DNA from: Thiothrix litoralis
Lineage (GTDB): Bacteria > Pseudomonadota > Gammaproteobacteria > Thiotrichales > Thiotrichaceae
Reading direction: 5' to 3'
DNA length: 64,000 nt
Assembly (NCBI RefSeq): GCF_017901135.1
Contig: NZ_CP072801.1
Location: 496,001-560,000 of the forward strand
Of the stretch, positions 1 to 64,000 are shown one piece after another. Numbering within the stretch: position 1 is the stretch's first letter; the number at the start of each line of letters is the position of its first letter. Below the pieces are notes generated by a model that ran no database searches, was not told the origin of the DNA, and saw only the letters and a list, made by a program, of their open reading frames with translations. The translations under genes were made by a program, and so were the position numbers.

Positions 1-178
1 TCCGCGTGTGCCGGTCGGGATAACCAATGACTTACGCACAGCAATCCAGACCTTCCCGCGTCAGGCATTGCACGCTACCCGGCTGGGGTTGACGCACCCG
101 GCAACGGGCGAGGCGATGGCGTGGGAAGCCCCTGTTCCTGACGATATGGCAGCATTGCTGGCGGCATTGCGGGAGTAA
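1..178 (+). CDS. rluD: RluD, 23S rRNA pseudouridine synthase (C-terminal end only)
   Basis: Only the last 58 codons are inside the window, in the frame that begins at base 2 and stops with TAA at 176-178. The translation contains [16 protein letters not shown] followed by [14 protein letters not shown], which matches the conserved tail of RluD. RluD makes pseudouridines 1911, 1915 and 1917 in helix 69 of 23S rRNA. In E. coli and many relatives rluD is directly followed by yfiH/pgeF; here pgeF lies about 2 kb downstream, separated by a toxin-antitoxin pair and an insertion element. The identification rests on the C-terminal motif and on this synteny. Confidence 0.9.
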
Positions 179-249
179 GCATTGCGGTGGTTTTGCAAAT
201 TCCTGAGGCTAATGGCATAGTGAAGCCATTGGTATTCAGGAGCCACCAC

Positions 250-489
250 ATGACCGATCAGGAACTGTTACAACGCATCACCCTCAATCCACAAGTTATG
301 ACGGGCAAGCCCGTTGTGCGTGGTACGCGCCTGACTGTCGAATACATCCTTAATTTGCTGGCGCACGATACCAGCATTGCCGACATTCTCGAAGAGTACG
401 AGGGTTTGACGGAAAGCGACATCAAGGCTTGCTTCTTGTTTGCCCAGAAGTCATTGGAAAGCACGTATTTCATGCCTATGGTGGCTTGA
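250..489 (+). CDS. DUF433 antitoxin-like protein
   Basis: A 79-residue protein with the typical DUF433 pattern: NPQVMTGKPVVRGTRLTVEYIL followed by acidic and helical segments. DUF433 proteins have a winged-helix-like fold and are regarded as antitoxins of VapBC-like pairs. The ATG at 250 is preferred over an upstream GTG at 187 because CAGGAG lies just upstream and family similarity starts there. The gene for a DUF5615 PIN-like protein follows after a 2-base gap, so the two are almost certainly co-transcribed and probably autoregulated. The pair sits between rluD and pgeF, a position normally empty, which points to acquisition. Confidence 0.85.
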   Translation: MTDQELLQRITLNPQVMTGKPVVRGTRLTVEYILNLLAHDTSIADILEEYEGLTESDIKACFLFAQKSLESTYFMPMVA

Positions 490-491
490 AT

Positions 492-845
492 ATGCGTTTT
501 TTGGTTGATGAATGTACTGGCACAAAAGTAGCGGCCTTTTTGCGCACCCAAGGTTATGAGGTGTTCTCGGTTTTCGAGCAGGCTCGTGGTAGCACAGATG
601 CTGAATTGATTCAGAAAGCCTGCGACGAAAACTGGGTACTGATCACCAATGACAAGGATTTTGGTGAAAAGGTTTATCGGGAAGGGCATCCCCATCGCGG
701 TATTGTTTTTCTGAGGCTGGGGGACGAGCGGGCACAGTCCAAAATTGTGGCGCTTCAACAACTGCTTGAACGTTATGCCGACCGTTTGCCTGATACGTTT
801 ACGGTGGTGACAGAAAACAGTGTCCGATTTGCCAATAAATCCTGA
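492..845 (+). CDS. DUF5615 PIN-like toxin
   Basis: A 117-residue protein of the DUF5615 (PIN-like) family. It starts MRFLVDECTGTKVAAFLR, where the early Asp-Glu is the expected first acidic metal site, and it has the conserved ITNDKDFGEKV block with the Asp pair of the PIN-like active site, followed by HRGIVFLRL. The family partners DUF433 proteins and is presumed to be a toxin RNase; no experimental activity is claimed here. ATG at 492 follows the antitoxin stop by two bases. The gene looks complete and ends 27 bases before the right end of the TnpB element. Confidence 0.85.
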   Translation: MRFLVDECTGTKVAAFLRTQGYEVFSVFEQARGSTDAELIQKACDENWVLITNDKDFGEKVYREGHPHRGIVFLRLGDERAQSKIVALQQLLERYADRLPDTFTVVTENSVRFANKS

Positions 846-872
846 ACATTCCCTGCTGGAGATGCTTGTAAC

Positions 873-2213
873 TTGACTTCCTCCCCTCCCTAAAGGAAGG
901 GGATTCCTAATTCATCGAGAACAGGACAACGACACCGAAATGCCATCACCGCTAACATTCTCTCCAAAGGCTAGCACCGCCAGTCCGGCGGCTAAAATGT
1001 TACGTGCTGCATTCACGTCACGGTCGTGGGTTGCGCCACATTCCGGGCATTCCCAAGACCGCACGTCCAGCGGCATGTTTGCTTTCACGAACCCGCAGCC
1101 GTTACAGCGTTTGCTGGAAGGAAAGAAACGGTCGATCTCGACATACTTCCTGCCTGCCCAGTGGGCTTTGTACGCCAGTTGGCGGGTAAATTCCCCCCAA
1201 CTTGCATCGGCAATGTGCTTGGCTAATGTTGGGTGTTTAATCATGTTCTTCACAACGAGGTTTTCAGCGCAAACGACTTGGTTCTCGTTAATCAGTTTGC
1301 GGGACAGTTTGTGTAAGTTGTCCGAACGGCAATCGGAAATCTTCGCGTGAACACGGGCAACCTTGCGTTTGGCTTTCAGCCGGTTCTTGCTGCCGAATTT
1401 CTTCTTGGCAAGACGGCGTTGATACTTCGCCAGTTTAACCGCGTGTTGGGCGGTATGGCGGGGATTGCCGGACTTAAAACCGTCAGAGGTGACGAACAAA
1501 TCCTTGATGCCCACGTCAATGCCAGCTTTTTTGTCGGTGACGGGCAACAGCGTGGATTCAAATTCACACAAGCAAGACACGAAATAGCGTCCGGCCTGAT
1601 CTTTGGACACGGTGACAGTGGTCGGGGCAGCAGGAAGTGGCTGGCTCCATCGAATGTCCAGCGGCGCAGCGCACTTAGCCAGCTTCAATTCACCGTTGCG
1701 GTATGTAAAAGCACGGTAAGTAAATTCTGCCGACTGGCGGTGCTTTTTGGATTTGAAGACAGGGTATTTTGCCCGGCCTTCAAAAAAGTTCTTGAACGCG
1801 GTTTGTTGGTTCCGCAAGCATTGTTGCAGCGGAACACTGGAGACTTCATTCAAGAAAAGCAGCTCAGGCCATTGTTTGATGGCTGTCAACCGCGCATTAG
1901 CACCCAGGTAACTGACTTTTTCCTGAGTCTGATCGTAAGCATCCGTGCGGTAACGCAAGATGCTGTTGTACACGTAACGCACACAACCAAACGTCTGCGC
2001 CAGCAACTTTTCTTGTTGCAGGTCTGGGTAAAACCGGAATTTGTAGGCGCGTTTCGTTGGCATGACTCACAGTGTAGTCCATGCCGTGTTCGTTGTGCCT
2101 GTTTAACCAAAATAGCGTAAACGAAAAGAGGAGCGAGAACAGGGTCGGCTCCGCCGACGCGCTATCCCTCCCCGACCTGAAGGACGGGGTATCTCGCGCA
2201 AGATGGATGAACC
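873..2213 (-). mobile_element. IS200/IS605-type TnpB-only element, copy A
   Basis: Boundaries come from comparison with copy B (29606-30946): both are 1341 bases and similarity stops at the same place on each side. The left end carries a 20-base hairpin at 2170-2189 (CCCCG arm against CGGGG). The right end at 873-905 carries a second hairpin (CCTCCC/AAAGGAAGG) and ends in TTGAC. The only gene is tnpB; no TnpA Y1 transposase is present, so movement would need TnpA supplied in trans. The element lies between a toxin-antitoxin pair and pgeF, and its outer end appears to include the pgeF start codon. Confidence 0.85.
912..2063 (-). CDS. tnpB: TnpB, RNA-guided nuclease of IS605-type element (copy A)
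   Basis: A 383-residue OrfB/TnpB protein. Visible features are the N-terminal OrfB helix-turn-helix region (FRFYPDLQQEKLLAQ), the RuvC-like catalytic residues D183 (GIDVGIKD), E267 (VVCAENL) and D349 (DRDVNAARN), and the zinc ribbon C320/C323 with C339/C342. All key residues are present, so the enzyme should be active. TnpB proteins are guided by an omega/reRNA made from the 3' end of the gene and the right end of the element, and cut DNA next to a target-adjacent motif, which helps retain the element. The protein differs by only about a dozen residues from copy B at 29756-30907. Confidence 0.93.
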   Translation of the reverse strand: MPTKRAYKFRFYPDLQQEKLLAQTFGCVRYVYNSILRYRTDAYDQTQEKVSYLGANARLTAIKQWPELLFLNEVSSVPLQQCLRNQQTAFKNFFEGRAKYPVFKSKKHRQSAEFTYRAFTYRNGELKLAKCAAPLDIRWSQPLPAAPTTVTVSKDQAGRYFVSCLCEFESTLLPVTDKKAGIDVGIKDLFVTSDGFKSGNPRHTAQHAVKLAKYQRRLAKKKFGSKNRLKAKRKVARVHAKISDCRSDNLHKLSRKLINENQVVCAENLVVKNMIKHPTLAKHIADASWGEFTRQLAYKAHWAGRKYVEIDRFFPSSKRCNGCGFVKANMPLDVRSWECPECGATHDRDVNAARNILAAGLAVLAFGENVSGDGISVSLSCSR

Positions 2214-2944
2214 CCAACTGGCTTACCCCCGCATGGCCTGCACCCGCCAACATCTGCGCTGTTTGCACCACTCGTCACGGCGGTGTCAGCGTCGCGCCCT
2301 TCGATAGCCTGAATCTGGGGGATCACGTCGGTGATAACCCGCTGGCAGTTGCCCGTAACCGCATGATCGTCGGCGATACCTTGCAACTGCCTTCCGAACC
2401 GTTGTGGTTGAAGCAGGTACACGGCGTCGATGTGTGTGGCATGGATGCCGGAACGTGTTACCCGACCGGCGATGCCTCCACCGCTTTCGGCAAAGGGCAA
2501 GTCAGCGTCATTATGACGGCGGATTGCCTGCCGGTACTGTTCTGCGACAAGGCAGGAACCCGCGTAGCCGCCGCTCATGCCGGGTGGCGCGGGCTGGCCG
2601 ACGGTGTGCTGGAACGTACTGTCGAATCTTTGCAATGCCCACCTGCTGACCTGTTGGTATGGCTGGGGCCTGCGATTGGTGCGGATGCGTTTGAAGTCGG
2701 CGCGGAAGTCCGTGAAACGTTCATGCAGCACGACCCGTCGGCGCAAGCAGCATTCAAGCCGTCCAGCAACACAGGCAAATGGATGGCGGACATTTACACA
2801 CTTGCCCGTCAGCGCTTGAATGCGGTCGGTGTCGCCGACATTTACGGCGGCGATTTGTGCACTTACACCGATGCGGAACGCTTTTTCTCCTACCGCCGTG
2901 ATGGGCAGACCGGGCGCATGGCATCCTTGATCTGGATGGTGTAA
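2207..2944 (+). CDS. pgeF: PgeF/YfiH, multicopper polyphenol-oxidase-fold enzyme (DUF152)
   Basis: A 245-residue homologue of E. coli YfiH/PgeF, a cytoplasmic enzyme that removes wrongly incorporated L-Ser from the peptidoglycan precursor UDP-MurNAc; family members also show purine nucleosidase activity. The catalytic His-Cys-His triad is H72 (KQVHGVDV), C107 (TADCLPV) and H124 (AHAGWRG), at almost the same numbers as in E. coli. The ATG at 2207 is the first usable start. It lies inside sequence shared with the other copy of the adjacent TnpB element, so the first few residues (MNP) may be donated by the element. The stop overlaps the next start (TAATG). Confidence 0.9.
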   Translation: MNPNWLTPAWPAPANICAVCTTRHGGVSVAPFDSLNLGDHVGDNPLAVARNRMIVGDTLQLPSEPLWLKQVHGVDVCGMDAGTCYPTGDASTAFGKGQVSVIMTADCLPVLFCDKAGTRVAAAHAGWRGLADGVLERTVESLQCPPADLLVWLGPAIGADAFEVGAEVRETFMQHDPSAQAAFKPSSNTGKWMADIYTLARQRLNAVGVADIYGGDLCTYTDAERFFSYRRDGQTGRMASLIWMV

Positions 2945-3909
2945 TGGCAGCGCCGCTACTCGCCGTCGATAAACTCAGTGTGCGTTTTCGCCTCAATACC
3001 GGGCAGGTGTTGCAGGCGCTGAGCGAGGTTTCCTTTGAGCTGCAAGCCGGGGAAACATTGGGGATTGTGGGTGAATCCGGCTGTGGAAAATCCACGCTTG
3101 CCCGCGCCATTCTGCAACTGGTTACGCCCGCGCAGGGCGAAATTCGCTGGCAAGGCAAACGGTTGAACCCGCACGATAAAGCCGGGATGAAAGCCTTTCG
3201 CCGTGCGGTGCAATGCATCTTTCAAGACCCGCTGGACGCGCTCAACCCGCGCATGACGGTCAGTGATATTTTGCAGGAACCGCTGCTGGCGTTGCGCCCG
3301 GAATTGGGCAAAGCAGCCATCCGCCAACGTGCCGCTGAAGGCTTGCAGGCGGTTGGGCTGGAAAGTGCGATGGGCAACCGTTACCCGCATGAATTTTCCG
3401 GCGGGCAGTGCCAGCGTATCGGTATTGCCCGTGCTTTGAGTGTCGAGCCACAACTGATTCTGTGCGACGAGCCAGTGAGTGCGCTGGATGTGTCGATTCA
3501 GGGGCAGATTGTGAAGTTGCTGGCGGATTTGCAGCGTGACCATCACTTGACGTTGCTGTTCATTTCCCACGACCTGAGCGTGGTGCGTGAACTCAGTGAT
3601 CGGGTGCTGGTGCTGTATCTGGGGCGCATCATGGAAATCGCGGATGCGGAAAGCTTGTATCAAAACCCCTTGCACCCTTACACCCGCATGTTGTTGGCGG
3701 CGATTCCCTTGCCTGACCCGCAGCAAGAACGGGCGCGGTTGGCCAAGATTACCGTGGGGGCGGGGGAGTTGCCTTCGCCGTTGAATCCGCCGTCGGGTTG
3801 TGTGTTTCATACGCGCTGCCCGCAGGCGCAGGCGGTTTGCCGGGAACAAGTGCCGGAGTTGCAGGCGATAGGAAACGGGCGGCAGCTTGCTTGCCATGTT
3901 GTCTGCTGA
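2944..3909 (+). CDS. Oligopeptide/dipeptide-type ABC transporter ATP-binding protein (DppF/OppF-like)
   Basis: A 321-residue ABC ATPase. Walker A is GESGCGKST (43-51), the Q-loop is in FQDPLDALNPRMTV (93-106), the signature FSGGQCQR is at 151-158, Walker B LILCDEP at 171-177 and the H-loop in FISHDLSVV. The C-terminal extension with LHPYTRMLLAAIP and the Cys cluster in GCVFHTRCPQAQAVC is the oligopeptide-permease C-terminal domain, so peptides or nickel are likely substrates. ATG overlaps the pgeF stop. No permease or binding protein is adjacent, so the partners must be elsewhere, perhaps including microcin-C-type YejF relatives. Confidence 0.85.
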   Translation: MAAPLLAVDKLSVRFRLNTGQVLQALSEVSFELQAGETLGIVGESGCGKSTLARAILQLVTPAQGEIRWQGKRLNPHDKAGMKAFRRAVQCIFQDPLDALNPRMTVSDILQEPLLALRPELGKAAIRQRAAEGLQAVGLESAMGNRYPHEFSGGQCQRIGIARALSVEPQLILCDEPVSALDVSIQGQIVKLLADLQRDHHLTLLFISHDLSVVRELSDRVLVLYLGRIMEIADAESLYQNPLHPYTRMLLAAIPLPDPQQERARLAKITVGAGELPSPLNPPSGCVFHTRCPQAQAVCREQVPELQAIGNGRQLACHVVC

Positions 3910-3910
3910 T

Positions 3911-4414
3911 TCAGTGTAACTCGTTCGGTATGTTACGGTCTGGAGCACTAATATTCACTAGTAAAGGAGACGCTTCCAGTTTTTCTACATCCATCATGGT
4001 TGCTACCTGTTGCAGGGAGCTGAGAATCATGGTTTTTTGCCATTCTTCCAGTTTGCGCAGGCGTTGAACGAAATTTTCCTGTAACGAGGGCGGGGCGTTT
4101 TTCAGCAGGCTTGCACCTGCTTCGCTTAGCATCAGGAAGATAACTCTGCGGTCATCTTCGCTGCGTTCGCGTGTCACTAAACCCCGATTTTCCAGTCGAT
4201 CCACGATAGAGGTAATGGTGGCGCGGCTCAGGCTGAGCTCATCTGCAAGCTGGCTGGTGGTGATTCTGTTTTCATTGGTCAGTTTTTTCAGGATAAGTAA
4301 TTGGGGAAAGGTCAGATTGACTGTCTTGTTGAGATGCTTGGAATGCAATTCTGTCGCCCGCAGAATACGTCGCAGGGCAATCAGAACCTGATCAAGCAAT
4401 ACGACTTCTTCCAT
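3911..4414 (-). CDS. MarR-family transcriptional regulator
   Basis: A 167-residue winged-helix regulator. The recognition region is ITTSQLADELSLSRATITSIVDRLENRGLV, followed by the wing RSEDDRRVIFLML, both typical of MarR. The ATG at 4414 (MEEVVLLDQ) is preferred to a longer frame because the extra upstream residues do not resemble the family. The gene is transcribed away from proVWX and lies just beyond the porin gene. MarR relatives regulate ectoine and betaine genes in other gammaproteobacteria, so control of the neighbouring osmoprotectant transporter is a reasonable inference, but nothing in the sequence proves it. Confidence 0.85.
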   Translation of the reverse strand: MEEVVLLDQVLIALRRILRATELHSKHLNKTVNLTFPQLLILKKLTNENRITTSQLADELSLSRATITSIVDRLENRGLVTRERSEDDRRVIFLMLSEAGASLLKNAPPSLQENFVQRLRKLEEWQKTMILSSLQQVATMMDVEKLEASPLLVNISAPDRNIPNELH

Positions 4415-4471
4415 GTATATTTCCCAGCCTGAAAAAGTCCGATTATGCAGGGAAAATACAAGAAAGGTATA

Positions 4472-4501
4472 CAGCCTGTGGCGATGTTTCGCCACAGGCT
4501 G
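4472..4501 (-). terminator. Hairpin terminator behind the porin gene
   Basis: A perfect 13-bp stem (4472-4484 with 4489-4501) with a 4-base loop. It sits 6 bases past the porin stop and before the MarR gene. On the minus strand it is followed by a modestly T-rich stretch. It should end porin transcription, or strongly attenuate read-through into the MarR gene. Confidence 0.8.
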
Positions 4502-4507
4502 GTACGA

Positions 4508-5542
4508 TTATTTCGGGAGTTTGGTATCGAAGTCGTAACGCAACCCGGCAGCGATTGCTTTGCCACCGCCTGTCCAATAAGTATCGCGGTAGCCACCCCG
4601 TTCGGTGGTAATGGCTCCACCCGTTTCCTCGGAATAGTATTCGGCAAACAGTTTGGTCTTTTTGTTGAGCTGGTAATCATAGCCGACATGGAAAATATCA
4701 TCCCCGTAGTTGTCAACCTTGGCGATATGTCCCTTGAGCGTGTGCTTGCCCTTGCTGTGCTGCACGAACAGATTGGACGCGCTGGAGCCGTCATGGCCGT
4801 AAACAGTTGGGTCGCTTACATCACTCTGATGCTGTTCGTATTTGGCTCCCACATAAAAATCACCTAATTTCTGTGCCAGTGATGCGCCGATGATTTTCCG
4901 GTTGTCCGCTCCGCCAATGTCATCAACCCCGAGAGCCACCTTGGTGTCACCACGTGTATAAGAGGCGGTCGCTTGGTTGCGGTCATCCTTGTTACCGCTG
5001 GCATCCGCATTGCCGTTGCCGCGTGAATGCGCCGCATTAACCGTGAAGCCATTCATGTCAGGGCTGGAATAGGCAATGGTCTGATCCTTGCGGAAGGTGG
5101 TGAAGGTTGCGAAACCGCTGTAATAGGAGCTGAAATAATCCACCGGGTAAGCAATATCGTTGTAATACGGTAGCCAGTCTTGACCAACCCAAACCGTACC
5201 GTATTTTGGTGAACTGGCCTGCACTTTGGCGATGCGTATGTCCGCCGTGTCGGAAATGTCGTTTTCCTGATCCCAAGGCCCCTGAATTTTACCATTGGCT
5301 GAATCCACCGGTAATTCCACTTTTGCTTCCAGCGCCACATCATTGTCGAGCGTATGCGTCAGCTTGGCTCCGATGCGGGAATAGGCGTCGCGTACTCCGG
5401 TGTAGTCTTCGTCAGTGACGGTATCCGGTGAGACGGACTCGATCTGCGTGCGCAGTGAGCCGTACAGGTTGAGTTCGGCAGCGGCGCTGGTTTGTGCCAT
5501 TGCGGCGAGAGGTAGCAGTACAAATACAGATTTTTGAAACAT
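4508..5542 (-). CDS. Outer-membrane general porin
   Basis: A 344-residue protein with a Sec signal peptide (MFQKSVFVLLPLAAMAQTSA, then AAELNLYGSL). The rest is rich in alternating aromatic and polar beta strands, with porin signatures such as ELNLYGSLRTQIES at the mature start, RDAYSRIGAKLTHTLDNDVALEAKVELP and a terminal strand GLRYDFDTKL. This is the usual 16-strand gammaproteobacterial porin type. The sequence ends in LPK rather than the usual terminal Phe, slightly unusual for BamA recognition. It diverges from proVWX, sharing a 204-base upstream region, which suggests linked osmotic regulation. Confidence 0.85.
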   Translation of the reverse strand: MFQKSVFVLLPLAAMAQTSAAAELNLYGSLRTQIESVSPDTVTDEDYTGVRDAYSRIGAKLTHTLDNDVALEAKVELPVDSANGKIQGPWDQENDISDTADIRIAKVQASSPKYGTVWVGQDWLPYYNDIAYPVDYFSSYYSGFATFTTFRKDQTIAYSSPDMNGFTVNAAHSRGNGNADASGNKDDRNQATASYTRGDTKVALGVDDIGGADNRKIIGASLAQKLGDFYVGAKYEQHQSDVSDPTVYGHDGSSASNLFVQHSKGKHTLKGHIAKVDNYGDDIFHVGYDYQLNKKTKLFAEYYSEETGGAITTERGGYRDTYWTGGGKAIAAGLRYDFDTKLPK

Positions 5543-5746
5543 GGTTACTCTTCTAGGTTGAATGTGAATTTATATTCCATGTCAAACCAATTTATTGGCT
5601 TATAAGCTACTCTGCTTAGTCTGAGTAAATGCCAATATATTCGATAAATCAACATGAAAACACATTCATTTTGCCTAGATGATTAATTAGATGTCAAACT
5701 ATGTTACACTCGCGCCTCGCGTCCATGATGTCATTTAGAGGTGTTA
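5543..5746. promoter_or_regulatory. Divergent control region between porin and proVWX
   Basis: An AT-rich 204-base region between two divergent genes. It contains a 12-base palindrome (CCAAT-TT-ATTGG, 5587-5598) that could be an operator, perhaps for the nearby MarR protein. The ribosome-binding site AGAGG at 5737-5741 favours ATG 5747 for proV. No promoter hexamers with good spacing could be fixed by eye. Confidence 0.45.
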
Positions 5747-6940
5747 ATGAAGGTAAAACTTTCCGTAAAGGGTCTGTACAAAATCTTCGGTGAAGAACCC
5801 GAGCGAGCTTGGGAATTGCTTGAGCAGGGAATGAGCAAGGCGGCTATTTTTGAAAAGACCGGCCTCACACTAGGCGTACAGGATGCGGGTTTTGATATTT
5901 ACGAGGGGGAAATCTTCGTCATTATGGGGCTGTCAGGTTCTGGCAAGTCGACCCTGGTGCGTTTACTGAATCGCCTGATCGAGCCGACGGCAGGGCAGGT
6001 GCTGCTGGATGATGTGGATATCGCCGGGCTGTCTGCCGAAGCGCTGCGTGAAGCCCGCCGCAAGAAGATCAGTATGGTATTCCAATCGTTTGCGCTGATG
6101 CCGCACATGAGCGTGATCGACAATGTTGCTTTTGGCTTGGAGCTGGACGGCATGGCTCGTGAGGAACGTGTTGTCCGCGCCCGTTCCGCACTGGAACAGG
6201 TGGGGCTGTCCGCCTATGAGGATTCCTACCCAGATGAGCTGTCCGGCGGGATGCAGCAACGGGTGGGGTTGGCGCGTGCGCTGGCCAATGACCCTGCGAT
6301 CCTGTTGATGGATGAGGCATTTTCCGCACTCGACCCGCTGATCCGTACTGAGATGCAGGACGAATTACTGAAACTTCAGGAAGAACACCAGCGCACCATT
6401 GTTTTCATTTCCCACGATCTCGACGAAGCCATGCGCATCGGCGACCGCATCGCCATCATGGAAGGCGGGTGCGTGGTGCAGGTGGATTCCCCTGACAATA
6501 TTCTGGCGAACCCGGCCAATGACTATGTGCGTTCCTTTTTCCGTGGCGTCGATGTCAGCACCGTGCTGACGGCTGGGGATGTCGCCCGCAAGAAGCAGGT
6601 GACCCTTATTGAGCGCGAAGGCGCGAATATTCGCACGGCAGCGACGCGGCTGCGTGAAAACGACCGGAATTACGGCTTTGTACTGGATCGCGGTAAACAT
6701 TTTCATGGCGTGGTATCGGTTGATTCGCTGACCGCAGTCAACCATCGTGATGGTGCGAAACTGCATGATGCCTTTTTGGTTGGTGTCACGCCGCTACAGG
6801 CCAGTACCCAGTTGAGCGAGATTATTGGCTTGGTGGCGCAGTCGGATATTGGCTTGCCGGTCGTGGACGACGCAGGCATTTACAAGGGAGCCATTACCAA
6901 AACGCTGCTGCTGGAAACCTTGAACAGGGGGGGGGAATAA
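5747..6940 (+). CDS. proV: ProV, glycine betaine/proline ABC transporter ATPase
   Basis: A 397-residue protein, close in length and sequence to E. coli ProV (400). It has the family N-terminus ([22 protein letters not shown]), Walker [10 protein letters not shown], signature LSGGMQQR, Walker [20 protein letters not shown] and H-loop [10 protein letters not shown]. The C-terminal third holds the CBS-domain pair that senses ionic strength in this family. It energises betaine uptake with ProW and ProX. A run of nine G at 6927-6935 lies just before the stop; losing one G would join proV in frame to proW. proW starts one base after the stop. Confidence 0.95.
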
Positions 6941-6941
6941 A

Positions 6942-8024
6942 ATGGCGGATAATCCTTGGACAAACAGCGCAGAGGCTACCGAACAGGCGCAACCGACGCC
7001 GGATGCCGCAGGCAATGCGTGGTCTAGCGCGGCTCAGCCGAGCAGTGACACAGCGGCAGGCAATACCGACTGGTTGAATAGTGCGGGAGATGCCGCACCA
7101 AGCGCCAGTTTCGACTGGCTGCACCCGTTTAATGAGGCGGTGATTCCTCTGGATGTGTGGGTCGAAAATGGGCTGGGTTGGGTTGTGGATAATCTGCGGC
7201 CATTTTTCCAGTCAGTGCGCTGGCCGATCGACGCTACCCTGAGCGGCATTGAGGCTGCTTTTCAGGCCATTCCCGCGCCTTTTCTGATCGTGTTACTGGC
7301 CTTGCTGGCGTGGCAAGTATCGGGCTGGCGGCTGGCGCTGGGAACTACGCTATCACTGATTTTCGTCGGGCTGATCGGCGCTTGGGATCAGTCTGTCATA
7401 ACGTTGACGTTGGTGATTACGTCAGTATTTTTCTGTGTCCTGATTGGTTTGCCGACCGGGATATGGCTGTCACGCAGCGAACGTGCCGCCCGCGCATTAC
7501 GCCCATTGCTGGATGCGATGCAGACTACGCCTGCCTTTGTCTATCTGGTACCCATTGTGATGCTGTTTGGCATTGGCAATGTGCCGGGTGTGGTGGTGAC
7601 GATCATTTTTGCGCTGCCGCCGCTGATCCGCCTGACCAATCTGGGGATTCGTCAAGTGCCTGCCGATTTGATCGAGGCGGGTCGTGCATTCGGTGCTAGC
7701 CCGAGCCAGATGCTGTTCCGCGTGCAATTGCCGCTGGCGATGCCGACCATACTGGCGGGTGTTAACCAGACCCTGATGCTAGCACTGTCGATGGTAGTGA
7801 TCGCTTCCATGATTGCTGTCGGCGGTCTGGGTCAGATGGTGCTGCGCGGCATAGGCCGTCTCGACATGGGGCTGGCAACGATTGGCGGCGTGGGCATCGT
7901 GGTGCTGGCCATTATTCTCGATCGTATTACCCAAGCAATGGGGCAGAATGCCCGTGGGCGGGGAACTCGTCACTGGTATGAATCCGGCCCGATCGGCTTG
8001 GTAGTGCGTCAATTCAAAAACTAA
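6942..8024 (+). CDS. proW: ProW, glycine betaine/proline ABC transporter permease
   Basis: A 360-residue inner-membrane permease. The first ~95 residues are hydrophilic and Ala/Ser/Asn-rich, as in E. coli ProW, followed by [27 protein letters not shown] and about seven membrane segments. The EAA loop that contacts ProV is [24 protein letters not shown]. The gene starts one base after proV and 25 bases before proX, in one operon. The long Asn/Ser/Ala N-terminal region is a family trait, not a fusion. Confidence 0.95.
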
Positions 8025-8049
8025 CTCACTGTCATACAGGAATATGCTC

Positions 8050-9063
8050 ATGTTTAAACACACTCTGAAAAATCTTTCATTAAGCGCTGCAATGGCGCTG
8101 ACACTAGGCACCACTGTGCAGGCGGGGGATAAACTGCCGGGGGAAGGTGTCGAAGTACAGCCGCTCCAGTCCTCGATTGCCGAGGAAACCTTCCAGACCT
8201 TACTGGTTGACAAGGCGCTGGAAAAGTTGGGTTATGATGTAAAACCCATCAAGGAAATCGAATACGCTACCGGCCACGTTGCGATTGGCAATGGTGACGG
8301 TACTTTCATGGCTGACCATTGGGATCCTTTGCATACTGATTTTTTTGAAAAAGCCGGTGGTGACAAGAAAATTTTCCGTGAAGGGGTTTATGCCAGTGGT
8401 GCGCTGCAAGGCTACCTGATCGACAAGAAAACGGCTGATGAATACAAGATCAAGAGCATCGACCAGTTGAAAGATCCCAAACTGGCCAAGTTATTTGATG
8501 CCGATGGTGATGGTAAGGCCGACTTAGCGGGCTGCAACCCCGGCTGGGGCTGTGAAGCCGTTATTGAGCATCAGCTTGATACTTATGGTTTACGTGACAC
8601 TATTACCCATAAACAGGGAACCTACTCAGCAATCATTGCCGACACCATTGCACGCTACCAGCAGGGTAAGCCAGTTCTGTACTACACTTGGACACCTTAC
8701 TGGGTCAGTGGTGTATTGGTACCGAGCAAGGATACTGTCTGGCTGCAAGTGCCGTTTTCCTCCCTGCCGGGCGACCGTAAGGATGTGGACACCACCCTGC
8801 CGGACGGCAGCAACTACGGTTTCCAAGCCAATAATCAGCGCATCATCGCCAACAAGCAATTTACCGATGCCAACCCGGCGGCGGCCAAGCTGTTTTCCAT
8901 CATGAACATCAGCGCTAGCGATATCAATGCGCAAAACCTGAAAATGCGTGATGGTGAAAAGTCCGAAAAGGATATCGGGAATCATGCCGATGCTTGGATC
9001 AAGGGGCATCAGGAAACCTTCGATGGCTGGATCAAGGAAGCCATGACTGCGGCGAAGAAGTAA
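8050..9063 (+). CDS. proX: ProX, periplasmic glycine betaine-binding protein
   Basis: A 337-residue substrate-binding protein with a Sec signal peptide ending near [10 protein letters not shown]. The stretch [29 protein letters not shown] and the later YYTWTPYWV match ProX; Trp residues in WDPLHTDFF and TWTPYW would form the aromatic box around the quaternary ammonium group. AGGA at 8038-8041 lies 8 bases before ATG 8050, so that start is preferred over ATG 8044. An Asp-rich stretch [12 protein letters not shown] resembles a Ca-binding loop. Last gene of the proVWX operon. Confidence 0.93.
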
Positions 9064-9223
9064 CTCCCTCCCAGTCCATTATTGTGCCTGCATCTGCATT
9101 GGGAAAATCTCTGATGCGATGCAGGCTTTCGCTTGTTGTAATGGCTATTTTTGCGAATTATCCCCTGAGGGTGATGGTTTCAGGTATGCTGCGCGTCTCC
9201 CGCCCATTACCCTACAGGCTGCT

Positions 9224-9874
9224 ATGACTCCTTTACGCTTTCGTTACCAGACACTGGAGTTTGGTGATGTGGATATTCATGTACGTACCTTGCGGGATAA
9301 CCAGCAATTCGCGGATGCCGATGGTGTCGCCGAAAAACTGGGAATTTCATCTGCCACTTGGCCGCTGTTCGGGATCATCTGGGCTTCGGGTGAGGTGCTT
9401 GCCCATCACATGTTCGACTATGAGCTGGAAGGGCAACGGATTCTGGAAGTAGGGTGTGGCATCGCCCTGACCAGTTTGGTGTTGAACCACCGCCATGCCG
9501 ATATTACCGCTACGGATTACCACCCGGAAGCGGGCGCGTTTTTGCTGGAAAACAGTGAGCTTAACCACGGGGCTGCCATTCCTTTCATGCGTACCGGCTG
9601 GGGGGATGCGGATAGCGGGCTGGGTGAGTTTGACCTGATTGTGGGCAGTGACTTGCTGTATGAGCGCGAGCATATTGCCTTGCTGGCAGATTTCATCGAG
9701 CAGCACGCCAAGCCCCAGTGTAAAGTGGTGATTGTAGACCCCGGTCGTGGTCAACATGCGAGTTTCAGTAAGAAAATGGTTGGGTTGGGGTATGCACACA
9801 CCCAGAATAAGCCGGATACGGCGGGCTATTTGGCGCAACCGTTTCCGGGGCAGATTTTACATTATGCGCGTTAG
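9224..9874 (+). CDS. Class I SAM-dependent methyltransferase (METTL16/21-like, COG3897 type)
   Basis: A 216-residue Rossmann-fold methyltransferase. Motif I is ILEVGCGIALTSLVL, followed by ITATDYHPEAGAFLLENSELN (SAM-ribose Asp) and the post-motif FDLIVGSDLLYEREH. This pattern belongs to the protein-lysine/nicotinamide N-methyltransferase-like group; the target cannot be read from sequence. ATG 9224 is chosen because similarity to the family starts with the RYQTLEFGDVDIHVRTL segment. It is 160 bases after proX, so it may be independent. Confidence 0.8.
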   Translation: MTPLRFRYQTLEFGDVDIHVRTLRDNQQFADADGVAEKLGISSATWPLFGIIWASGEVLAHHMFDYELEGQRILEVGCGIALTSLVLNHRHADITATDYHPEAGAFLLENSELNHGAAIPFMRTGWGDADSGLGEFDLIVGSDLLYEREHIALLADFIEQHAKPQCKVVIVDPGRGQHASFSKKMVGLGYAHTQNKPDTAGYLAQPFPGQILHYAR

Positions 9875-10031
9875 CGGTGTTCCGTCTGCCATTGCGAGAT
9901 TTTCCACAAATAGGTGTAGTTCAGGGAGCAGGTTTCAAGTAGCGTAAATTCTAGTTCAAGACCATCATGCCCAAGATTTTGGCAGATTCATTCAAATGTT
10001 TGTCAAAACAGGCAAACACTAACGTTTGCGG
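9871..10031. other. Short interval with open minus-strand frames, likely gene remnant
   Basis: Between the methyltransferase and the IS66-like element there is no complete gene. On the minus strand a frame ends with TAA at 9871-9873, overlapping the methyltransferase stop, and reads protein-like sequence (LETCSLNYTYLWKISQWQ). Another frame just upstream reads FDKHLNESAKILG. Joining the two needs a frameshift. It may be the decayed tail of a small gene hit by the IS66-like insertion. The product is not recognised. Confidence 0.3.
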
Positions 10032-11617
10032 GTTAGCGTTCACGCCATCTGTAGCGGGTTGCAGGCACTGGCTTGATCCAACGGGAAGCGCACCGAGACG
10101 GGCTTATGCGCCAAGCCTTGGGAGCAAACTTCGCGCATCAAGGTCGCCATATTCATGCCCAATTGACGCGCCGTTCCCAACACCGTCAGCACCGTCGGAC
10201 GAAACCTGTCACCTTGTGCCGACTGGCTGGCAAAGCTGGTTTTGCGCCATTGCACATACGGCCTGATCACCCGCTCAGCACGGTTATTGGTGAGGGGAAT
10301 CCGGTCATCCTTGAGGAATGTCCAACACATCGCCTCATCCTTGAGCAGATGCTTACATTGGTTGGTGGTGCGCTTGCAATTGTGCAAAGCCACACCTTGG
10401 TTGAGCGTGGCTTGGAAGCTGCGGCGCAAGCGCAGTATCCGCCGTCGGTAGCGGGTGGCTTGGTCGGGATGTTGTTGCCAACGGTGATGGGTGCGAATCG
10501 TGGCATAAGCGAGTAACAACAGGCGTTTGCCCACGATTCCCCCTTCGCCACAGCGTCCTGCTATTTTGCGGAAGTGCCGGATCAAATGCGCCCAACACAG
10601 TTGCCGCCGTTCGGGCGGGACATTGCCGTAACCACTGAAGTGGTCGGTGACTAAATAACCGCTAAAGCTACCCAGCAACGCATCCGCCGCCGCCTTGCCA
10701 CGGGAGTAATGGGTCATGAAGTAACTGACCGTATTATCCGCCAATGCCCATAACCAATAGGTGTTCGTCCCCCGATAATGGCGGGTTTCATCGGCATGGC
10801 ACACTGCTTGTTCGCGCACATGCTGACCCACTTGACGGTACAGCGGCCCCATCCACGGAATCGCTTTGCCTTGGGCGTTGCTGATTGCACCCGTGCTGAA
10901 ACGTATCTGGCACATTTCCCACAACAGCACTTGAATCTGACGCATCGACAGGCGGAACTGACCGCTCAGGATCACCACCCATGCAATAACGCCCGCGCCC
11001 ATTTGACCGCTCGGCACCCAATCGGGCCACTGACTGTGATGCTTGATGCCGCAGGATTGGCAAATACCGTGGTAAAACTGGTGTTCCGTCACATCCGGCG
11101 GTGGTGGCGGCGCAATATCCGTGACCTGATGGCAGTAAGGGTTTCCCCAGTCAATCGCCACTGCACCGCCACAGGGACAGGTGCTTTCAGGGAAATACTG
11201 TTCGGTGCGCGTCACTTGTTCGGCAGGATATAACGCCCGTTCGTGACGCGGATGCCCCGGTTGGCCACCCTGAGCGCGGCTACTCCCCTTGCGTTTAGGG
11301 CGCAACGCCCGTTGTTCGGGACTGTCGGATGAGGGCGGTTTGGAACTGTTGAGCGAACTGCTGCCGAATTTAGCCACTAGTTCTTCGATATGTTGTTGCA
11401 GGGCTTCGACTTGTTGCTCCAGCACTGCTACCCGTGCCACTTGCTTCTCCAACTCAGCTATTCGTTCTTGTTGGCGCACGATTACCTGATGCGCTTCATC
11501 CAGTGTCGTGGGTAAGTGGGAAACGGGGGCTAACAAGGGGAAAATGACTCGCTGTTGGGATGGGGAGAATTTACTACAAAGTCGCTGAAATGCCTAATAG
11601 AGGGCGTGAACGCTAAC
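10032..11617 (-). mobile_element. IS66-family element with single tnpC-type transposase
   Basis: About 1.59 kb bounded by perfect 15-base inverted repeats starting GTTAGCGTTCACGCC at 10032 and at 11617 on the other strand. The flanks carry a direct repeat CGTTTGCGG (10023-10031 and 11618-11626), consistent with the 8-base target duplication of IS66 (the extra base is ambiguous). There are no tnpA/tnpB accessory genes, so this is the one-gene type of IS66-like element. The transposase stop codon falls inside the left inverted repeat. Confidence 0.9.
10040..11536 (-). CDS. IS66-family transposase
   Basis: A 498-residue IS66 transposase. It has an N-terminal coiled coil (residues 12-55), the Ser/Pro-rich SSLNSSKPPSSDSPEQR linker, a zinc-binding Cys cluster (CPCGG near 120-123, C160/C162), and DDE residues D249 (CHADETRHYRG), D298 (VTDHFSGY) and the Glu of NNRAERVIRP. 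The KRKGSSRAQGGQPGH stretch is also typical of the family. The frame is intact, so the element could still be active. Confidence 0.93.
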   Translation of the reverse strand: MLAPVSHLPTTLDEAHQVIVRQQERIAELEKQVARVAVLEQQVEALQQHIEELVAKFGSSSLNSSKPPSSDSPEQRALRPKRKGSSRAQGGQPGHPRHERALYPAEQVTRTEQYFPESTCPCGGAVAIDWGNPYCHQVTDIAPPPPPDVTEHQFYHGICQSCGIKHHSQWPDWVPSGQMGAGVIAWVVILSGQFRLSMRQIQVLLWEMCQIRFSTGAISNAQGKAIPWMGPLYRQVGQHVREQAVCHADETRHYRGTNTYWLWALADNTVSYFMTHYSRGKAAADALLGSFSGYLVTDHFSGYGNVPPERRQLCWAHLIRHFRKIAGRCGEGGIVGKRLLLLAYATIRTHHRWQQHPDQATRYRRRILRLRRSFQATLNQGVALHNCKRTTNQCKHLLKDEAMCWTFLKDDRIPLTNNRAERVIRPYVQWRKTSFASQSAQGDRFRPTVLTVLGTARQLGMNMATLMREVCSQGLAHKPVSVRFPLDQASACNPLQMA

Positions 11618-11639
11618 CGTTTGCGGCATGATTTGCAGG

Positions 11640-11822
11640 CTAATAGCCTCCGACGCCGCCAGATGAATACTTTTGCCAATCGTTGTCGACAATGGGCAAT
11701 AGTTGGGCTTTTTGGGTGGCATCCAGGCTTTGCATACGCTGCGCTTTTGCGAAGGCTGCGCGTAATTCGGCGTAGGCAATCAGGTGGGTGCAAGTCTGTT
11801 CTGGACACTCCATCGGTGTCAA
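11640..11822 (-). CDS. Hypothetical protein, about 60 residues
   Basis: A minus-strand frame with TTG start, read as ECPEQTCTHLIAYAELR then AAFAKAQRMQSLDATQKAQL and ending SSGGVGGY. Composition is protein-like (amphipathic Ala/Gln-rich helix with two Cys) but no family is recognised and there is no clear ribosome-binding site. The open frame continues upstream of the TTG, so this could be the C-terminal part of something longer. It fills most of the gap between the IS66-like element and the sulfotransferase remnant; the rest of that gap (11823-11941) shows nothing. Confidence 0.35.
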   Translation of the reverse strand: MTPMECPEQTCTHLIAYAELRAAFAKAQRMQSLDATQKAQLLPIVDNDWQKYSSGGVGGY

Positions 11823-11941
11823 GCGTGTCAGCAGGCATTGGCTAAAAAGCCGGTGACGGTGCGTTGGCCTATTCCCCCTCCGCGAGTATTGAATCCGGTG
11901 ACTGGACTTATTGCCGCTTAAGGGGGCTGCTCCGTGAACAG

Positions 11942-12375
11942 TTACGTTTTGGCAAAGCTACCGTATTCAGGCGATAACGGTTCGGCTATCCCTATCCATT
12001 GCTGTAACTGGCTTAATAAGCGGTCAGTGTCTGTACAGACTTTTTCGGTATCAAAATAGTAATAACGTTGTGGGTGTTGCTGGGCGAAGCTGCTAAGGGT
12101 TTTTAAACGTTCAAGGTAATAGTCGGTTGCGCCAGTGGGTTGTGCATACAAGTCATCGGTGGATTTTTGCCGAAATAACTTGATGATGCTTTTAATGGTT
12201 GGCTCAGGTTGGCGCAATGCAATAAAAATGATGGCATTTTGCAACGCGGGCAGGCTTAAATTTAGGCGATAATCGTTGTGTAGCAGTTTATCGAACTGAT
12301 AGTGACTGTCGGGTTTTAAGCTGTCGTGTTGGCTGTAGTCCGCGATTTGCTGGGCTAAGTCAGCGTCGCTGAGGT
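11942..12375 (-). pseudogene. Sulfotransferase-like gene, C-terminal part (split by IS4 insertions)
   Basis: Reads continuously from DLSDADLAQQIADYSQ through AIIFIALRQPEPTIKSI to PLSPEYGSFAKT and a TAA stop. The missing N-terminal part is at 15195-15324 on the same strand. Removing the intervening IS4 elements and one copy of the CGCTGAGGT duplication (12367-12375, 15195-15203) joins the halves in frame (HQSYLS-DADLA). The RQPE segment in a beta strand and the P-loop-like start suggest a PAPS-dependent sulfotransferase that modifies a sugar or lipid. As found it cannot make a whole protein. Confidence 0.75.
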
Positions 12376-12427
12376 CATCTCCTTATACACAAGTCCCAAG
12401 CTGATGTAAGATAAGCAATTTTCACCT

Positions 12428-13738
12428 ATGAACTGGTCATCTAGCGAACTCACCGATCTTGATTTGGGAGACAAGCGCCTCGAAACACGCGCCGCCCATA
12501 TTCTCAATGCCATGCTGAAAGCGCCCCAATCCAGCCTCCCCAAGGCTTGCCAGAGTTGGTCAAGTACCTTGGCGACGTACCGTTTCTTCTGGAATGAGGC
12601 GGTGAGCCATGATGCTTTGATGGCATCCCACTTTGAAGCGACAGAGTGCCGAATCCGTCAACAAGACTCGAAGATTATCCTGTGCATTCAAGACACCACC
12701 GAATTGGACTTCAATGGACAGGAAACCGAGGGCTTGGGGCGGTTATCCTACGATAAGCAACGCGGGATGTACCTGCATCCGACCTTGTGTATCACCCCGG
12801 AACGCCTGCCGTTGGGCATCACCGATACGTGGATGTGGTCACGGGGCTTGAGCAAAGCCGCCGACCAAGCGAACCCCAGCATCAAAGAAAGCCGTCGCTG
12901 GATCGAAGGGTATGAACGGGTAGCCGAACTGGCGGCACGCTGCCCCGGACACCGGCTCATCTATACGGGCGACCGTGAAAGCGACTTTTACGACTTGCTC
13001 AAACGGGCACAAGCCTTGGATTACCCGGCTGACCTGCTGATACGGGCGCAACATAACCGTGCCTTAGGAGATGACCTCAAACTGTGGGATGCCATTGAGC
13101 AACAACAGGCGTTGACCCGCATCACCTTTACCAAACCGCGCAAGCAGGGTGAAAAAGCCCGCAAAGTGGTACAGGAAATCAAGGTGTTACGTTATACCCT
13201 GCGTCCCAAGAGCAAGCACCCGATGCTATTGACCTTGGTTCAAGCCAAAGAAATCAACCCACCCGCCGGAAAATCGCCCCTCATTTGGCGTTTAGTCACC
13301 AACCGTTGTGTAGAGACCGCCGATGCCGCTTGTGAACTCATCGACTGGTATCGGGCGCGTTGGGAAATCGAAATGTTTTTTGATGTCCTGAAAGTTGGCT
13401 GTCGCGTCGAAAAACTGCAACTGGACACTAAAGAGCGCATCGAAAAAGCCCTCGCGCTCTACATCATGGTGGCCTGGCGGATTATGTTTCTGATGCGGTT
13501 GGGGCGTACCTGCCCAGAACTTCCGGCTGAGCTGGTGTTTGACCCGCTGGAATGGAAAGTATCCTTCCGGCTCGGCAAAAAAGCACTGCCCGATGGCATA
13601 CCTACCCTCAATCAAGTGATCCGCAATCTGGCAGAACTGGGGGGCTTTCTGGGCAGAAAATGCGATGGCGAACCGGGAGCTAAAAGTATCTGGTTGGGCT
13701 ACTCAAGGGCATCTCCTTATACACAAGTCCCAAGCTGA
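12428..13738 (+). pseudogene. IS4-family transposase, copy 1 (C-terminus replaced)
   Basis: A 436-codon frame of an IS4-family, IS50/Tn5-type transposase. The DDE residues are D89 (IQDTTELDF), D182 (YTGDRESDF) and E315, and the Y-R-E-K signature is complete (Y308, R311, E315, K322). The catalytic core is intact, but the end is not: after LGYSR the reading runs into copy 2 and stops after ASPYTQVPS, losing the native last ~22 residues (VLDCIYGIQMASELGEGLICV). Whether this tail is needed is unknown; in Tn5 the C-terminus matters for dimerisation, so activity is doubtful. Confidence 0.85.
13701..13709 (+). repeat. Target duplication of IS4 copy 2 (partner at 15114-15122)
   Basis: ACTCAAGGG occurs at 13701-13709 and again at 15114-15122, directly on both sides of copy 2. 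The repeat sequence belongs to the 3' end of copy 1, which proves that copy 2 inserted into copy 1 and was not made by tandem duplication. Confidence 0.9.
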
Positions 13739-15113
13739 TGTAAGATAAGCAATTTTCACCTATGAACTGGTCATCTAGCGAACTCACCGATCTTGATTTG
13801 GGAGACAAGCGCCTCGAAACACGCGCCGCCCATATTCTCAATGCCATGCTGAAAGCGCCCCAATCCAGCCTCCCCAAGGCTTGCCAGAGTTGGTCAAGTA
13901 CCTTGGCGACGTACCGTTTCTTCTGGAATGAGGCGGTGAGCCATGATGCTTTGATGGCATCCCACTTTGAAGCGACAGAGTGCCGAATCCGTCAACAAGA
14001 CTCGAAGATTATCCTGTGCATTCAAGACACCACCGAATTGGACTTCAATGGACAGGAAACCGAGGGCTTGGGGCGGTTATCCTACGATAAGCAACGCGGG
14101 ATGTACCTGCTCCGACCTTGTGTATCACCCCGGAACGCCTGCCGTTGGGCATCACCGATACGTGGATGTGGTCACGGGCTTGAGCAAAGCCGCCGACCAA
14201 GCGAACCCCAGCATCAAAGAAAGCCGTCGCTGGATCGAAGGGTATGAACGGGTAGCCGAACTGGCGGCACGCTGCCCCGGACACCGGCTCATCTATACGG
14301 GCGACCGTGAAAGCGACTTTTACGACTTGCTCAAACGGGCACAAGCCTTGGATTACCCGGCTGACCTGCTGATACGGGCGCAACATAACCGTGCCTTAGG
14401 AGATGACCTCAAACTGTGGGATGCCATTGAGCAACAACAGGCGTTGACCCGCATCACCTTTACCAAACCGCGCAAGCAGGGTGAAAAAGCCCGCAAAGTG
14501 GTACAGGAAATCAAGGTGTTACGTTATACCCTGCGTCCCAAGAGCAAGCACCCGATGCTATTGACCTTGGTTCAAGCCAAAGAAATCAACCCACCCGCCG
14601 GAAAATCGCCCCTCATTTGGCGTTTAGTCACCAACCGTTGTGTAGAGACCGCCGATGCCGCTTGTGAACTCATCGACTGGTATCGGGCGCGTTGGGAAAT
14701 CGAAATGTTTTTTGATGTCCTGAAAGTTGGCTGTCGCGTCGAAAAACTGCAACTGGACACTAAAGAGCGCATCGAAAAAGCCCTCGCGCTCTACATCATG
14801 GTGGCCTGGCGGATTATGTTTCTGATGCGGTTGGGGCGTACCTGCCCAGAACTTCCGGCTGAGCTGGTGTTTGACCCGCTGGAATGGAAAGTATCCTTCC
14901 GGCTCGGCAAAAAAGCACTGCCCGATGGCATACCTACCCTCAATCAAGTGATCCGCAATCTGGCAGAACTGGGGGGCTTTCTGGGCAGAAAATGCGATGG
15001 CGAACCGGGAGCTAAAAGTATCTGGTTGGGCTACTCAAGGGTGCTGGACTGTATTTATGGGATTCAGATGGCTAGTGAATTGGGGGAAGGACTGATTTGT
15101 GTATAAAGAGATG
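13710..15113 (+). mobile_element. IS4-family (IS50-like) element, copy 2, inserted in copy 1
   Basis: A 1404-base element with the same ends as copy 1 (CATCTCC...GAGATG). It is nearly identical to copy 1 over the shared length apart from two single-base deletions in the transposase gene. Its orientation is the same as copy 1. Confidence 0.92.
13762..15106 (+). pseudogene. IS4-family transposase, copy 2 (two single-base deletions)
   Basis: Compared with copy 1, one base is lost near 14111 (CTGCATCCG becomes CTGCTCCG) and one G near 14176 (CACGGGGCTT becomes CACGGGCTT). The net effect is a frame change just after the first catalytic Asp, so the first frame stops at 14247 and the rest (second Asp, YREK motif, native C-terminus LICV) is read in another frame to 15106. 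The gene is dead, while copy 1 keeps the core but lacks the tail; neither copy encodes a full transposase. Confidence 0.9.
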
Positions 15114-15194
15114 ACTCAAGGGTGCTGGACTGTATTTATGGGATTCAGATGGCTAGTGAATTGGGGGAAGGACTGATTTGTGTATAAAGAGATG

Positions 15195-15324
15195 CGCTGA
15201 GGTAGCTTTGGTGCATTTCGTAATAGCCATTGATACGCGGGTGTGAGCCGATAATATGACTCAACGTACTGCTGTAGGCTCGCATATGGCTGAGTAAAAA
15301 GATTCGGGAATAGGGTTGTGTCAT
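15195..15324 (-). pseudogene. Sulfotransferase-like gene, N-terminal part
   Basis: Starts ATG at 15324 and reads SRIFLLSHMRAYSSTLSHI followed by GSHPRINGYYEMHQSYLS before meeting the IS4 end. SHMRAYSSTLSHIIGSHPRI has the shape of the 5'-phosphosulfate-binding loop of sulfotransferases (Arg and Ser/Thr cluster before a helix). It is the first part of the gene whose remainder is at 11942-12375. Confidence 0.72.
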
Positions 15325-15372
15325 AGGTTATTTGTTTCCAATCAAATTTTCAGGGGATTTGCTTGAATGTAT
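15325..15372 (-). pseudogene. C-terminal stub of an AT-rich gene cut by the second IS66-like element
   Basis: On the minus strand the sequence next to the IS66 end reads YIHSSKSPENLIGNK and stops with TAA three bases before the sulfotransferase ATG. Tight spacing suggests this was the end of an upstream gene in the same operon. Its probable N-terminal part lies on the other side of the element at 16840-16936. The frames cannot be joined directly, so internal sequence is missing. Confidence 0.4.
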
Positions 15373-16839
15373 GTAACTACTCAGTCTATCCGAAAACCGC
15401 TCTGAGGGACTCAAACGGATTTCGTTCCTGAAGTTTGTCAGTTTCCCACACAGAACGAATGACACAAAAAGCATCAGCACCGCCCATTGCCCGGAATCCA
15501 CCCGCCACCTTGAGTTTGACTTTGACGGGTCGAACAGCTCGTTCAGCCAGATTGTTGTCAAACGGTATGTCAAACCGCTGAATGAATCGCAACACCGAAT
15601 CCTTGAAATCGCGCAGACGGCATAACAAGTTTCTGGCAGGGTCTTGTTTGGCTTTACCTTGTTTAGTAGGGCTGGTTTTGGGTTGTTCGGGGAAAATCAA
15701 CAGTCCGTGGTTCAGCCATTGGTCATAACGCTGCTCCACGTCGGCAATTTGCTCCGGCGACAGTGACGTTTGTTGTACTGCTTTTGCCTGTGCCACGGCT
15801 GTTTTGGCATCAATCAAGACTTGTTTGAGTTGTGCTGGCCATTGATGCTTGAGGGTTTCATCAAAGTAGTTCAACTCCCGCAGCAGATGCGTTACGCAAA
15901 GGCTGTGTACCACATGATCAAAGCGGAAATAAGGTTTCCAATGATCATGAACCGCAACGCCTTGAAATACCGGTAGGATTCCCGCCGCCGTCATTGCCTC
16001 CTGTCCGCGCCGTGCATGGGCAGTGTAGTAAACGGCTTCCGGGGTGGCTGCCACATGCAGCCATTGGGTCTTGCCTTGCGCTCGGATACCACTTTCATCA
16101 AAGTTCGCCACGGCACTGCTGCTGATGGTGTCCCGAATGTCCGTGTACGTTGTCGCAAGGTTTTCACTCGCCTGACCGATCCAGCGTTGCACACTGCCAT
16201 CGGAAGGCTTGACTCCGTATTGGTCGGACACAATCTCCGTTACCCGTGACAGCGAAATGAAGTGACCTTGTACTAAACCCACCGTATAGGCTTTCAGACG
16301 TGCGCCGTAACTGATGTAAGGCGGCAGGGACGTTGGGAACTTGCCTTTATGAACGTTGCCGCAGCTACAAGTGCCAATGAGTTGGCGGTATTCTGTCACC
16401 ACGATTTGCGGAGCCGGGATGTCCCATTGCTGGCGGCGTTCACCTGTGTCGAGCAGGGCTTCGGACAAGGGTAAGCCGCATTCACAATGCCCTTCGATAC
16501 CATAATGTTCCACATGATCAGGCGATGGGTGCATCATGAGGCTATGGCCCTTGTGACCCGGTTGCCCGCCTTTAGGGCGTTGCCCTAGCTGGCGGGGCTG
16601 TGCGGGCTGGCGTTTCAGTCCATCCGATGACGGCGGTTTATGCGAGTTCTTGCTGTTTTTGTTGGCCTGTGATTCCAGTTCATTCACGCGGGCAGTCAAC
16701 TGATCAATGCGCTCAAATAGCATCAATACCAACTCCACCAAATCGGCGTGGCTTAACTGCTGGAGACTTTCTCGTGTCGGACGTGGGAGTTGGTTCATAC
16801 GGGTAGCATAGCTGATTTTTCAGGAGACTGAGTAGTTAC
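15373..16839 (-). mobile_element. Second IS66-family element
   Basis: 1467 bases bounded by the perfect 15-base inverted repeat GTAACTACTCAGTCT (15373-15387 and 16825-16839). It carries one transposase gene. The flanking 8-mers (GAATGTAT and GAAATATT) are not identical, so there is no clean target duplication; either the ends have mutated or the insertion went with a deletion of neighbouring DNA. It is unrelated in sequence to the first IS66-like element. Confidence 0.85.
15386..16798 (-). CDS. IS66-family transposase (second type)
   Basis: A 470-residue IS66 transposase. It has an N-terminal coiled coil with SHADLVELVLMLFERIDQL, the KNSHKPPSSDGLKR and GGQPGHKGH stretches, a Cys cluster (C-E-C-G and TCSCGN), and DDE residues in ANFDESGIRAQG, VAVHDHWKPY and FDNNLAERAVRP. 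The frame is intact and starts MNQLPRPTRESLQQL. Similar transposases with the ERAVRPVKVKLKVAGGFRA tail are common as single-gene insertion sequences. Confidence 0.93.
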   Translation of the reverse strand: MNQLPRPTRESLQQLSHADLVELVLMLFERIDQLTARVNELESQANKNSKNSHKPPSSDGLKRQPAQPRQLGQRPKGGQPGHKGHSLMMHPSPDHVEHYGIEGHCECGLPLSEALLDTGERRQQWDIPAPQIVVTEYRQLIGTCSCGNVHKGKFPTSLPPYISYGARLKAYTVGLVQGHFISLSRVTEIVSDQYGVKPSDGSVQRWIGQASENLATTYTDIRDTISSSAVANFDESGIRAQGKTQWLHVAATPEAVYYTAHARRGQEAMTAAGILPVFQGVAVHDHWKPYFRFDHVVHSLCVTHLLRELNYFDETLKHQWPAQLKQVLIDAKTAVAQAKAVQQTSLSPEQIADVEQRYDQWLNHGLLIFPEQPKTSPTKQGKAKQDPARNLLCRLRDFKDSVLRFIQRFDIPFDNNLAERAVRPVKVKLKVAGGFRAMGGADAFCVIRSVWETDKLQERNPFESLRAVFG

Positions 16840-16936
16840 GAAATATTCTTATATTAACGAATAAGTGTGTTATTTCAGATGGTGATGAAGGATTTAGATT
16901 TTCCCACAATTTTTTTATTTTATTTTCATAATTCAT
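16840..16936 (-). pseudogene. N-terminal stub of an AT-rich gene cut by the IS66-like element
   Basis: A good start on the minus strand: AGGAG six bases before ATG at 16936, then MNYENKIKKLWENLNPS and 15 more codons to the IS66 end. Very low GC compared with the rest of the window, as is usual for surface-polysaccharide genes acquired by transfer. No product recognised. It probably belongs with the C-terminal stub at 15325-15372, with the middle lost. Confidence 0.4.
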
Positions 16937-17248
16937 TAAGTACTCCTGTAAATAATTATGGAATAGAAATATTGGGGTGATACATCTGTCAACAGTTTAT
17001 TGAACTGAAGCTATGTCTAACAAGCTATGCGAAAGCAGTTTTTCAGTATACGAAACCACCTGTGCTATGCAATAACTTGTCATCATCATGGCATATTTCC
17101 CCATTTGCTAATCAATTGCGCAAGAGTATACAGCCGACGAACGGTATGTGCATTATTTTTTATGGGCATCGTCTTTGTTGGTGGCAACACCGCCCGACTC
17201 ACAGCAATATGCTATCATCTGACACATCACCACCGTGCAGGACGTGCC
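16937..17248. promoter_or_regulatory. Intergenic region with promoter of the AAA-ATPase array
   Basis: About 310 bases without a gene. The left half is AT-rich. At 17210-17218 the extended -10 element TGCTATCAT lies 31 bases before the ATG; the same nine bases occur at 46120-46128, 29 bases before the fourth AAA-ATPase gene, in otherwise different sequence. This supports TGCTATCAT as the shared promoter core. No clear -35 is visible, as allowed for extended -10 promoters. Confidence 0.55.
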
Positions 17249-18937
17249 ATGAAAATCCCCTACGGCTTGAGCAATTTCAAGAAAGTCATCACCGAAGATT
17301 TTGTTTATGTTGATAAAACCGCCTACATCGCCGCGTTAGAAGCCGATGGGCAGTACCACTTTCTGTTGCGCCCGCGCCGTTTCGGTAAAAGCCTGTTCAT
17401 CTCGGCACTGGAGTATTACTACGACGTAAAACACCAAGCGGATTTCGACGCAATCTTTTCCCAACTCCACATCGGGCAACATCCCACCCCGACGCGCAGC
17501 AGCTATCAGGTGCTGTTCATGGAGTTCAGCGGGATTGCCACCGATAGCGCGGAATCGGTTTACCATGCGTTTACCCATAAAGTTGACTTGGCTTTGCAAC
17601 GCACCCTTAAACGTTATCACTATCCGCCTGAAGCCATCGCCAGTGTTGCGCAAAGCCCGTCTCCCTATGAAAAGATGGAATCTTTTTTCAAAGCGACTGA
17701 AGAACAAAAGATTTTTGTGTTGATCGACGAATACGACCATTTCGCCAATTCGATGCTGGCGGATGACCCGAAGCTGTTTCAAAGCGTGATGGGGAAGGGT
17801 GGTTTCGTGCGCAGTTTTTACGAAACCATTAAAACAGCGACTCAGCGCGGCACAGTAGACCGAATATTCATCACAGGTGTTACCCCGTTGATGCTCGACA
17901 GCATGACCAGCGGGTTCAATATCGGGGTGAATTTGTCCTTGAATGAGGACTTTAATGCAGCGATGGGTTTCACCCAAGCCGAAGTCGCGGCACTAATACA
18001 ACCGCTGGTGGATACTTGCCAATTGGATGCGGGGCTTTTACTGAACGACTTGGCGCATTGGTACAACGGCTACCGTTTCCACCCTAAAGCCCTCGAGACG
18101 GTCTACAACGCCAACATGACACTGTATTTCTTACGTAATTTCAGCGTAAAAAATTGTAGCTACCCCGAACAAATGCTGGACGAGAATATCGCCTCCGATT
18201 ACCGCAAAATCATGGCATTGTTCAGCATCGGCGACCGTGAAGCCAATTACCAAGTGCTGGATGAGTTGGTCACGACTGGCACGGTAAAAGCCCAACAGCA
18301 ACGCAAGTTTGAGCTGGACAAAAATTTCAGCCGTGATGATTTTATCAGCCTGCTGGCTTACATGGGGTTTGTGACCATTAGCGGTAGCTCCCTGACGCAA
18401 ACGGTGTTCGCCATCCCTAACCATGTGATCCGCGAACTCTATTTCCACTACTTCAAGGTGGAACTGGAACGCCGCAACCAGATCAGCATTCCCAACCAGT
18501 CCTTGACGCAAGCCATTGAACTGTTGGCGTTGCAAAACGACATCCAGCCATTGCTGAATGAAATGCAGCGGGTGTTGCAGGTACTTTCCAACCGCGATTT
18601 CATGAAGATGGATGAAAAGCACATCAAAACCCTGCTGCTGACGCTGCTCTACCATTCGCCGGTGTATTACATCCAAAGCGAACGCGAAATGAATCACCGT
18701 TACCCCGACATTCTGTTGCTGGAGCGCAGCCCGTATGCCGTGCCGCACCAGCATTTGATCGAACTGAAATACGCGAAAAAGTCCGAGGGGGTGAAAGGCT
18801 GGGAAGCGAAGCGGGAAGAAGGCATTACGCAAGTGCAAGGCTATTTGCAGTTGCCCGAAATCGCTGCATTGCCCAAACTCAGCGCGTGGGTGTTATTGAC
18901 CGATAGTGAACAACTGGACGTGGTGAAAATACAATGA
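17249..18937 (+). CDS. AAA-ATPase-like / PD-(D/E)XK nuclease protein, copy 1
   Basis: A 562-residue protein of the AAA-ATPase-like (PF09820) plus C-terminal PD-(D/E)XK (PF08011) type, formerly DUF1703. The start MKIPYGLSNFKKVITEDFVYVDKT is diagnostic. The P-loop variant RPRRFGKS is at 41-48, Walker B is IFVLIDEYDHF, and the nuclease-like motif is YPDILLLE...HLIELKYAK near the end. The function of this abundant family is unproven; links to mobile DNA or defence are often suggested. AGGA lies 6-7 bases before ATG 17249. The stop overlaps the next gene (ATGA). Confidence 0.88.
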   Translation: MKIPYGLSNFKKVITEDFVYVDKTAYIAALEADGQYHFLLRPRRFGKSLFISALEYYYDVKHQADFDAIFSQLHIGQHPTPTRSSYQVLFMEFSGIATDSAESVYHAFTHKVDLALQRTLKRYHYPPEAIASVAQSPSPYEKMESFFKATEEQKIFVLIDEYDHFANSMLADDPKLFQSVMGKGGFVRSFYETIKTATQRGTVDRIFITGVTPLMLDSMTSGFNIGVNLSLNEDFNAAMGFTQAEVAALIQPLVDTCQLDAGLLLNDLAHWYNGYRFHPKALETVYNANMTLYFLRNFSVKNCSYPEQMLDENIASDYRKIMALFSIGDREANYQVLDELVTTGTVKAQQQRKFELDKNFSRDDFISLLAYMGFVTISGSSLTQTVFAIPNHVIRELYFHYFKVELERRNQISIPNQSLTQAIELLALQNDIQPLLNEMQRVLQVLSNRDFMKMDEKHIKTLLLTLLYHSPVYYIQSEREMNHRYPDILLLERSPYAVPHQHLIELKYAKKSEGVKGWEAKREEGITQVQGYLQLPEIAALPKLSAWVLLTDSEQLDVVKIQ

Positions 18938-20622
18938 AAATCCCCTACGGCTTGAGCAATTTCAAGAAAGTCATCACCGAAGGCTTTGTCTATGTGGACA
19001 AAACCGCCTACATCGCCGCGCTAGAGGATGATGGGCAGTATCACTTTCTGTTGCGCCCGCGCCGTTTCGGTAAAAGCCTGTTCATTTCGGCACTGGAGTA
19101 TTACTACGACGTAAAACACCAAGCCGATTTCGACGCAATCTTTTCCAAACTCCACATCGGGCAACACCCCACCCCGACGCGCAGCAGCTATCAGGTGCTG
19201 TTCATGGAGTTCAGCGGGATTGCGACGGATAGCGCGGAATCGGTTTACCGTGCGTTCAATACCAAAGTCGATGTGGCTTTGCGAAACTTCCTCAAACGTT
19301 ACGAGTATCCGCAACAAGCGCAGGCTGGAGTTGCTGCAATGACTTCTCCCTACGAGAAAATGGAGTATTTTTTTGGGGTAACAGCCAATCAGAAGCTGCT
19401 TCTGTTGCTCGACGAATACGATCATTTCGCCAATTCGATACTGGCGGAGAATATGCCGCTGTTCAAAACTATCGTCGGCAAGGGTGGTTTCGTGCGCAGT
19501 TTTTACGAAACCATCAAGGCCGCCACCCAGCGCGGCACGGTAGACCGTTTGTTCATCACGGGGGTTACGCCGATCATGCTGGATAGCCTGACCAGTGGGT
19601 TTAATATCGGCAAAAACCTGTCGTTACAAGAAGACTTCAATGCCGCCGTCGGTTTTACCAAGGATGAAGTAGCGGGTTTACTCCAGCCTTTAGCGGTCGA
19701 TTGCCATCTGGATGCCTCAGTGTTGCTGAATGATGTGACCCGCTGGTACAATGGCTACCGCTTCCACGCGGATGCCCCTGAAACGGTTTATAACGCCAAT
19801 ATGGTGCTGTATTTTCTGGATAATTTCGACACAAAACGCTGTGCTTATCCGAAAAAAATGCTGGATGCGAATATTGCCTCCGACTATGGCAAGTTAATGG
19901 GCTTGTTCGGCATCGGCGACCGTGAAGACAATTACAAGGTGCTGGATGAGTTGCTCAACACGGGCGAAGTCATCGCACGACAGGCGGAAAAATTTGATTT
20001 TGACAAAGGTTTTTTTCGGGATGATTTCATCAGCTTGTTAGCCTATATGGGGTTTGTGTCACTGCAACGCGAAGAGTTGGCTGGTGAGGTGTTTGCTATC
20101 CCCAACCATGTGATGCAAGAGATGTATTTCCAGTATTTCAAAGCGGAACTGGAGCGCCGTAACCAGATTGAGATTCCCAATCGTGGCTTAGCATCGGCAG
20201 TGGCATCCTTGGCTGCGGATGACAATATCCAGCCGTTAATGGATGAGATGCAGCGGGTACTACAGGTGCTTTCCAACCGCGATTTCATGAAGATGGATGA
20301 AAAGCACATCAAAACCTTGCTGCTGACGCTGCTCTACCATTCGCCGGTGTATTACATCCAAAGTGAGCGCGAAATGAATCACCGTTACCCCGACATCCTG
20401 TTGCTGGAGCGCAGCCCGTATGCCGTGCCGCATCAGCATCTGATCGAACTGAAATACGCCAAAAAATCCGAAGGTGTGAAAGGCTGGGAAGCCAAGCGGG
20501 AAGAGGGTATTACGCAAGTGCAGGGCTATCTGTCTGTGCCCGAAATCGCCACATTGCCCAAACTCAGCGCGTGGGTGGTGCTGACCGATAGTGAACAACT
20601 GAATGTGGTGAAAATACAATGA
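18934..20622 (+). CDS. AAA-ATPase-like / PD-(D/E)XK nuclease protein, copy 2
   Basis: 562 residues, the same length as copy 1. The first ~130 residues and the last ~140 are nearly identical to copy 1, while the middle (about residues 130-420) has clearly diverged. The P-loop RPRRFGKS, Walker B LLLLDEYDHF and the YPDILLLE/ELKYAK nuclease motif are intact. It begins by ATGA overlap with copy 1 and ends by ATGA overlap with copy 3, so the three form one transcription unit that arose by tandem duplication. Confidence 0.88.
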   Translation: MKIPYGLSNFKKVITEGFVYVDKTAYIAALEDDGQYHFLLRPRRFGKSLFISALEYYYDVKHQADFDAIFSKLHIGQHPTPTRSSYQVLFMEFSGIATDSAESVYRAFNTKVDVALRNFLKRYEYPQQAQAGVAAMTSPYEKMEYFFGVTANQKLLLLLDEYDHFANSILAENMPLFKTIVGKGGFVRSFYETIKAATQRGTVDRLFITGVTPIMLDSLTSGFNIGKNLSLQEDFNAAVGFTKDEVAGLLQPLAVDCHLDASVLLNDVTRWYNGYRFHADAPETVYNANMVLYFLDNFDTKRCAYPKKMLDANIASDYGKLMGLFGIGDREDNYKVLDELLNTGEVIARQAEKFDFDKGFFRDDFISLLAYMGFVSLQREELAGEVFAIPNHVMQEMYFQYFKAELERRNQIEIPNRGLASAVASLAADDNIQPLMDEMQRVLQVLSNRDFMKMDEKHIKTLLLTLLYHSPVYYIQSEREMNHRYPDILLLERSPYAVPHQHLIELKYAKKSEGVKGWEAKREEGITQVQGYLSVPEIATLPKLSAWVVLTDSEQLNVVKIQ

Positions 20623-21119
20623 AAATCCCCTACGGCTTGAGCAATTTCAAGAAAGTCATCACCGAAGGCTTTGTCTACGACGTAAAGTACCAAGCCGATT
20701 TCGACGCAATCTTTTCCCAACTCCACATCGGGTAACACCCCACCGCGACGCGCAGCAGCTATCAGGTGCTGTTCATGGAGTTCAGCGGGATTGCGCCGGA
20801 TAGCGCGGAGTCAGTCGAGCGTTCGTTTACGCATAAAGTCGATGTGGCGTTGAAAAGCACGCTAGAACGCTACGCTTACCCAGCCGCAGCCATTGCCAGT
20901 GTTGATAAAAGCTATTCTTCCTACGAAAAAATGGAAGCCTTTTTTAGTGCGACCCGTGGGCAAAAAATCTTCCTGTTGATCGACGAATACGACCATTTCG
21001 CCAATTCAATGCTGGCGGATGACCCGAAGCTGTTTCAAAGCGTGATGGGCAAAGGCGGTGACCGTGAAGCCAACTACCAAGTGCTGGATGAACTCATTAC
21101 AACAGGCACTACGTGGTGA
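20619..21119 (+). pseudogene. AAA-ATPase-like / PD-(D/E)XK protein, copy 3 (decayed)
   Basis: Starts by ATGA overlap like copy 2 (MKIPYGLSNFKKVITEGFVY) but has lost residues ~21-57 including the P-loop. It then meets a TAA after SQLHIG (the other copies have CAA there) and resumes in the same frame (MEFSGIAPDSAESVERSF...IDEYDHFANSMLADDP). A second deletion joins GKGG to DREANYQVLDELITTG and the frame ends at 21119, so the C-terminal nuclease domain is gone. Short repeats at both deletion joints suggest slippage or recombination between copies. Confidence 0.85.
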
Positions 21120-21249
21120 AAGTTCAATAAGCAAAGGGTTTTTTGTGGTAGAATGAGAAATCGCTATTTTATCAGGATCCAGTAATTTTTACGTACCATC
21201 AGTACCTTACTGAGCAGGAATACCCACAAATTACTAGGAGCATACGATC

Positions 21250-21372
21250 ATGAGCAAAGCACAGAAAAGTAATAAAGAAACGAAAAAACAACCGGTCATG
21301 ACAGCGAAGGAAAAGAAAGTCGCCAAGCAGTCAAAGAAAGAGACCAAGGGTTTGTTGACGACGAATATGTAA
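21250..21372 (+). CDS. Small Lys-rich protein, 40 residues
   Basis: ATG at 21250 with AGGAG nine bases upstream, reading MSKAQKSNKETKKQPVMTA then KEKKVAKQSKKETKGLLTTNM. Twelve of 40 residues are Lys. A strong terminator follows 24 bases after the stop, so this is a compact independent gene. Similar small basic proteins with a KSNKE-KKQP pattern occur in other proteobacteria as hypothetical proteins; function unknown, perhaps nucleic-acid or ribosome binding by composition. Confidence 0.7.
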   Translation: MSKAQKSNKETKKQPVMTAKEKKVAKQSKKETKGLLTTNM

Positions 21373-21395
21373 TATTCTCGCGTTATCACTTGATA

Positions 21396-21424
21396 CAAAA
21401 AGGCTGTTCACGCAGCCTTTTTTA
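21396..21424 (+). terminator. Rho-independent terminator after the small Lys-rich gene
   Basis: AAAAAGGCTG and CAGCCTTTTTT form a stem around the 6-base loop TTCACG, followed by T residues. It separates the small gene from cydD. Confidence 0.88.
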
Positions 21425-21466
21425 TGGAAATTCAATAAGCTTTTCGTAACTGCTACACTCCCCGCC

Positions 21467-23227
21467 ATGAGCACACAAGACAAACCCCACAAACCCGACC
21501 CCGCCATCACCAATGCCCTGAAAAGCTGGAAAACCCACTCGGGTTTCTGGCTAAAAGCGGCGGTTGCCATTGGCCTCGTTTCCGGCCTATTGCTGATTGG
21601 ACAAGCATGGCTATTGGCGAAAACCGTCAACGCTGTCGTTTTCAGCAAGGCCACATTGCCCGATGTGATGCCGTGGCTATGGGGAATGCTGGCCATTTTT
21701 CTATGCCGTGCCGGGTTGGCGTGGGCATCGGAACAGGCCGCGTTTCATGCAGCGGTTCAGGTGAAACTCGCCATTCGTGAACAGCTTTACCAGAAGGTGC
21801 AGCAACTGGGCCCGGCGTGGTTGAGTGGCGAACGTTCCGGCGACATTATCAATTCCCTCAGTGACGGGGTGGAAGCGCTGGAAGCCTATTACGCCCGCTA
21901 TGTGCCTGCGATGGCGTTGATGGCGTTGATTCCGATGGCTTTACTGGTGTTTGTGTTTGCCAATGACTGGATTTCTGGCTTGATTATGCTCGGCACTGCG
22001 CCGCTGATTCCGCTGTTCATGATTCTGATCGGCAAAGGCACGGAGAAGCGCAACCAGCAGCAATGGCAAGCGCTGGCACGTATGAGCGCCCATTTCCTCG
22101 ACGTGATTCAGGGCTTGACCACCCTCAAGCTATTTAACGCTAGCCGTCGTGAAGCGCGGATGGTGGCGCAAATTTCCGACCAACACCGGCTGGCTACCAT
22201 GTCGGTGCTGCGGGTCGCGTTCCTGTCGTCTTTTGTGCTGGAATTCTTTTCCACCGTGAGCATTGCGATTGTCGCGGTGTTGATCGGTTTCCGCCTGTTT
22301 TGGGGGGAAATGGACTTCTTCTACGGCTTTTTCGTGCTGTTACTTGCCCCTGAATTCTACTTGCCGCTGCGCAATATGGGCACGCAATACCACGCGCGGA
22401 TGCAAGCCATCGGCGCGACAGAACGGATTGTGGCGATATTGGGGGAAACGGTCGAGACGCGGGATGGGACGCGGGATGTCATATCTGCCAACACTCATAC
22501 CCCTATTCACTTGCAAAATCTCACCTTCACTTACCCCGACGGTCGCCAAGGCGTGAAGGACTTGAACCTAACGATTCACCCCGGTGAAACCCTCGCGCTG
22601 GTCGGTCTCAGCGGTGCGGGCAAGACCACGCTGATCAACTTGCTGATGGGCTTTTTGCAAGCACAAAGCGGGCAAATCCTGCTCGGCGATACACCGTTGA
22701 ACACCATTGCACCGGAAACATGGCGCAAGCAGTTCGCATGGTTGCCGCAAAAGCCGCAACTGTTCCCCGGCACGGTGGCTGACAATATCCGTCTCGGTCA
22801 GCCGCAAGCCAGCCTTGACGCAGTGCAAGCAGCGGCGGAACAGGCACAGGCGCACGCCTTCATCCGTGCCTTGCCGCAAGGTTACGACACGGTAATCGGC
22901 GAAGCGGGGCAAGGCTTGTCAGGCGGGCAAATCCAGCGGATTGCCTTGGCACGCGCTTTCCTCAAGGATGCGCCGCTGGTCATTCTCGACGAAGCCACCG
23001 CGAATCTGGATCGCGAAAGCGAAACCCTGGTGCAAGCAGCCGTGCAAAAACTCGCGGTTGGGCGCACCCTGATCATGATTGCCCACCGCTTGCGCACGGT
23101 GCAGGATGCCGACCGCATCGCCGTCATGGATGACGGGCAAGTGGTGCAAACCGGCACGCACGCCGAATTGCTGCAAACCTCGCCAGTCTACCAGCAGATG
23201 GTGAACGCCTACGGAGGTGAAGCATGA
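21467..23227 (+). CDS. cydD: CydD, thiol reductant ABC exporter subunit
   Basis: A 586-residue fused permease-ATPase. Six membrane segments are followed by an ABC domain with Walker A GLSGAGKTT, signature LSGGQIQR and Walker B LVILDEATANLD. CydDC is a heterodimer in the inner membrane that exports cysteine/glutathione and is needed for assembly of cytochrome bd oxidase and c-type cytochromes. cydC follows with an ATGA overlap. No cydAB genes are in the window. Confidence 0.93.
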   Translation: MSTQDKPHKPDPAITNALKSWKTHSGFWLKAAVAIGLVSGLLLIGQAWLLAKTVNAVVFSKATLPDVMPWLWGMLAIFLCRAGLAWASEQAAFHAAVQVKLAIREQLYQKVQQLGPAWLSGERSGDIINSLSDGVEALEAYYARYVPAMALMALIPMALLVFVFANDWISGLIMLGTAPLIPLFMILIGKGTEKRNQQQWQALARMSAHFLDVIQGLTTLKLFNASRREARMVAQISDQHRLATMSVLRVAFLSSFVLEFFSTVSIAIVAVLIGFRLFWGEMDFFYGFFVLLLAPEFYLPLRNMGTQYHARMQAIGATERIVAILGETVETRDGTRDVISANTHTPIHLQNLTFTYPDGRQGVKDLNLTIHPGETLALVGLSGAGKTTLINLLMGFLQAQSGQILLGDTPLNTIAPETWRKQFAWLPQKPQLFPGTVADNIRLGQPQASLDAVQAAAEQAQAHAFIRALPQGYDTVIGEAGQGLSGGQIQRIALARAFLKDAPLVILDEATANLDRESETLVQAAVQKLAVGRTLIMIAHRLRTVQDADRIAVMDDGQVVQTGTHAELLQTSPVYQQMVNAYGGEA

Positions 23228-24981
23228 AAGACCTGATCCGCTTACTGCGCCTGTTCAAACCGTATCAGGGCTGGATGTTGCTGGGCATGTTACTGGCGTT
23301 TGTTACCCTGATGGCGAATGTTTTGCTGATGGCGGTGTCTGGCTGGTTCATCACGGCGATGGCGATGGCGGGCGTTGCCGGTGTCAGCATGAATTATTTC
23401 ACCCCGGCAGGGCTGATTCGTTTTGCGGCGATTGCCCGCACTGCCGGGCGCTATGGGGAACGGCTGGTGACGCACGAAGCCACCTTCCGCATCCTTTCCG
23501 AATTGCGGGTGTGGTTTTACCAGAAGCTGGAACCGCTTGCCCCGGCACGGCTGGAAGCTTACCGCAGCGGTGATTTGCTCAGCCGTATTCGTGCTGACAT
23601 CGACAAGCTCGATAATGTTTACTTGCGTCTGTTAGTGCCGGTGGTCGTGGCAATGTTGGCAACGCTGGTGTTTGTGCTGGTGCTGTGGTTTTACGACCCG
23701 TTGCTGGCGCTGGTGGAATTCACCTTGCTGATGGTTGCCGGGGTCATGGTGCCGTGGTTGATGAACCGTTGGGGGGCAAGCACCGGGCAGCAGATGGTGA
23801 CGACGGCCGCACAGATGCGTTCGGCGTTGGTCAACGACTTGCAGGGCATGGGCGAATTGCTGGTGTATGGCGCGGCGGATGCCCATGCGGCACACATTCG
23901 CCAGTTGTCGCAGGATTTGGCGGCGCAACAGCAAAAAATGAGCGGCCTGCAAGGCATTGCGCAAGGTGCTTTGGGGTTGTGTGCCAATCTGGCGATGTGG
24001 GGCATGTTGCTGGTGGCGATTCCGTTGGTGTCGGAAGGTAAATTGTTGCCGCCGCAATTGGCGATGCTGGCGCTGTTTGCGTTGGCGAGTTTTGAGGCGG
24101 TGATGCCGTTGCCACTGGCTTTCCAGACATTGGGTGAAACCCTCGCGGCAGCACGGCGTATTTTTAGTCTGGCTGATATGCCGCCAGCGGTGGCCGAGCC
24201 AGAACAGCCGTTGCCTGTGCCGGAAACGCTGCATTTTGCATTTCGGGATGTGGATTTCCGGTATCAGCCTGAGGGAACTGACGTTCTCCACAATATCTCG
24301 CTCGACCTTCCCCCCGCGCACAAGTTGGCCATCGTTGGGGCTACCGGGTCGGGCAAAAGTACCCTCGCCAGCTTGTTGCTGCGTTTTCGCGAACCTGTTA
24401 GTGGCGAAATCCTGCTGGATGGGCAGCCGCTTCAGCAGTATCACGGTGAAGTTTTACGTCAACACATTGCAGTCGTATCGCAGCAAACCCATTTGTTCAA
24501 CACCACCCTGCGTGAAAATCTGTTGTTAGCACGCCCGGATGCGGGTCAAGAAGCACTCGATGCCGCCTGCCAATTGGCGTTGATCCACGAGTTCATCAGC
24601 AGTCAACCGCAAGGTTACGATACTTGGGCGGGTGAAACCGGGGTGCGTTTGTCGGGTGGGCAGGCGAAACGCATCGCGATTGCGCGTGCCGTGCTGAAAA
24701 ACGCTGCGGTGCTGATTCTCGATGAACCCACCGAAGGGCTTGACCCGGAAACCGCGCAACAAGTGATGGCAAATCTGGTCGTCCACGCCACTGCCCAGCG
24801 CCAAAGCCTGTTACTGATTACCCACCGTTTGCACGGGTTGGAGCAGATGGACAGCATCCACGTCATGGACGCAGGGTGTATCATCGAGTCCGGTACGCAC
24901 GCGCAATTGCTGGCAGCCAAGGGTCATTACCAACAATTATCGGTTAGTGGCAAGTTGTTGGTTGAAAAAATAAAAACCTGA
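23224..24981 (+). CDS. cydC: CydC, thiol reductant ABC exporter subunit
   Basis: A 585-residue partner of CydD. The N-terminus MKDLIRLLRLFKPYQGWMLLG is followed by six membrane segments, then an ABC domain with Walker A GATGSGKST, signature LSGGQAKR and Walker B LILDEPTEGLD. The TEGLDPET after Walker B is typical of CydC rather than CydD. It is translationally coupled to cydD. An FNR-type regulator gene follows 73 bases downstream. Confidence 0.93.
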   Translation: MKDLIRLLRLFKPYQGWMLLGMLLAFVTLMANVLLMAVSGWFITAMAMAGVAGVSMNYFTPAGLIRFAAIARTAGRYGERLVTHEATFRILSELRVWFYQKLEPLAPARLEAYRSGDLLSRIRADIDKLDNVYLRLLVPVVVAMLATLVFVLVLWFYDPLLALVEFTLLMVAGVMVPWLMNRWGASTGQQMVTTAAQMRSALVNDLQGMGELLVYGAADAHAAHIRQLSQDLAAQQQKMSGLQGIAQGALGLCANLAMWGMLLVAIPLVSEGKLLPPQLAMLALFALASFEAVMPLPLAFQTLGETLAAARRIFSLADMPPAVAEPEQPLPVPETLHFAFRDVDFRYQPEGTDVLHNISLDLPPAHKLAIVGATGSGKSTLASLLLRFREPVSGEILLDGQPLQQYHGEVLRQHIAVVSQQTHLFNTTLRENLLLARPDAGQEALDAACQLALIHEFISSQPQGYDTWAGETGVRLSGGQAKRIAIARAVLKNAAVLILDEPTEGLDPETAQQVMANLVVHATAQRQSLLLITHRLHGLEQMDSIHVMDAGCIIESGTHAQLLAAKGHYQQLSVSGKLLVEKIKT

Positions 24982-25054
24982 AATCCTTGATAAAGCGCAA
25001 TGCGCCAGTATCAGCAATCTCTAATACTGAGGGCTGATACAGGAAGGATTAGAT
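24982..25054 (+). promoter_or_regulatory. Leader of the FNR-like gene with half FNR box and inverted repeat
   Basis: TTGAT at 24987-24991 is followed after four bases by CGCAA, a weak match to the FNR box TTGAT-N4-ATCAA; autoregulation is possible. The inverted repeat GTATCAGC/GCTGATAC (25008-25015, 25033-25040) precedes a strong ribosome-binding site AGGAAGGA (25041-25048). Confidence 0.4.
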
Positions 25055-25759
25055 ATGCATTTACAGCAAAACAACGGGCAACTGAAACCTTGCCCAGTAC
25101 ACGAATTCGCCCTGTTTGCAGAGCTGGGGGATGCTTTCAGTGAGGCATTGAAGGCCGTGGATAGCGACATTATTGAGTACAACGCGGGGGAAACCATTTA
25201 CGCAGCGGGCGTGAGTGCGCAGCATATTTATCTATTGCGCGAAGGGTACGTCAAACTATTCAAAACCACGTTCAGCGGCAAAGACCAGATTATCCGGGTT
25301 GTCAAAGCGGGCGAAATTTTTGGCTTTGATGGGCTGGTCGACATCCGCTATAACCACAGTGCCGTGCCGCTGAAGCGTGCTACCGTTTGCCGCATTGCTG
25401 TCGACAAGTTGGATGCACTGGGAGCGCGTCGCCCTGAAGTCGAACGTTTGATCATGGTGCGCTGCATCAAGGAATTACAGCACGCAGATGAGCGCTTGCT
25501 GGAACTGGGTGCAAAACGCTCTGACGAACGCTTGGCCTCTTTCCTGTTAGCATGGTGTAACACCACGTCGTCCGCCAGCCGCTGGACACCATTGGTACTT
25601 TCCCGCCTCGAAATCGCTCAGTTGCTGGGCTTGACCATCGAAACCGTCAGCCGCCTGTTCGCCCAGTGGAAACGCGAGGGGCTGGTGGAAGAACGGCAGC
25701 AAGCCATCCAGATCATGGATCGCAACAAAATGAAACAGGTGGCGGACAGCCAGGCTTGA
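25055..25759 (+). CDS. Crp/FNR-family transcriptional regulator
   Basis: A 234-residue regulator with an N-terminal cNMP-binding-like beta barrel (about 38-125) and a C-terminal helix-turn-helix (LSRLEIAQLLGLTIETVSRLFAQW, 182-205). The recognition helix has E196, S199, R200 as in FNR, so it should bind TTGAT-like half sites. It has Cys at 13, 112, 137 and 168. C112 matches FNR's central Cys, but only one N-terminal Cys exists where FNR has three, so a normal oxygen-sensing 4Fe-4S cluster is unlikely. Its position behind cydDC fits control of respiration. Confidence 0.85.
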   Translation: MHLQQNNGQLKPCPVHEFALFAELGDAFSEALKAVDSDIIEYNAGETIYAAGVSAQHIYLLREGYVKLFKTTFSGKDQIIRVVKAGEIFGFDGLVDIRYNHSAVPLKRATVCRIAVDKLDALGARRPEVERLIMVRCIKELQHADERLLELGAKRSDERLASFLLAWCNTTSSASRWTPLVLSRLEIAQLLGLTIETVSRLFAQWKREGLVEERQQAIQIMDRNKMKQVADSQA

Positions 25760-25843
25760 GTCAGCCATAGCACGCATGGGCTATTTTCTTCGGTTTTGCC
25801 ATTGGGCTAGAATCTTGCCTAACGTAAACCAAGGGAAACCACC

Positions 25844-26617
25844 ATGCCACAACTGACTGCACTACTGTTTGACGTAGACGGAACCCTCGCCGACACCGAA
25901 CGTGACGGACACCGCCCAGCCTTTAATAAAGCCTTCCGTGAAGCCGGTCTGGATTGGGATTGGAGTGTCGAGCTGTATGCTGACCTGTTGACGGTAACGG
26001 GTGGCAAAGAGCGCATCCGCTATTTTGTGGAAAAATACCTGCCGGATTTCGCCCCGGAAGAGGGCATTGCCGAGTTCGCGGCGCGGATGCACAAGCGCAA
26101 AACCCATTTCTATCTGGCCATGTTGCAAGCGGGTGAAATTCCATTGCGGGTGGGGGCGGAACGCCTGATTCGTGAAGCGCGTGCTGCCGGGTTGCGCTTG
26201 GGAATTGCTACCACCACGACCCCGGAAAATGTCACTTACCTGTTGAAAGCCACCTTGGGTGAGGCATCTATCGGCTGGTTTGAGTGCATTGCTGCCGGTG
26301 ATATTGTGCCGAAGAAAAAGCCCGCGCCGGATATTTACCTGTATGCGATGGAGATGATGGGCTTACAGCCTGAAGAGTGTCTGGCGTTTGAAGATTCCGA
26401 CAATGGCATCCGTTCTTCCACGGCGGCTAATCTGAAAACCATTGTGACCATCAATGACTACACCCGTGACCATGATTTCAGCAAGGCAGTTTTGGTGGTT
26501 GACCAGTTTGGCGAGCCAGATAAGCCGTTTACCGTATTGAGCGGTGACGCAGGCAAGCATACCTGCGTCATGATCGACTTATTACAGCAAGTGTTTAGCC
26601 AAGAAACCCATTCCTGA
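25844..26617 (+). CDS. cbbY: CbbY-type HAD phosphatase
   Basis: A 257-residue HAD-superfamily protein with the nucleophile motif LLFDVDGTLADTE (D10, D12), a four-helix cap, motif II GIATTTTPENV, the Lys of KKKPAPDIYLYAM and the acidic motif CLAFEDSDNGIRS. The GGKERIRYF cap segment and the ATTTTPENV motif are typical of CbbY, which removes xylulose-1,5-bisphosphate, an inhibitor of RuBisCO. This suggests Calvin-cycle capability, although no cbb operon is nearby. The 3' end overlaps the convergent peroxidase gene by 23 bases. Confidence 0.85.
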   Translation: MPQLTALLFDVDGTLADTERDGHRPAFNKAFREAGLDWDWSVELYADLLTVTGGKERIRYFVEKYLPDFAPEEGIAEFAARMHKRKTHFYLAMLQAGEIPLRVGAERLIREARAAGLRLGIATTTTPENVTYLLKATLGEASIGWFECIAAGDIVPKKKPAPDIYLYAMEMMGLQPEECLAFEDSDNGIRSSTAANLKTIVTINDYTRDHDFSKAVLVVDQFGEPDKPFTVLSGDAGKHTCVMIDLLQQVFSQETHS

Positions 26618-28532
26618 CGGATTGCATCAGGTCACGGATTTGCTGTGCAGTCAGAGGTTTGTCAGACTGCATCATTTGCTGGCTCATATCGCTCATTGAT
26701 GAACGGTTGGTATTCACGCCGAGTGATTGGACGACACTGCTGCTACGTTGAGTGACCGGCGACTGCTGGGAACTGCTGGTCGTTGTCGTCGCTATTGCAG
26801 CTTGTGGCTGTACACTCAGGTGACTATTGGATGCCACAAACGCATTTTCCTGCACGTTGTCGAAGTCAGTGTTGCGCTCAATAATGTCAGACAGCTTTAG
26901 GTTGTTCAGGTCTTTGAGCTGTTGCCCCGAGAACTGGTTTTGGTAGAAGAAACGGTCGCCATCACGTAAACGGGTGAACTGGTCAGTCAGAATCGCAGTG
27001 AATGTTTCGCCAAATAGAGAATCACCTGCCGGTTTTTCCGCCAAACCCGCTACCCACAAGTCCACATCCGCCGGGCTGTCGTAAACGCTTGCCAGTTTTG
27101 CGCCGAAGCCTTCACGCCAGACATTGGAGTCGAAACTGTTGACAGGTGTCAGGCCAAGTGCTTCCCGTGTATCGCCGTAGCCTGCCAAGCCGTGGTCACG
27201 CCCGCGCTGGATATTGAGGGCAGCCAAGTCAAACCCACCTTCGCCCGGTTGCCCGAACAGGAAGTTACGCACATCATCCACAATCATCGGGTCGGCCGCT
27301 TGCGCGGTTTGGGAGGCAGCACCACGCAAGATAGGGTCAATACCCGCTTCCTGCACTTTATCCGGGCGGAAGAAGGCATCCCGTAGTGCTACGTTGCCTT
27401 CAGGAATTTCCTGACCATTTTCATCCAGTCGTAGCAGCGTGGAGGAGAGCATAGAATGCCCCAGACGGAACGCGGCTGTAGCAAAGGCATTGTCGATTTC
27501 AGGGTTGACATCGGCTTTGTAGCCTGTGTATCGGGGGAGGGCATTATCACCTAGCAGCGCAGGTAGGAATTCGTTATAGGTAATGGCTTGCATCTCGGCG
27601 ACATTGGTTTTACGGGCTTCTTGATAGATTTGCTCATCGCTCCACCTGGGGTGTTGTTGCGCCAGTTCGTCAGCCAGACGGTTATGTTCGCGTACCCAGA
27701 GGGTCTGCATGGAGGTTAGGCCGATGTTTTCGTTAGCACGCTCATCTCCGGCAATAAACTGGTTATTTTCCATCGGCATCATGTCGCCTGTGGACATCAG
27801 TAGTTTGCCACCTTCATGAGAGCGCAGTGCATCAGCGTGGGCAGCATCAGAGCCATAAACGTTAGAGCCATCAATGAAGGCTGTGATGGCATTGGTTTGC
27901 TGGCTTTGCCCGTTAGCATCGGTAGTGCTGATGCTGCGTGCAAAGTTCAGGCTGGCGGTTCCGCTATTGTTGGGGTCAAAGTACGGGTCGCCTGCGGGAA
28001 TGGCAATATTGGCGTAGTCTGCCGGGTCGGCGCTGGTGGGTGTCAGGGTTATGTCATGGTCGAGGAATTGCCCCCACATCCAAAACAAATCGCTCAGACC
28101 CTTGCTATTAGCCGTGTTGCCGTCCTGTGCCACAACCGCATTGCTGACATCGCGTGGGTTTGGCAGGCGTTGTTCAGTTGTGCCACCGGGTTCACGGCTG
28201 CTGTCCTGTGGAACGGTTTTGCGCAAGTCGCTGCGGTTGGCGGAACCCCATTCAGGATTTTTCTTGTTGTTACCGGTGCCATCTATGCTGCGGTATTCAG
28301 TGGTATTGGATGCATTGCCGCAATTTTGGCGCAGTTGTGCAATCAATTGCTGGATCAAGTTGAAAATACTTTGTAACGGGTTTTTGTTGCCACCGTTGTA
28401 GTCGGGCAATTGAAACAGTGCACCGATGGCCTGTGGTGTTACGGTTTGGTTACGGTTGGATTTGCTGCTAGAGCTGGAAGTTTGCCCATATCCTTGCGAT
28501 GAGGAGCGGGCATTATTGTCAATGGTTTGCAT
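26595..28532 (-). CDS. Animal-type haem peroxidase
   Basis: A 645-residue member of the animal haem (peroxidase-cyclooxygenase) superfamily. The distal His is H159 in WGQFLDHDITLTP, distal Arg R281 with E282 in LWVREHNRLADEL, and the proximal His H359 in FRLGHSMLSSTLLRLD; NIQRGRDHGL is also conserved. The first ~50 residues are Ser/Asn/Gln-rich and no Sec signal is visible, so export, if any, would use another route. Bacterial members make hypohalous or hypothiocyanous acids, or act as peroxinectin-like adhesins. The last ~80 residues are Gln/Ser-rich. Confidence 0.9.
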   Translation of the reverse strand: MQTIDNNARSSSQGYGQTSSSSSKSNRNQTVTPQAIGALFQLPDYNGGNKNPLQSIFNLIQQLIAQLRQNCGNASNTTEYRSIDGTGNNKKNPEWGSANRSDLRKTVPQDSSREPGGTTEQRLPNPRDVSNAVVAQDGNTANSKGLSDLFWMWGQFLDHDITLTPTSADPADYANIAIPAGDPYFDPNNSGTASLNFARSISTTDANGQSQQTNAITAFIDGSNVYGSDAAHADALRSHEGGKLLMSTGDMMPMENNQFIAGDERANENIGLTSMQTLWVREHNRLADELAQQHPRWSDEQIYQEARKTNVAEMQAITYNEFLPALLGDNALPRYTGYKADVNPEIDNAFATAAFRLGHSMLSSTLLRLDENGQEIPEGNVALRDAFFRPDKVQEAGIDPILRGAASQTAQAADPMIVDDVRNFLFGQPGEGGFDLAALNIQRGRDHGLAGYGDTREALGLTPVNSFDSNVWREGFGAKLASVYDSPADVDLWVAGLAEKPAGDSLFGETFTAILTDQFTRLRDGDRFFYQNQFSGQQLKDLNNLKLSDIIERNTDFDNVQENAFVASNSHLSVQPQAAIATTTTSSSQQSPVTQRSSSVVQSLGVNTNRSSMSDMSQQMMQSDKPLTAQQIRDLMQSVRNGFLG

Positions 28533-28588
28533 GTCATCAGTCCTTGTTTGGTTCAGTCCGTTGAAAAAATTCTTTAATTAATTGTGCC

Positions 28589-28617
28589 CAAAAAATACGC
28601 CAGACGAGGCTGGCGTA
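28589..28617 (-). terminator. Rho-independent terminator after the lipoprotein gene
   Basis: TACGCCAG and CTGGCGTA (28596-28603, 28610-28617) form an 8-bp stem with loop ACGAGG. On the minus strand the stem is followed by a T run (A run 28589-28595 on the plus strand). It lies 60 bases past the lipoprotein stop and ahead of the peroxidase start. Confidence 0.85.
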
Positions 28618-28677
28618 GCAAGGTTGACATCTCCCACCGCTAAGGTTTTGAAGATAAGCGGTTACTGATGAATAGCG

Positions 28678-29541
28678 TTAGTAAGCACTCAATAAGGCTT
28701 GGGCGCGGTAAGTGTTCAGGCGGTTGCGCCAGCCGGGCAGCCATTTGGCTTCGCCACGTGCTGGCGAGGAATTGGCGATACGGCGAGTGAGCACTTCTTC
28801 GGCTGCACGGGCAAATTCATCCAGTGCTTGAGGGCCTGCCGTTACCGGACGCATGGCCAGTAATACTTGCAACAAACCCCAGCCTTGCCCGTTGTAGCGT
28901 TCGGTTGGGCTAGTACCTTCGCCTTTGAAGTTGACGTAATCCAGCAGTGGGTAGAGGCCGCGTTGGGTTTTTGCGATGGCTTGATAATTGTTGAGCACCC
29001 GGTCACGATCCTGTGGCGCGACTTGTGCCAGCATGGTTGGCAAGGCGCGGGTCAGACGTTCTGACATGTAATTGGCCTGGATATTCATGGTCTGTTGCAG
29101 GAATGAGCGCAATTGTTGCATTTCCGGGTCGTTACGTGCCCGTTCAAAGGCTGCTTTGTTGATCCAGGGGGCGCTGCGGGCGGGGCGGTTGGTCAGCCAT
29201 GCTGGAATGGGTACGCCCTGCGCTTTGGTATAGTCGATCAGGCCGGGGAAGGTTTCGGTGTAAGGCCCACGATTCCCGGCAGGATACCAGATGAAGTGCC
29301 CAATGCCGAGGGAGGCGAATTCTTCGCGGTCGTTCCAGACCACCAGCAAGGTCGGATTGCCGCTGGTTTCGTTTTTGTAAACCTTGTCCGCAATCCAGTT
29401 CAGATCTTTGGCGGGAACCACGGTGGGAGTGGGAGTGGGAATGGAGCTGGGAGTGGGGGAGGTAACTTGCTGGTTCATCGGTGCGCACGCAGATAACCCC
29501 AAGCCAGCGATGATCGCCAGCGACAATACTATTTTTTTCAT
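28678..29541 (-). CDS. Lipoprotein of unknown function
   Basis: A 287-residue protein with a lipoprotein signal peptide (MKKIVLSLAIIAGLGLSAC; lipobox LSAC, Cys19). A Pro/Thr-rich linker (TPSSIPTPTPTVVP) follows. The globular part has NWIADKVYKNETSGNPTLLVVWN, then SLGIGHFIWYPAGNRGPY and YNGQGWGLLQVLLAM. The phrase SLGIGHFIWYP recurs in uncharacterised proteins of many Gram-negative bacteria. The Glu in KNETSGN and later aromatic patches are reminiscent of lysozyme-like folds, but that is only a guess. It has its own terminator and is likely anchored in the outer membrane. Confidence 0.8.
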   Translation of the reverse strand: MKKIVLSLAIIAGLGLSACAPMNQQVTSPTPSSIPTPTPTVVPAKDLNWIADKVYKNETSGNPTLLVVWNDREEFASLGIGHFIWYPAGNRGPYTETFPGLIDYTKAQGVPIPAWLTNRPARSAPWINKAAFERARNDPEMQQLRSFLQQTMNIQANYMSERLTRALPTMLAQVAPQDRDRVLNNYQAIAKTQRGLYPLLDYVNFKGEGTSPTERYNGQGWGLLQVLLAMRPVTAGPQALDEFARAAEEVLTRRIANSSPARGEAKWLPGWRNRLNTYRAQALLSAY

Positions 29542-29605
29542 GATAAGCCTTTGTTTTCTTGTAAAATGGAAAAGGTATTCACGCCAGAATACCTGCGTGG
29601 ATTCA

Positions 29606-30946
29606 GGTTCATCCGTCTTGCGCGAGATACCCCGTCCTTCAGGTCGGGGAGGGATAGCGCGTCGGCGGAGCCGACCCTGTTCTCGCTCCTCTTTTCGTTT
29701 ACGCTATTTTGGTTAAACAGGCACAACGAACACGGCATGGACTACACTGTGAGTCATGCCAACGAAACGCGCCTACAAATTCCGGTTTTACCCAGACCCG
29801 CAACAAGAAAAGTTGCTGGCGCAGACGTTTGGTTGTGTGCGTTACGTGTACAACAGCATCTTGCGTTACCGCACGGATGCTTACGATCAGACTCAGGAAA
29901 AAGTCAGTTACCTGGATGCTAATGCGCGGTTAACAGCCATCAAGAAGCTGCCCGAACTGCTTTTTCTGAACGACGTTTCCAGTGTTCCGCTGCAACAATG
30001 TTTGCGGAACCAACAAACCGCGTTCAAGAACTTTTTTGAGGGCAGGGCAAAATACCCTGTCTTCAAATCCAAAAAGCACCGCCAGTCGGCAGAATTTACT
30101 TACCGTGCTTTTACATACCGCAACGGTGAGTTGAAGCTGGCTAAGTGCGCTGCGCCGCTGGACATTCGATGGAGCCAGCCACTTCCTGCTGCCCCGACCA
30201 CCGTTACTGTTTCCAAAGATCAGGCCGGACGCTATTTCGTGTCCTGCTTGTGTGAATTTGAATCCACGCTATTGCCCGTCACCAACAAAAAGGCTGGCAT
30301 TGACGTGGGCATCAAGGATTTGTTCGTCACTAGCGACGGCTTCAAGTCCGGCAATCCCCGCCACACCGCCCAACACGCAGCTAAACTGGCGAAGTACCAA
30401 CGCCGTCTTGCCAAGAAGAAATTCGGCAGCAAGAACCGGCTGAAAGCCAAACGCAAGGTCGCCCGTGTTCACGCGAAGATTTCCGATTGCCGGTCGGACA
30501 ACTTGCACAAGCTGTCCCGCAAACTGATTAACGAGAACCAAGTCGTTTGCGCTGAAAACCTCGCCGTGAAAAACATGATTAAGAACCCGACACTGGCCAA
30601 ACACATTGCCGATGCAAGTTGGGGGGAATTCACCCGCCAGCTTGAATACAAAGCCAACTGGGCAGGTAGGACGTATGTCGAAATCGACCGTTTCTTCCCT
30701 TCCAGCAAACGCTGTAACGGCTGCGGGTTCGTGAAAGCAAACATGCCGCTGGACGTGCGGTCTTGGGAGTGCCCCGAATGTGGCGCAACCCATGACCGTG
30801 ACGTGAATGCAGCACGTAACATTTTAGCCGCCGGACTGGCGGTGTTAGCCTTTGGAGAGAATGTTAGCGGTGATGGCATTTCGGTGTCGTTGTCCTGTTC
30901 TCGATGAATTAGGAATTCCCTTCCTTTAGGGAGGGGAGGAAGTCAA
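29606..30946 (+). mobile_element. IS200/IS605-type TnpB-only element, copy B
   Basis: 1341 bases, same length and nearly the same sequence as copy A (873-2213) in opposite orientation. The left-end hairpin is at 29630-29649 and the right-end hairpin and GTCAA terminus at 30918-30946. No TnpA is present. It lies between the divergent start of the lipoprotein gene and the coiled-coil/K+-channel operon and does not interrupt a recognisable gene. Confidence 0.88.
29756..30907 (+). CDS. tnpB: TnpB, RNA-guided nuclease of IS605-type element (copy B)
   Basis: 383 residues, near-identical to copy A with scattered substitutions (for example ENLAVKNMIKNP and LEYKANWAGRTYVEID). RuvC residues D183, E267 and D349 and the two Cys pairs of the zinc ribbon are present. 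The ATG lies just after a -10-like TACACT in the left end, so the transcript may be leaderless or nearly so. Downstream of the stop 39 bases remain to the right end, expected to form the 3' scaffold of the guide RNA, with the guide taken from flanking DNA beyond 30946. Confidence 0.93.
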   Translation: MPTKRAYKFRFYPDPQQEKLLAQTFGCVRYVYNSILRYRTDAYDQTQEKVSYLDANARLTAIKKLPELLFLNDVSSVPLQQCLRNQQTAFKNFFEGRAKYPVFKSKKHRQSAEFTYRAFTYRNGELKLAKCAAPLDIRWSQPLPAAPTTVTVSKDQAGRYFVSCLCEFESTLLPVTNKKAGIDVGIKDLFVTSDGFKSGNPRHTAQHAAKLAKYQRRLAKKKFGSKNRLKAKRKVARVHAKISDCRSDNLHKLSRKLINENQVVCAENLAVKNMIKNPTLAKHIADASWGEFTRQLEYKANWAGRTYVEIDRFFPSSKRCNGCGFVKANMPLDVRSWECPECGATHDRDVNAARNILAAGLAVLAFGENVSGDGISVSLSCSR

Positions 30947-31049
30947 AGAGCCTTGCTCGTGCTGAAAAGTTCCATTCCTTGATCAATGGCAGTGCCTAAT
31001 TCGAGCGAGAAGGTTATAGTTAATTGACATTATCAATGGAGGTCGCATC

Positions 31050-31382
31050 ATGAAAGAAAAATTACAGCAATTGCTTGAAACATTGGGCAGTGAGCGTGGC
31101 GAGTTGCGGGTACGCCTGCATTTGCTGGGTCTGGAAGCGCGTGAAGAGTTGGAGCAGGCTGAAACCAAATGGCAAAACATGCAGTTGCGTTTACGCGATA
31201 TTGGCTGGGAATGGAACCTGAAAGCCAAGACGGAAATCCACGATTTGGGAGAAGATGTGGACAAGCTGCAACACAAAATTACTGACAAGGTGGGAGATAT
31301 TCGTCTTGAAGTGATGGAGGAGGTGCATGAGTTGGGTGAGGAACTCGCTGAGTTGTATCAGAAAATTCGTCGCCATCTGTGA
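31050..31382 (+). CDS. Coiled-coil protein preceding a K+ channel
   Basis: A 110-residue, almost wholly helical, charged protein (many E, L, K and Q in heptads; LEAREELEQAETKWQ, DLGEDVDKLQHKITDKV). No signal peptide or membrane segment. The ATG has AATGGAGGTCG upstream. Its TGA overlaps the GTG start of the channel gene (GTGA), so the two are translationally coupled and the protein is probably a cytoplasmic partner or tetramerisation aid of the channel. Not assigned to a named family. Confidence 0.7.
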   Translation: MKEKLQQLLETLGSERGELRVRLHLLGLEAREELEQAETKWQNMQLRLRDIGWEWNLKAKTEIHDLGEDVDKLQHKITDKVGDIRLEVMEEVHELGEELAELYQKIRRHL

Positions 31383-32392
31383 GTCGAGCACCGTTTAATA
31401 ATGCCCAGCGCTGGTTGTATCTGGCGCTGGAGCAACAAAAGGGCGGTGTAGGGGCGCTATTGATTAACCGCTTTCTGATGCTGCTGGTGGGGGTGAATGT
31501 ACTGGCAGTGGTGGCGGAATCTGAACACTCGCTATATCAGGCTTACAAGCCTTTTTTTACGTGGTTTGAAGCGAGTTCTGTCAGTATTTTTACGCTGGAA
31601 TACGTGCTGCGCTTGTGGGTTTGTACCGAAGCTGAGCAGCTCCACTTTCAGCATCCGATTAGTGGGCGGGGGCGTTACATGCTAACACCGATGGCTTTGG
31701 TTGATTTACTGGCTATTGTGCCGTTTTACCTGAGTTTTTTTTGGGGTGTGGCAGATTTACGGGTATTGCGCAGTTTGCGGCTACTGCGTTTGTTGAAGCT
31801 AACCCGTTATTCCCATTCGCTGGATCTGTTATTGACGGTGTTGCGACAAGAGGCAGACAATTTGGTGTCTGCCCTGTTTATTCTGTGTATGTTGGTGCTG
31901 CTGTCTGCTACAGGTATTTATTTAGTGGAAGGGCATATCCAGCCTGATAAATTCGGGAGTATTCCACGCGCTTTATGGTGGTCAGCCGTTACTGTGGCAA
32001 CTGTTGGGTATGGTGATGTTGTGCCAATAACCTTAGTCGGCAAGGTGTTCAGTGGCATCATTATCGTGACCGGGATTGCAGTGGCAGCTTTGCCAGCCGC
32101 TATTCTGGCCTCTGGCATGATCAATGAGTTGAAGCGGCGTGGGGAGCGTTTTCGTACTGAGTTGGTGCGTACCATGGAAAACGGTAAGTTGGATTTCGGC
32201 GGCCTACGTTATCTGGAAAAAATGCGGGTCACGATTGGCATCAGCCGGGCGGAAGCGCATTTGATCTTTGAAGAGGTTAAGCAGGAAACCCGTTTGCAAA
32301 CCTATACCAACTGCCCGCATTGTGCCCAGCCGATTGTGATCAAACATCCGCCGGGGCATATCCATGTTCACCCGGCCAAACGGCAGCATTAG
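31379..32392 (+). CDS. Voltage-gated potassium channel (Kv type)
   Basis: A 337-residue six-segment channel. S4 is LRVLRSLRLLRLLKLTR, with Arg/Lys every third position (R128, R131, R134, R137, K140), and the pore helix and selectivity filter are WWSAVTVATVGYGDVVP (TVGYGD 208-213). The C-terminal cytoplasmic part has CPHC (312-315) and a His-rich tail (HPPGHIHVH), a likely metal site not usual in bacterial Kv channels. The GTG start at 31379 overlaps the stop of the coiled-coil gene. The stop codon overlaps that of the convergent helicase gene. Confidence 0.9.
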   Translation: MSRAPFNNAQRWLYLALEQQKGGVGALLINRFLMLLVGVNVLAVVAESEHSLYQAYKPFFTWFEASSVSIFTLEYVLRLWVCTEAEQLHFQHPISGRGRYMLTPMALVDLLAIVPFYLSFFWGVADLRVLRSLRLLRLLKLTRYSHSLDLLLTVLRQEADNLVSALFILCMLVLLSATGIYLVEGHIQPDKFGSIPRALWWSAVTVATVGYGDVVPITLVGKVFSGIIIVTGIAVAALPAAILASGMINELKRRGERFRTELVRTMENGKLDFGGLRYLEKMRVTIGISRAEAHLIFEEVKQETRLQTYTNCPHCAQPIVIKHPPGHIHVHPAKRQH

Positions 32393-34248
32393 CCTGCGAC
32401 GAGTTCTGTTTGATGGCCTTGCATAAGACGCGTGAAAACTGTTTCCTGATGGTATGTCAGCAACAGCTTTTCGGTCGAGCGGGTCATGGCAACGTACAAC
32501 AGCTTGGCTTCCGCCTGCACATCCTGGCCTTCCTCGGGCATGAAACCTAGCCCAGCCACCACGACTAGTGGAAATTCTAGCCCTTTGCTGCTGTGCATGG
32601 TCATCAGCTTCACGCTGTCGTCATGGGGGTTAAACTGTTTTTTGGTTTTGCTCGAATCCAACCATTGGCAGGGGATGGCGGCGGTTTGTAACGCCTCATG
32701 CAGTTGCCTGCCCTGTGGTGTGTGGCGGTAAACAACACACATCTCCGACCATGCCATATTGCGGTTGTCGTGCCAGTGTTGCAGCCAGTGCGCGATGGTT
32801 CTGGTTTCTTTGCTAAAGCTGTCGAAGTGACGCAGTTCGGGTTCGAGTCCGTGCCGCCCGGCAGATTGTGGGGTTAGCAGGGGTATGTGGTCTTCATCAC
32901 TATCGAGGGCTTGCAGGTAAGATCTGGCAAAGTGATGGGCAAAACTAAAGACTTCATCGGTATTGCGGTAGTTGAGTTTTAGCACGGTGGTACGCCCTCG
33001 TGCATTGATGCCGACACTGGATAAACTGAAATTCAGCCCCTTGTCTTTGCTGTAAATGGATTGGGCATCATCGTACAACAACAGCAGGGAATCGGTTTCT
33101 GGGTCAACCATGCCACTGATCAGTTTCAGCCAGTCAGGTTGGAAATCGTGGCCTTCGTCGATCATCACCGCGCCGTATTGCCCACGCGGAATATGCCCGC
33201 TGGCGACGGCTTGGATAACGGTTTGCACCAGTTTCCCCAGATAGTCAGCGCCATAAGCAGGCGGGTCAACGTGGTGGTGGCGCAGCAATTCCGCACACCA
33301 GTCGTGAAAGTGGTAAACATTCACCCGGTCAGCAATCCCTTGTTCCTGCATCAATACCCGCAACCGTGCCGCTAGGGCAATGTTGTAACACAACACCAGA
33401 ATCGGTTTGTGTAACAGGCTGGCCAAGTACAGGCAGCGGAACCCCAGAATCAAGGTTTTGCCGGAACCCGCTACCCCGTGAATTACCCGATGCCCAGTAC
33501 CCAGACTTCGGGCAAGTTGCTCTTGCTGCATATCCATGACTTTCATGATGTCGGGTAACAAGCTGGCGGAATCAGCTTCTGAAGACTCCGCGCTATCTTC
33601 AAACAAGCAGCCCTGTGTTGCGCCTATACGGATTTCTGGGAACAGGTGCCAGCGTATCCGGTCAAGCATGGGCAGTGTCAGCGGTTTGGGAAACTGGTAC
33701 TCAAACATGTTCCACAGGCATTGCTGGAAATCTTCCGGGGCGGTGGACTCGAACATTTCATCCTTGCACAGTACTCGGTTCCACGGCAGCACCTCTTTCA
33801 GATCGGTTGCCTCAAACTGTTCTCGGGTAATGTTGGTGAGTACGACGCCATAGCCATAGGGAAAAGCCAGTTTGCCCCGGTATCTGCCGGTATGGCTGAG
33901 CAATTGAGGATCTTGTTCGAGCTGATTGACTAATTGGTAGGCGCATTGCCGTGCTTGTTCCAAGGGGTTGAATACCTGCTTCAAGCCGTTGGAGGTGAGC
34001 AAAGTAGCAAATTGCTTGTCAATGCTGTGGATAGTATCCAACTTCCAGTCTTTTACCTCCAGCAACAGCAGGCCACGCAAGGGATGTACGATGATAAAAT
34101 CGGCGTAACGCTGACGTTTGCCGACGGGCAGGTCGTACCAGCAGAGGTAATCGTCTTCCAGCCATTGCTCCAGCCGCTTGGCGAAACGCTTTTCGCCCGC
34201 CTGTATTTTGGATAAATAGCCGTGCAAAGGTGTTAATAGTTGTGCCAT
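32389..34248 (-). CDS. NERD-domain / UvrD-like superfamily I helicase
   Basis: A 619-residue protein. The N-terminal ~150 residues form a NERD nuclease-related domain with YADFIIVHPLRGLLLLEVKDWK (D50, E64, K66 as the D-ExK site). The helicase part has Walker A GVAGSGKT (258-265), Walker B VMIDEGHDF, motif III-like LLLLYDDAQSIY, motif IV-V LKLNYRNTDEVF and MTMHSSKGLEFPLVV, and motif VI LLYVAMTRSTEKL. NERD-helicases are linked to DNA processing and sometimes to defence islands. Here the neighbours are housekeeping genes, so no defence role is claimed. Confidence 0.85.
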   Translation of the reverse strand: MAQLLTPLHGYLSKIQAGEKRFAKRLEQWLEDDYLCWYDLPVGKRQRYADFIIVHPLRGLLLLEVKDWKLDTIHSIDKQFATLLTSNGLKQVFNPLEQARQCAYQLVNQLEQDPQLLSHTGRYRGKLAFPYGYGVVLTNITREQFEATDLKEVLPWNRVLCKDEMFESTAPEDFQQCLWNMFEYQFPKPLTLPMLDRIRWHLFPEIRIGATQGCLFEDSAESSEADSASLLPDIMKVMDMQQEQLARSLGTGHRVIHGVAGSGKTLILGFRCLYLASLLHKPILVLCYNIALAARLRVLMQEQGIADRVNVYHFHDWCAELLRHHHVDPPAYGADYLGKLVQTVIQAVASGHIPRGQYGAVMIDEGHDFQPDWLKLISGMVDPETDSLLLLYDDAQSIYSKDKGLNFSLSSVGINARGRTTVLKLNYRNTDEVFSFAHHFARSYLQALDSDEDHIPLLTPQSAGRHGLEPELRHFDSFSKETRTIAHWLQHWHDNRNMAWSEMCVVYRHTPQGRQLHEALQTAAIPCQWLDSSKTKKQFNPHDDSVKLMTMHSSKGLEFPLVVVAGLGFMPEEGQDVQAEAKLLYVAMTRSTEKLLLTYHQETVFTRLMQGHQTELVAG

Positions 34249-34336
34249 GCCGTCATGTTGTACTCTATTGTCAGTTGACCGATTATAGGGTTGTTCGGTT
34301 TTGTAAAACCTTAAATGTTAAGGGCAGTGTGATTTT

Positions 34337-34816
34337 ATGGAAAAAGTTAAAGTTCTGTTTGTCTGTATGGGCAATATCTGTCGTTCACCCACGGCGCAAG
34401 GTGTGTTTGAAGCGCTGGTGAATTCGCAACAGTTGACTGATCGTATTCTGATTGATTCGGCGGGGACTCATGCGTATCACGTAGGCAATCCTCCAGACCG
34501 GCGTTCACAGGCGGCGGCAAAAGACCGTGGGGTGGATTTGTCGGCGCAACGTGCGCGTCAAGTGAGTGTGGCTGATTTTGAACGCTTTGATTACATTCTG
34601 GCGATGGATCGGAATAATCTGCAAGATTTGCAGGCACTGATTCATGGTACGCAGCAAGAACGTTTGCATTTGTTTATGACGTTTGCGAGCCGTTGGAATG
34701 TGGATGAAGTGCCTGACCCTTATTACGGGGGCAATAGCGGCTTCGAGCGCGTGCTGGATATGGTAGAGGATGCGGCGGCAGGTTTATTGGAACATATCCG
34801 CCGCACCCATCTTTAG
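34337..34816 (+). CDS. Low-molecular-weight protein-tyrosine phosphatase
   Basis: A 159-residue enzyme with the P-loop VCMGNICRSP near the start (nucleophile C10, R16) and the general-acid loop VPDPYYGG. It lacks any signal peptide. In proteobacteria such enzymes (Wzb, YwlE/YfkJ types) remove phosphate from tyrosine kinases or from protein arginine; the partner here is unknown, as no kinase or polysaccharide locus is adjacent. It converges with rne, 17 bases apart. Confidence 0.92.
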   Translation: MEKVKVLFVCMGNICRSPTAQGVFEALVNSQQLTDRILIDSAGTHAYHVGNPPDRRSQAAAKDRGVDLSAQRARQVSVADFERFDYILAMDRNNLQDLQALIHGTQQERLHLFMTFASRWNVDEVPDPYYGGNSGFERVLDMVEDAAAGLLEHIRRTHL

Positions 34817-34833
34817 TCAGTCAGGTTTTACCC

Positions 34834-37800
34834 TCACTCAGGTTCGGTGTGCATCCATGATGGACGCCGTTTCATCGGTGCAGGTGCTGCTGGTTTCGGT
34901 TCTGTGGCGCTGACCGTTTCGGGGATTTTTGGCTCAGCTACAGGTTCTGGTGGAGTCGCTGGTTTGTCAGCAACAACTTCTGGTGGAGCCACCGGTTTGT
35001 CAGCAACAATTTCTGCCACTGCGTCAGCAGGAGGTGCGGGTTCAGGCTTCGGGGCAGGCACAGGTTTTGCAATGGGCGCTGCTTCTGGTTGAGCCTGTAC
35101 TTCTAGCTTGGCCTTAGCTTTTGGCTTGGGTTCTGGTTGAACTTGTACTTCCGGCGTGGCCTCGGCTTTTGGCTTGGGTTCTGGTTGAACCTGTACTTCC
35201 GGCGTGGCCTCGGCTTTTGGCTTGGGTTCTGGTTGAACTTGTACTTCCGGCGTGGCCTCGGCTTTTGGCTTGGGTTCTGGTTGAACCGGTGCTTTTGGCT
35301 TGCGTTCCTGCGGTTCAGGGGGTGTTTCAGGGGGTGAAACCTGAATGACAACAGGGACGGGTCTGCCTTCCGTTTTAGGTGGTTGGCGCTCGTAGCGGGG
35401 CTGTTGTGCAGGTTGCGCGGCGCTCAGGTCGATAATGAGCGGTTCCAGATTTTCAGCAGGCAGTGGTTCCAGTTCGGCAGATGCAGGGCGGGGCGGGCGT
35501 TGCTGACGGTTTTGGCTGCCGCGTGGGCGACGAGTACGACCACGACGTTCGCGGGGGCCGCGTGGTTGGATGTCGCTGCTGGTTGCCGTGGTGTTGTCGC
35601 CGCTTTCAACGTCTGCGTCCGCATCATCCATTGCGTCATCATCGAAGTCGTTGGCATCGGTTTCAGGAAGGCTGGGAGCAGCGACCTGATTGCGGCGGTT
35701 TCTGTTGGGCGGTTGTGTATCTGCTTGTTGCTGATCCGGTGGCAAGTTGTTGTCGTCTATTTCGTTAACAGGTGTTGTTTCATTGCCTCTGGGGCGTTGC
35801 TGACGCGGGTTGCGTTGCCGTTCTTGTGGGGCGGCATCCTGCGGAACACTGTTATTGGCTGGTGTCGTATCGCTGTTGGTTTCTTCGGGGCGTTGACGGT
35901 TACGCGGGTCACGACGTGAACGGTCACGGCGGCTTTGGGGCTGTTGCCCGTTGTCGCGGTTGTTGTCACGTGTGTCACGCGGTGCAGACAGGGTGATTTC
36001 GACAGGTGTCTGGTCATGACCTTGTGCTGAAGCCGTGTCTGGCTCCTGCGTTCTGGGTGGGCGTTGCTCGCGTGGCGGGCGGCGATTTTGCTCGCTCGTG
36101 TTGTCTCGCTCATTGCGGTTACGGTTGTTACGGCGCTCGTTATTACTGGACTGGTCATTGTCACGTTGGTCGTTGTTACGCTCGCCATTGCGGTTTTGGC
36201 GTTGGCGGTTATCCTGAGCGTTGCGGTTGCGTGACTCGTCAGTGGCGGGGTGTTCAGCGTCTGAGACCGCGTCGTTTCTGCCATTGTTACGGTTGCGGTT
36301 GTTGCGCTGGTCGTTGCGGCGGTCGCCGCGTGGTTGCGGTTGCGGAGTGGCGGCTTCGGCTTTGTTTTCGGCTTCTTCTGCGGCTTTGTCCACGGTTGGG
36401 CTGCTGCCAAACAGGCTGCCGAAAATACGGCGCATCAAGCCGGGGCCTTTGACTGGAGCTGCTGCTGGTATAGGAGGCGCGGTTAAGACTTCTTCATCAG
36501 CACGTTGATGGCGCTGGTGTTGAGGTGCCGGAGTGCTGGGCATGACGTTGGTGACGGCAGCTTCGACCGGGACTGGCGCGTGATTGGCATCCTGCTGGAT
36601 GGTTTCTTCAATGTTAGGCGGCGCTGGAATGTACAGGTAGCTGCTTTGGGCTTCATCGTCTTCGAGGTTATCGTTGCGGATGCGACTGATGTCGTAATGC
36701 GGCGTTTCCATGTAAGGGTTGGGGATGATGGTCAGCTCAACATTGCGACGCGCTTGGATGTCGGTGATGGCTTGGCGCTTTTCGTTCAGCAGGAACGTTG
36801 CGACAGCAACCGGCAAGCGGGCAATGACTTTGCCGGTCATTTCCTTCATGGCTTCTTCTTCGACCAGACGCAGGATGGAAAGCGCCATTGAGTCGGTGCT
36901 GCGAATATGACCATGCCCGGTGCAACGTGGGCAAACGATTTGGCTGGATTCACCAAGCGATGGGCGCAGGCGTTGGCGTGACATTTCCAGTAAGCCGAAG
37001 CGGGAGATGCGCCCGACTTGTACGCGTGCGCGGTCGAGTTTCATGGCATCACGCAGGCGTTTTTCAACTTCGCGCTGGTGTTTGCTGGGCAGCATGTCGA
37101 TGAAGTCGATGACAACCAGGCCACCAAGGTCACGCAGGCGCAATTGGCGGGCAATTTCGTCAGCGGCTTCCAGATTGGTATTGAGGGCGGTTTCTTCGAT
37201 GTCATGCCCTTTGGTGGCACGCGCTGAGTTGATGTCGATGGAAACCAATGCTTCGGTATGGTCGATGACAATCGCGCCGCCCGAGGGCAGGGCAACCGTG
37301 CGCTGATAGGCTGTTTCGATCTGATTTTCAACCTGGAAGCGGCTGAACAGTGGTGTGCCGTCGGTGTATGCCTTGAGCTTGCGGATATTGTGCGGCATGA
37401 CTGCCTGCATGAAATCACGTGCTTGCTGGAAGACTTTTTCGTTGTCGATGACGATTTCACCGATGTCACGGCGGAAATAGTCACGCAGCGCACGGATAAT
37501 GACGTTGCTTTCCTGATACAGCAGGGTTGGGCCTTTGTGCTGGCTGTACGCTTGCTGGATGGCATTCCACAAGGTTTTGAGGTAGTCCAGATCCCATGAC
37601 AGTTCCTCAGCATCACGTTCAATACCAGCGGTACGCACGATCACGCCCATGCTGTCGGGAATGTCTAGCTCACTGAGGGTTTGCTTGATTTGTTGGCGGT
37701 CATCACCTTCGATGCGACGCGAAACGCCACCTGCTTTCGGGTTGTTAGGCATCAGTACCAGATAACGCCCGGCAAGGCTGAGGTAAGTGGTCAGGGCTGC

Positions 37801-38139
37801 GCCCTTGTTGCCACGTTCTTCCTTATCGACTTGCACGAGGATTTCCATGCCTTCACGCATCACATCCTTGACGGCGGGACGCCCGGTGTACTTGGCATTC
37901 GGGTGGTAAAACTCAGGCGCGACTTCGCGGAACGACAAAAAACCATGACGTTGTGCGCCATAGTTGACGAAGACTGCCTCTAAGCTGGGTTCGACGCGAG
38001 TGATGACACCTTTGTAAATATTAGCTTTTTTCTGGGCACGCAGGGAATGTTCAATGTCGAGGTCATAAAGGCGTTGCCCGTCAACCATGGCAACGCGGAT
38101 TTCTTCCGGTTGGGTCGCATTAATTAGAATACGTTTCAT
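34834..38139 (-). CDS. rne: RNase E
   Basis: A 1101-residue endoribonuclease. The start [22 protein letters not shown], the S1 domain (about 35-125), the catalytic segments [14 protein letters not shown] and [15 protein letters not shown] (the two Asp) and the zinc-link CPRCTGHG are all present. From about residue 500 the protein is disordered: Arg/Asn/Gln-rich stretches that would bind RNA and an Ala/Pro/Glu/Lys-rich tail with a 16-residue repeat. It is the central enzyme of mRNA decay and rRNA/tRNA processing and scaffolds the degradosome. It diverges from rluC, as in E. coli. Confidence 0.95.
35105..35290. repeat. 48-bp tandem repeats in the 3' part of rne
   Basis: Roughly four tandem units of 48 bases encoding [16 protein letters not shown]. 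The inner copies are nearly identical in DNA, the outer ones diverged ([10 protein letters not shown]). Copy number should be prone to change by recombination. Open frames on the opposite strand of this stretch are by-products of the repeat. Confidence 0.85.
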
Positions 38140-38679
38140 GTACTACATAAGCCTTGGTTATGCAGTAATTGTTACCTGTTTGTTTCAGGTGGGGTCGATC
38201 AGTTTATTTCGAGTAATATCAAAGCGTTAGGAATTTTCTTTTCGCAAAGCTATGGATTAACCTTAATCGGGCCTACCTTCAGAAAGAATCGTTCGGTCAT
38301 TACGGGTCATGGGAGTGCCTCATAAGGGCGGGCGCATGAATATTGTAAACCGCTGGCGCATTCTTGCAACAGACATCAGCAACAAGTCCTGCTGTTAATG
38401 TCAAGCCTGTCTGCTTGTTTTTTGATCTGCATGACAGGCATTGGATGATGAGGGTATGGATTTTTTTATCCTGTTTACCCCGGCACAAATTCTGAGGGTG
38501 AATGTTCTAATCGCCAGAATTTGTGATTGAATCAATCAGGCATGGGTCATATCATCGTGTTCAGATTTGATCGAACCCATTGTGTCAGGTTTTCATCCTA
38601 ACGTTGCCTGCTGCGAATATATCAATTCGGTTAATTATATTCAATTTGCATTTAAATTTAGTTGGTATGTTTTTTCATT
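38140..38679. promoter_or_regulatory. Long divergent region between rne and rluC
   Basis: 540 bases without a convincing gene. It must hold the rne promoter and 5' leader; in enterics the long rne leader folds into hairpins through which RNase E controls its own mRNA. Here a 10-bp perfect inverted repeat ACAAATTCTG/CAGAATTTGT (38485-38494, 38515-38524, loop 20) and a 7-bp GCCTGTC/GACAGGC repeat (38405-38439) are visible. The last ~60 bases before rluC are AT-rich and probably contain its promoter. Confidence 0.5.
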
Positions 38680-39636
38680 ATGGCAGTCGAATACTACACG
38701 GTTACGGAAAATGAAGATGGTCAGCGGATAGATAATTTCCTGATTCGCCATCTTAAGCAACTTCCCAAGAGCGCACTTTACCGGATTTTACGCAAAGGTG
38801 AGGTGCGGGTTGACAAAAAAAGAGTCAAACCAGAGAAGAAACTGGCTTTGGGTGAGATTATCCGTATCCCCCCCATCAAAATGGAGGCCGAGGTCAATCC
38901 GCCGGACAAGCCTGCGCTGGCCTCTGCTTCTTTGCTGAGCGTATTGGAAGCGGCGGTGTTGCAGGAAGATGAGCAACTGATTTTCGTCAACAAGCCTTCC
39001 GGCCTGCCGGTGCATGGTGGCAGCGGCTACAAACTGGGGTTGATTGAAGCCTTTCGCCAGTTGCGCCCGAATTTGCCCTATGTGGAACTGGCGCACCGCA
39101 TCGACCGTGATACCAGCGGTGTGGTCATTCTCGCCAAGTCACGGCAGGCATTGACTGAATTGCACACCTTGTTCCGCGACGGCAAGATTGATAAGCGCTA
39201 CAAGGCGCTGGTGGCGGGGCGCTGGAAGCACGGTCGCCAACACGTGACGATGGATTTGAGCAAGGAAGAAGGCACGCGCCAGAAGGTGCAAGTGGTGGAA
39301 GAGGGTGAGGGTAAAGTATCCGAAACCATTTTCTCCTCGCTGAAAAACCTGCATGGTGCATCGCTGGTAGAGGCGCAAATTCTTACCGGGCGGATGCATC
39401 AAATCCGTGTGCAATTGCAGAATCTGGGGCATCCGATCCTCGGTGATGACCGTTATGGCGATTTCGCGCTCAACCGCAAATTCCGCGACATGGGGCTGAA
39501 ACGACTGTTTTTGCATTCTGCCAGCGTAGATTTTACCTTGCGTGCCACCGGGCGGCGTTATGTGGTGGAAGCACCCCTGCCGGATGAGTTGAAGGAAGTG
39601 CTGATTAACATCAAAATCAATGCGGTAGAGCGTTGA
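38680..39636 (+). CDS. rluC: RluC, 23S rRNA pseudouridine synthase
   Basis: A 318-residue RluA-family synthase with an N-terminal S4 RNA-binding domain (RIDNFLIRHLKQLPKSALYRILRKGEVRVD) and the catalytic motif HRIDRDTSGVVI, whose Asp attacks the uridine. RluC modifies positions 955, 2504 and 2580 of 23S rRNA. The position opposite rne supports RluC rather than RluD. ATG 38680 is taken because similarity starts at MAVEYYTVTENEDGQRIDN; an upstream TTG has no support. A phosphatase gene follows after one base. Confidence 0.9.
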   Translation: MAVEYYTVTENEDGQRIDNFLIRHLKQLPKSALYRILRKGEVRVDKKRVKPEKKLALGEIIRIPPIKMEAEVNPPDKPALASASLLSVLEAAVLQEDEQLIFVNKPSGLPVHGGSGYKLGLIEAFRQLRPNLPYVELAHRIDRDTSGVVILAKSRQALTELHTLFRDGKIDKRYKALVAGRWKHGRQHVTMDLSKEEGTRQKVQVVEEGEGKVSETIFSSLKNLHGASLVEAQILTGRMHQIRVQLQNLGHPILGDDRYGDFALNRKFRDMGLKRLFLHSASVDFTLRATGRRYVVEAPLPDELKEVLINIKINAVER

Positions 39637-39637
39637 T

Positions 39638-40315
39638 ATGACCGTTAAGATGAAACCTTATTCCCTGCTGATTTTTGACTGGGACGGCACGCTGATGGAT
39701 TCCGCCACGCACATTACCCAGTGTATGCGTAATGCCATTGCGGTGGTGGGTGCGGAACCGCGTACTGATGCGCAAATCCGCCATATCATCGGCTTGGGGC
39801 TGGATGAAGCCATTCAACACCTTTACCCCAACCTTTCGCCGAGTCGGATTCGCGAGATTGCGGACGAATACCGCCAAGAGTTTCTGGTGCGAACCACGCA
39901 CGGCAGCGAACTGTTCAGTGGCGCACGCGCAACCCTTTACACGTTGGCGGAGCAGGGTTACACGCTGGCAGTCGCTACGGGGAAATCGCGGCGTGGGCTG
40001 GATAAGGTGCTGGATGAAACCGGGCTGCGTGAATTGTTCCCGATTACGCGCTGTGCGGACGAAACCCGTTCCAAGCCACATCCACAAATGCTGGAAGAGA
40101 TTTTGACAGACTGCGATACCCGCAAGCATGATGCGCTGATGATTGGGGACAGTGAATACGATTTGCAGATGGCGCTGAACATCGGGATGGATTCACTGGC
40201 TGTCAGTTACGGCGTGCATGGCCTTGAACACTTGCGGCAACATCAGCCGCGTGGTCATGTTGACGACGTTACGCATATTCCCGGCTGGTTAGCCGCACAA
40301 AAAGGTTACACATGA
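39638..40315 (+). CDS. HAD hydrolase, phosphoglycolate phosphatase-like
   Basis: A 225-residue HAD-IA enzyme. The nucleophile motif is LLIFDWDGTLMDS (D14, D16), motif II is LAVATGKSRRGLD, the Lys is in ETRSKPHPQM, and the acidic motif is ALMIGDSEYDLQMA. The KPHPQML and GDSEYDLQMA segments match the Gph/YfbT branch following RluC in many gammaproteobacteria. Substrate specificity cannot be fixed by eye. It starts one base after rluC and overlaps sppA by ATGA, forming an rluC-HAD-sppA-pncC operon. Confidence 0.8.
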   Translation: MTVKMKPYSLLIFDWDGTLMDSATHITQCMRNAIAVVGAEPRTDAQIRHIIGLGLDEAIQHLYPNLSPSRIREIADEYRQEFLVRTTHGSELFSGARATLYTLAEQGYTLAVATGKSRRGLDKVLDETGLRELFPITRCADETRSKPHPQMLEEILTDCDTRKHDALMIGDSEYDLQMALNIGMDSLAVSYGVHGLEHLRQHQPRGHVDDVTHIPGWLAAQKGYT

Positions 40316-41256
40316 ACGAAGATAATACACAGGCTATTCAGGCGCTCAAAGATGTGGCGCTGGAAAGCATCAAGGAACAACGCCGTGCGCGGCGCTGGGG
40401 GATCTTTTTCAAACTGTTTTTCGTCGCTTACTTGTTGATTGCGCTGTTTGCCTTGTTTGGCATGGGGGAACCCGATGGCAAGCTCGCGAGTGCCGACAAG
40501 ATTACGGCCGTTGTTGACATCAACGGGGTGATTATGGACGGTGCTGCCGCCAGTGCCGAGATGGTTTTGCCCAGTCTGAAAGATGCCTTCGAGAACAAAA
40601 AGACCAAGGGTATTATTTTGCACATCAACAGCCCCGGTGGTAGCCCAGTGCAGGCTGGTTTGATCAACGATGAAATCCGTCGTCTGAAAGCTGAGCACAA
40701 GGACATCCCGGTGTATGCGGTGGTGTCTGATATGTGTGCCTCCGGTGGTTATTACATTGCGGTGGCTGCTGATGAGATCTATGCAGACAAGGCCAGTATT
40801 GTTGGCTCGATCGGTGTGCGCATGGATAACTTTGGCTTTACTGGGTTAATGGAAAAACTGGGTGTCGAGCGTCGTTTGTACACGGCGGGCGCGAATAAAG
40901 GGATGCTTGACCCATTCCTGCCTGAAAATCCTGATCAGGCGGCGTTTGTACATAAGATGTTAGAGACCACCCACCAGCAGTTCATCAATGTGGTTAAAGA
41001 GGGGCGTGGCAAGCGTTTGCAAGATAACCCTGACCTTTTCTCTGGCCTGTTCTGGACGGGTGAAGATGCCCTTACGCTCGGTTTGATCGACGGTCTAGGC
41101 AGTGATGCTTTCGTTGCACGGGATAAGATTGGCGCTGAAGACATGGTGAACTTCACAACCGAAAAAGACCTGTTCCAGCGTTTGAGCGACCGAGTGCAAA
41201 CTTCTTTGCACCTGATGCTGTCGGACGATTCAACCCCACACACGATGTTGCACTAA
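40312..41256 (+). CDS. sppA: SppA-type signal peptide peptidase (S49 family)
   Basis: A 314-residue membrane protease of the short (single-domain) S49 type. A membrane anchor at about 31-51 is followed by the catalytic domain. The Ser nucleophile S144 is in MCASGGYYIAVAADEIYA and the general-base Lys K196 in YTAGANKGMLDPF; HINSPGGSPVQAG forms the oxyanion region. It degrades leftover signal peptides in the inner membrane. Coupled to the upstream phosphatase by ATGA; pncC starts two bases after its stop. Confidence 0.9.
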   Translation: MNEDNTQAIQALKDVALESIKEQRRARRWGIFFKLFFVAYLLIALFALFGMGEPDGKLASADKITAVVDINGVIMDGAAASAEMVLPSLKDAFENKKTKGIILHINSPGGSPVQAGLINDEIRRLKAEHKDIPVYAVVSDMCASGGYYIAVAADEIYADKASIVGSIGVRMDNFGFTGLMEKLGVERRLYTAGANKGMLDPFLPENPDQAAFVHKMLETTHQQFINVVKEGRGKRLQDNPDLFSGLFWTGEDALTLGLIDGLGSDAFVARDKIGAEDMVNFTTEKDLFQRLSDRVQTSLHLMLSDDSTPHTMLH

Positions 41257-41258
41257 TC

Positions 41259-41735
41259 ATGCTGGACTATGTGCTGCCAGCGCTTGCTGATGTGTTAAAA
41301 GCCAAAGGCTGGATGTTGGCAACGGCGGAATCGTGTACCGGCGGCTGGATTGCGAAACTGTGCACCGATCTGGCGGGGAGTTCGACGTGGTTCGAGCGCG
41401 GTTTCGTCACCTACAGCAATGAAGCCAAGCAGGATATGTTGGGTGTAAAGGCGGAGACACTTGCCCAACACGGCGCGGTCAGCGAAGCAGTGACGGCTGA
41501 AATGGCTGCGGGTGCATTACAGCATTCGCGGGCGCAGGTGGCAGTGTCGGTCAGCGGGATTGCAGGGCCTGGCGGTGGTACAGCGACCAAGCCGGTTGGG
41601 ACGGTGTGTTTCGGCTGGGCAGTGCAGGGTGGGGAAGTGCGTACTGCCACCCGACACTTTCAGGGTGATCGGGAAGCGGTACGCGCTCAAGCGGTGCAAT
41701 ACGCACTCAGTGGCGTATTGCAGGCGTTGCGTTAG
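41259..41735 (+). CDS. pncC: PncC, nicotinamide-nucleotide amidase (CinA C-terminal family)
   Basis: A 158-residue stand-alone CinA C-terminal domain. The motif ATAESCTGGWIAKLCTDLAGSS and SVSGIAGPGGGTATKPVGTVCFGWA are those of PncC, which deamidates nicotinamide mononucleotide to nicotinic acid mononucleotide in NAD salvage. In many gammaproteobacteria it precedes recA; here it ends an operon with sppA. The TAG stop overlaps the TAA stop of the convergent phaC gene. Confidence 0.9.
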   Translation: MLDYVLPALADVLKAKGWMLATAESCTGGWIAKLCTDLAGSSTWFERGFVTYSNEAKQDMLGVKAETLAQHGAVSEAVTAEMAAGALQHSRAQVAVSVSGIAGPGGGTATKPVGTVCFGWAVQGGEVRTATRHFQGDREAVRAQAVQYALSGVLQALR

Positions 41736-43519
41736 ACTTTCTGGCGCACGTAAGTGCCCGGCGCATCGCCGATGATTTTCAGTTTGCCAGCGCCGGGGAT
41801 ACGCGCATCCACTTCGGTTTCTGAGAATTTCGCTACCCAGCTATTCCAGTCGTGCCACCATGATAGGTCAACCTTGTTGGCTGCAAACAACCAGTCATCC
41901 GCATCGTCGCACAGTTCTTCGTTGATCCAGTGGCCGTATTTATTGGCGGCTGCCGGGTTAACAATGCCTGCAATGTGACCAGACTGCCCCAGCACAAAGC
42001 GTACCGGGCCCGAGAACAGTTTCGCACCCTTATAAGTACCGTGCCACGGGGCGATGTGGTCGTCATGGGTGGAAACGAAATACGCAGGCGTATCAATCTT
42101 GCCCAAGTCAATCGGTGTGCCTGACAGGGTGATGCAGTCGGGTTTGCTCAGGCAGTTGTTGAGGTACATATTGCGCAGGTAGAAGCTGTGCATGGCAGCA
42201 GGCATCCGTGTGCTGTCGGAGTTCCAGTACAGCAGGTCGAAGGGCATGGGGTCATTGCCGAGCAAGTACAGGTTGACGAAGAATGACCAGATCAGATCGT
42301 TGGAACGCAGCATATTGAAAGCCGCGCCCATGTCCTTGCCATCCAGATAGCCATCTTTTTCCATGCGCTTTTCCAGCGAGCCGACTTGTGCTTCGCTGAG
42401 GAAAACTTCGATTTCACCGGGTTCGGCAAAGTCCAGCAAGGTGGTGAAGAACGTGGCGCTTTTGACGCGATCATCGCCCTTGGCTTTCAGGTAAGCCAGT
42501 GTAGCGGCGGTCAGTGTACCACCGAGGCAGTAACCGATCACATTGAGGTCACGTTCGCCGGTAGCGGCTTCGACTGCATCCATCGCGCTGATGGCGGCTT
42601 GCATGTAGTCTTCAAAATTCAGGTCACGGTGTTGGCTGTCTGGGTTGACCCAAGAAATCATGAAGACCGTATTGCCTTGATCCACTGCCCATTTGACGAA
42701 CGAATTCTTTTCGCGCAGGTCGAGGATGTAATACTTGTTGATCCACGGCGGTACAATCAGTACCGGGCGTTGGCGCACTTTGGCAGTGGTCGGGGTGTAC
42801 TGGATCAGTTCCAGCAATTCATTCTTGAACACCACTTTGCCGGGGGTGGTGGCAATATCCCGACCCAGTTCAAACGCTTTCATGTCGGTCATGCGGATGC
42901 GCAATTGACCATCCTGAAAATCATTCAGCAGGTTTTCCATCCCCTTGACGAGATTTTCACCATTGGTTTCGACAATGGTCTGCCAAACTTGTGGGTTGGT
43001 GTGTGAGTAATTGTTGGGTGCAAGAGCATCAATCATGCTGTTGATGAAAAATTCGGCTTTTTTCGCATCCTGTGCTGAAAGGCCACCGGCGGTTTGTGCC
43101 AGGGTGCGCCAGTATGTCGACATATTAAGGTAAGACTGGAGCAGCACTTCAGTGAATTGGTGTTCTTGCCATGCCGGGTGTTTGAAACGCTTGTCGGTGA
43201 TGTCAGGAACGCCCGGTGACAAATGCCCCAGACCCAGCGCCCGTGTAGTCGTGTGCTGCCACAATTGGGTTTGGTTGTTGAACAAGTCCATATTAGCCTG
43301 CATGACGGCAGTCGGGTGCAACAGCAAGTTGACGCCCCACTTGGCAATGGCTTCCGCGAAACTGTTGTCGCCTTGGCCGCCTTCATTGGCTGGTTTATTC
43401 ATCGCATTACCCAGCAAGCGGGCTACAAAGCGTTGCCACAACAGCATTGCTTGCGTCATATTGGTTTGCAGTAGAATAGGGTCTACGGAGGGTATGGGTT
43501 TTAGGGCTGGGTTTTGCAT
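41732..43519 (-). CDS. phaC: PHA synthase, class I
   Basis: A 595-residue poly(3-hydroxyalkanoate) synthase. The lipase-like box GYCLGG holds the catalytic Cys; the N-terminal PhaC domain shows HPAWQEHQFTEVLLQSYLNM, and VLIVPPWINKYYILDLREKNSFVKW and FVLGQSGHIAGIVNP (catalytic His) are diagnostic. Size and the absence of phaE indicate class I, which works alone on hydroxybutyryl-CoA at the surface of storage granules. phaA, phaB and phasins are not in the window. Confidence 0.95.
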   Translation of the reverse strand: MQNPALKPIPSVDPILLQTNMTQAMLLWQRFVARLLGNAMNKPANEGGQGDNSFAEAIAKWGVNLLLHPTAVMQANMDLFNNQTQLWQHTTTRALGLGHLSPGVPDITDKRFKHPAWQEHQFTEVLLQSYLNMSTYWRTLAQTAGGLSAQDAKKAEFFINSMIDALAPNNYSHTNPQVWQTIVETNGENLVKGMENLLNDFQDGQLRIRMTDMKAFELGRDIATTPGKVVFKNELLELIQYTPTTAKVRQRPVLIVPPWINKYYILDLREKNSFVKWAVDQGNTVFMISWVNPDSQHRDLNFEDYMQAAISAMDAVEAATGERDLNVIGYCLGGTLTAATLAYLKAKGDDRVKSATFFTTLLDFAEPGEIEVFLSEAQVGSLEKRMEKDGYLDGKDMGAAFNMLRSNDLIWSFFVNLYLLGNDPMPFDLLYWNSDSTRMPAAMHSFYLRNMYLNNCLSKPDCITLSGTPIDLGKIDTPAYFVSTHDDHIAPWHGTYKGAKLFSGPVRFVLGQSGHIAGIVNPAAANKYGHWINEELCDDADDWLFAANKVDLSWWHDWNSWVAKFSETEVDARIPGAGKLKIIGDAPGTYVRQKV

Positions 43520-43649
43520 AAGTCAGTGGTTCCACTTAGGAATATTCATCGGTGTATCACAATAGCCAGTTTATGGGGTGATTGTCGACAGTTTTCATCA
43601 AAAAAATGCTGCATTGCACTAATCTTGTGGATGGTGTGATAGGAAACAG

Positions 43650-43856
43650 TTGATTGTATCGGATACGCTTTACCAGCAGTTGCATCGGGCGGCTTCCTTG
43701 TTCCATCAACCGACTGAAGCCATCATCCTTGACAGCCTGCGCCATGCCCTTCCACCCATTTTTGAGGATATTCCCGCTGGCTATCAGGATGAAGTTTTTC
43801 CTTTGCTGGCGATGAATGATCAGGAATTGCTTCAGGAATCCCGCCGGGTTTTATAG
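43650..43856 (+). CDS. Small hypothetical protein, possibly truncated
   Basis: A 68-residue frame starting with TTG (AGGA five bases upstream) and reading VSDTLYQQLHRAASLFHQPTEAIIL, then PPIFEDIPAGYQDEVFPLLAMNDQELLQESRRVL. The N-terminus is antitoxin-like. The PP-x-x-D-I/V-P-x-x-x-Q-x-E pattern is reminiscent of ~130-residue proteins common in cyanobacteria and filamentous sulfur bacteria that carry a further C-terminal helical part, so this could be a shortened version. No toxin partner follows; the TIR gene is 77 bases downstream. Confidence 0.5.
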   Translation: MIVSDTLYQQLHRAASLFHQPTEAIILDSLRHALPPIFEDIPAGYQDEVFPLLAMNDQELLQESRRVL

Positions 43857-43933
43857 GCGTTACTGGTAAAGCAGAAATCCCACAAAATATCGGTTACTAT
43901 CCGTTTATCGGGGCTTCTTTATCAGTTATCAAT

Positions 43934-45460
43934 ATGCACGACATTTTTCTGAGTTATTCGACAGTAGACCGTGAGCGGCTTTTGCCGCTGGTTGTTGCTT
44001 TGGAGCAGCAAGGCTGGTCAGTGTTTTGGGATCACCGTTCTGTGCCGATTGGTAAGGACTGGCGTGAGGTCATTGAAGAAGCTGTTTGCCAATGCCGTTG
44101 TGTGCTCGTGGTCTGGTCAGAAGACTCAGTTAAGTCCAAGTGGGTGAAAGAAGAGGCTACAGAGGGTGGCAACCGTAAAGTATTGTTGCCTATCCGTGTG
44201 GATAATGTGTCACCGCCCTTTGGTTTTCGGGAAACACAAGCAGGTGATTTCATCGGTTGGAATGGAGGGGTCGATTACCCCGAATTCATCAGGTTGGCGG
44301 GTGAAATCAGGACATTGTTGGAAAAGTCTGATGCCGAGCAAGAGCGGCTAGCGAAAGAAAAAGCTGTCGCCGACCAAAAAAACCGTGAAGCTGCCGAGCA
44401 CCAGCGCTGGCTGAATGAATCCCAAGCGCGTCTCGCAGAGGAAGAAGCAGTTAAGCAAAAGAAATTGGCATAAGAGCGTGCTGCTGCACAAAAAGCCCGT
44501 GAAGAGGCAGAACGTCAAGCCAAAGCCAAGCAAGAACAGCTAAAACGCGAACAAGCCACAATCAACGACCGAGTGCCACCGGATAAAAAATTTCCGTTGA
44601 TTCCCGCCCTTCTTCTATCTACTGCTGTTTTGGGCGGAGGCGGTTATTATTGGAAATCTTCTGTGCATCAATCTAAGCCTGTTGAGGAAGAATCGCTTGT
44701 AGGGCAAGCTCCCACAGTCGTTTCCCCGGCTTCTGTTGTTCCTGAGCCTGACATGGTGGACATCCCCGCTGGCACATTCACGATGGGCTGCGTAGAAAGC
44801 CGTGATGTGGTGGAGGGTATGGATAAGTGTTATGACAGCGAAAAGCCCGCCCACGAAGTGACCCTCAATGCCTTCAAAATGGCAAAAACCGAAGTGACCT
44901 TTGATCAATGGGATGCCTGTGAAAAAGCCAAAGCTTGTCCTCATGCCGAAGATCAGGGCTGGGGGAGAGGTAATCGCCCGGTGATCAATGTCAGTTGGGA
45001 TGACATTACCCAGAAATACATTCCGTGGTTGAGTCAGGAAACGGGTAAGCATTATCGTTTGCCAACCGAAGCGGAATGGGAATATGCGGCGCGTGGTGGT
45101 GCAGATACCGCTTATCCTTGGGGTAATGCTATCGGTAAAGGGAATGCTAACTGTGACAATAGTTCGTGTGGAGACAAGTTTGAGTATACCGCGCCTGTCG
45201 GGAGTTTTGCCGCGAATGGCTATGGTCTTAATGACATGAATGGGAATGTGTGGGAATGGGTAGAGGACAGTTGGCACAGTGATTATAAAGGTGCGCCAGC
45301 GGATGGTAGTGCTTGGGAATCTGGCGGTAGCGCCTCCGGCGTGTTGCGTGGTGGCTCATGGTACGGCGGTGCGCAGGATGTGCGTTCCGCTAACCGCAGC
45401 GACGGCACGCCGGATAATCGGTACTACGGCATCGGGTTCCGCCTCGCCTCAGGTCAATAA
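43934..45460 (+). pseudogene. TIR - coiled coil - TM - FGE/lectin-fold protein, DGR target (one in-frame stop)
   Basis: A 508-codon reading frame broken only by TAA at 44471-44473 (codon 180). Residues 1-130 are a TIR domain (HDIFLSYSTVDRERL; likely NADase Glu E73 in SKWVKEEA). Then come a Glu/Lys/Gln/Ala coiled coil (~133-213), a membrane segment (FPLIPALLLSTAVLGGGGYYW), a linker, and an FGE-sulfatase (C-type-lectin fold) domain from PDMVDIPAGTFTMGC through YRLPTEAEWEYAARGG and GNVWEWVEDSW. Its end is a DGR variable region. As it stands only TIR plus half the coiled coil (43934-44473) is made, unless the stop is read through or is recent; internal re-start at GTG 44573 is possible. Confidence 0.8.
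45338..45460 (+). other. DGR variable region (VR) at the 3' end of the FGE domain
   Basis: The last 40 codons read GVLRGGSW-YGG-AQDVRSANR-SDG-TPDNR-YYG-IGFRLASGQ. The three variable triplets are TAC GGC GGT (45362-45370), AGC GAC GGC (45398-45406) and TAC TAC GGC (45422-45430). Every variable codon ends in C or T, and all but the third-base T are reachable from AAC by changing A only (that codon from AAT). That is the signature of adenine mutagenesis of an Asn-rich template (GGSW-NNN-AQ...). The surrounding residues are the invariant lectin-fold scaffold. Confidence 0.75.
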
Positions 45461-45591
45461 GCCGCTACTCAGGGCGTAGCATAGGCAGCGAGCCGGAGGC
45501 GGCTCTTGTGGCGCGGGCAGCGTAGCCGAAGTCAGGCGCGTTGCGGGCAGCGCCAGACTTTGGTGGAGCAGACCGAGCCACTCTTCGGGGT

Positions 45592-45623
45592 GCAGGGGTT
45601 TACCCCTGCGCGGCGCATTTTTT
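45592..45623 (+). other. GC-rich hairpin downstream of the variable region
   Basis: GCAGGGG and CCCCTGC (45592-45598, 45603-45609) form a perfect 7-bp stem with a 4-base loop TTTA, followed at 45618-45623 by a run of T. DGR targets often have a GC-rich short hairpin with a 4-base loop after the VR that helps retrohoming; a simple terminator for the TIR-FGE gene is equally possible. Confidence 0.5.
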
Positions 45624-45663
45624 AGCAATTATCAACTTATTTTTCCCATGGAAGGGAGAGGTT

Positions 45664-46059
45664 ATGAAATTACAGTTTTTCAGCGTGGATGCGCTGGAGC
45701 CTGACAGCGATCAGGACGTGATCGACGATTTCTGCACCCGGCATCGGCTGGTGTCAGTGGACAAACGCTTTGTCGAGCGCGGGGATTTCTGCTATTGGTC
45801 AGTGTGCGTGACCTATCTGGAGCCATCATCCTCATCCAGCAAACCCACAAAAGCCGTCGATAAACGCGGGCAGGTCGATTACCGCGAAATTCTGGTGGCA
45901 GAAGATTTCGCTATCTACGCCAAATTGCGGGACTTGCGCAAAACCATCTCCGAAGCCGAAAATGCCCCGGTTTATGCCATCTTTTCCAACGCCCAAATGG
46001 CAGATATGGTGACAAACCGTGCCACTTCGCTAACCGCCTTGGGGGAGGTATTTGCGTGA
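45664..46059 (+). CDS. HRDC-domain DGR accessory protein (C-terminally shortened)
   Basis: A 131-residue protein with ATG 45664 behind GGGAGAGG. The first ~55 residues (MKLQFFSVDALEPDSDQDV then FCTRHRLVSVDKRFVERG) and the linker are those of small proteins found beside DGR reverse transcriptases. Residues ~79-131 form an HRDC domain (YAKLRDLRKTISEAENAPVY, then IFSNAQMADMVTNRATSLTAL). The usual end of HRDC (after LGEI, a GVG-ARVEKYG-F-like segment) is missing; it stops at GEVFA. HRDC/Avd-like accessories help the reverse transcriptase use its template RNA. No RT follows. Confidence 0.7.
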   Translation: MKLQFFSVDALEPDSDQDVIDDFCTRHRLVSVDKRFVERGDFCYWSVCVTYLEPSSSSSKPTKAVDKRGQVDYREILVAEDFAIYAKLRDLRKTISEAENAPVYAIFSNAQMADMVTNRATSLTALGEVFA

Positions 46060-46119
46060 GAATTTATATGCGGTCGCCCTGAGGCAGCGCCGAACGCTTG
46101 CCGGTGGGGTTTTTTCCTG

Positions 46120-46128
46120 TGCTATCAT
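46120..46128 (+). promoter_or_regulatory. Extended -10 promoter element of AAA-ATPase copy 4
   Basis: TGCTATCAT, 29 bases before ATG 46157, identical to the nine bases in front of copy 1 at 17210-17218. AGGA at 46147-46150 is the ribosome-binding site. Confidence 0.55.
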
Positions 46129-46156
46129 TATCCCATACAGCCACGCAGGAAAAACC

Positions 46157-47857
46157 ATGAAAATCCCCTATGGCATCAGCAATTTCAAAGATATGATCAC
46201 TGGCGGCTACGCCTACATCGACAAGACAGCTTACATCGCCACGTTGGAAGACGCGGGCAAATACCAGATCCTGCTACGCCCACGCCGCTTCGGCAAGAGT
46301 CTGATGCTTTCGACACTGTGGCATTATTATGACGTGTTCTACCGCCCCGAATTCAACACACTGTTTGGTCAGCTACACATCGGGCAGCACCCGACCCCAC
46401 TCAACAGCAGCTATCAAGTATTGTTCATGGAGTTCAGCGGGATTGGCGGCGAAGGCAGTGGGCGCGGGCAGATTTATCAGGATTTTGACCGTGAAGTTGC
46501 CAATTCCCTGAAGCGATTTCTGCAACGCTATGCTTATCCTGATGAAACATTGGCTGTCATCGAGGCTGAGCCATCACCCCAAAGCAAGATGAAAGCATTC
46601 TGGCGTTTGGTGGAAGGGCAAAAAATCCTGCTGTTGATTGATGAGTACGACCACTTCGCCAATACCATTTTGTCGCGAGACCTTACGCTATTTCAGGATG
46701 TGGTTGGCAAGGGCGGCTTCGTGCGCAGTTTTTACGAAACCATCAAAACCGCCACGCTGACAGGCACGCTAGACCGCCTGTTCATCACGGGCGTGACCCC
46801 GCTGATGCTCGACAGCATGACCAGCGGTTTCAACATTGGCGAAAACATTTCCCTACACGAAGACTTCAACAGTGCCATAGGCTTCACCGAAACCGAAGTA
46901 GCAAGCCTGCAACAACCCCTTGTGAAGGCTTGCCAACTTGATGCCGATGTACTGCTGGCAGATGTGAGGCGTTGGTACAATGGCTACCGTTTCCATGCCC
47001 AAGCGGAGGAAACGGTTTATAACCCCAATATGGTGCTGTATTTCCTGAAACATTTTCGTGTTAAAGATTGCAGCTATCCCGAACAAATGTTGGATGAAAA
47101 CATCGCCTCTGACTACAGCAAAATCATGGGGATGTTCGGTATCGGCAACCGTGATACCAATTTTGCCGTCTTGGATGAAATTATCAATACAGGTGAAGTG
47201 ACCGCGATGCAACGCCGCAAGTTTGATTTTGACAAAGGCTTTGATCGTGATGATTTCATCAGCCTGCTGGCCTACATGGGGTTTGTGTCATTACAGCGAA
47301 AAACCTTCTCCGGTGAAGTGTTCCGAATCCCCAACCATGCCATACAGGAGTTGTACTTCCACTATTTCAAAGTCGAGTTGGAACGCCGTAATCAAATCAG
47401 CATTCCCGGCAACACCCTGTTGCAGGCGGTAGAAGCCTTGGCTCTGCATGATGACATCCAACCACTGGTAACGGAAATGCAGCGGGTACTGCAAGTGCTG
47501 TCCAACCGTGATTTCAGTAATATGGACGAAAAACACGTTAAAACCTTGGCGTTGACCTTGCTGTACCAATCGTCGGTGTATTTCATCCAAAGCGAGCGGG
47601 AAATGAACCACAAATATCCCGACATCCTGTTACTGGAGCGTAGCCCTTATGAGGTCGAGTATCAGCACCTGATCGAGTTGAAATACGCTAAACGGGGCGA
47701 TGGCAACAAAGGTTGGGAAGCCAAGCGGCAGGAAGGCATTACACAAGTACAAGGCTATTTGCAGTTACCAGAGGTTGCCGCTTTGCCTAAACTCAGCGCA
47801 TGGGTGCTACTGGCGGATGGGGAGCGCGTTGAGGCTATACGGGTCACTGGCAAGTGA
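46157..47857 (+). CDS. AAA-ATPase-like / PD-(D/E)XK nuclease protein, copy 4
   Basis: A 566-residue relative of the genes at 17249-21119, more divergent (MKIPYGISNFKDMITGGYAYIDKTAYIATLE). The P-loop RPRRFGKS, Walker B LLLIDEYDHF and nuclease motif YPDILLLE/LIELKYAK are intact. It lies directly downstream of the DGR accessory gene, where a reverse transcriptase would be expected, and has its own promoter element. Insertion or recombination of this unit may have removed the template repeat and RT. Function of the family is unproven. Confidence 0.88.
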   Translation: MKIPYGISNFKDMITGGYAYIDKTAYIATLEDAGKYQILLRPRRFGKSLMLSTLWHYYDVFYRPEFNTLFGQLHIGQHPTPLNSSYQVLFMEFSGIGGEGSGRGQIYQDFDREVANSLKRFLQRYAYPDETLAVIEAEPSPQSKMKAFWRLVEGQKILLLIDEYDHFANTILSRDLTLFQDVVGKGGFVRSFYETIKTATLTGTLDRLFITGVTPLMLDSMTSGFNIGENISLHEDFNSAIGFTETEVASLQQPLVKACQLDADVLLADVRRWYNGYRFHAQAEETVYNPNMVLYFLKHFRVKDCSYPEQMLDENIASDYSKIMGMFGIGNRDTNFAVLDEIINTGEVTAMQRRKFDFDKGFDRDDFISLLAYMGFVSLQRKTFSGEVFRIPNHAIQELYFHYFKVELERRNQISIPGNTLLQAVEALALHDDIQPLVTEMQRVLQVLSNRDFSNMDEKHVKTLALTLLYQSSVYFIQSEREMNHKYPDILLLERSPYEVEYQHLIELKYAKRGDGNKGWEAKRQEGITQVQGYLQLPEVAALPKLSAWVLLADGERVEAIRVTGK

Positions 47858-47866
47858 GATAAGCCC

Positions 47867-47892
47867 GTTGCCTGAGCGTAGCCGAAGGCAAC
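47867..47892. repeat. REP-like palindrome
   Basis: GTTGCCT and AGGCAAC pair around GAGCGTAGCCGA. The core GCCTGAGCGTAGCCGAAGGC resembles the widespread intergenic palindrome of the form CCTGAGCG-AG-CGAAGG. A related GCGTAGCCGAAG string occurs at 45527-45538 behind the TIR-FGE gene. It may also act as terminator for the genes on both sides. Confidence 0.55.
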
Positions 47893-48017
47893 TACGCTTC
47901 CTGCATAAACGCCCAATCAATATTCAATTCCGGGAACAAGCCCACGGTGAGCGGCTCTTCCATCCCGAACATGCGCGGCAAGCCATATTGCCCGTCGTCC
48001 TTGAGCGTATACACCAT
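47892..48017 (-). pseudogene. Uma2-family nuclease, C-terminal remnant
   Basis: A 41-codon frame reading VYTLKDDGQYGLPRMFGMEE then PLTVGLFPELNIDWAFMQEA with a TAG stop. This is the characteristic tail of Uma2 (DUF820) proteins: Tyr-x-Leu-x-x-x-Gly-x-Tyr and LFP-L-ID. It is not the tail of the adjacent Uma2 gene, which has its own C-terminus, so it is the leftover of a second copy. Confidence 0.65.
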
Positions 48018-48032
48018 CACCCAGACTCATGG

Positions 48033-48635
48033 TTATGCTCCTTCTGCCTGCTGTTGCTCCAGCCACGCCAACACGTCGTCAATCTTAACCCGCTCGTAAA
48101 TGGCTTCGACGGGCAAGGAGGCATTGACCGATTCCAGCACCACCTCATCCCCCAAGAAGTAATAGGATGATTGCCAACTGGCACTACGGCGTTGCACTTC
48201 GATTTCCGCAAAATCCTGCTCAATCAGCACATATTCCAACAGGCTGGGGATGGCGAGGTATTCCAGACGTTTTTCGCCTTTGTCTTTTTTGCGGGTGCTT
48301 TTGGACAGCACTTCGATGATGAGTATCGGGCTTTCTAGGACGCGCTCATCTTCCGACGGGTCATCGTCACAAACCACCACGACATCAGGGTAGCGGAAGC
48401 GTTTACCCAGTGTTTTTACCAGCATGTCTCCGCTGAGGGGTTCGCAAGGTTGGTGGCGTAAATGATTCCACAAGAGTGATGACATATTGCGGACAATCTT
48501 GTTGTGGTTGATCTTTGCGCCAGCCCTTGCATAGACCTGACCTTCCACATACTCATGTTTGATTTCACTGATTTCTTCACCTGCCAGATAATTTTCTACT
48601 GAAAGGTAATCGAATTTTTCTGCCACTGCTGCCAT
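48033..48635 (-). CDS. Uma2-family restriction-endonuclease-like protein
   Basis: A 200-residue Uma2 (DUF820) protein. The fold is PD-(D/E)XK: YPDVVVVCDDD supplies the Asp, and LIIEVLSKSTRKKDKGEKRLEYLAI the Glu-x-x-Ser variant. ISEIKHEYVEGQVYARAG and the later YVLIEQDFAEIEVQRR are typical. The family is highly expanded in cyanobacteria and filamentous sulfur bacteria; function is uncertain, presumed DNA-related. ATG at 48635. Confidence 0.85.
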   Translation of the reverse strand: MAAVAEKFDYLSVENYLAGEEISEIKHEYVEGQVYARAGAKINHNKIVRNMSSLLWNHLRHQPCEPLSGDMLVKTLGKRFRYPDVVVVCDDDPSEDERVLESPILIIEVLSKSTRKKDKGEKRLEYLAIPSLLEYVLIEQDFAEIEVQRRSASWQSSYYFLGDEVVLESVNASLPVEAIYERVKIDDVLAWLEQQQAEGA

Positions 48636-48799
48636 AACGTCACCCGCTGATCAGGTTGCGTGGCAAACCCCGTCCTTCAGGTCGAGGAGGATAGCGCGGG
48701 TGGCGAAGCCGCCCTATGTTCGGTAGTTTTGTCGGATAATCCGCGCAGTTTAACGCAGAATACCCACTCAAGCCGCTCTTGTTTAGCTACACTCCGCAG

Positions 48800-50014
48800 A
48801 TGCAACGACACCAAGCCTTCAAATACGAACTCATGCCCAATGGTGAAACACAGCGTCAACTACGCCGTTTTGCGGGGTCATGCCGCTTCGTTTACAACAA
48901 GGCATTAGCGTTACAGCAAGCCAGCCATGAAGCGGGTGAAAAATTCATCGGTTACGTGGCAATGGCAAAACACCTGACGGCATGGCGCAATGGGGAAGAA
49001 ACGCCGTGGCTGAAAGATGCCCCGGTTCACCCCCTGCAACACGCCCTCAAAGACCTCGATAAAGCCTACCAAAACTTCTTTGCGAAACGTGCTGATTTCC
49101 CCCGCTTCAAGCGTAAAGGCAGCGGTGACAGCTTCCGTTATCCTGACCCCAAACAAATCAAGCTCGACCCAGGCAATAGCCGACTTTTCTTGCCGAAACT
49201 GGGCTGGATACGCTACCGCAACAGCCGCGATGTGCTGGGAGAACTACGCAATGTCACGGTTTCCAGCAAAGGCGGGAAATGGTTTGTCAGCATCCAAACC
49301 CAGCGGGAAGTGGAATTGCCAGCCACACCCGCAACCACTGCTATCGGTATTGACCTTGGTATAGCGCGTTTTGCGACGCTCTCCGATGGCACATGGATGG
49401 AATCGCGTAACAGCTTCAAGAGCAAACAAGCCAAACTCGCCAAATACCAACGGCGCATGGCGCACAAACAGAAATTCAGCAACAACTGGAAAAAGGCACA
49501 AGCCAACGTCCAAAAAATTCACACGCAAATCGCCAATGCCCGCCGCGATTTCCTGCACAAGGCGACGACCACGCTCAGCCAAAACCACGCGTTCGTGTTC
49601 ATCGAAGATTTGCAGGTCGGTAATATGTCGAAGTCAGCGGCAGGCACAGCAGAAAACCCTGGCAAGAACGTTGCCCAGAAATCTGGCTTAAACAAAGCCA
49701 TTCTCGATCAAGGTTGGGGCGAATTTCGACGGCAACTCGACTACAAAATGGCATGGAAAGGCGGCATGTTGTTCACTGTGCCACCGCATTACACCAGTCA
49801 GGAATGCCCCGAATGTCACCATGTAGCGGCGGACAATCGTCAGACGCAAGCGCGGTTTGTGTGTGTGGAATGTCACTATGAAAATCACGCCGATCATGTC
49901 GGCGCGATCAATGTTTTAGAGCGGGGATACCGCTTGTTAGCCTGTGGAGATGCGGCCTTAAGCCGCTCGATGAAGCAGGAACCCGCCGAAGTCAGTCAGC
50001 TATCTAGTGTCTGA
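48800..50014 (+). CDS. tnpB: TnpB, RNA-guided nuclease (copy C)
   Basis: A 404-residue TnpB. RuvC motifs are AIGIDLGIARFATL (Asp), AFVFIEDLQVGNM (Glu) and ENHADHVGAINVLERG (Asp), and the zinc ribbon is CPECH...CVECH. This is a different TnpB subgroup from copies A and B. ATG 48800 (MQRHQAFKYELMPNGETQ) is preferred to TTG 48779. The last codon and the stop are supplied by the inserted ISNCY-like element: the original gene ended LSS-stop, the present one LSSV-stop, so the protein is essentially unharmed, but its 3' guide-RNA region is now 1.8 kb away. Confidence 0.9.
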   Translation: MQRHQAFKYELMPNGETQRQLRRFAGSCRFVYNKALALQQASHEAGEKFIGYVAMAKHLTAWRNGEETPWLKDAPVHPLQHALKDLDKAYQNFFAKRADFPRFKRKGSGDSFRYPDPKQIKLDPGNSRLFLPKLGWIRYRNSRDVLGELRNVTVSSKGGKWFVSIQTQREVELPATPATTAIGIDLGIARFATLSDGTWMESRNSFKSKQAKLAKYQRRMAHKQKFSNNWKKAQANVQKIHTQIANARRDFLHKATTTLSQNHAFVFIEDLQVGNMSKSAAGTAENPGKNVAQKSGLNKAILDQGWGEFRRQLDYKMAWKGGMLFTVPPHYTSQECPECHHVAADNRQTQARFVCVECHYENHADHVGAINVLERGYRLLACGDAALSRSMKQEPAEVSQLSSV

Positions 50015-51836
50015 CCGAAAAAGCCTTCCTGCCGCCACGAGTGCCCAATTTTAGTCCATGCAGCCGTTTTCCCCGCCACCTTCTGGCAAGCACGAGGGTA
50101 AAACGCTGGGTTTCAAGGCATGGCTGGCAGCGCAGGCTTGCCTTCGGTGCAGGGGCTGCCCTGCCTTCCCGGCATTTTCCCTCATCGGTCGGCGTTGTGG
50201 GGTGGTTCAGGCGGCTTGGCGCTGTCGTCGGCGTTCATCCTTCTGCAAGGCCTCCAACGCCCTGGCCTGTAAAATGGCCCCGACCTTTTGCAGGTTCCTG
50301 CCCACCACCGCCAGTGCCACATAGCGCTTGAAGCGTTCCAGCCCCCGGTCGGGGCAATAGTCCAGCCCATGGACTTCCAGTGCGTTGATGCCGGATTCCA
50401 CCGCTGAGTGCTGGCGTCTGGCCTGGACAAACGCCGGGTCGGTTTCACGGGCAGTGTCCGCCTGGCTCCAGCGGCCTTTTTCGGCAACACCACCCGGTCG
50501 AGCAGTTCGGCCAGTTCGCGCTGGTCTGCCGGTGAGTGGAACCCCTTGTCAAAGCTGCACGCGCTCAGGGAGGGGAACAGCGCTTTGGCTTGCTTAACCA
50601 TGGTCACGGCAATCTCACTGTCGGGGCAGTGTTGCATCACTTGGTGGTGGAGGATGAAGCCGTCAGCCGATTCCATCACGCACACGTTCAGGCCCAGCTC
50701 CACCGGCACACCGGCTTTGCCCTTGCTGAGCCATTCGCTGTAATCCTCGAAGAGGGAGAAGATCTTGTCGCCGTGGGGGATGGTTTCCCCGTCCAGCACC
50801 CGCCGCCGCACCAGGTCAACCTGATGCCACCCGTACCCCAGCCAGCGCTGGAGGTCGTTGCCCGACCGGCTGTCCAGCAGGCTGAGGGGCAGGTCAGCCA
50901 CCGTTTCCTCCACTTTCGACAACAGCGCGGCGCACAGGCCCAGGTAGGTGTGGTGGGCGTCACGGATGGCCTGTTGCCGGGTGGCCTGCTTGTCCGGGTC
51001 TTGGGAGCTGGAGTGCTTGAGCTTCTGCGCATGACGGCAGGCTTTCTTCACCTGGCGGAGATTGTACTGCCATTGCCGCCAGCGGCTGTCGCCGTGCCCT
51101 TCACACCAATCGGCCACCGTGCGCACCGAACAACGCACCGCGTCGTACAACAGGTTGATGTCGGTCGGGTAGTGGATGTTGCTTTCCACCACGAAGGAGT
51201 CACAACGGGCGCTCAGCGGCGCGGCTTTTTTTTTAGCAGCTTGTGACCGGCCTCCACCACCAACTGGTTGATGCGTTGCAGGCTGGCTTCGTCCACCAGA
51301 GCGGCGTTGTCCTTGACCGTTTGCAGCTTGTACTCATCGTCATCATCCCAGAAACCATGCCCCAGCATCTGACGGATGCTGCGGTGCTGGTTCGCCATCT
51401 CCAGCAGCCGGTCATAGTCCCAGTTCAGGTTCACCCGCAATGTCGCCAGCACCAGCGCATTCCACAGATCCATGCCGGGGCGTCCACGGCTGGCGTCCAC
51501 CTCCGCCGGAACCCGCTTTTCCAGCACCGCAAACACCGCCTCACGCAGTTCGTCTGTCACATAAATGTATTGCAGCCCTTGCAACACCTGCGGGATGTCG
51601 TCCCGCGAACGTGGGTTGAAGGTCAGCCTGCCGATGTCAGCGTGACCCAGGCGAAGTTGGCGGGCGATCACTTCACGCATCGTGTGTCTCCTGCGAAGTT
51701 TGGCGGATGGATGCCCTATTTTGCCCTATTTTGGGCGCTTTTGCAGCTTTCTGGCCTGCTTCCGGGAAATCTTAGGGCAAGGAAAACGGGCGTAGCATCT
51801 TGATCGGAAAAGGGTTTTAGGGTTTCCGGTCAGACA
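50008..51836 (-). mobile_element. ISNCY-like insertion sequence inside TnpB element C
   Basis: 1829 bases with inverted ends TGTCTGACCG (50008) and CGGTCAGACA (to 51836), flanked by the 8-base direct repeat CTATCTAG (50000-50007 and 51837-51844). Removal of the element with one repeat restores CTATCTAGCTGA, the original tnpB end. It carries a transposase reading in the minus direction that needs two frame changes. Confidence 0.85.
50207..51680 (-). pseudogene. ISNCY-family (ISDol1-like) transposase in three frames
   Basis: The N-terminal part (51680 to 51213) starts MREVIARQLRLGHADIGRL and has RGRPGMDLWNALVLATLR and NLNWDYDRLLEMANQHR. At a run of nine A (minus strand of 51226-51234) the reading must shift -1 to continue SARCDSFVVESNIHYPTDINLLYDAVR (from 51192); the context A-AAA-AAG is a classical slippery site, so this shift may be programmed. 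A second -1 change near 50476-50484 is needed to reach QHSAVESGINALEVHGLDYC and the end at 50207. That one looks like a one-base loss, so the gene is probably dead. Confidence 0.8.
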
Positions 51837-51908
51837 CTATCTAGCTGAATGCAGTAGGAATCTCCTTCCTTTAGGGAGGGGAGGATGTCAAGTTAGCATA
51901 GCAGGTGT

Positions 51909-53993
51909 CTAGCTTTGGAAAAACTGCGTCGCTGTCTCGCCATCCGGCTGCTGCAACCAGCGTTGAGTCAGCGCTTCCACCCGTTCCGGGTACTTCGCCA
52001 CCACTTCCCGCGCTGCCATCTGCACCGCTGGCAACCAATGCTGATCGCGCAACAAACTGGCAATCCGTAGCCGTACATCGCCGGTCTGGCGTGTGCCTAG
52101 CACTTCGCCGGGGCCGCGTAATTCCAGGTCAATATCTGCAATCACGAAACCGTCGGTGCTGTTGCGCATCGCATCCAGCCGTTTACGCGCCGTTTTGCCG
52201 AGTGGGTGCTGGTAAAGCAGCACGCAACTGCTGGCGGTACTGCCGCGTCCGACCCGTCCGCGTAGCTGGTGCAATTGTGATAGGCCGAAGCGTTCCGCGT
52301 TTTCGATGATCATCAGCGAAGCGTTCGGCACATCCACCCCGACTTCAATGACGGTGGTGGCGACCAGTAGCTGGATTTCCCCCAACTTGAACTGGCGCAT
52401 AATGCTTTCCTTTTCGGAACCGTGCAGCCGCCCGTGTACCAGCCCGACTTCGACGTGGGGCAGGCGTTCGCGCAATAAGGTAGCGGTGGCTTCCGCTGTT
52501 TCGCATTGCAGGGTTTCGGACTCTTCGATCAGGGTGCAAACCCAGTAGGCTTGGCGGCCTTCGCGGCAGGCATCGGCAATGCGTTCAATCACGTCATCGC
52601 GGCGTTCGTTGTTGAGCGCGACAGTCGTAATCGGGGTGCGCCCCGGCGGTAATTCGTCGATCACCGAATAATCGAGATCGCCGTAAGCGGTCATCGCCAA
52701 GGTGCGCGGGATCGGTGTCGCAGTCATCACCAATTGGTGCGGGTAGTTGTCGCCCTGCTTGCCCTTTTCGCGCAGCGACATGCGTTGATGCACGCCGAAA
52801 CGGTGCTGTTCGTCGATAATAATCAGCCCCAGTTGCAGGAATTCAACCGTGCGTTGGAACAGCGCGTGTGTACCAACCGCGATATGCCCGATACCCAGCA
52901 GCAGGTTTTCCACCTTGCGGCGGCGTTGGCGCGGAGTTTGACCGCCGGAAATGTACACAGTTTCCACCCCCAACGGTTCCAGCCAGTGGGTCAGGTTTTG
53001 GTAATGTTGTTCCGCCAGCAATTCGGTGGGTGCCATCAACGCCACTTGATAGCCGTTGGCAATCGCGTGCAAGGCTGCGGCGACTGCCACCAGTGTTTTG
53101 CCCGAACCCACATCGCCTTGTACCAGTCGATTCATGGGCACGGCTTGTTGCAGGTCGTTGGTAATTTCACTGATCACCCGGTTTTGAGCATCAGTGGGGG
53201 CAAAGGGCAGGGCGCGGCGCAGTTTTACCCAGTAGTGATTGCTTTCCGGCAAGGATGGGGCTTGCACTTGCTTGAGTTCGTGCCGAGCTTGCTGCACCGC
53301 GAGTTGGTGGGTGAGCAGTTCCTCAAAAATCAGGCGGTGGGGGTGCATTCCTTCGATGGTTGAACCAGACGGCGGCGTATGCAAGGTGCGTAATTCGTGT
53401 GCCAGTGGCGGAAAGCGGTGTTCTCTGACCACGCTTTCTGGCAGCAAATCTGGCAATTCATCCACATGTTCCAGCGCCAGATCAATCAGGCGGCGCAAGC
53501 TGCGTTGCTGCAAGCCTTCGGTGGTGGGGTAAGTCGGTGTCAGGGTATTCGCAATCGGTTCGGGGTCATCGGCTTTGAGGTAATGGTATTCGGGGTGCGC
53601 CATTTCCAGCTTGAAACCAGATTGGCGCACTTCACCAAAGCAGCGCAGCAATACGCCGGGGCGCAGGCTGTATTTCTGGGCGGAGGTGAAGTGGAAGAAG
53701 CGTAAGGTAAGAATGCCGCTACCGTCGTTAAGGTGGCACAGCAGCATGGTGCGCCCGCGTTGCACCACTTCGGTGGAAATAATTTCACCTTCGACCAGCA
53801 CTTCCTGCCCGACTTTCAGGTCGGCGATGGGGTAAATGCGGGTACGGTCTTGATAGCGCAGCGGCAGGTGAAACAGCAGGTCAGCGACCCGCAAGATGCC
53901 CAGCCGCGCCAGCTTTTCCGCCAAGGCATCACCGACACCGCGTAGGGCAGTGACAGGTTGTTGCAGGAAATCGGGGTGGCTCAGTTCACTCAT
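51909..53993 (-). CDS. recG: RecG, ATP-dependent DNA helicase
   Basis: A 694-residue superfamily II helicase. It begins with the wedge/OB domain (LLFHLPLRYQDRTRIYPIADLKVGQ), then Walker A QGDVGSGKT, motif II IIDEQHRFGVHQR, motif III MTATPIPRTLAMTAYGDLD, motif V TTVIEVGVDVPNASLM and motif VI QLRGRVGRG, and the TRG region FGLSQLHQLRGR. RecG reverses stalled forks and processes recombination intermediates. It lies 18 bases beyond TnpB element C. Confidence 0.95.
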   Translation of the reverse strand: MSELSHPDFLQQPVTALRGVGDALAEKLARLGILRVADLLFHLPLRYQDRTRIYPIADLKVGQEVLVEGEIISTEVVQRGRTMLLCHLNDGSGILTLRFFHFTSAQKYSLRPGVLLRCFGEVRQSGFKLEMAHPEYHYLKADDPEPIANTLTPTYPTTEGLQQRSLRRLIDLALEHVDELPDLLPESVVREHRFPPLAHELRTLHTPPSGSTIEGMHPHRLIFEELLTHQLAVQQARHELKQVQAPSLPESNHYWVKLRRALPFAPTDAQNRVISEITNDLQQAVPMNRLVQGDVGSGKTLVAVAAALHAIANGYQVALMAPTELLAEQHYQNLTHWLEPLGVETVYISGGQTPRQRRRKVENLLLGIGHIAVGTHALFQRTVEFLQLGLIIIDEQHRFGVHQRMSLREKGKQGDNYPHQLVMTATPIPRTLAMTAYGDLDYSVIDELPPGRTPITTVALNNERRDDVIERIADACREGRQAYWVCTLIEESETLQCETAEATATLLRERLPHVEVGLVHGRLHGSEKESIMRQFKLGEIQLLVATTVIEVGVDVPNASLMIIENAERFGLSQLHQLRGRVGRGSTASSCVLLYQHPLGKTARKRLDAMRNSTDGFVIADIDLELRGPGEVLGTRQTGDVRLRIASLLRDQHWLPAVQMAAREVVAKYPERVEALTQRWLQQPDGETATQFFQS

Positions 53994-54113
53994 GCTTAGA
54001 GTGTACTAAAAGAAACCCCTCGCGGCTTCCTTTCAACACATGATATAGGTCAGATAAGCGGATTTCCTGCGGAGTAGAATGGGCGGAAAACTCAATACCA
54101 AAAAGGAGTCAAC

Positions 54114-56150
54114 GTGCATACCACCCAAGACATCAGAAACATTGTCTTCACCGGACATACAGGTTCTGGCAAAACCAGCCTGATCGAAGCCTTGCTGTTT
54201 CAGGCAGGTGAAACCACTCAAGCAGGTGACATTGAAAAAGGCAGTACCGTCACTGACTTTGACCCGCTGGAACAAGAACATCAGCATTCCCTGTACTTGT
54301 CAGTGGCCACGGCTCACCATGCCGGTTGCCATATCAACCTGATTGACACCCCGGGATACCCCGACTTTCAGGGGCAGGTGCAAACTGCCCTGTCAGCCGC
54401 TGATACGGTCGTGGTGGTCATCAATGCCTCGGCTGGTATTGAGCCAATGAGCCGCAAAATCATGGAGTGGGTCAGCCATCAGCGTTTGCCCTGCATGGTG
54501 GTGATCAACCGGATTGACGCAGCCCCTGAAAAACTGGAAAAGCGCCTTCAGGAAATTACCGATGTATTCGGTCGAGAATGCCTGCCGCTGGAACTGCCCG
54601 TCAACCACGCTGCGCAAGTGGTTGACGTGTATGATCATGAATCAGGCACGGCGGACTTTTCTTCGGTAGAGGCAGCCCATACTTCACTGATAGAGCAGGT
54701 GGTGGAAGCGAATGAAGCCGCCATGGAACATTATCTGGAAGAGGGTGAGGTGCCTGCCGAGGAGTTGCATGAAGCCTTTGAACAGGCATTGCGTGAAAAC
54801 CATCTGGTACCGGTCTGCTTCACCTCCGCCAAGACGGGCGCAGGCATTGCTGAACTGCTGGATATACTCGCCAAACTTGCGCCCAATCCTTTAGAAGCCA
54901 CCCCGCATCCGTTTATCCGCCACCAAGGCGAGAAAACCGTGGCAACGTGGGCTGTTCCCGACTTGGACAAACCCTTGCTGGCGCATGTTTTTCATGTGGA
55001 ATTTGACCCGTTTGTTGGCAAACTGGCGTTGTTGCGGGTGCATCAGGGCAGCTTGAAGCTGGGCAGTCAGGTATTAGTGGGTGCGGAAGGTAAGCCCGTC
55101 AAAATCGGTCATCTGTATCGCTTGCAGGGTAAAGAGCGCATCCCTGTTCAGCAGGCCGTAGCGGGCGATATTTGCGCCGTCGCCAAGATCAATGAAATCG
55201 AGCCAGACACCATTTTGCATGAACGCCATGAAGATGATGGTGTCGAGCTGTCTGGCATGACGCTGCCAACGCCACTGGTTGGCTTTGCGCTGCGTGCCAA
55301 AAAACGTGGTGATGAACAGAAGCTGTCGGATGTGCTGCATAAGTTGGTCGCTGAAGACCCCTGTTTGCGGATTGAATACGACACGGCAGCCAATGAAACC
55401 GTGCTGCGGGGCTTGGGTGATTTGCATCTGCGCATCGCGCTGGAACGCATGGATAAGCAATATCATGTGGAAGTGGATGCCGCCCCGCCCCGGATTCCTT
55501 ACCGAGAAACCATCACTCAATCGGTGCAGGCTCAATACCGTCACAAAAAACAAAGCGGTGGGGCAGGGCAATTCGGCGAAGTGCAGCTTGAAGTGGAACC
55601 TCTGGAACGCGGGGCGGGGTTTGAATTCGTCAGCCGCATTGTGGGTGGGGCAATTTCTGGCTCATTAGTCCCGGCGGTGGAAAAAGGTGTACGTCAGGTT
55701 CTGGCCTCCGGTGCGATTAGCGGACACCCGCTCATGGATCTGCGGGTAACGCTGCTGGATGGCAAAATGCATTCCGTCGATTCCAAAGAGATTGCCTTCG
55801 TGGTGGCAGGGCGCAAGGCGTTCATGCAGGCTGTTGCCGAAGCCCGCCCGATCATTCTGGAGCCGGTAGTTGATCTGGAAGTGACGGTTCCCGCCGCCGC
55901 AATGGGCGATATTTCCGGCGATTTGGCGACCAGACGTGCCCAGATTCACCATGCGCAAGCTGATGAAACGGGTGTCAATATGGTCATACAGGCCAAAGTG
56001 CCGTTGGCAGAGTTGGAGGATTATGCCTCCCGCCTGAATTCCCTGACAGCGGGTGAAGGTAGCTGGGCTATCCAGTTCAGTCACTATGAGCCAACGACGG
56101 CAAAGACCCAACAGGTACTGATGGCGCAGTACAAGGCAGCCGACGACTGA
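54114..56150 (+). CDS. EF-G-like translational GTPase (EF-G2 type)
   Basis: A 678-residue EF-G homologue with all five EF-G domains recognisable (G domain, domain II, then CLRIEYDTAANETVLRGLGDLHLRIALERM and the C-terminal RAQIHHAQADETGVNMVIQAKVPLAELEDYASRL). G1 is GHTGSGKT (14-21) instead of AHIDAGKT, G3 is DTPGYPDF, and G4 reads NRID instead of NKxD. These changes mark the EF-G2/EF-G-like branch, an accessory factor whose role in translocation or recycling is unsettled, rather than the main FusA of the str operon. GTG start with AAGGAG upstream. Confidence 0.88.
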   Translation: MHTTQDIRNIVFTGHTGSGKTSLIEALLFQAGETTQAGDIEKGSTVTDFDPLEQEHQHSLYLSVATAHHAGCHINLIDTPGYPDFQGQVQTALSAADTVVVVINASAGIEPMSRKIMEWVSHQRLPCMVVINRIDAAPEKLEKRLQEITDVFGRECLPLELPVNHAAQVVDVYDHESGTADFSSVEAAHTSLIEQVVEANEAAMEHYLEEGEVPAEELHEAFEQALRENHLVPVCFTSAKTGAGIAELLDILAKLAPNPLEATPHPFIRHQGEKTVATWAVPDLDKPLLAHVFHVEFDPFVGKLALLRVHQGSLKLGSQVLVGAEGKPVKIGHLYRLQGKERIPVQQAVAGDICAVAKINEIEPDTILHERHEDDGVELSGMTLPTPLVGFALRAKKRGDEQKLSDVLHKLVAEDPCLRIEYDTAANETVLRGLGDLHLRIALERMDKQYHVEVDAAPPRIPYRETITQSVQAQYRHKKQSGGAGQFGEVQLEVEPLERGAGFEFVSRIVGGAISGSLVPAVEKGVRQVLASGAISGHPLMDLRVTLLDGKMHSVDSKEIAFVVAGRKAFMQAVAEARPIILEPVVDLEVTVPAAAMGDISGDLATRRAQIHHAQADETGVNMVIQAKVPLAELEDYASRLNSLTAGEGSWAIQFSHYEPTTAKTQQVLMAQYKAADD

Positions 56151-56198
56151 GCAGCACTGAGCGCACCTGACAGAGGGAAAAAGGAGAGACATGGCGCT

Positions 56199-57944
56199 TC
56201 ATCTCTTGAAGCGCAATGCCTCTGGATACGGGAACACATCTTCGTATTGACCCTCCTTGATCTTGTCCTGCTTTTCCTTCCAGTAACGCGCATCCAGCAA
56301 ATTCCGGTGATATTTGAGGAAGCTTTTGCGGATTTTGGGCGTAGACAGCAGGAACGTACCGAATTCTTCCGGGAACACGTCGTTGGGTTCCACCGAATAC
56401 CACGGTTCGGAGCGGAATTCATCTTCCGGGAAGCGCGGCGGCGGAATCTTGCGGAAGTTGCATTCGGTCATGTAGCTGATTTCGTCGTAATCGTAGAACA
56501 CCACTCGCCCTTGTTGCGTGACCCCGAAGTTTTTGTAGAGGAAATCGCCGGGGAAAATATTCGCGCCTGCCAATTGCTTGATGGCGTTGCCGTAGTCTTC
56601 GATGACCCGTTCCAGAATCTCATCGTCGGCGGTTTCGATGAAAATATTCAGCGGGATCATGCGGCGTTCCAGATAGATGTGCCGGAAGATGATTTTGTCA
56701 CCGTCGAAGCTGATGCTGCTGTCACAGGTTTCGATCAATTCCTGCAACAGCTCGGGGATAAAACGCTCCACCGGCAGGGCGACGTTGGAATATTCCAGCA
56801 TATCCGCCATGCGGCCTACGCGGTCGTGACGTTTGACCAGATGGTATTTTTCCTCGACTTGTTGGCGGGTGAATTCCTTTTGTGGCGCGAACTTGTCCTT
56901 GATGATTTTGAACACGTAGGGGTAGGAGGGCAGGGTGAAGACCATCATCACCATGCCGCGTATCCCCGGTGCGACCACGAATTCGTCGCTGGAATGGCGC
57001 AAGTGGTGCAAAAAATCGCGGTAAAACGCGGATTTGCCCTGTTTGTGTAAGCCAATCGCCGAATACAGTTCCGAAGTATCACGGCGCGGCAACAATTGTT
57101 GCAGGAAGGAAACCACCGCCGACGGCACTTGGTGTTCCATCATGAAATACGCCTGCGAGTAGCTGAAGACAACCGAAAGCTGCTTTTCCCCCCACACCAA
57201 CGCGTCGATGTACAAGCCACCCTGTTCATTGTTGAGGATAGGCAGGGCAAAGGCGGTGTCATCCCGCCCGTTGATCATGCGCCCGACCAGATACGCCGCT
57301 TTGTTACGGAAAAACGGGTGGCGGATCACGGAAATCTGGAAATTCAGTTGTGCCTTGCGGTTGGCCTTACCGGGGTAGTTTTGGACGATGGCGCGGTAAA
57401 TATTGCGCAGGTCGCGTCCCAGATTTTCAAACGGCAGCACAAACCCGGCATTTTTCAAGATATTGACGATGGATTCACGCAAGCCAATCGTGCCGGGGTA
57501 ATAACTCACGTAGCTGGTTTCTTCGGAATCAATGTATTCGGTGGAAATGGAGCTGCGTACAAAGATGAAGTCATTGGTGTAGTACTGGCGTGGAAACTGG
57601 CGGCAAAACACGGAGGTGTAGAAAGTTTCGGCCAATTCTGGCTGCTGGTGATCCAGCAATAAGCGCATGTAACAGTGTTTGATTTCACGCCATAACTGGG
57701 GGTCGAGCGTTTTGATTTCATACAAGTCGCGAATCAGGGCAATGGTTTCTTTGACGCGATGATCGTAAAGCATGATGCGTTCGCGGGACGCCAGTTGCAC
57801 TGCCCGCCACTCGGCCTCTTCGAAGCGTTGCCGCGCACCCGCCGTGATTCGCTGGAAAATCTCAAAGTGGCGGTTGAAACCTTGCACAATGGTGGTGGCG
57901 ATGCCACGCGCAAGCTGATTGATGTGCAGCGACTGTTCTGACAT
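56199..57944 (-). CDS. aceK: AceK, isocitrate dehydrogenase kinase/phosphatase
   Basis: A 581-residue bifunctional enzyme that phosphorylates and dephosphorylates isocitrate dehydrogenase, directing carbon to the glyoxylate shunt. Conserved stretches seen are the N-terminal regulatory helices, VLPFENLGRDLRNIYRAIVQN, VAPGIRGMVMMVFTLPSYPYVFKIIKDKFAPQKE, KYHLVKRHDRVGRMADMLEYSNVALP and the kinase loop LYKNFGVTQQGRVVFYDYDEISYM. ATG 57944 (MSEQSLHIN) is preferred over TTG 57950. It is transcribed divergently from icd, its presumed substrate. Confidence 0.93.
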   Translation of the reverse strand: MSEQSLHINQLARGIATTIVQGFNRHFEIFQRITAGARQRFEEAEWRAVQLASRERIMLYDHRVKETIALIRDLYEIKTLDPQLWREIKHCYMRLLLDHQQPELAETFYTSVFCRQFPRQYYTNDFIFVRSSISTEYIDSEETSYVSYYPGTIGLRESIVNILKNAGFVLPFENLGRDLRNIYRAIVQNYPGKANRKAQLNFQISVIRHPFFRNKAAYLVGRMINGRDDTAFALPILNNEQGGLYIDALVWGEKQLSVVFSYSQAYFMMEHQVPSAVVSFLQQLLPRRDTSELYSAIGLHKQGKSAFYRDFLHHLRHSSDEFVVAPGIRGMVMMVFTLPSYPYVFKIIKDKFAPQKEFTRQQVEEKYHLVKRHDRVGRMADMLEYSNVALPVERFIPELLQELIETCDSSISFDGDKIIFRHIYLERRMIPLNIFIETADDEILERVIEDYGNAIKQLAGANIFPGDFLYKNFGVTQQGRVVFYDYDEISYMTECNFRKIPPPRFPEDEFRSEPWYSVEPNDVFPEEFGTFLLSTPKIRKSFLKYHRNLLDARYWKEKQDKIKEGQYEDVFPYPEALRFKR

Positions 57945-58153
57945 AGCCAACGGATTCCAACGAAGCCAAAAAGTGACAGTGATGTTACAGGAATGTTTAT
58001 GTGCGTCGCAACAAAAGCATTAAACCAATGACATAGGTATCACCCTCACTCTTAATTGTCGACAATTTACGTTTTTATATACGGATTTTGTGGCTTATAA
58101 CGCCTATACTAGATAAAATTGTAAGACAATATTGCTAGGAGGAATGAATTTAT
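57945..58153. promoter_or_regulatory. Divergent control region aceK/icd with perfect palindrome
   Basis: A 209-base region with a perfect 14-base palindrome AATTGTCGACAATT at 58054-58067 and a strong ribosome-binding site AGGAGG (58136-58141) before icd. TTGTAAGACAATATTG nearby is a second imperfect palindrome. The first is a good candidate operator for co-regulating the two genes. A related ATTGTCGACAGT occurs at 43577-43588 upstream of phaC. Confidence 0.5.
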
Positions 58154-60424
58154 ATGAATAATGAAACACCCAAGGTCATTTACACCCTGACGGATGAAGC
58201 GCCGCTGCTGGCGACGTGTTCTTTACTGCCGATTATCCGTACCTTTGCCTCTGGCGCTGGTATTGAAATCACCAAAAACGATCTGTCGCTGCCTGCACGT
58301 ACCCTCGTAGAGTTCGCTGACTACCTGACAGAAGCGCAGCAAGTCTCTGACGATCTGGGGATACTGGCGCAACTCACGCAAGAACCGGATAGCAATATTG
58401 TCAAGCTGCCCAATATCAGCGCGTCTGTGCCGCAATTGATAGAGACAGTCAAAGAACTGCAAGCCGCAGGCTACCCACTGCCAAATTACCCCGAAGACCC
58501 GCAAACAGAAGAAGACAAAGCACTGCTGCGCCGTTACGCCAAAGTGCTGGGAAGTGCGGTAAACCCTGTGCTGCGTGAAGGCAACTCGGATCGTCGCGTA
58601 CCCGCTGCCGTCAAGCGTTACGCCCAAACGTATCCGCATGAAATGAAAGCATGGAGCCAAGCATCACAGACGCACGTGTCGCACATGCATCACGGTGATT
58701 TCTATAGCAGTGAAAAATGCCTGACGCTGGATCGTGCCTGCGATGTCAGCATGGATCTGGTGACTAACAGCGGCAAGACTATCGTGCTCAAGCCGAAAGT
58801 GTCCCTGCTGGAAGGCGAAATCATCGACAGCATGTTCATGAGCAAAAAAGCCCTGTGCGAGTTCTATGAACAGCAGATCGATGACGCGAAGGAAACCGGC
58901 GTCATGTTCTCGCTGCACGTAAAAGCCACCATGATGAAAGTTTCGCACCCGATTGTATTCGGCCACTGCGTCAAGATTTTCTATCAAGAACTGTTTGAAA
59001 AACACGCGCAGTTGTTCAAGGAATTGGGCGTTAACCCGAACAACGGCATGAGCAGCGTGTATGAAAAGATTGCCACGTTGCCAACCTCGTTGCGTGAAGA
59101 AATTGAGCGGGATATTCATGCCTGCTACGAACATCGCCCGGAACTGGCGATGGTGGATTCCGCTAAAGGCATATCCAACCTGCATTCCCCCAACCATGTC
59201 ATCGTGGATGCCTCTATGCCTGCGATGATCCGCAATGGTGGCAAAATGTATGGCCCAGCCGGTAAGTTGAAAGATACTAAAGCGGTAATGCCGGAAAGTA
59301 CCTTTGCGCGTATTTATCAGGAAATCATTAACTTCTGTAAAACCCACGGTTCTTTCGACCCCAGAACGCTGGGTTCTGTGCCAAACGTCGGTTTGATGGC
59401 ACAAAAAGCCGAAGAATACGGTTCGCATGACAAGACCTTTGAAATTCCAGAAGATGGTGTGGCGCGGATTGTAGACGATCAAGGCAAGGTGCTGATCGAG
59501 CAAACCGTGGAAGCGGGCGACATCTGGCGCATGTGCCAGACCAAAGATCTGCCGATACGTGACTGGGTAGGTCTGGCGGTCAGACGGGCGCGTGAATCAC
59601 AATTGCCCACCGTGTTCTGGTTGGATGAATACCGCCCACATGAGAATGAGTTGATCAAGAAGGTTAAAACCTACCTGAAAGAGTACGACCTGACAGGTGT
59701 CGATATTTGCATTATGTCACCCCTGCGCGGAATGCGTTTCAGTCTGGAACGGATTATTCGTGGCAAGAGCACGATTTCTGTGACCGGCAATATTTTGCGC
59801 GACTACCTGACTGACCTGTTCCCGATTATGGAAGTGGGAACCAGCGCCAAAATGTTGTCTGTTGTACCGTTGATGAAAGGCGGCGGTTTGTATGAAACCG
59901 GGGCGGGTGGTACTGCGCCGATATTGGTGAAGCAATTGCTGGAAGAGAACCACCTAAGCTGGGATTCCTTAGGGGAGTTTCTGGCACTGACGGTTTCCTT
60001 TGAGCAGGTGGCCAGACAATACGGCAGCAATAAAGCCAAAGTGCTGTCTGAAACGCTGGATGAGGCTGTCGGCAATGTGTTGTTAAACGATAAGTCACCG
60101 AAGCCGCGCACCGGCGAGTTGGACACACGTGGCAACCACTTCTATCTGGCGATGTATTGGGCACAAGCGCTCGCTAAGCAAACTGAAGAGCCTGAAATGG
60201 CGGAGCATTTTGGCAAGCTGGCCAACGTTCTCACGGAAAACGAAGATAAAATCATTGCAGAAATCAGCAGCGTGCAAGGGCAGCCGGTTGATATTGGCGG
60301 TCATTTCTTCGCCGATTCTGCCTTGACTAAAGCGGTGATGCGCCCAAGTGCTACCTTCACGAATGCCATTATGGCAGCACGTATGCCGGGCTTTAGTGCG
60401 GCGGAGATGGACGTTCCTCACTGA
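58154..60424 (+). CDS. icd: NADP-dependent isocitrate dehydrogenase, monomeric type
   Basis: A 756-residue enzyme of the monomeric ICDH family (Azotobacter/Corynebacterium type, ~740 residues), oxidising isocitrate to 2-oxoglutarate. Diagnostic stretches are [91 protein letters not shown] and [19 protein letters not shown]. Next to aceK, although AceK classically acts on the dimeric enzyme. The last 32 bases overlap the 3' end of the convergent flavoprotein gene. Confidence 0.95.
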
Positions 60425-61646
60425 CACCCTGTGTCAACCAGCGGATGACGCCCTCTCCGGCCTCTCGTCCGCTGGCGAAACACGCCGTCAGGAGATAGCC
60501 TCCTGTCGGCGCTTCCCAATCGAGCATTTCCCCTGCACAAAAGACTCCCGGTAATTGTCTTAACATCAGATTGCTATCCAGCGCTGCAAACGGCACGCCG
60601 CCAGCGGTGCTGATGGCTTCGTCAATCGGCGTGGTTGCGGTCACGGTGAGCGGAATCGCTTTCAAGGTTGATGCCAGCAGTGGAATGTTCTGCCAGTGTG
60701 CTTTATCCAGCGTTTCAAACAGCAGTGCCGTTTTCACACCATCCAGCTTGAAACGGCTTTTCAGAAAATTGCCCAGCGTTTTGTTAGCCGGTTTGGTTTG
60801 CAAGGCGGCTGCGATATGTGCGTGGTCGTGGTTGGGCAGTAAATCCAGATAAAATGTGGCTGAGCCGTGTAAGTCGAGGCTGTCGCGCAAGCGGGCAGAA
60901 AACGCGTAGATCAGGCTGCCTTCCACCCCGCGTTCCGTCACGATCATTTCACCCTTGCGGGTTTCGGTGTACCCAGTAAGGTCGGTGAAGCTGAGGCTGA
61001 CGGATTTCAGCGGCGCACCTGCGAAACGGCTGCGGAGGTGTTCGCTCCATGCGCACAGGAAGCCGCAGTTGGCAGGTTTCAGGGGGGCGATGGGGATGTT
61101 GCAGGCTTCGAGTAGCGGAACCCATGCGCCGTCGCTGCCGAGTTTTTTCCAGCTTCCGCCGCCGAGGGCAAGGATGAGGGGGAGGCTAGGCGAGGTTACG
61201 TTGCCTGCTGGTGTTTCAAACACGAGTTGCCCTTGTGCATCCCAACCCATCCAGCGGTGACGCGGGTGTATTCGCAGCCCATTGCGCTTCAGGCGTGCCA
61301 GCCATGCGCGTAACAGCGGCGCGGCTTTCATCTCTTTGGGAAACACGCGCCCCGATGTGCCAACGAAGGTTTCCACCCCCAATTCGGCGCACCATGCCCG
61401 TAATGCATCCGCCCCGAAGGTTGCCAACAGCGGCTGCAATTCGGCTTGGCGTTCGGCATAGCGGCTGCAAAACGCGGCGAAGGGTTCGGAATGGGTGATG
61501 TTCAACCCACCGATCCCCGCCAGCAAGAACTTGCGCCCCAGCGTGGGCATGGCGTCATACAAATCCACCACGAAGCCTGCGTTGGTAAGCTGTTCAGCAG
61601 CCATCAGCCCGGTGGGACCTCCGCCAATGATAACGACAGATTTCAA
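60393..61646 (-). CDS. HI0933/YhiN-type flavoprotein (BaiN-like, TIGR03862)
   Basis: A 417-residue FAD-dependent oxidoreductase. The dinucleotide-binding motif VVIIGGGPTGLMAAEQL comes right at the start, followed by the family block RKFLLAGIGGLNITHSEPF and the C-terminal GVFCAGEMLDWEAPTGGYLLTACFASGREAG. Members are of unsettled function (BaiN reduces bile-acid precursors in clostridia). The start is a TTG (61644-61646) overlapping the stop of the ABC permease gene (TTGA), which fits translational coupling in a three-gene operon. Confidence 0.85.
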   Translation of the reverse strand: MKSVVIIGGGPTGLMAAEQLTNAGFVVDLYDAMPTLGRKFLLAGIGGLNITHSEPFAAFCSRYAERQAELQPLLATFGADALRAWCAELGVETFVGTSGRVFPKEMKAAPLLRAWLARLKRNGLRIHPRHRWMGWDAQGQLVFETPAGNVTSPSLPLILALGGGSWKKLGSDGAWVPLLEACNIPIAPLKPANCGFLCAWSEHLRSRFAGAPLKSVSLSFTDLTGYTETRKGEMIVTERGVEGSLIYAFSARLRDSLDLHGSATFYLDLLPNHDHAHIAAALQTKPANKTLGNFLKSRFKLDGVKTALLFETLDKAHWQNIPLLASTLKAIPLTVTATTPIDEAISTAGGVPFAALDSNLMLRQLPGVFCAGEMLDWEAPTGGYLLTACFASGREAGEGVIRWLTQGVSEERPSPPH

Positions 61647-62416
61647 CTGCGAGTCCCGATGCCTTTGTTGAGTAAATGTAGGCTAAACCCGCCCAGCAGC
61701 AAGATAAAGGCCACAATCACCGCGTAACTGACCCAGATGGACATATCCGATGTGCCCAAGATGCCGTAACGGAAGCCGTTCACCATGTACAGTACCGGGT
61801 TCAACAAGGACGCGTTTTGCCAAAAAGGTGGCAACATCGCAATCGAGTAAAATATCCCGCCCAAATAAGTCAGCGGTGTCAGCACAAAGGTGGGCACGAT
61901 GGTGATGTCGTCGAAACTTTTCGCGTACACCGCATTGATCAAGCCTGCCAGTGAAAACAGCATGGAAGTCAGCAGCACAATGGTAAAGGTGACGAAAATA
62001 TGTTGTACGTTCAATGAGCTGAAAAACAACGATACCAGTGTAACTGCCAAGCCCACGGCCAAGCCACGTGCTACCCCGCCACTGATAAAGCCTGCCAGAA
62101 TGATCCAGTTTGGCGTCGGCGACACCAGCATTTCAGCGATATTGCCCTGAAACTTGCTGCCGTAGAACGATGACACCACGTTGGCGTAGGAGTTGGTGAT
62201 CACGGTCATCATGATCAGCCCCGGTGTGATGAAGTTGATGTAGCTGTGCCCGCCCATGTCACTGATTTGCGAGCCGATCAGGTTGCCGAAAATCACGAAA
62301 TACAGCGCGGTAGTAATCACCGGTGGGATGATGGTTTGCACCCAGATACGCGAAAACCGCAGCACTTCCTTGACCAGGATGGTGGTGTAGGCTGTCCATT
62401 GTTGCTGTGCATTCAT
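61643..62416 (-). CDS. ABC-2 type transporter permease (YadH-like)
   Basis: A 257-residue permease with six predicted membrane segments and the ABC-2 signature around FNTPNWIILAGFISGGVARG and LTPLTYLGGIFYSIAMLPPFWQ. It matches the YadH branch that pairs with YadG-type ATPases; the substrate is unknown. Overlaps the ATPase gene upstream by ATGA and the flavoprotein gene downstream by TTGA. Confidence 0.88.
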   Translation of the reverse strand: MNAQQQWTAYTTILVKEVLRFSRIWVQTIIPPVITTALYFVIFGNLIGSQISDMGGHSYINFITPGLIMMTVITNSYANVVSSFYGSKFQGNIAEMLVSPTPNWIILAGFISGGVARGLAVGLAVTLVSLFFSSLNVQHIFVTFTIVLLTSMLFSLAGLINAVYAKSFDDITIVPTFVLTPLTYLGGIFYSIAMLPPFWQNASLLNPVLYMVNGFRYGILGTSDMSIWVSYAVIVAFILLLGGFSLHLLNKGIGTRS

Positions 62417-63339
62417 TGTTTATTGTTCTCCACCAGATCCATGAAAAGTTGTTCCAGCCGGTTGGTTTTGTTGCGCATACTGTTGACGATGACACCGTGT
62501 TCATTGAGGAAGGCGAACACTTTATTAAGCGAATGGTGTTCTTTGTGGAATACGACTTCCAGCGTGGTTGGGTCTTGCAGGGTGAAATGGCACAGGTTGC
62601 TGGTCGCGGGGAGTGCTGTCACCGGGCTGGCAAGGTCGAACACGTAGCTTTCGGTATCGAGACGGTTGAGCAGTTTTTTCATGCTGGTGTTTTCGATCAA
62701 CTCGCCCCGGTCAATGATGCCGATGTTGCGGCACAGGCTTTCGGCCTCTTCCAGATAGTGGGTGGTGAGGATGATGGTGGTGCCTTCGGCATTGAGTTTG
62801 CGCAGGAATTCCCACATGGAGCGGCGGATTTCGATGTCGACCCCGGCAGTCGGTTCGTCGAGGATCAGCAGGCGCGGTTGGTGGATCAGGGAACGCGCAA
62901 TCATCAGGCGACGCTTCATCCCGCCAGAAAGGTTGCGTGCTTGATCGCGGGCTTTGTCCCACAAACCGAGTTGTTTGAGCAGGACTTCGGCACGGGCAAA
63001 AGCTTCGGCACGCGGGATGCCGTAATAGCCGCCCTGATTCACCACGATTTCGACAACTGGCTCAAAGATGTTGAAGTTGAATTCCTGCGGCACTAGCCCG
63101 ATTTGTGCCTTGGCTTGCTCGCGCTGGGTATCGAGGTCGTAGCCGAAAATGCTGACTTTGCCATCTGTCTTGTTCACCAGCGAACTGGCGATGCCGATGG
63201 TGGTGGATTTGCCTGCACCATTGGCGCCGAGCAGGGCGAAGAAGTCGCCTTGTTCCACCCGCAAGTCGATGCCTTTGAGGGCGGTAAAGCCGTTGTCATA
63301 GGTTTTGCGTAAGCCTTGAATGTCGAGTGCCGTCGTCAT
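62413..63339 (-). CDS. ABC transporter ATP-binding protein (YadG-like)
   Basis: A 308-residue ATPase. Walker A is GANGAGKST, the signature LSGGMKRR, Walker B LLILDEPTAGVD and the H-loop TTHYLEEAE. ATG 63339 (MTTALDIQGLRKTYDNG) is used because similarity begins there; the open frame extends further upstream without support. Works with the permease at 61643-62416. The DxxxP...FNIFEPVVEIVVNQGGYYGIPR segment is typical of YadG. Confidence 0.9.
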   Translation of the reverse strand: MTTALDIQGLRKTYDNGFTALKGIDLRVEQGDFFALLGANGAGKSTTIGIASSLVNKTDGKVSIFGYDLDTQREQAKAQIGLVPQEFNFNIFEPVVEIVVNQGGYYGIPRAEAFARAEVLLKQLGLWDKARDQARNLSGGMKRRLMIARSLIHQPRLLILDEPTAGVDIEIRRSMWEFLRKLNAEGTTIILTTHYLEEAESLCRNIGIIDRGELIENTSMKKLLNRLDTESYVFDLASPVTALPATSNLCHFTLQDPTTLEVVFHKEHHSLNKVFAFLNEHGVIVNSMRNKTNRLEQLFMDLVENNKQ

Positions 63340-63424
63340 AGCGTTTTTCTTGACTGAAATGAAAGCAAAGATGTTAGCACGTATCTCACTTGTGGGGATT
63401 TGTTGTGACATAATGCGCGGCATT

Positions 63425-64000
63425 ATGAAACTGTATGACCTCTTGATGATAGGACAATCCAAGCACTGGGCGCACTGGCTGTGGCGTATCCCGTTGCTAT
63501 TGCTGTTAGCTTTGTGCGTGTGGCTGCTGATTTTCCGCTGGGTGCCGGTGCCGACTTCCGCGTTTATGTTGCGGCAGGATGTGGTGGCGGTCTTTAGTGC
63601 GGAAACGTCTTTCGTGCGTCATGACTGGGTGAGTCTGGATCAGATTCCGCGCCAGATGCAAATCGCGGTGATTGCTTCGGAAGATCAGCGTTTCGCCGAG
63701 CATTGGGGCATTGATATGGTGGCGACGCAGGCCGCGATTCAGGCGGAAATGCGTGGGCGCGGCAAAGGCGGCGGCAGTACCATTACCCAGCAATTGGCGA
63801 AAAACCTGTTCCTGTGGGAAGGCCGCAGTTATGTGCGCAAGGGGCTGGAATGGGGTATTGCCAGCCTGATGGAAGTGTTTTGGTCGAAAGAGCGGATTTT
63901 GGAGGTTTACCTGAATACCGCGCAGTTCAGCAAAGCGGATTACGGGGTAGGCGCGGCGAGCCAGAATTTGTTGCGTAAACCCGTGGGGAAGCTGGGCGCG
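63425..64000 (+). CDS. mtgA: MtgA, monofunctional peptidoglycan transglycosylase (3' end cut by window)
   Basis: 192 codons are in the window, open to the end; the family is about 230-240 residues. A membrane anchor (residues 19-40) is followed by the GT51 domain: AVIASEDQRFAEHWGIDM carries the catalytic Glu, then GGGSTITQQLAKNLFLWEGRSYVRKGLEWGIASLME and WSKERILEVYLNTAQFSKADYGV. It polymerises lipid II glycans in the periplasm. The start ATG 63425 is chosen by distance to the anchor. Divergent from the YadGH-like operon. Confidence 0.92.
   Translation, partial: MKLYDLLMIGQSKHWAHWLWRIPLLLLLALCVWLLIFRWVPVPTSAFMLRQDVVAVFSAETSFVRHDWVSLDQIPRQMQIAVIASEDQRFAEHWGIDMVATQAAIQAEMRGRGKGGGSTITQQLAKNLFLWEGRSYVRKGLEWGIASLMEVFWSKERILEVYLNTAQFSKADYGVGAASQNLLRKPVGKLGA

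Follow-up and report, generated by a model that had tools for sequence, protein, structure and literature searches.

The window analysed here (64,000 nucleotides, bases 496001-560000 of the Thiothrix litoralis genome, which is one contig of 4,284,843 bases and estimated 100% complete) carries a gene for a protein with TIR and FGE parts, followed by an HRDC gene and a short element of the kind that closes DGR cassettes. The features, in window coordinates, are as follows:

43934..44473, + strand: TIR domain and start of a coiled coil, 179 aa, closed by an in-frame TAA at 44471-44473; WxxxE at residue 70
44573..45460, + strand: second half of the target, in the same frame as the TIR part, with a hydrophobic segment and an FGE / C-type-lectin-fold domain (PF03781; 2y3c)
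45326..45460, + strand: former variable repeat (VR); variable codons 45335-45337, 45362-45370, 45377-45379, 45398-45406 and 45422-45430; private non-adenine changes at 45338 and 45379
45445..45475, + strand: VR-type homing end CAGGTCAATAAG and following sequence, common to genome G052 and, partly, G055
45664..46059, + strand: HRDC accessory gene, 3'-truncated, ending LGEVFA where relatives continue INGVGDAKLEKYG or similar
46047..46081, + strand: approximate position of the putative deletion junction; missing are the HRDC 3' end, the reverse transcriptase (RT), the template repeat and the 5' half of the terminal element
46082..46116, + strand: scar, consisting of the 3' half of the hairpin that follows the template in type-1 DGRs
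46160..47857, + strand: AAA-ATPase_like / PDDEXK_9 gene adjoining the scar, of a family with 24 matches in this genome

The earlier note had read 43934-45460 as a single frame encoding a TIR domain, a membrane segment and an FGE domain. The parts hold up: the TIR domain matches PF13676 (TIR_2, E 3.9e-22), the FGE-sulfatase domain matches PF03781 (E 6.6e-56), and the hydrophobic stretch FPLIPALLLSTAVLGGGGY lies upstream of the latter. The single frame does not, as the TAA at 44471-44473 breaks it, and the FGE part is an ORF of its own (295 aa, first start codon GTG 44573). PDB relatives of the FGE part include Treponema denticola variable protein 1 (2y3c, E 4.4e-17), and the target is predicted from its sequence to have a C-type-lectin (FGE) fold with the VR at its C end. 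The best PADLOC match of the TIR part is PDC-S66 (E 2.7e-12), a candidate family. Going by what is known of these families, the FGE part would be a sensor and the TIR part an effector; given that a coiled coil and a membrane-type segment link it to the TIR domain, the FGE part may have lain outside the cytoplasm, signalling to the TIR.

The locus was compared across 63 genomes of the order, T. litoralis included (G and L numbers denote genomes and loci; G051 is T. fructosivorans, G056 Ca. T. singaporensis and G058 Thiothrix sp. STA_22). Complete DGRs in this set consist of target, HRDC, RT and template, with IGSLTSQ and YMDD in their RTs. The complete type-1 DGRs, L080 (G059), L081 (G057) and L085 (G040), are ordered target, HRDC, RT, template and post-template element, and L080 occupies the place orthologous to the window locus. 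The window locus shares with them the target, a truncated HRDC gene and part of the post-template element, but the RT and template that all three retain are absent. Target layout varies among them, from overlapping ORFs in G059 to one frame in G057 and two ORFs split inside the FGE in G040.

Substitutions in the window VR are directed to template adenines. YGG (45362-45370), SDG (45398-45406), YYG (45422-45430) and D (45377-45379) stand where the G059 template repeat has NNN, NNN, NNN and N (translations RGGAWNNNAQNVRSANRNNNTPDNRNNNIGFR for the template and RGGSWYGGAQDVRSANRSDGTPDNRYYGIGFR for the window VR); the earlier note had placed the three triplets at template NNN positions, and this was right to the codon. 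Compared with the same template, 16/30 adenines are changed and 6/78 other bases (Fisher p 8e-7), and over a wider 117 columns the counts are 21/35 and 10/82. For the counts of 16/30 and 6/78, each VR was paired with whichever template gave proportionally fewest non-A differences, a choice that favours the DGR reading; the best-scoring template gives 17/34 A and 14/95 non-A, which counts against it, as does the fact that the closest template in the 63 genomes is just 78-82% identical to the window VR. Among 23 VR candidates, three (L087, L088 and L164) were dropped because they gave no usable alignment, and the other 20 had p values from 1e-14 to 8e-4. Comparison with the orthologous G052 gene gives the same picture: 19/35 A sites and 2/82 others differ, although dS between the two FGE cores is 0.155, and both non-A differences are private to the window among eight sequences compared. 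The earlier note had held that its reading would be refuted by a genome without a template and without an excess of A-position differences between strains; no template was found (see below), yet the excess is there, between related species. The homing end also has the form of a VR, CAGGTCAATAAG, as against CAGCTCAA or TAGCTCAA in complete templates.

An ordinary FGE-domain gene, in which NNN-like triplets arose by chance or by normal FGE variation, could in principle give a similar impression: RGGSW and GFR motifs are common to FGE proteins, and two ordinary FGE tails of the T. litoralis genome align weakly to the templates with some excess of changed adenines (16/28 A and 24/80 non-A; 16/28 A and 20/64 non-A). 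Part of the A/non-A asymmetry therefore comes from the conserved FGE scaffold alone, which counts against a relic, and because these two tails show an A excess as well, the telling mark of a VR is its low non-A count and not the A excess by itself. By that mark the genes separate: non-A differences are 6/78 in the window VR and 1/95 in each of three further VRs of the genome (described below). In a control covering both strands, L003, L006 and L009-L013, the other seven FGE loci in T. litoralis, score no more than 28 against the best of seven templates, while the four VR-bearing genes of the genome score 67-92. Taken with the HRDC neighbour and the post-template element, and with no relative lacking a DGR history seen to have the same tail at non-A sites, this leaves an ordinary FGE gene a vanishingly improbable explanation.

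The gene after the target is of HRDC type (PF00570, E 7.6e-8, profile positions 2-48 of 68), as the earlier note had proposed, though it is truncated and probably starts at ATG 45664, preceded by GGGAGAGG, and not at 45541. It encodes 131 aa, compared with about 163-172 aa in relatives with a full-length or gapped RT; the G055 gene encodes 195 aa. A functional DGR has an accessory gene (Avd or HRDC), and the window has an HRDC gene with its 3' end cut. Shortly after the cut end lies the right half alone of a conserved element that L079, L080, L081 and L084 carry some 100 bases beyond the template or what is left of it. The whole element can fold as a hairpin (z -2.15 in L080 and -2.26 in L081, against +0.97 for the window piece; what follows the type-2 template in L086 gives -2.88). 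Its 18-base core occurs six times in the 63 genomes (in the window, G054 twice, G055, G057 and G059), always at type-1 DGR or TIR-FGE loci and nowhere else, with 0 occurrences of the reversed control, although the pattern was drawn from these same loci. Given that the end of the cassette is still present, a deletion seems to have removed RT and template from the window locus.

Neighbouring sequence ties this locus to its relatives on both sides. The upstream flank (43655-43852) is shared at 83% with L080, where the cassette is complete. The corresponding place in G052 is without the HRDC gene and the AAA gene, and its downstream flank is 98.8% identical over 755 bases; the intervening stretch in G052 holds repeated palindromes (by eye) and a small ORF that matches no Pfam family. 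No source was found for the roughly 35 junction bases in the L080 cassette, where the best match is just 7 bases. The window locus has, at one place, a VR-bearing target together with cassette remains, with RT and template missing, as would be expected of a relic DGR. The AAA-ATPase/PDDEXK_9 gene was considered as a further part of the system; its family has 24 matches in the genome, so it is probably unrelated to the DGR. Genes of this family stand beside FGE genes also in L089, L192 and L193, an association that may be due to chance.

Searches of the whole genome extended to the chromosome what the earlier note had said of the immediate surroundings, that RT and template are missing beside the target. 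It had proposed a search for a DGR-type RT, and none came to light: a profile of seven DGR RTs gave 0 matches in this genome at E 1e-5, nor was an RT with [IVL]GxxxSQ and YxDD found. The same profile recovers eight full-length RTs above 500 bits in seven of the other 62 genomes, seven of them members of the profile itself. The single RVT_1 match in the genome was rejected as an RT serving the target, since it belongs to a type XIII retron and has the motif QGAPTSP (PADLOC E 2.4e-179); RVT_1 is sensitive enough to detect two such DGR RTs on which it was tried, at 56 and 74 bits. This retron RT (L002 8320-9879, at about 1.62 Mb) adjoins a large gene of 1165 aa. The proposed search for a template repeat matching 45338-45460 was likewise empty. 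With the window VR, the type-1 template and the G052 VR as queries, the window VR itself was alone above threshold, and the type-2 template found just three VRs; in one of these searches 13 of the 18 first-look candidates of the genome were scored, and in the others all. A template elsewhere in the genome was rejected on this basis, as the four queries gave VRs alone above threshold.

The three VRs found by the type-2 template lie at two further places, one of which is scarred like the window locus. Two of them lie in FGE genes that flank a gap at 888-892 kb of the genome. The gap opens with an HRDC gene start (ATGAAGCACAAGTTTTTC), followed by other sequence, a template fragment of 23 bases (21/23 identical to the G051 template, a score reached by none of 2,000 shuffles) and post-template sequence that matches G051 at 93% over 101 bases. 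No HRDC relative other than that of the window was found in the genome. At this second probable relic DGR (L189 7175-8249 and 9454-9577, about 889.2-891.6 kb) the first FGE gene, of 1031 aa, stands behind AAA_5 and trypsin-like genes, and the order runs FGE gene, HRDC start, template fragment, post-template element, DUF559 gene and second VR-bearing FGE gene. Comparable arrangements occur in G055 and G061, where an HRDC start is followed within about 10 bases by sequence from beyond the post-template element. The third VR is in an open TIR-FGE fusion of 403 aa (L190 6030-7241, about 431.0-432.2 kb). Both recognisable cassettes of the T. litoralis genome are gone, and four VRs are left.

These three VRs look very fresh. 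Against the template on the G051 plasmid they differ at 15/29, 18/29 and 18/30 adenines and at 1/95 other bases each, the single exception being the G/C that separates VRs from templates at the homing end. Among themselves they agree at 70/70 non-A positions, against an identity of 61-67% for the flanking codons and of 47-50% for the third positions of these codons. Given near-perfect agreement at non-A positions beside diverged flanks, mutagenic homing from a template of this kind ran until recently in this lineage, and homing active not long ago counts against a relic. (The second VR of T. fructosivorans, in the complete type-2 locus on plasmid pTfr446, L086 9480-9640, compares badly at 32-33/70 because of a one-base, frame-breaking deletion.) The window VR, with its two private non-A changes, seems on a rough estimate to have been frozen longer than the other three.

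Diversification could still take place in trans, with RT and template on a plasmid or genomic variant outside the assembly or in complete variants within the population. The complete type-2 cassette of T. fructosivorans sits on pTfr446, whose template the three VRs match at 94/95 non-A sites, and both trans action and coexisting complete variants are reported for Thiohalocapsa PB-PSB1 (PMC10907252); complete copies could persist in the T. litoralis population in the same manner. A collection of plasmids searched with the G059 RT gave 2,953 matching records, all below 60% identity (39% for the best among the matches listed), and pTfr446 was absent from the best 20; viral contigs with an FGE domain yielded ten relatives at no more than 44% identity. 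Trans action would have to be squared with a genome that is one contig and estimated 100% complete, with cassette remains in the chromosome at these very loci, with two private non-A changes in the window VR and with a stop codon that breaks the target. We regard it as very unlikely at this locus.

The window locus is, in our view, very probably a relic: the frozen target of an extinct DGR. In the ancestor, a target (TIR, coiled coil, hydrophobic segment and FGE with its VR) would have been followed by HRDC, DGR RT, template and terminal hairpin. By homology with known systems, RT and HRDC would have made cDNA from the template RNA, placing random bases at adenines, and this cDNA would have replaced the VR, giving new binding faces to an FGE sensor joined to a TIR effector. 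A deletion (or replacement) extending from within the HRDC gene halfway into the terminal hairpin would then have removed all that lay between, leaving the VR fixed as it last stood. The VR would since have acquired two changes away from template adenines, and a stop codon now parts effector from sensor. The relation of VR to template, the lack of RT and template in the assembly, the scar and the stop can be read directly from sequence; the order of these events, the loss of function and the sensor and effector roles are the parts of this account that reach beyond it. The earlier note had spoken of a hypermutable sensor joined to a TIR effector: an origin as a DGR target and the TIR effector domain are borne out, and present hypermutability is not.

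Loss of the cassette need not mean that the target is dead. A domesticated receptor, in which the cassette was lost and TIR-FGE was selected as a sensor of one specificity, acting through two proteins or through stop readthrough, would fit the separate, overlapping TIR and FGE ORFs of G055 and G059. It would also fit the retained WxxxE motif, the six FGE cysteines, which lie in three neighbouring sets spaced as in G052 and G051, and the FGE core, where dN/dS against G052 is 0.31. HRDC and TIR likewise have low pairwise dN/dS (0.16-0.18, with dS above 1 in most pairs), so that there is no sign of decay, which counts against a relic but may simply stem from the period preceding the loss. Pairwise dN/dS values blend the periods before and after the stop and the cassette loss; this weakens them as support for domestication, and dating the loss by them was rejected for the same reason. 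Moreover, no clear ribosome site precedes GTG 44573 (by eye), and G052, G057 (L081) and G051 have single intact TIR-FGE frames. One genome per species was compared, and the stop codon and deletion are known from one genome of this species. On balance domestication seems doubtful, though it deserves more credit than diversification in trans.

The relic reading agrees with two bodies of published work. In T. denticola, HRDC serves as DGR accessory beside a TvpA-type target, as in the window, and isolates without RT and template have leftover targets whose VRs differ from relatives' templates mostly at adenines, which were read as leftovers of lost DGRs (PMC4891356). As far as the portions of that paper available go, 62% of targets there carry lipoprotein signals, and TIR fusions and cassette junctions are not seen; the window differs in that the deletion scar is still visible at the locus. 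In multicellular bacteria, degenerate DGR loci missing RT or template, some with MITE-like arrays in place of the RT, trans action and CLec/FGE sensors fused to or neighbouring TIR, trypsin-like and MoxR-like partners have been described (PMC10907252), and the degenerate loci and the partners have counterparts here. One complete locus is kept per class in the systems covered by the portions of that paper available, whereas no complete cassette was found in the T. litoralis genome; Thiothrix is not named in that paper's main text. FGE-type domains linked to DGRs have also been placed in conflict systems (PMC7159879). The literature search, together with the available portions of these three papers, turned up no Thiothrix DGR, no such scars and no genome with four VRs and no cassette.

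The locus allows a DGR to be seen after its death: the template of a relative stands for the ancestral state, the VR for the last product and the scar for the way in which the machine was lost. It also carries a warning, in that VR-like tails without an RT are possible relics until RT and template are found. Complete, broken and absent cassettes occur within one genus that has cultured members, which opens both loss rates and the fate of frozen sensors to study. VR- or template-like matches are present in 13 of the 16 genomes of the genus and absent from G050, G060 and G062. Full-length RTs of this lineage occur in five (G051, G054, G056, G057 and G059) and broken ones in two (G055, which also has a full-length RT of a more distant kind, and G058, whose RT has an internal gap); six (T. 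litoralis, G048, G049, G052, G053 and G061) have no RT of this lineage above 100 bits, and some genomes of the genus carry other RTs at 60-75 bits. Conceivably, Thiothrix repeatedly gained and discarded the HRDC-RT-template unit, so that a TIR- or AAA-linked sensor was randomised and then fixed by deletion. Such a cycle of diversifying and locking is unlikely in our estimation; if it were real, the frozen VRs would document which specificities had been selected.

Other loci of the comparison set show further ways in which cassettes have come apart. At L079 9181-9789 (G055) the RT breaks off at about 160 aa, and its reading frame continues into the 3' half of a template, ending TDNRNNNTPDNRNNNIGFRLVLS. 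At L096 6925-7179 (G054), the VR of a TIR-FGE gene continues into a template-type end and the post-template element, and HRDC and RT are both absent; from its sequence this looks like recombination between VR and template. Among the best 80 of 91 loci with HRDC-family relatives elsewhere, a DGR RT match is present in 71 and an FGE domain match in 77, an association that favours the relic reading of the window locus; the nine without a DGR RT match (L224, L225, L237, L255, L259, L261, L267, L280 and L282) may be further relics, cut contigs or misses. Lastly, RTs only 26-44% identical to the type-1 RT lie beside FGE genes at L195 8767-9861 (on a G051 plasmid contig) and L197 6225-7186 (G055), one of them broken, and possibly represent a third DGR lineage.
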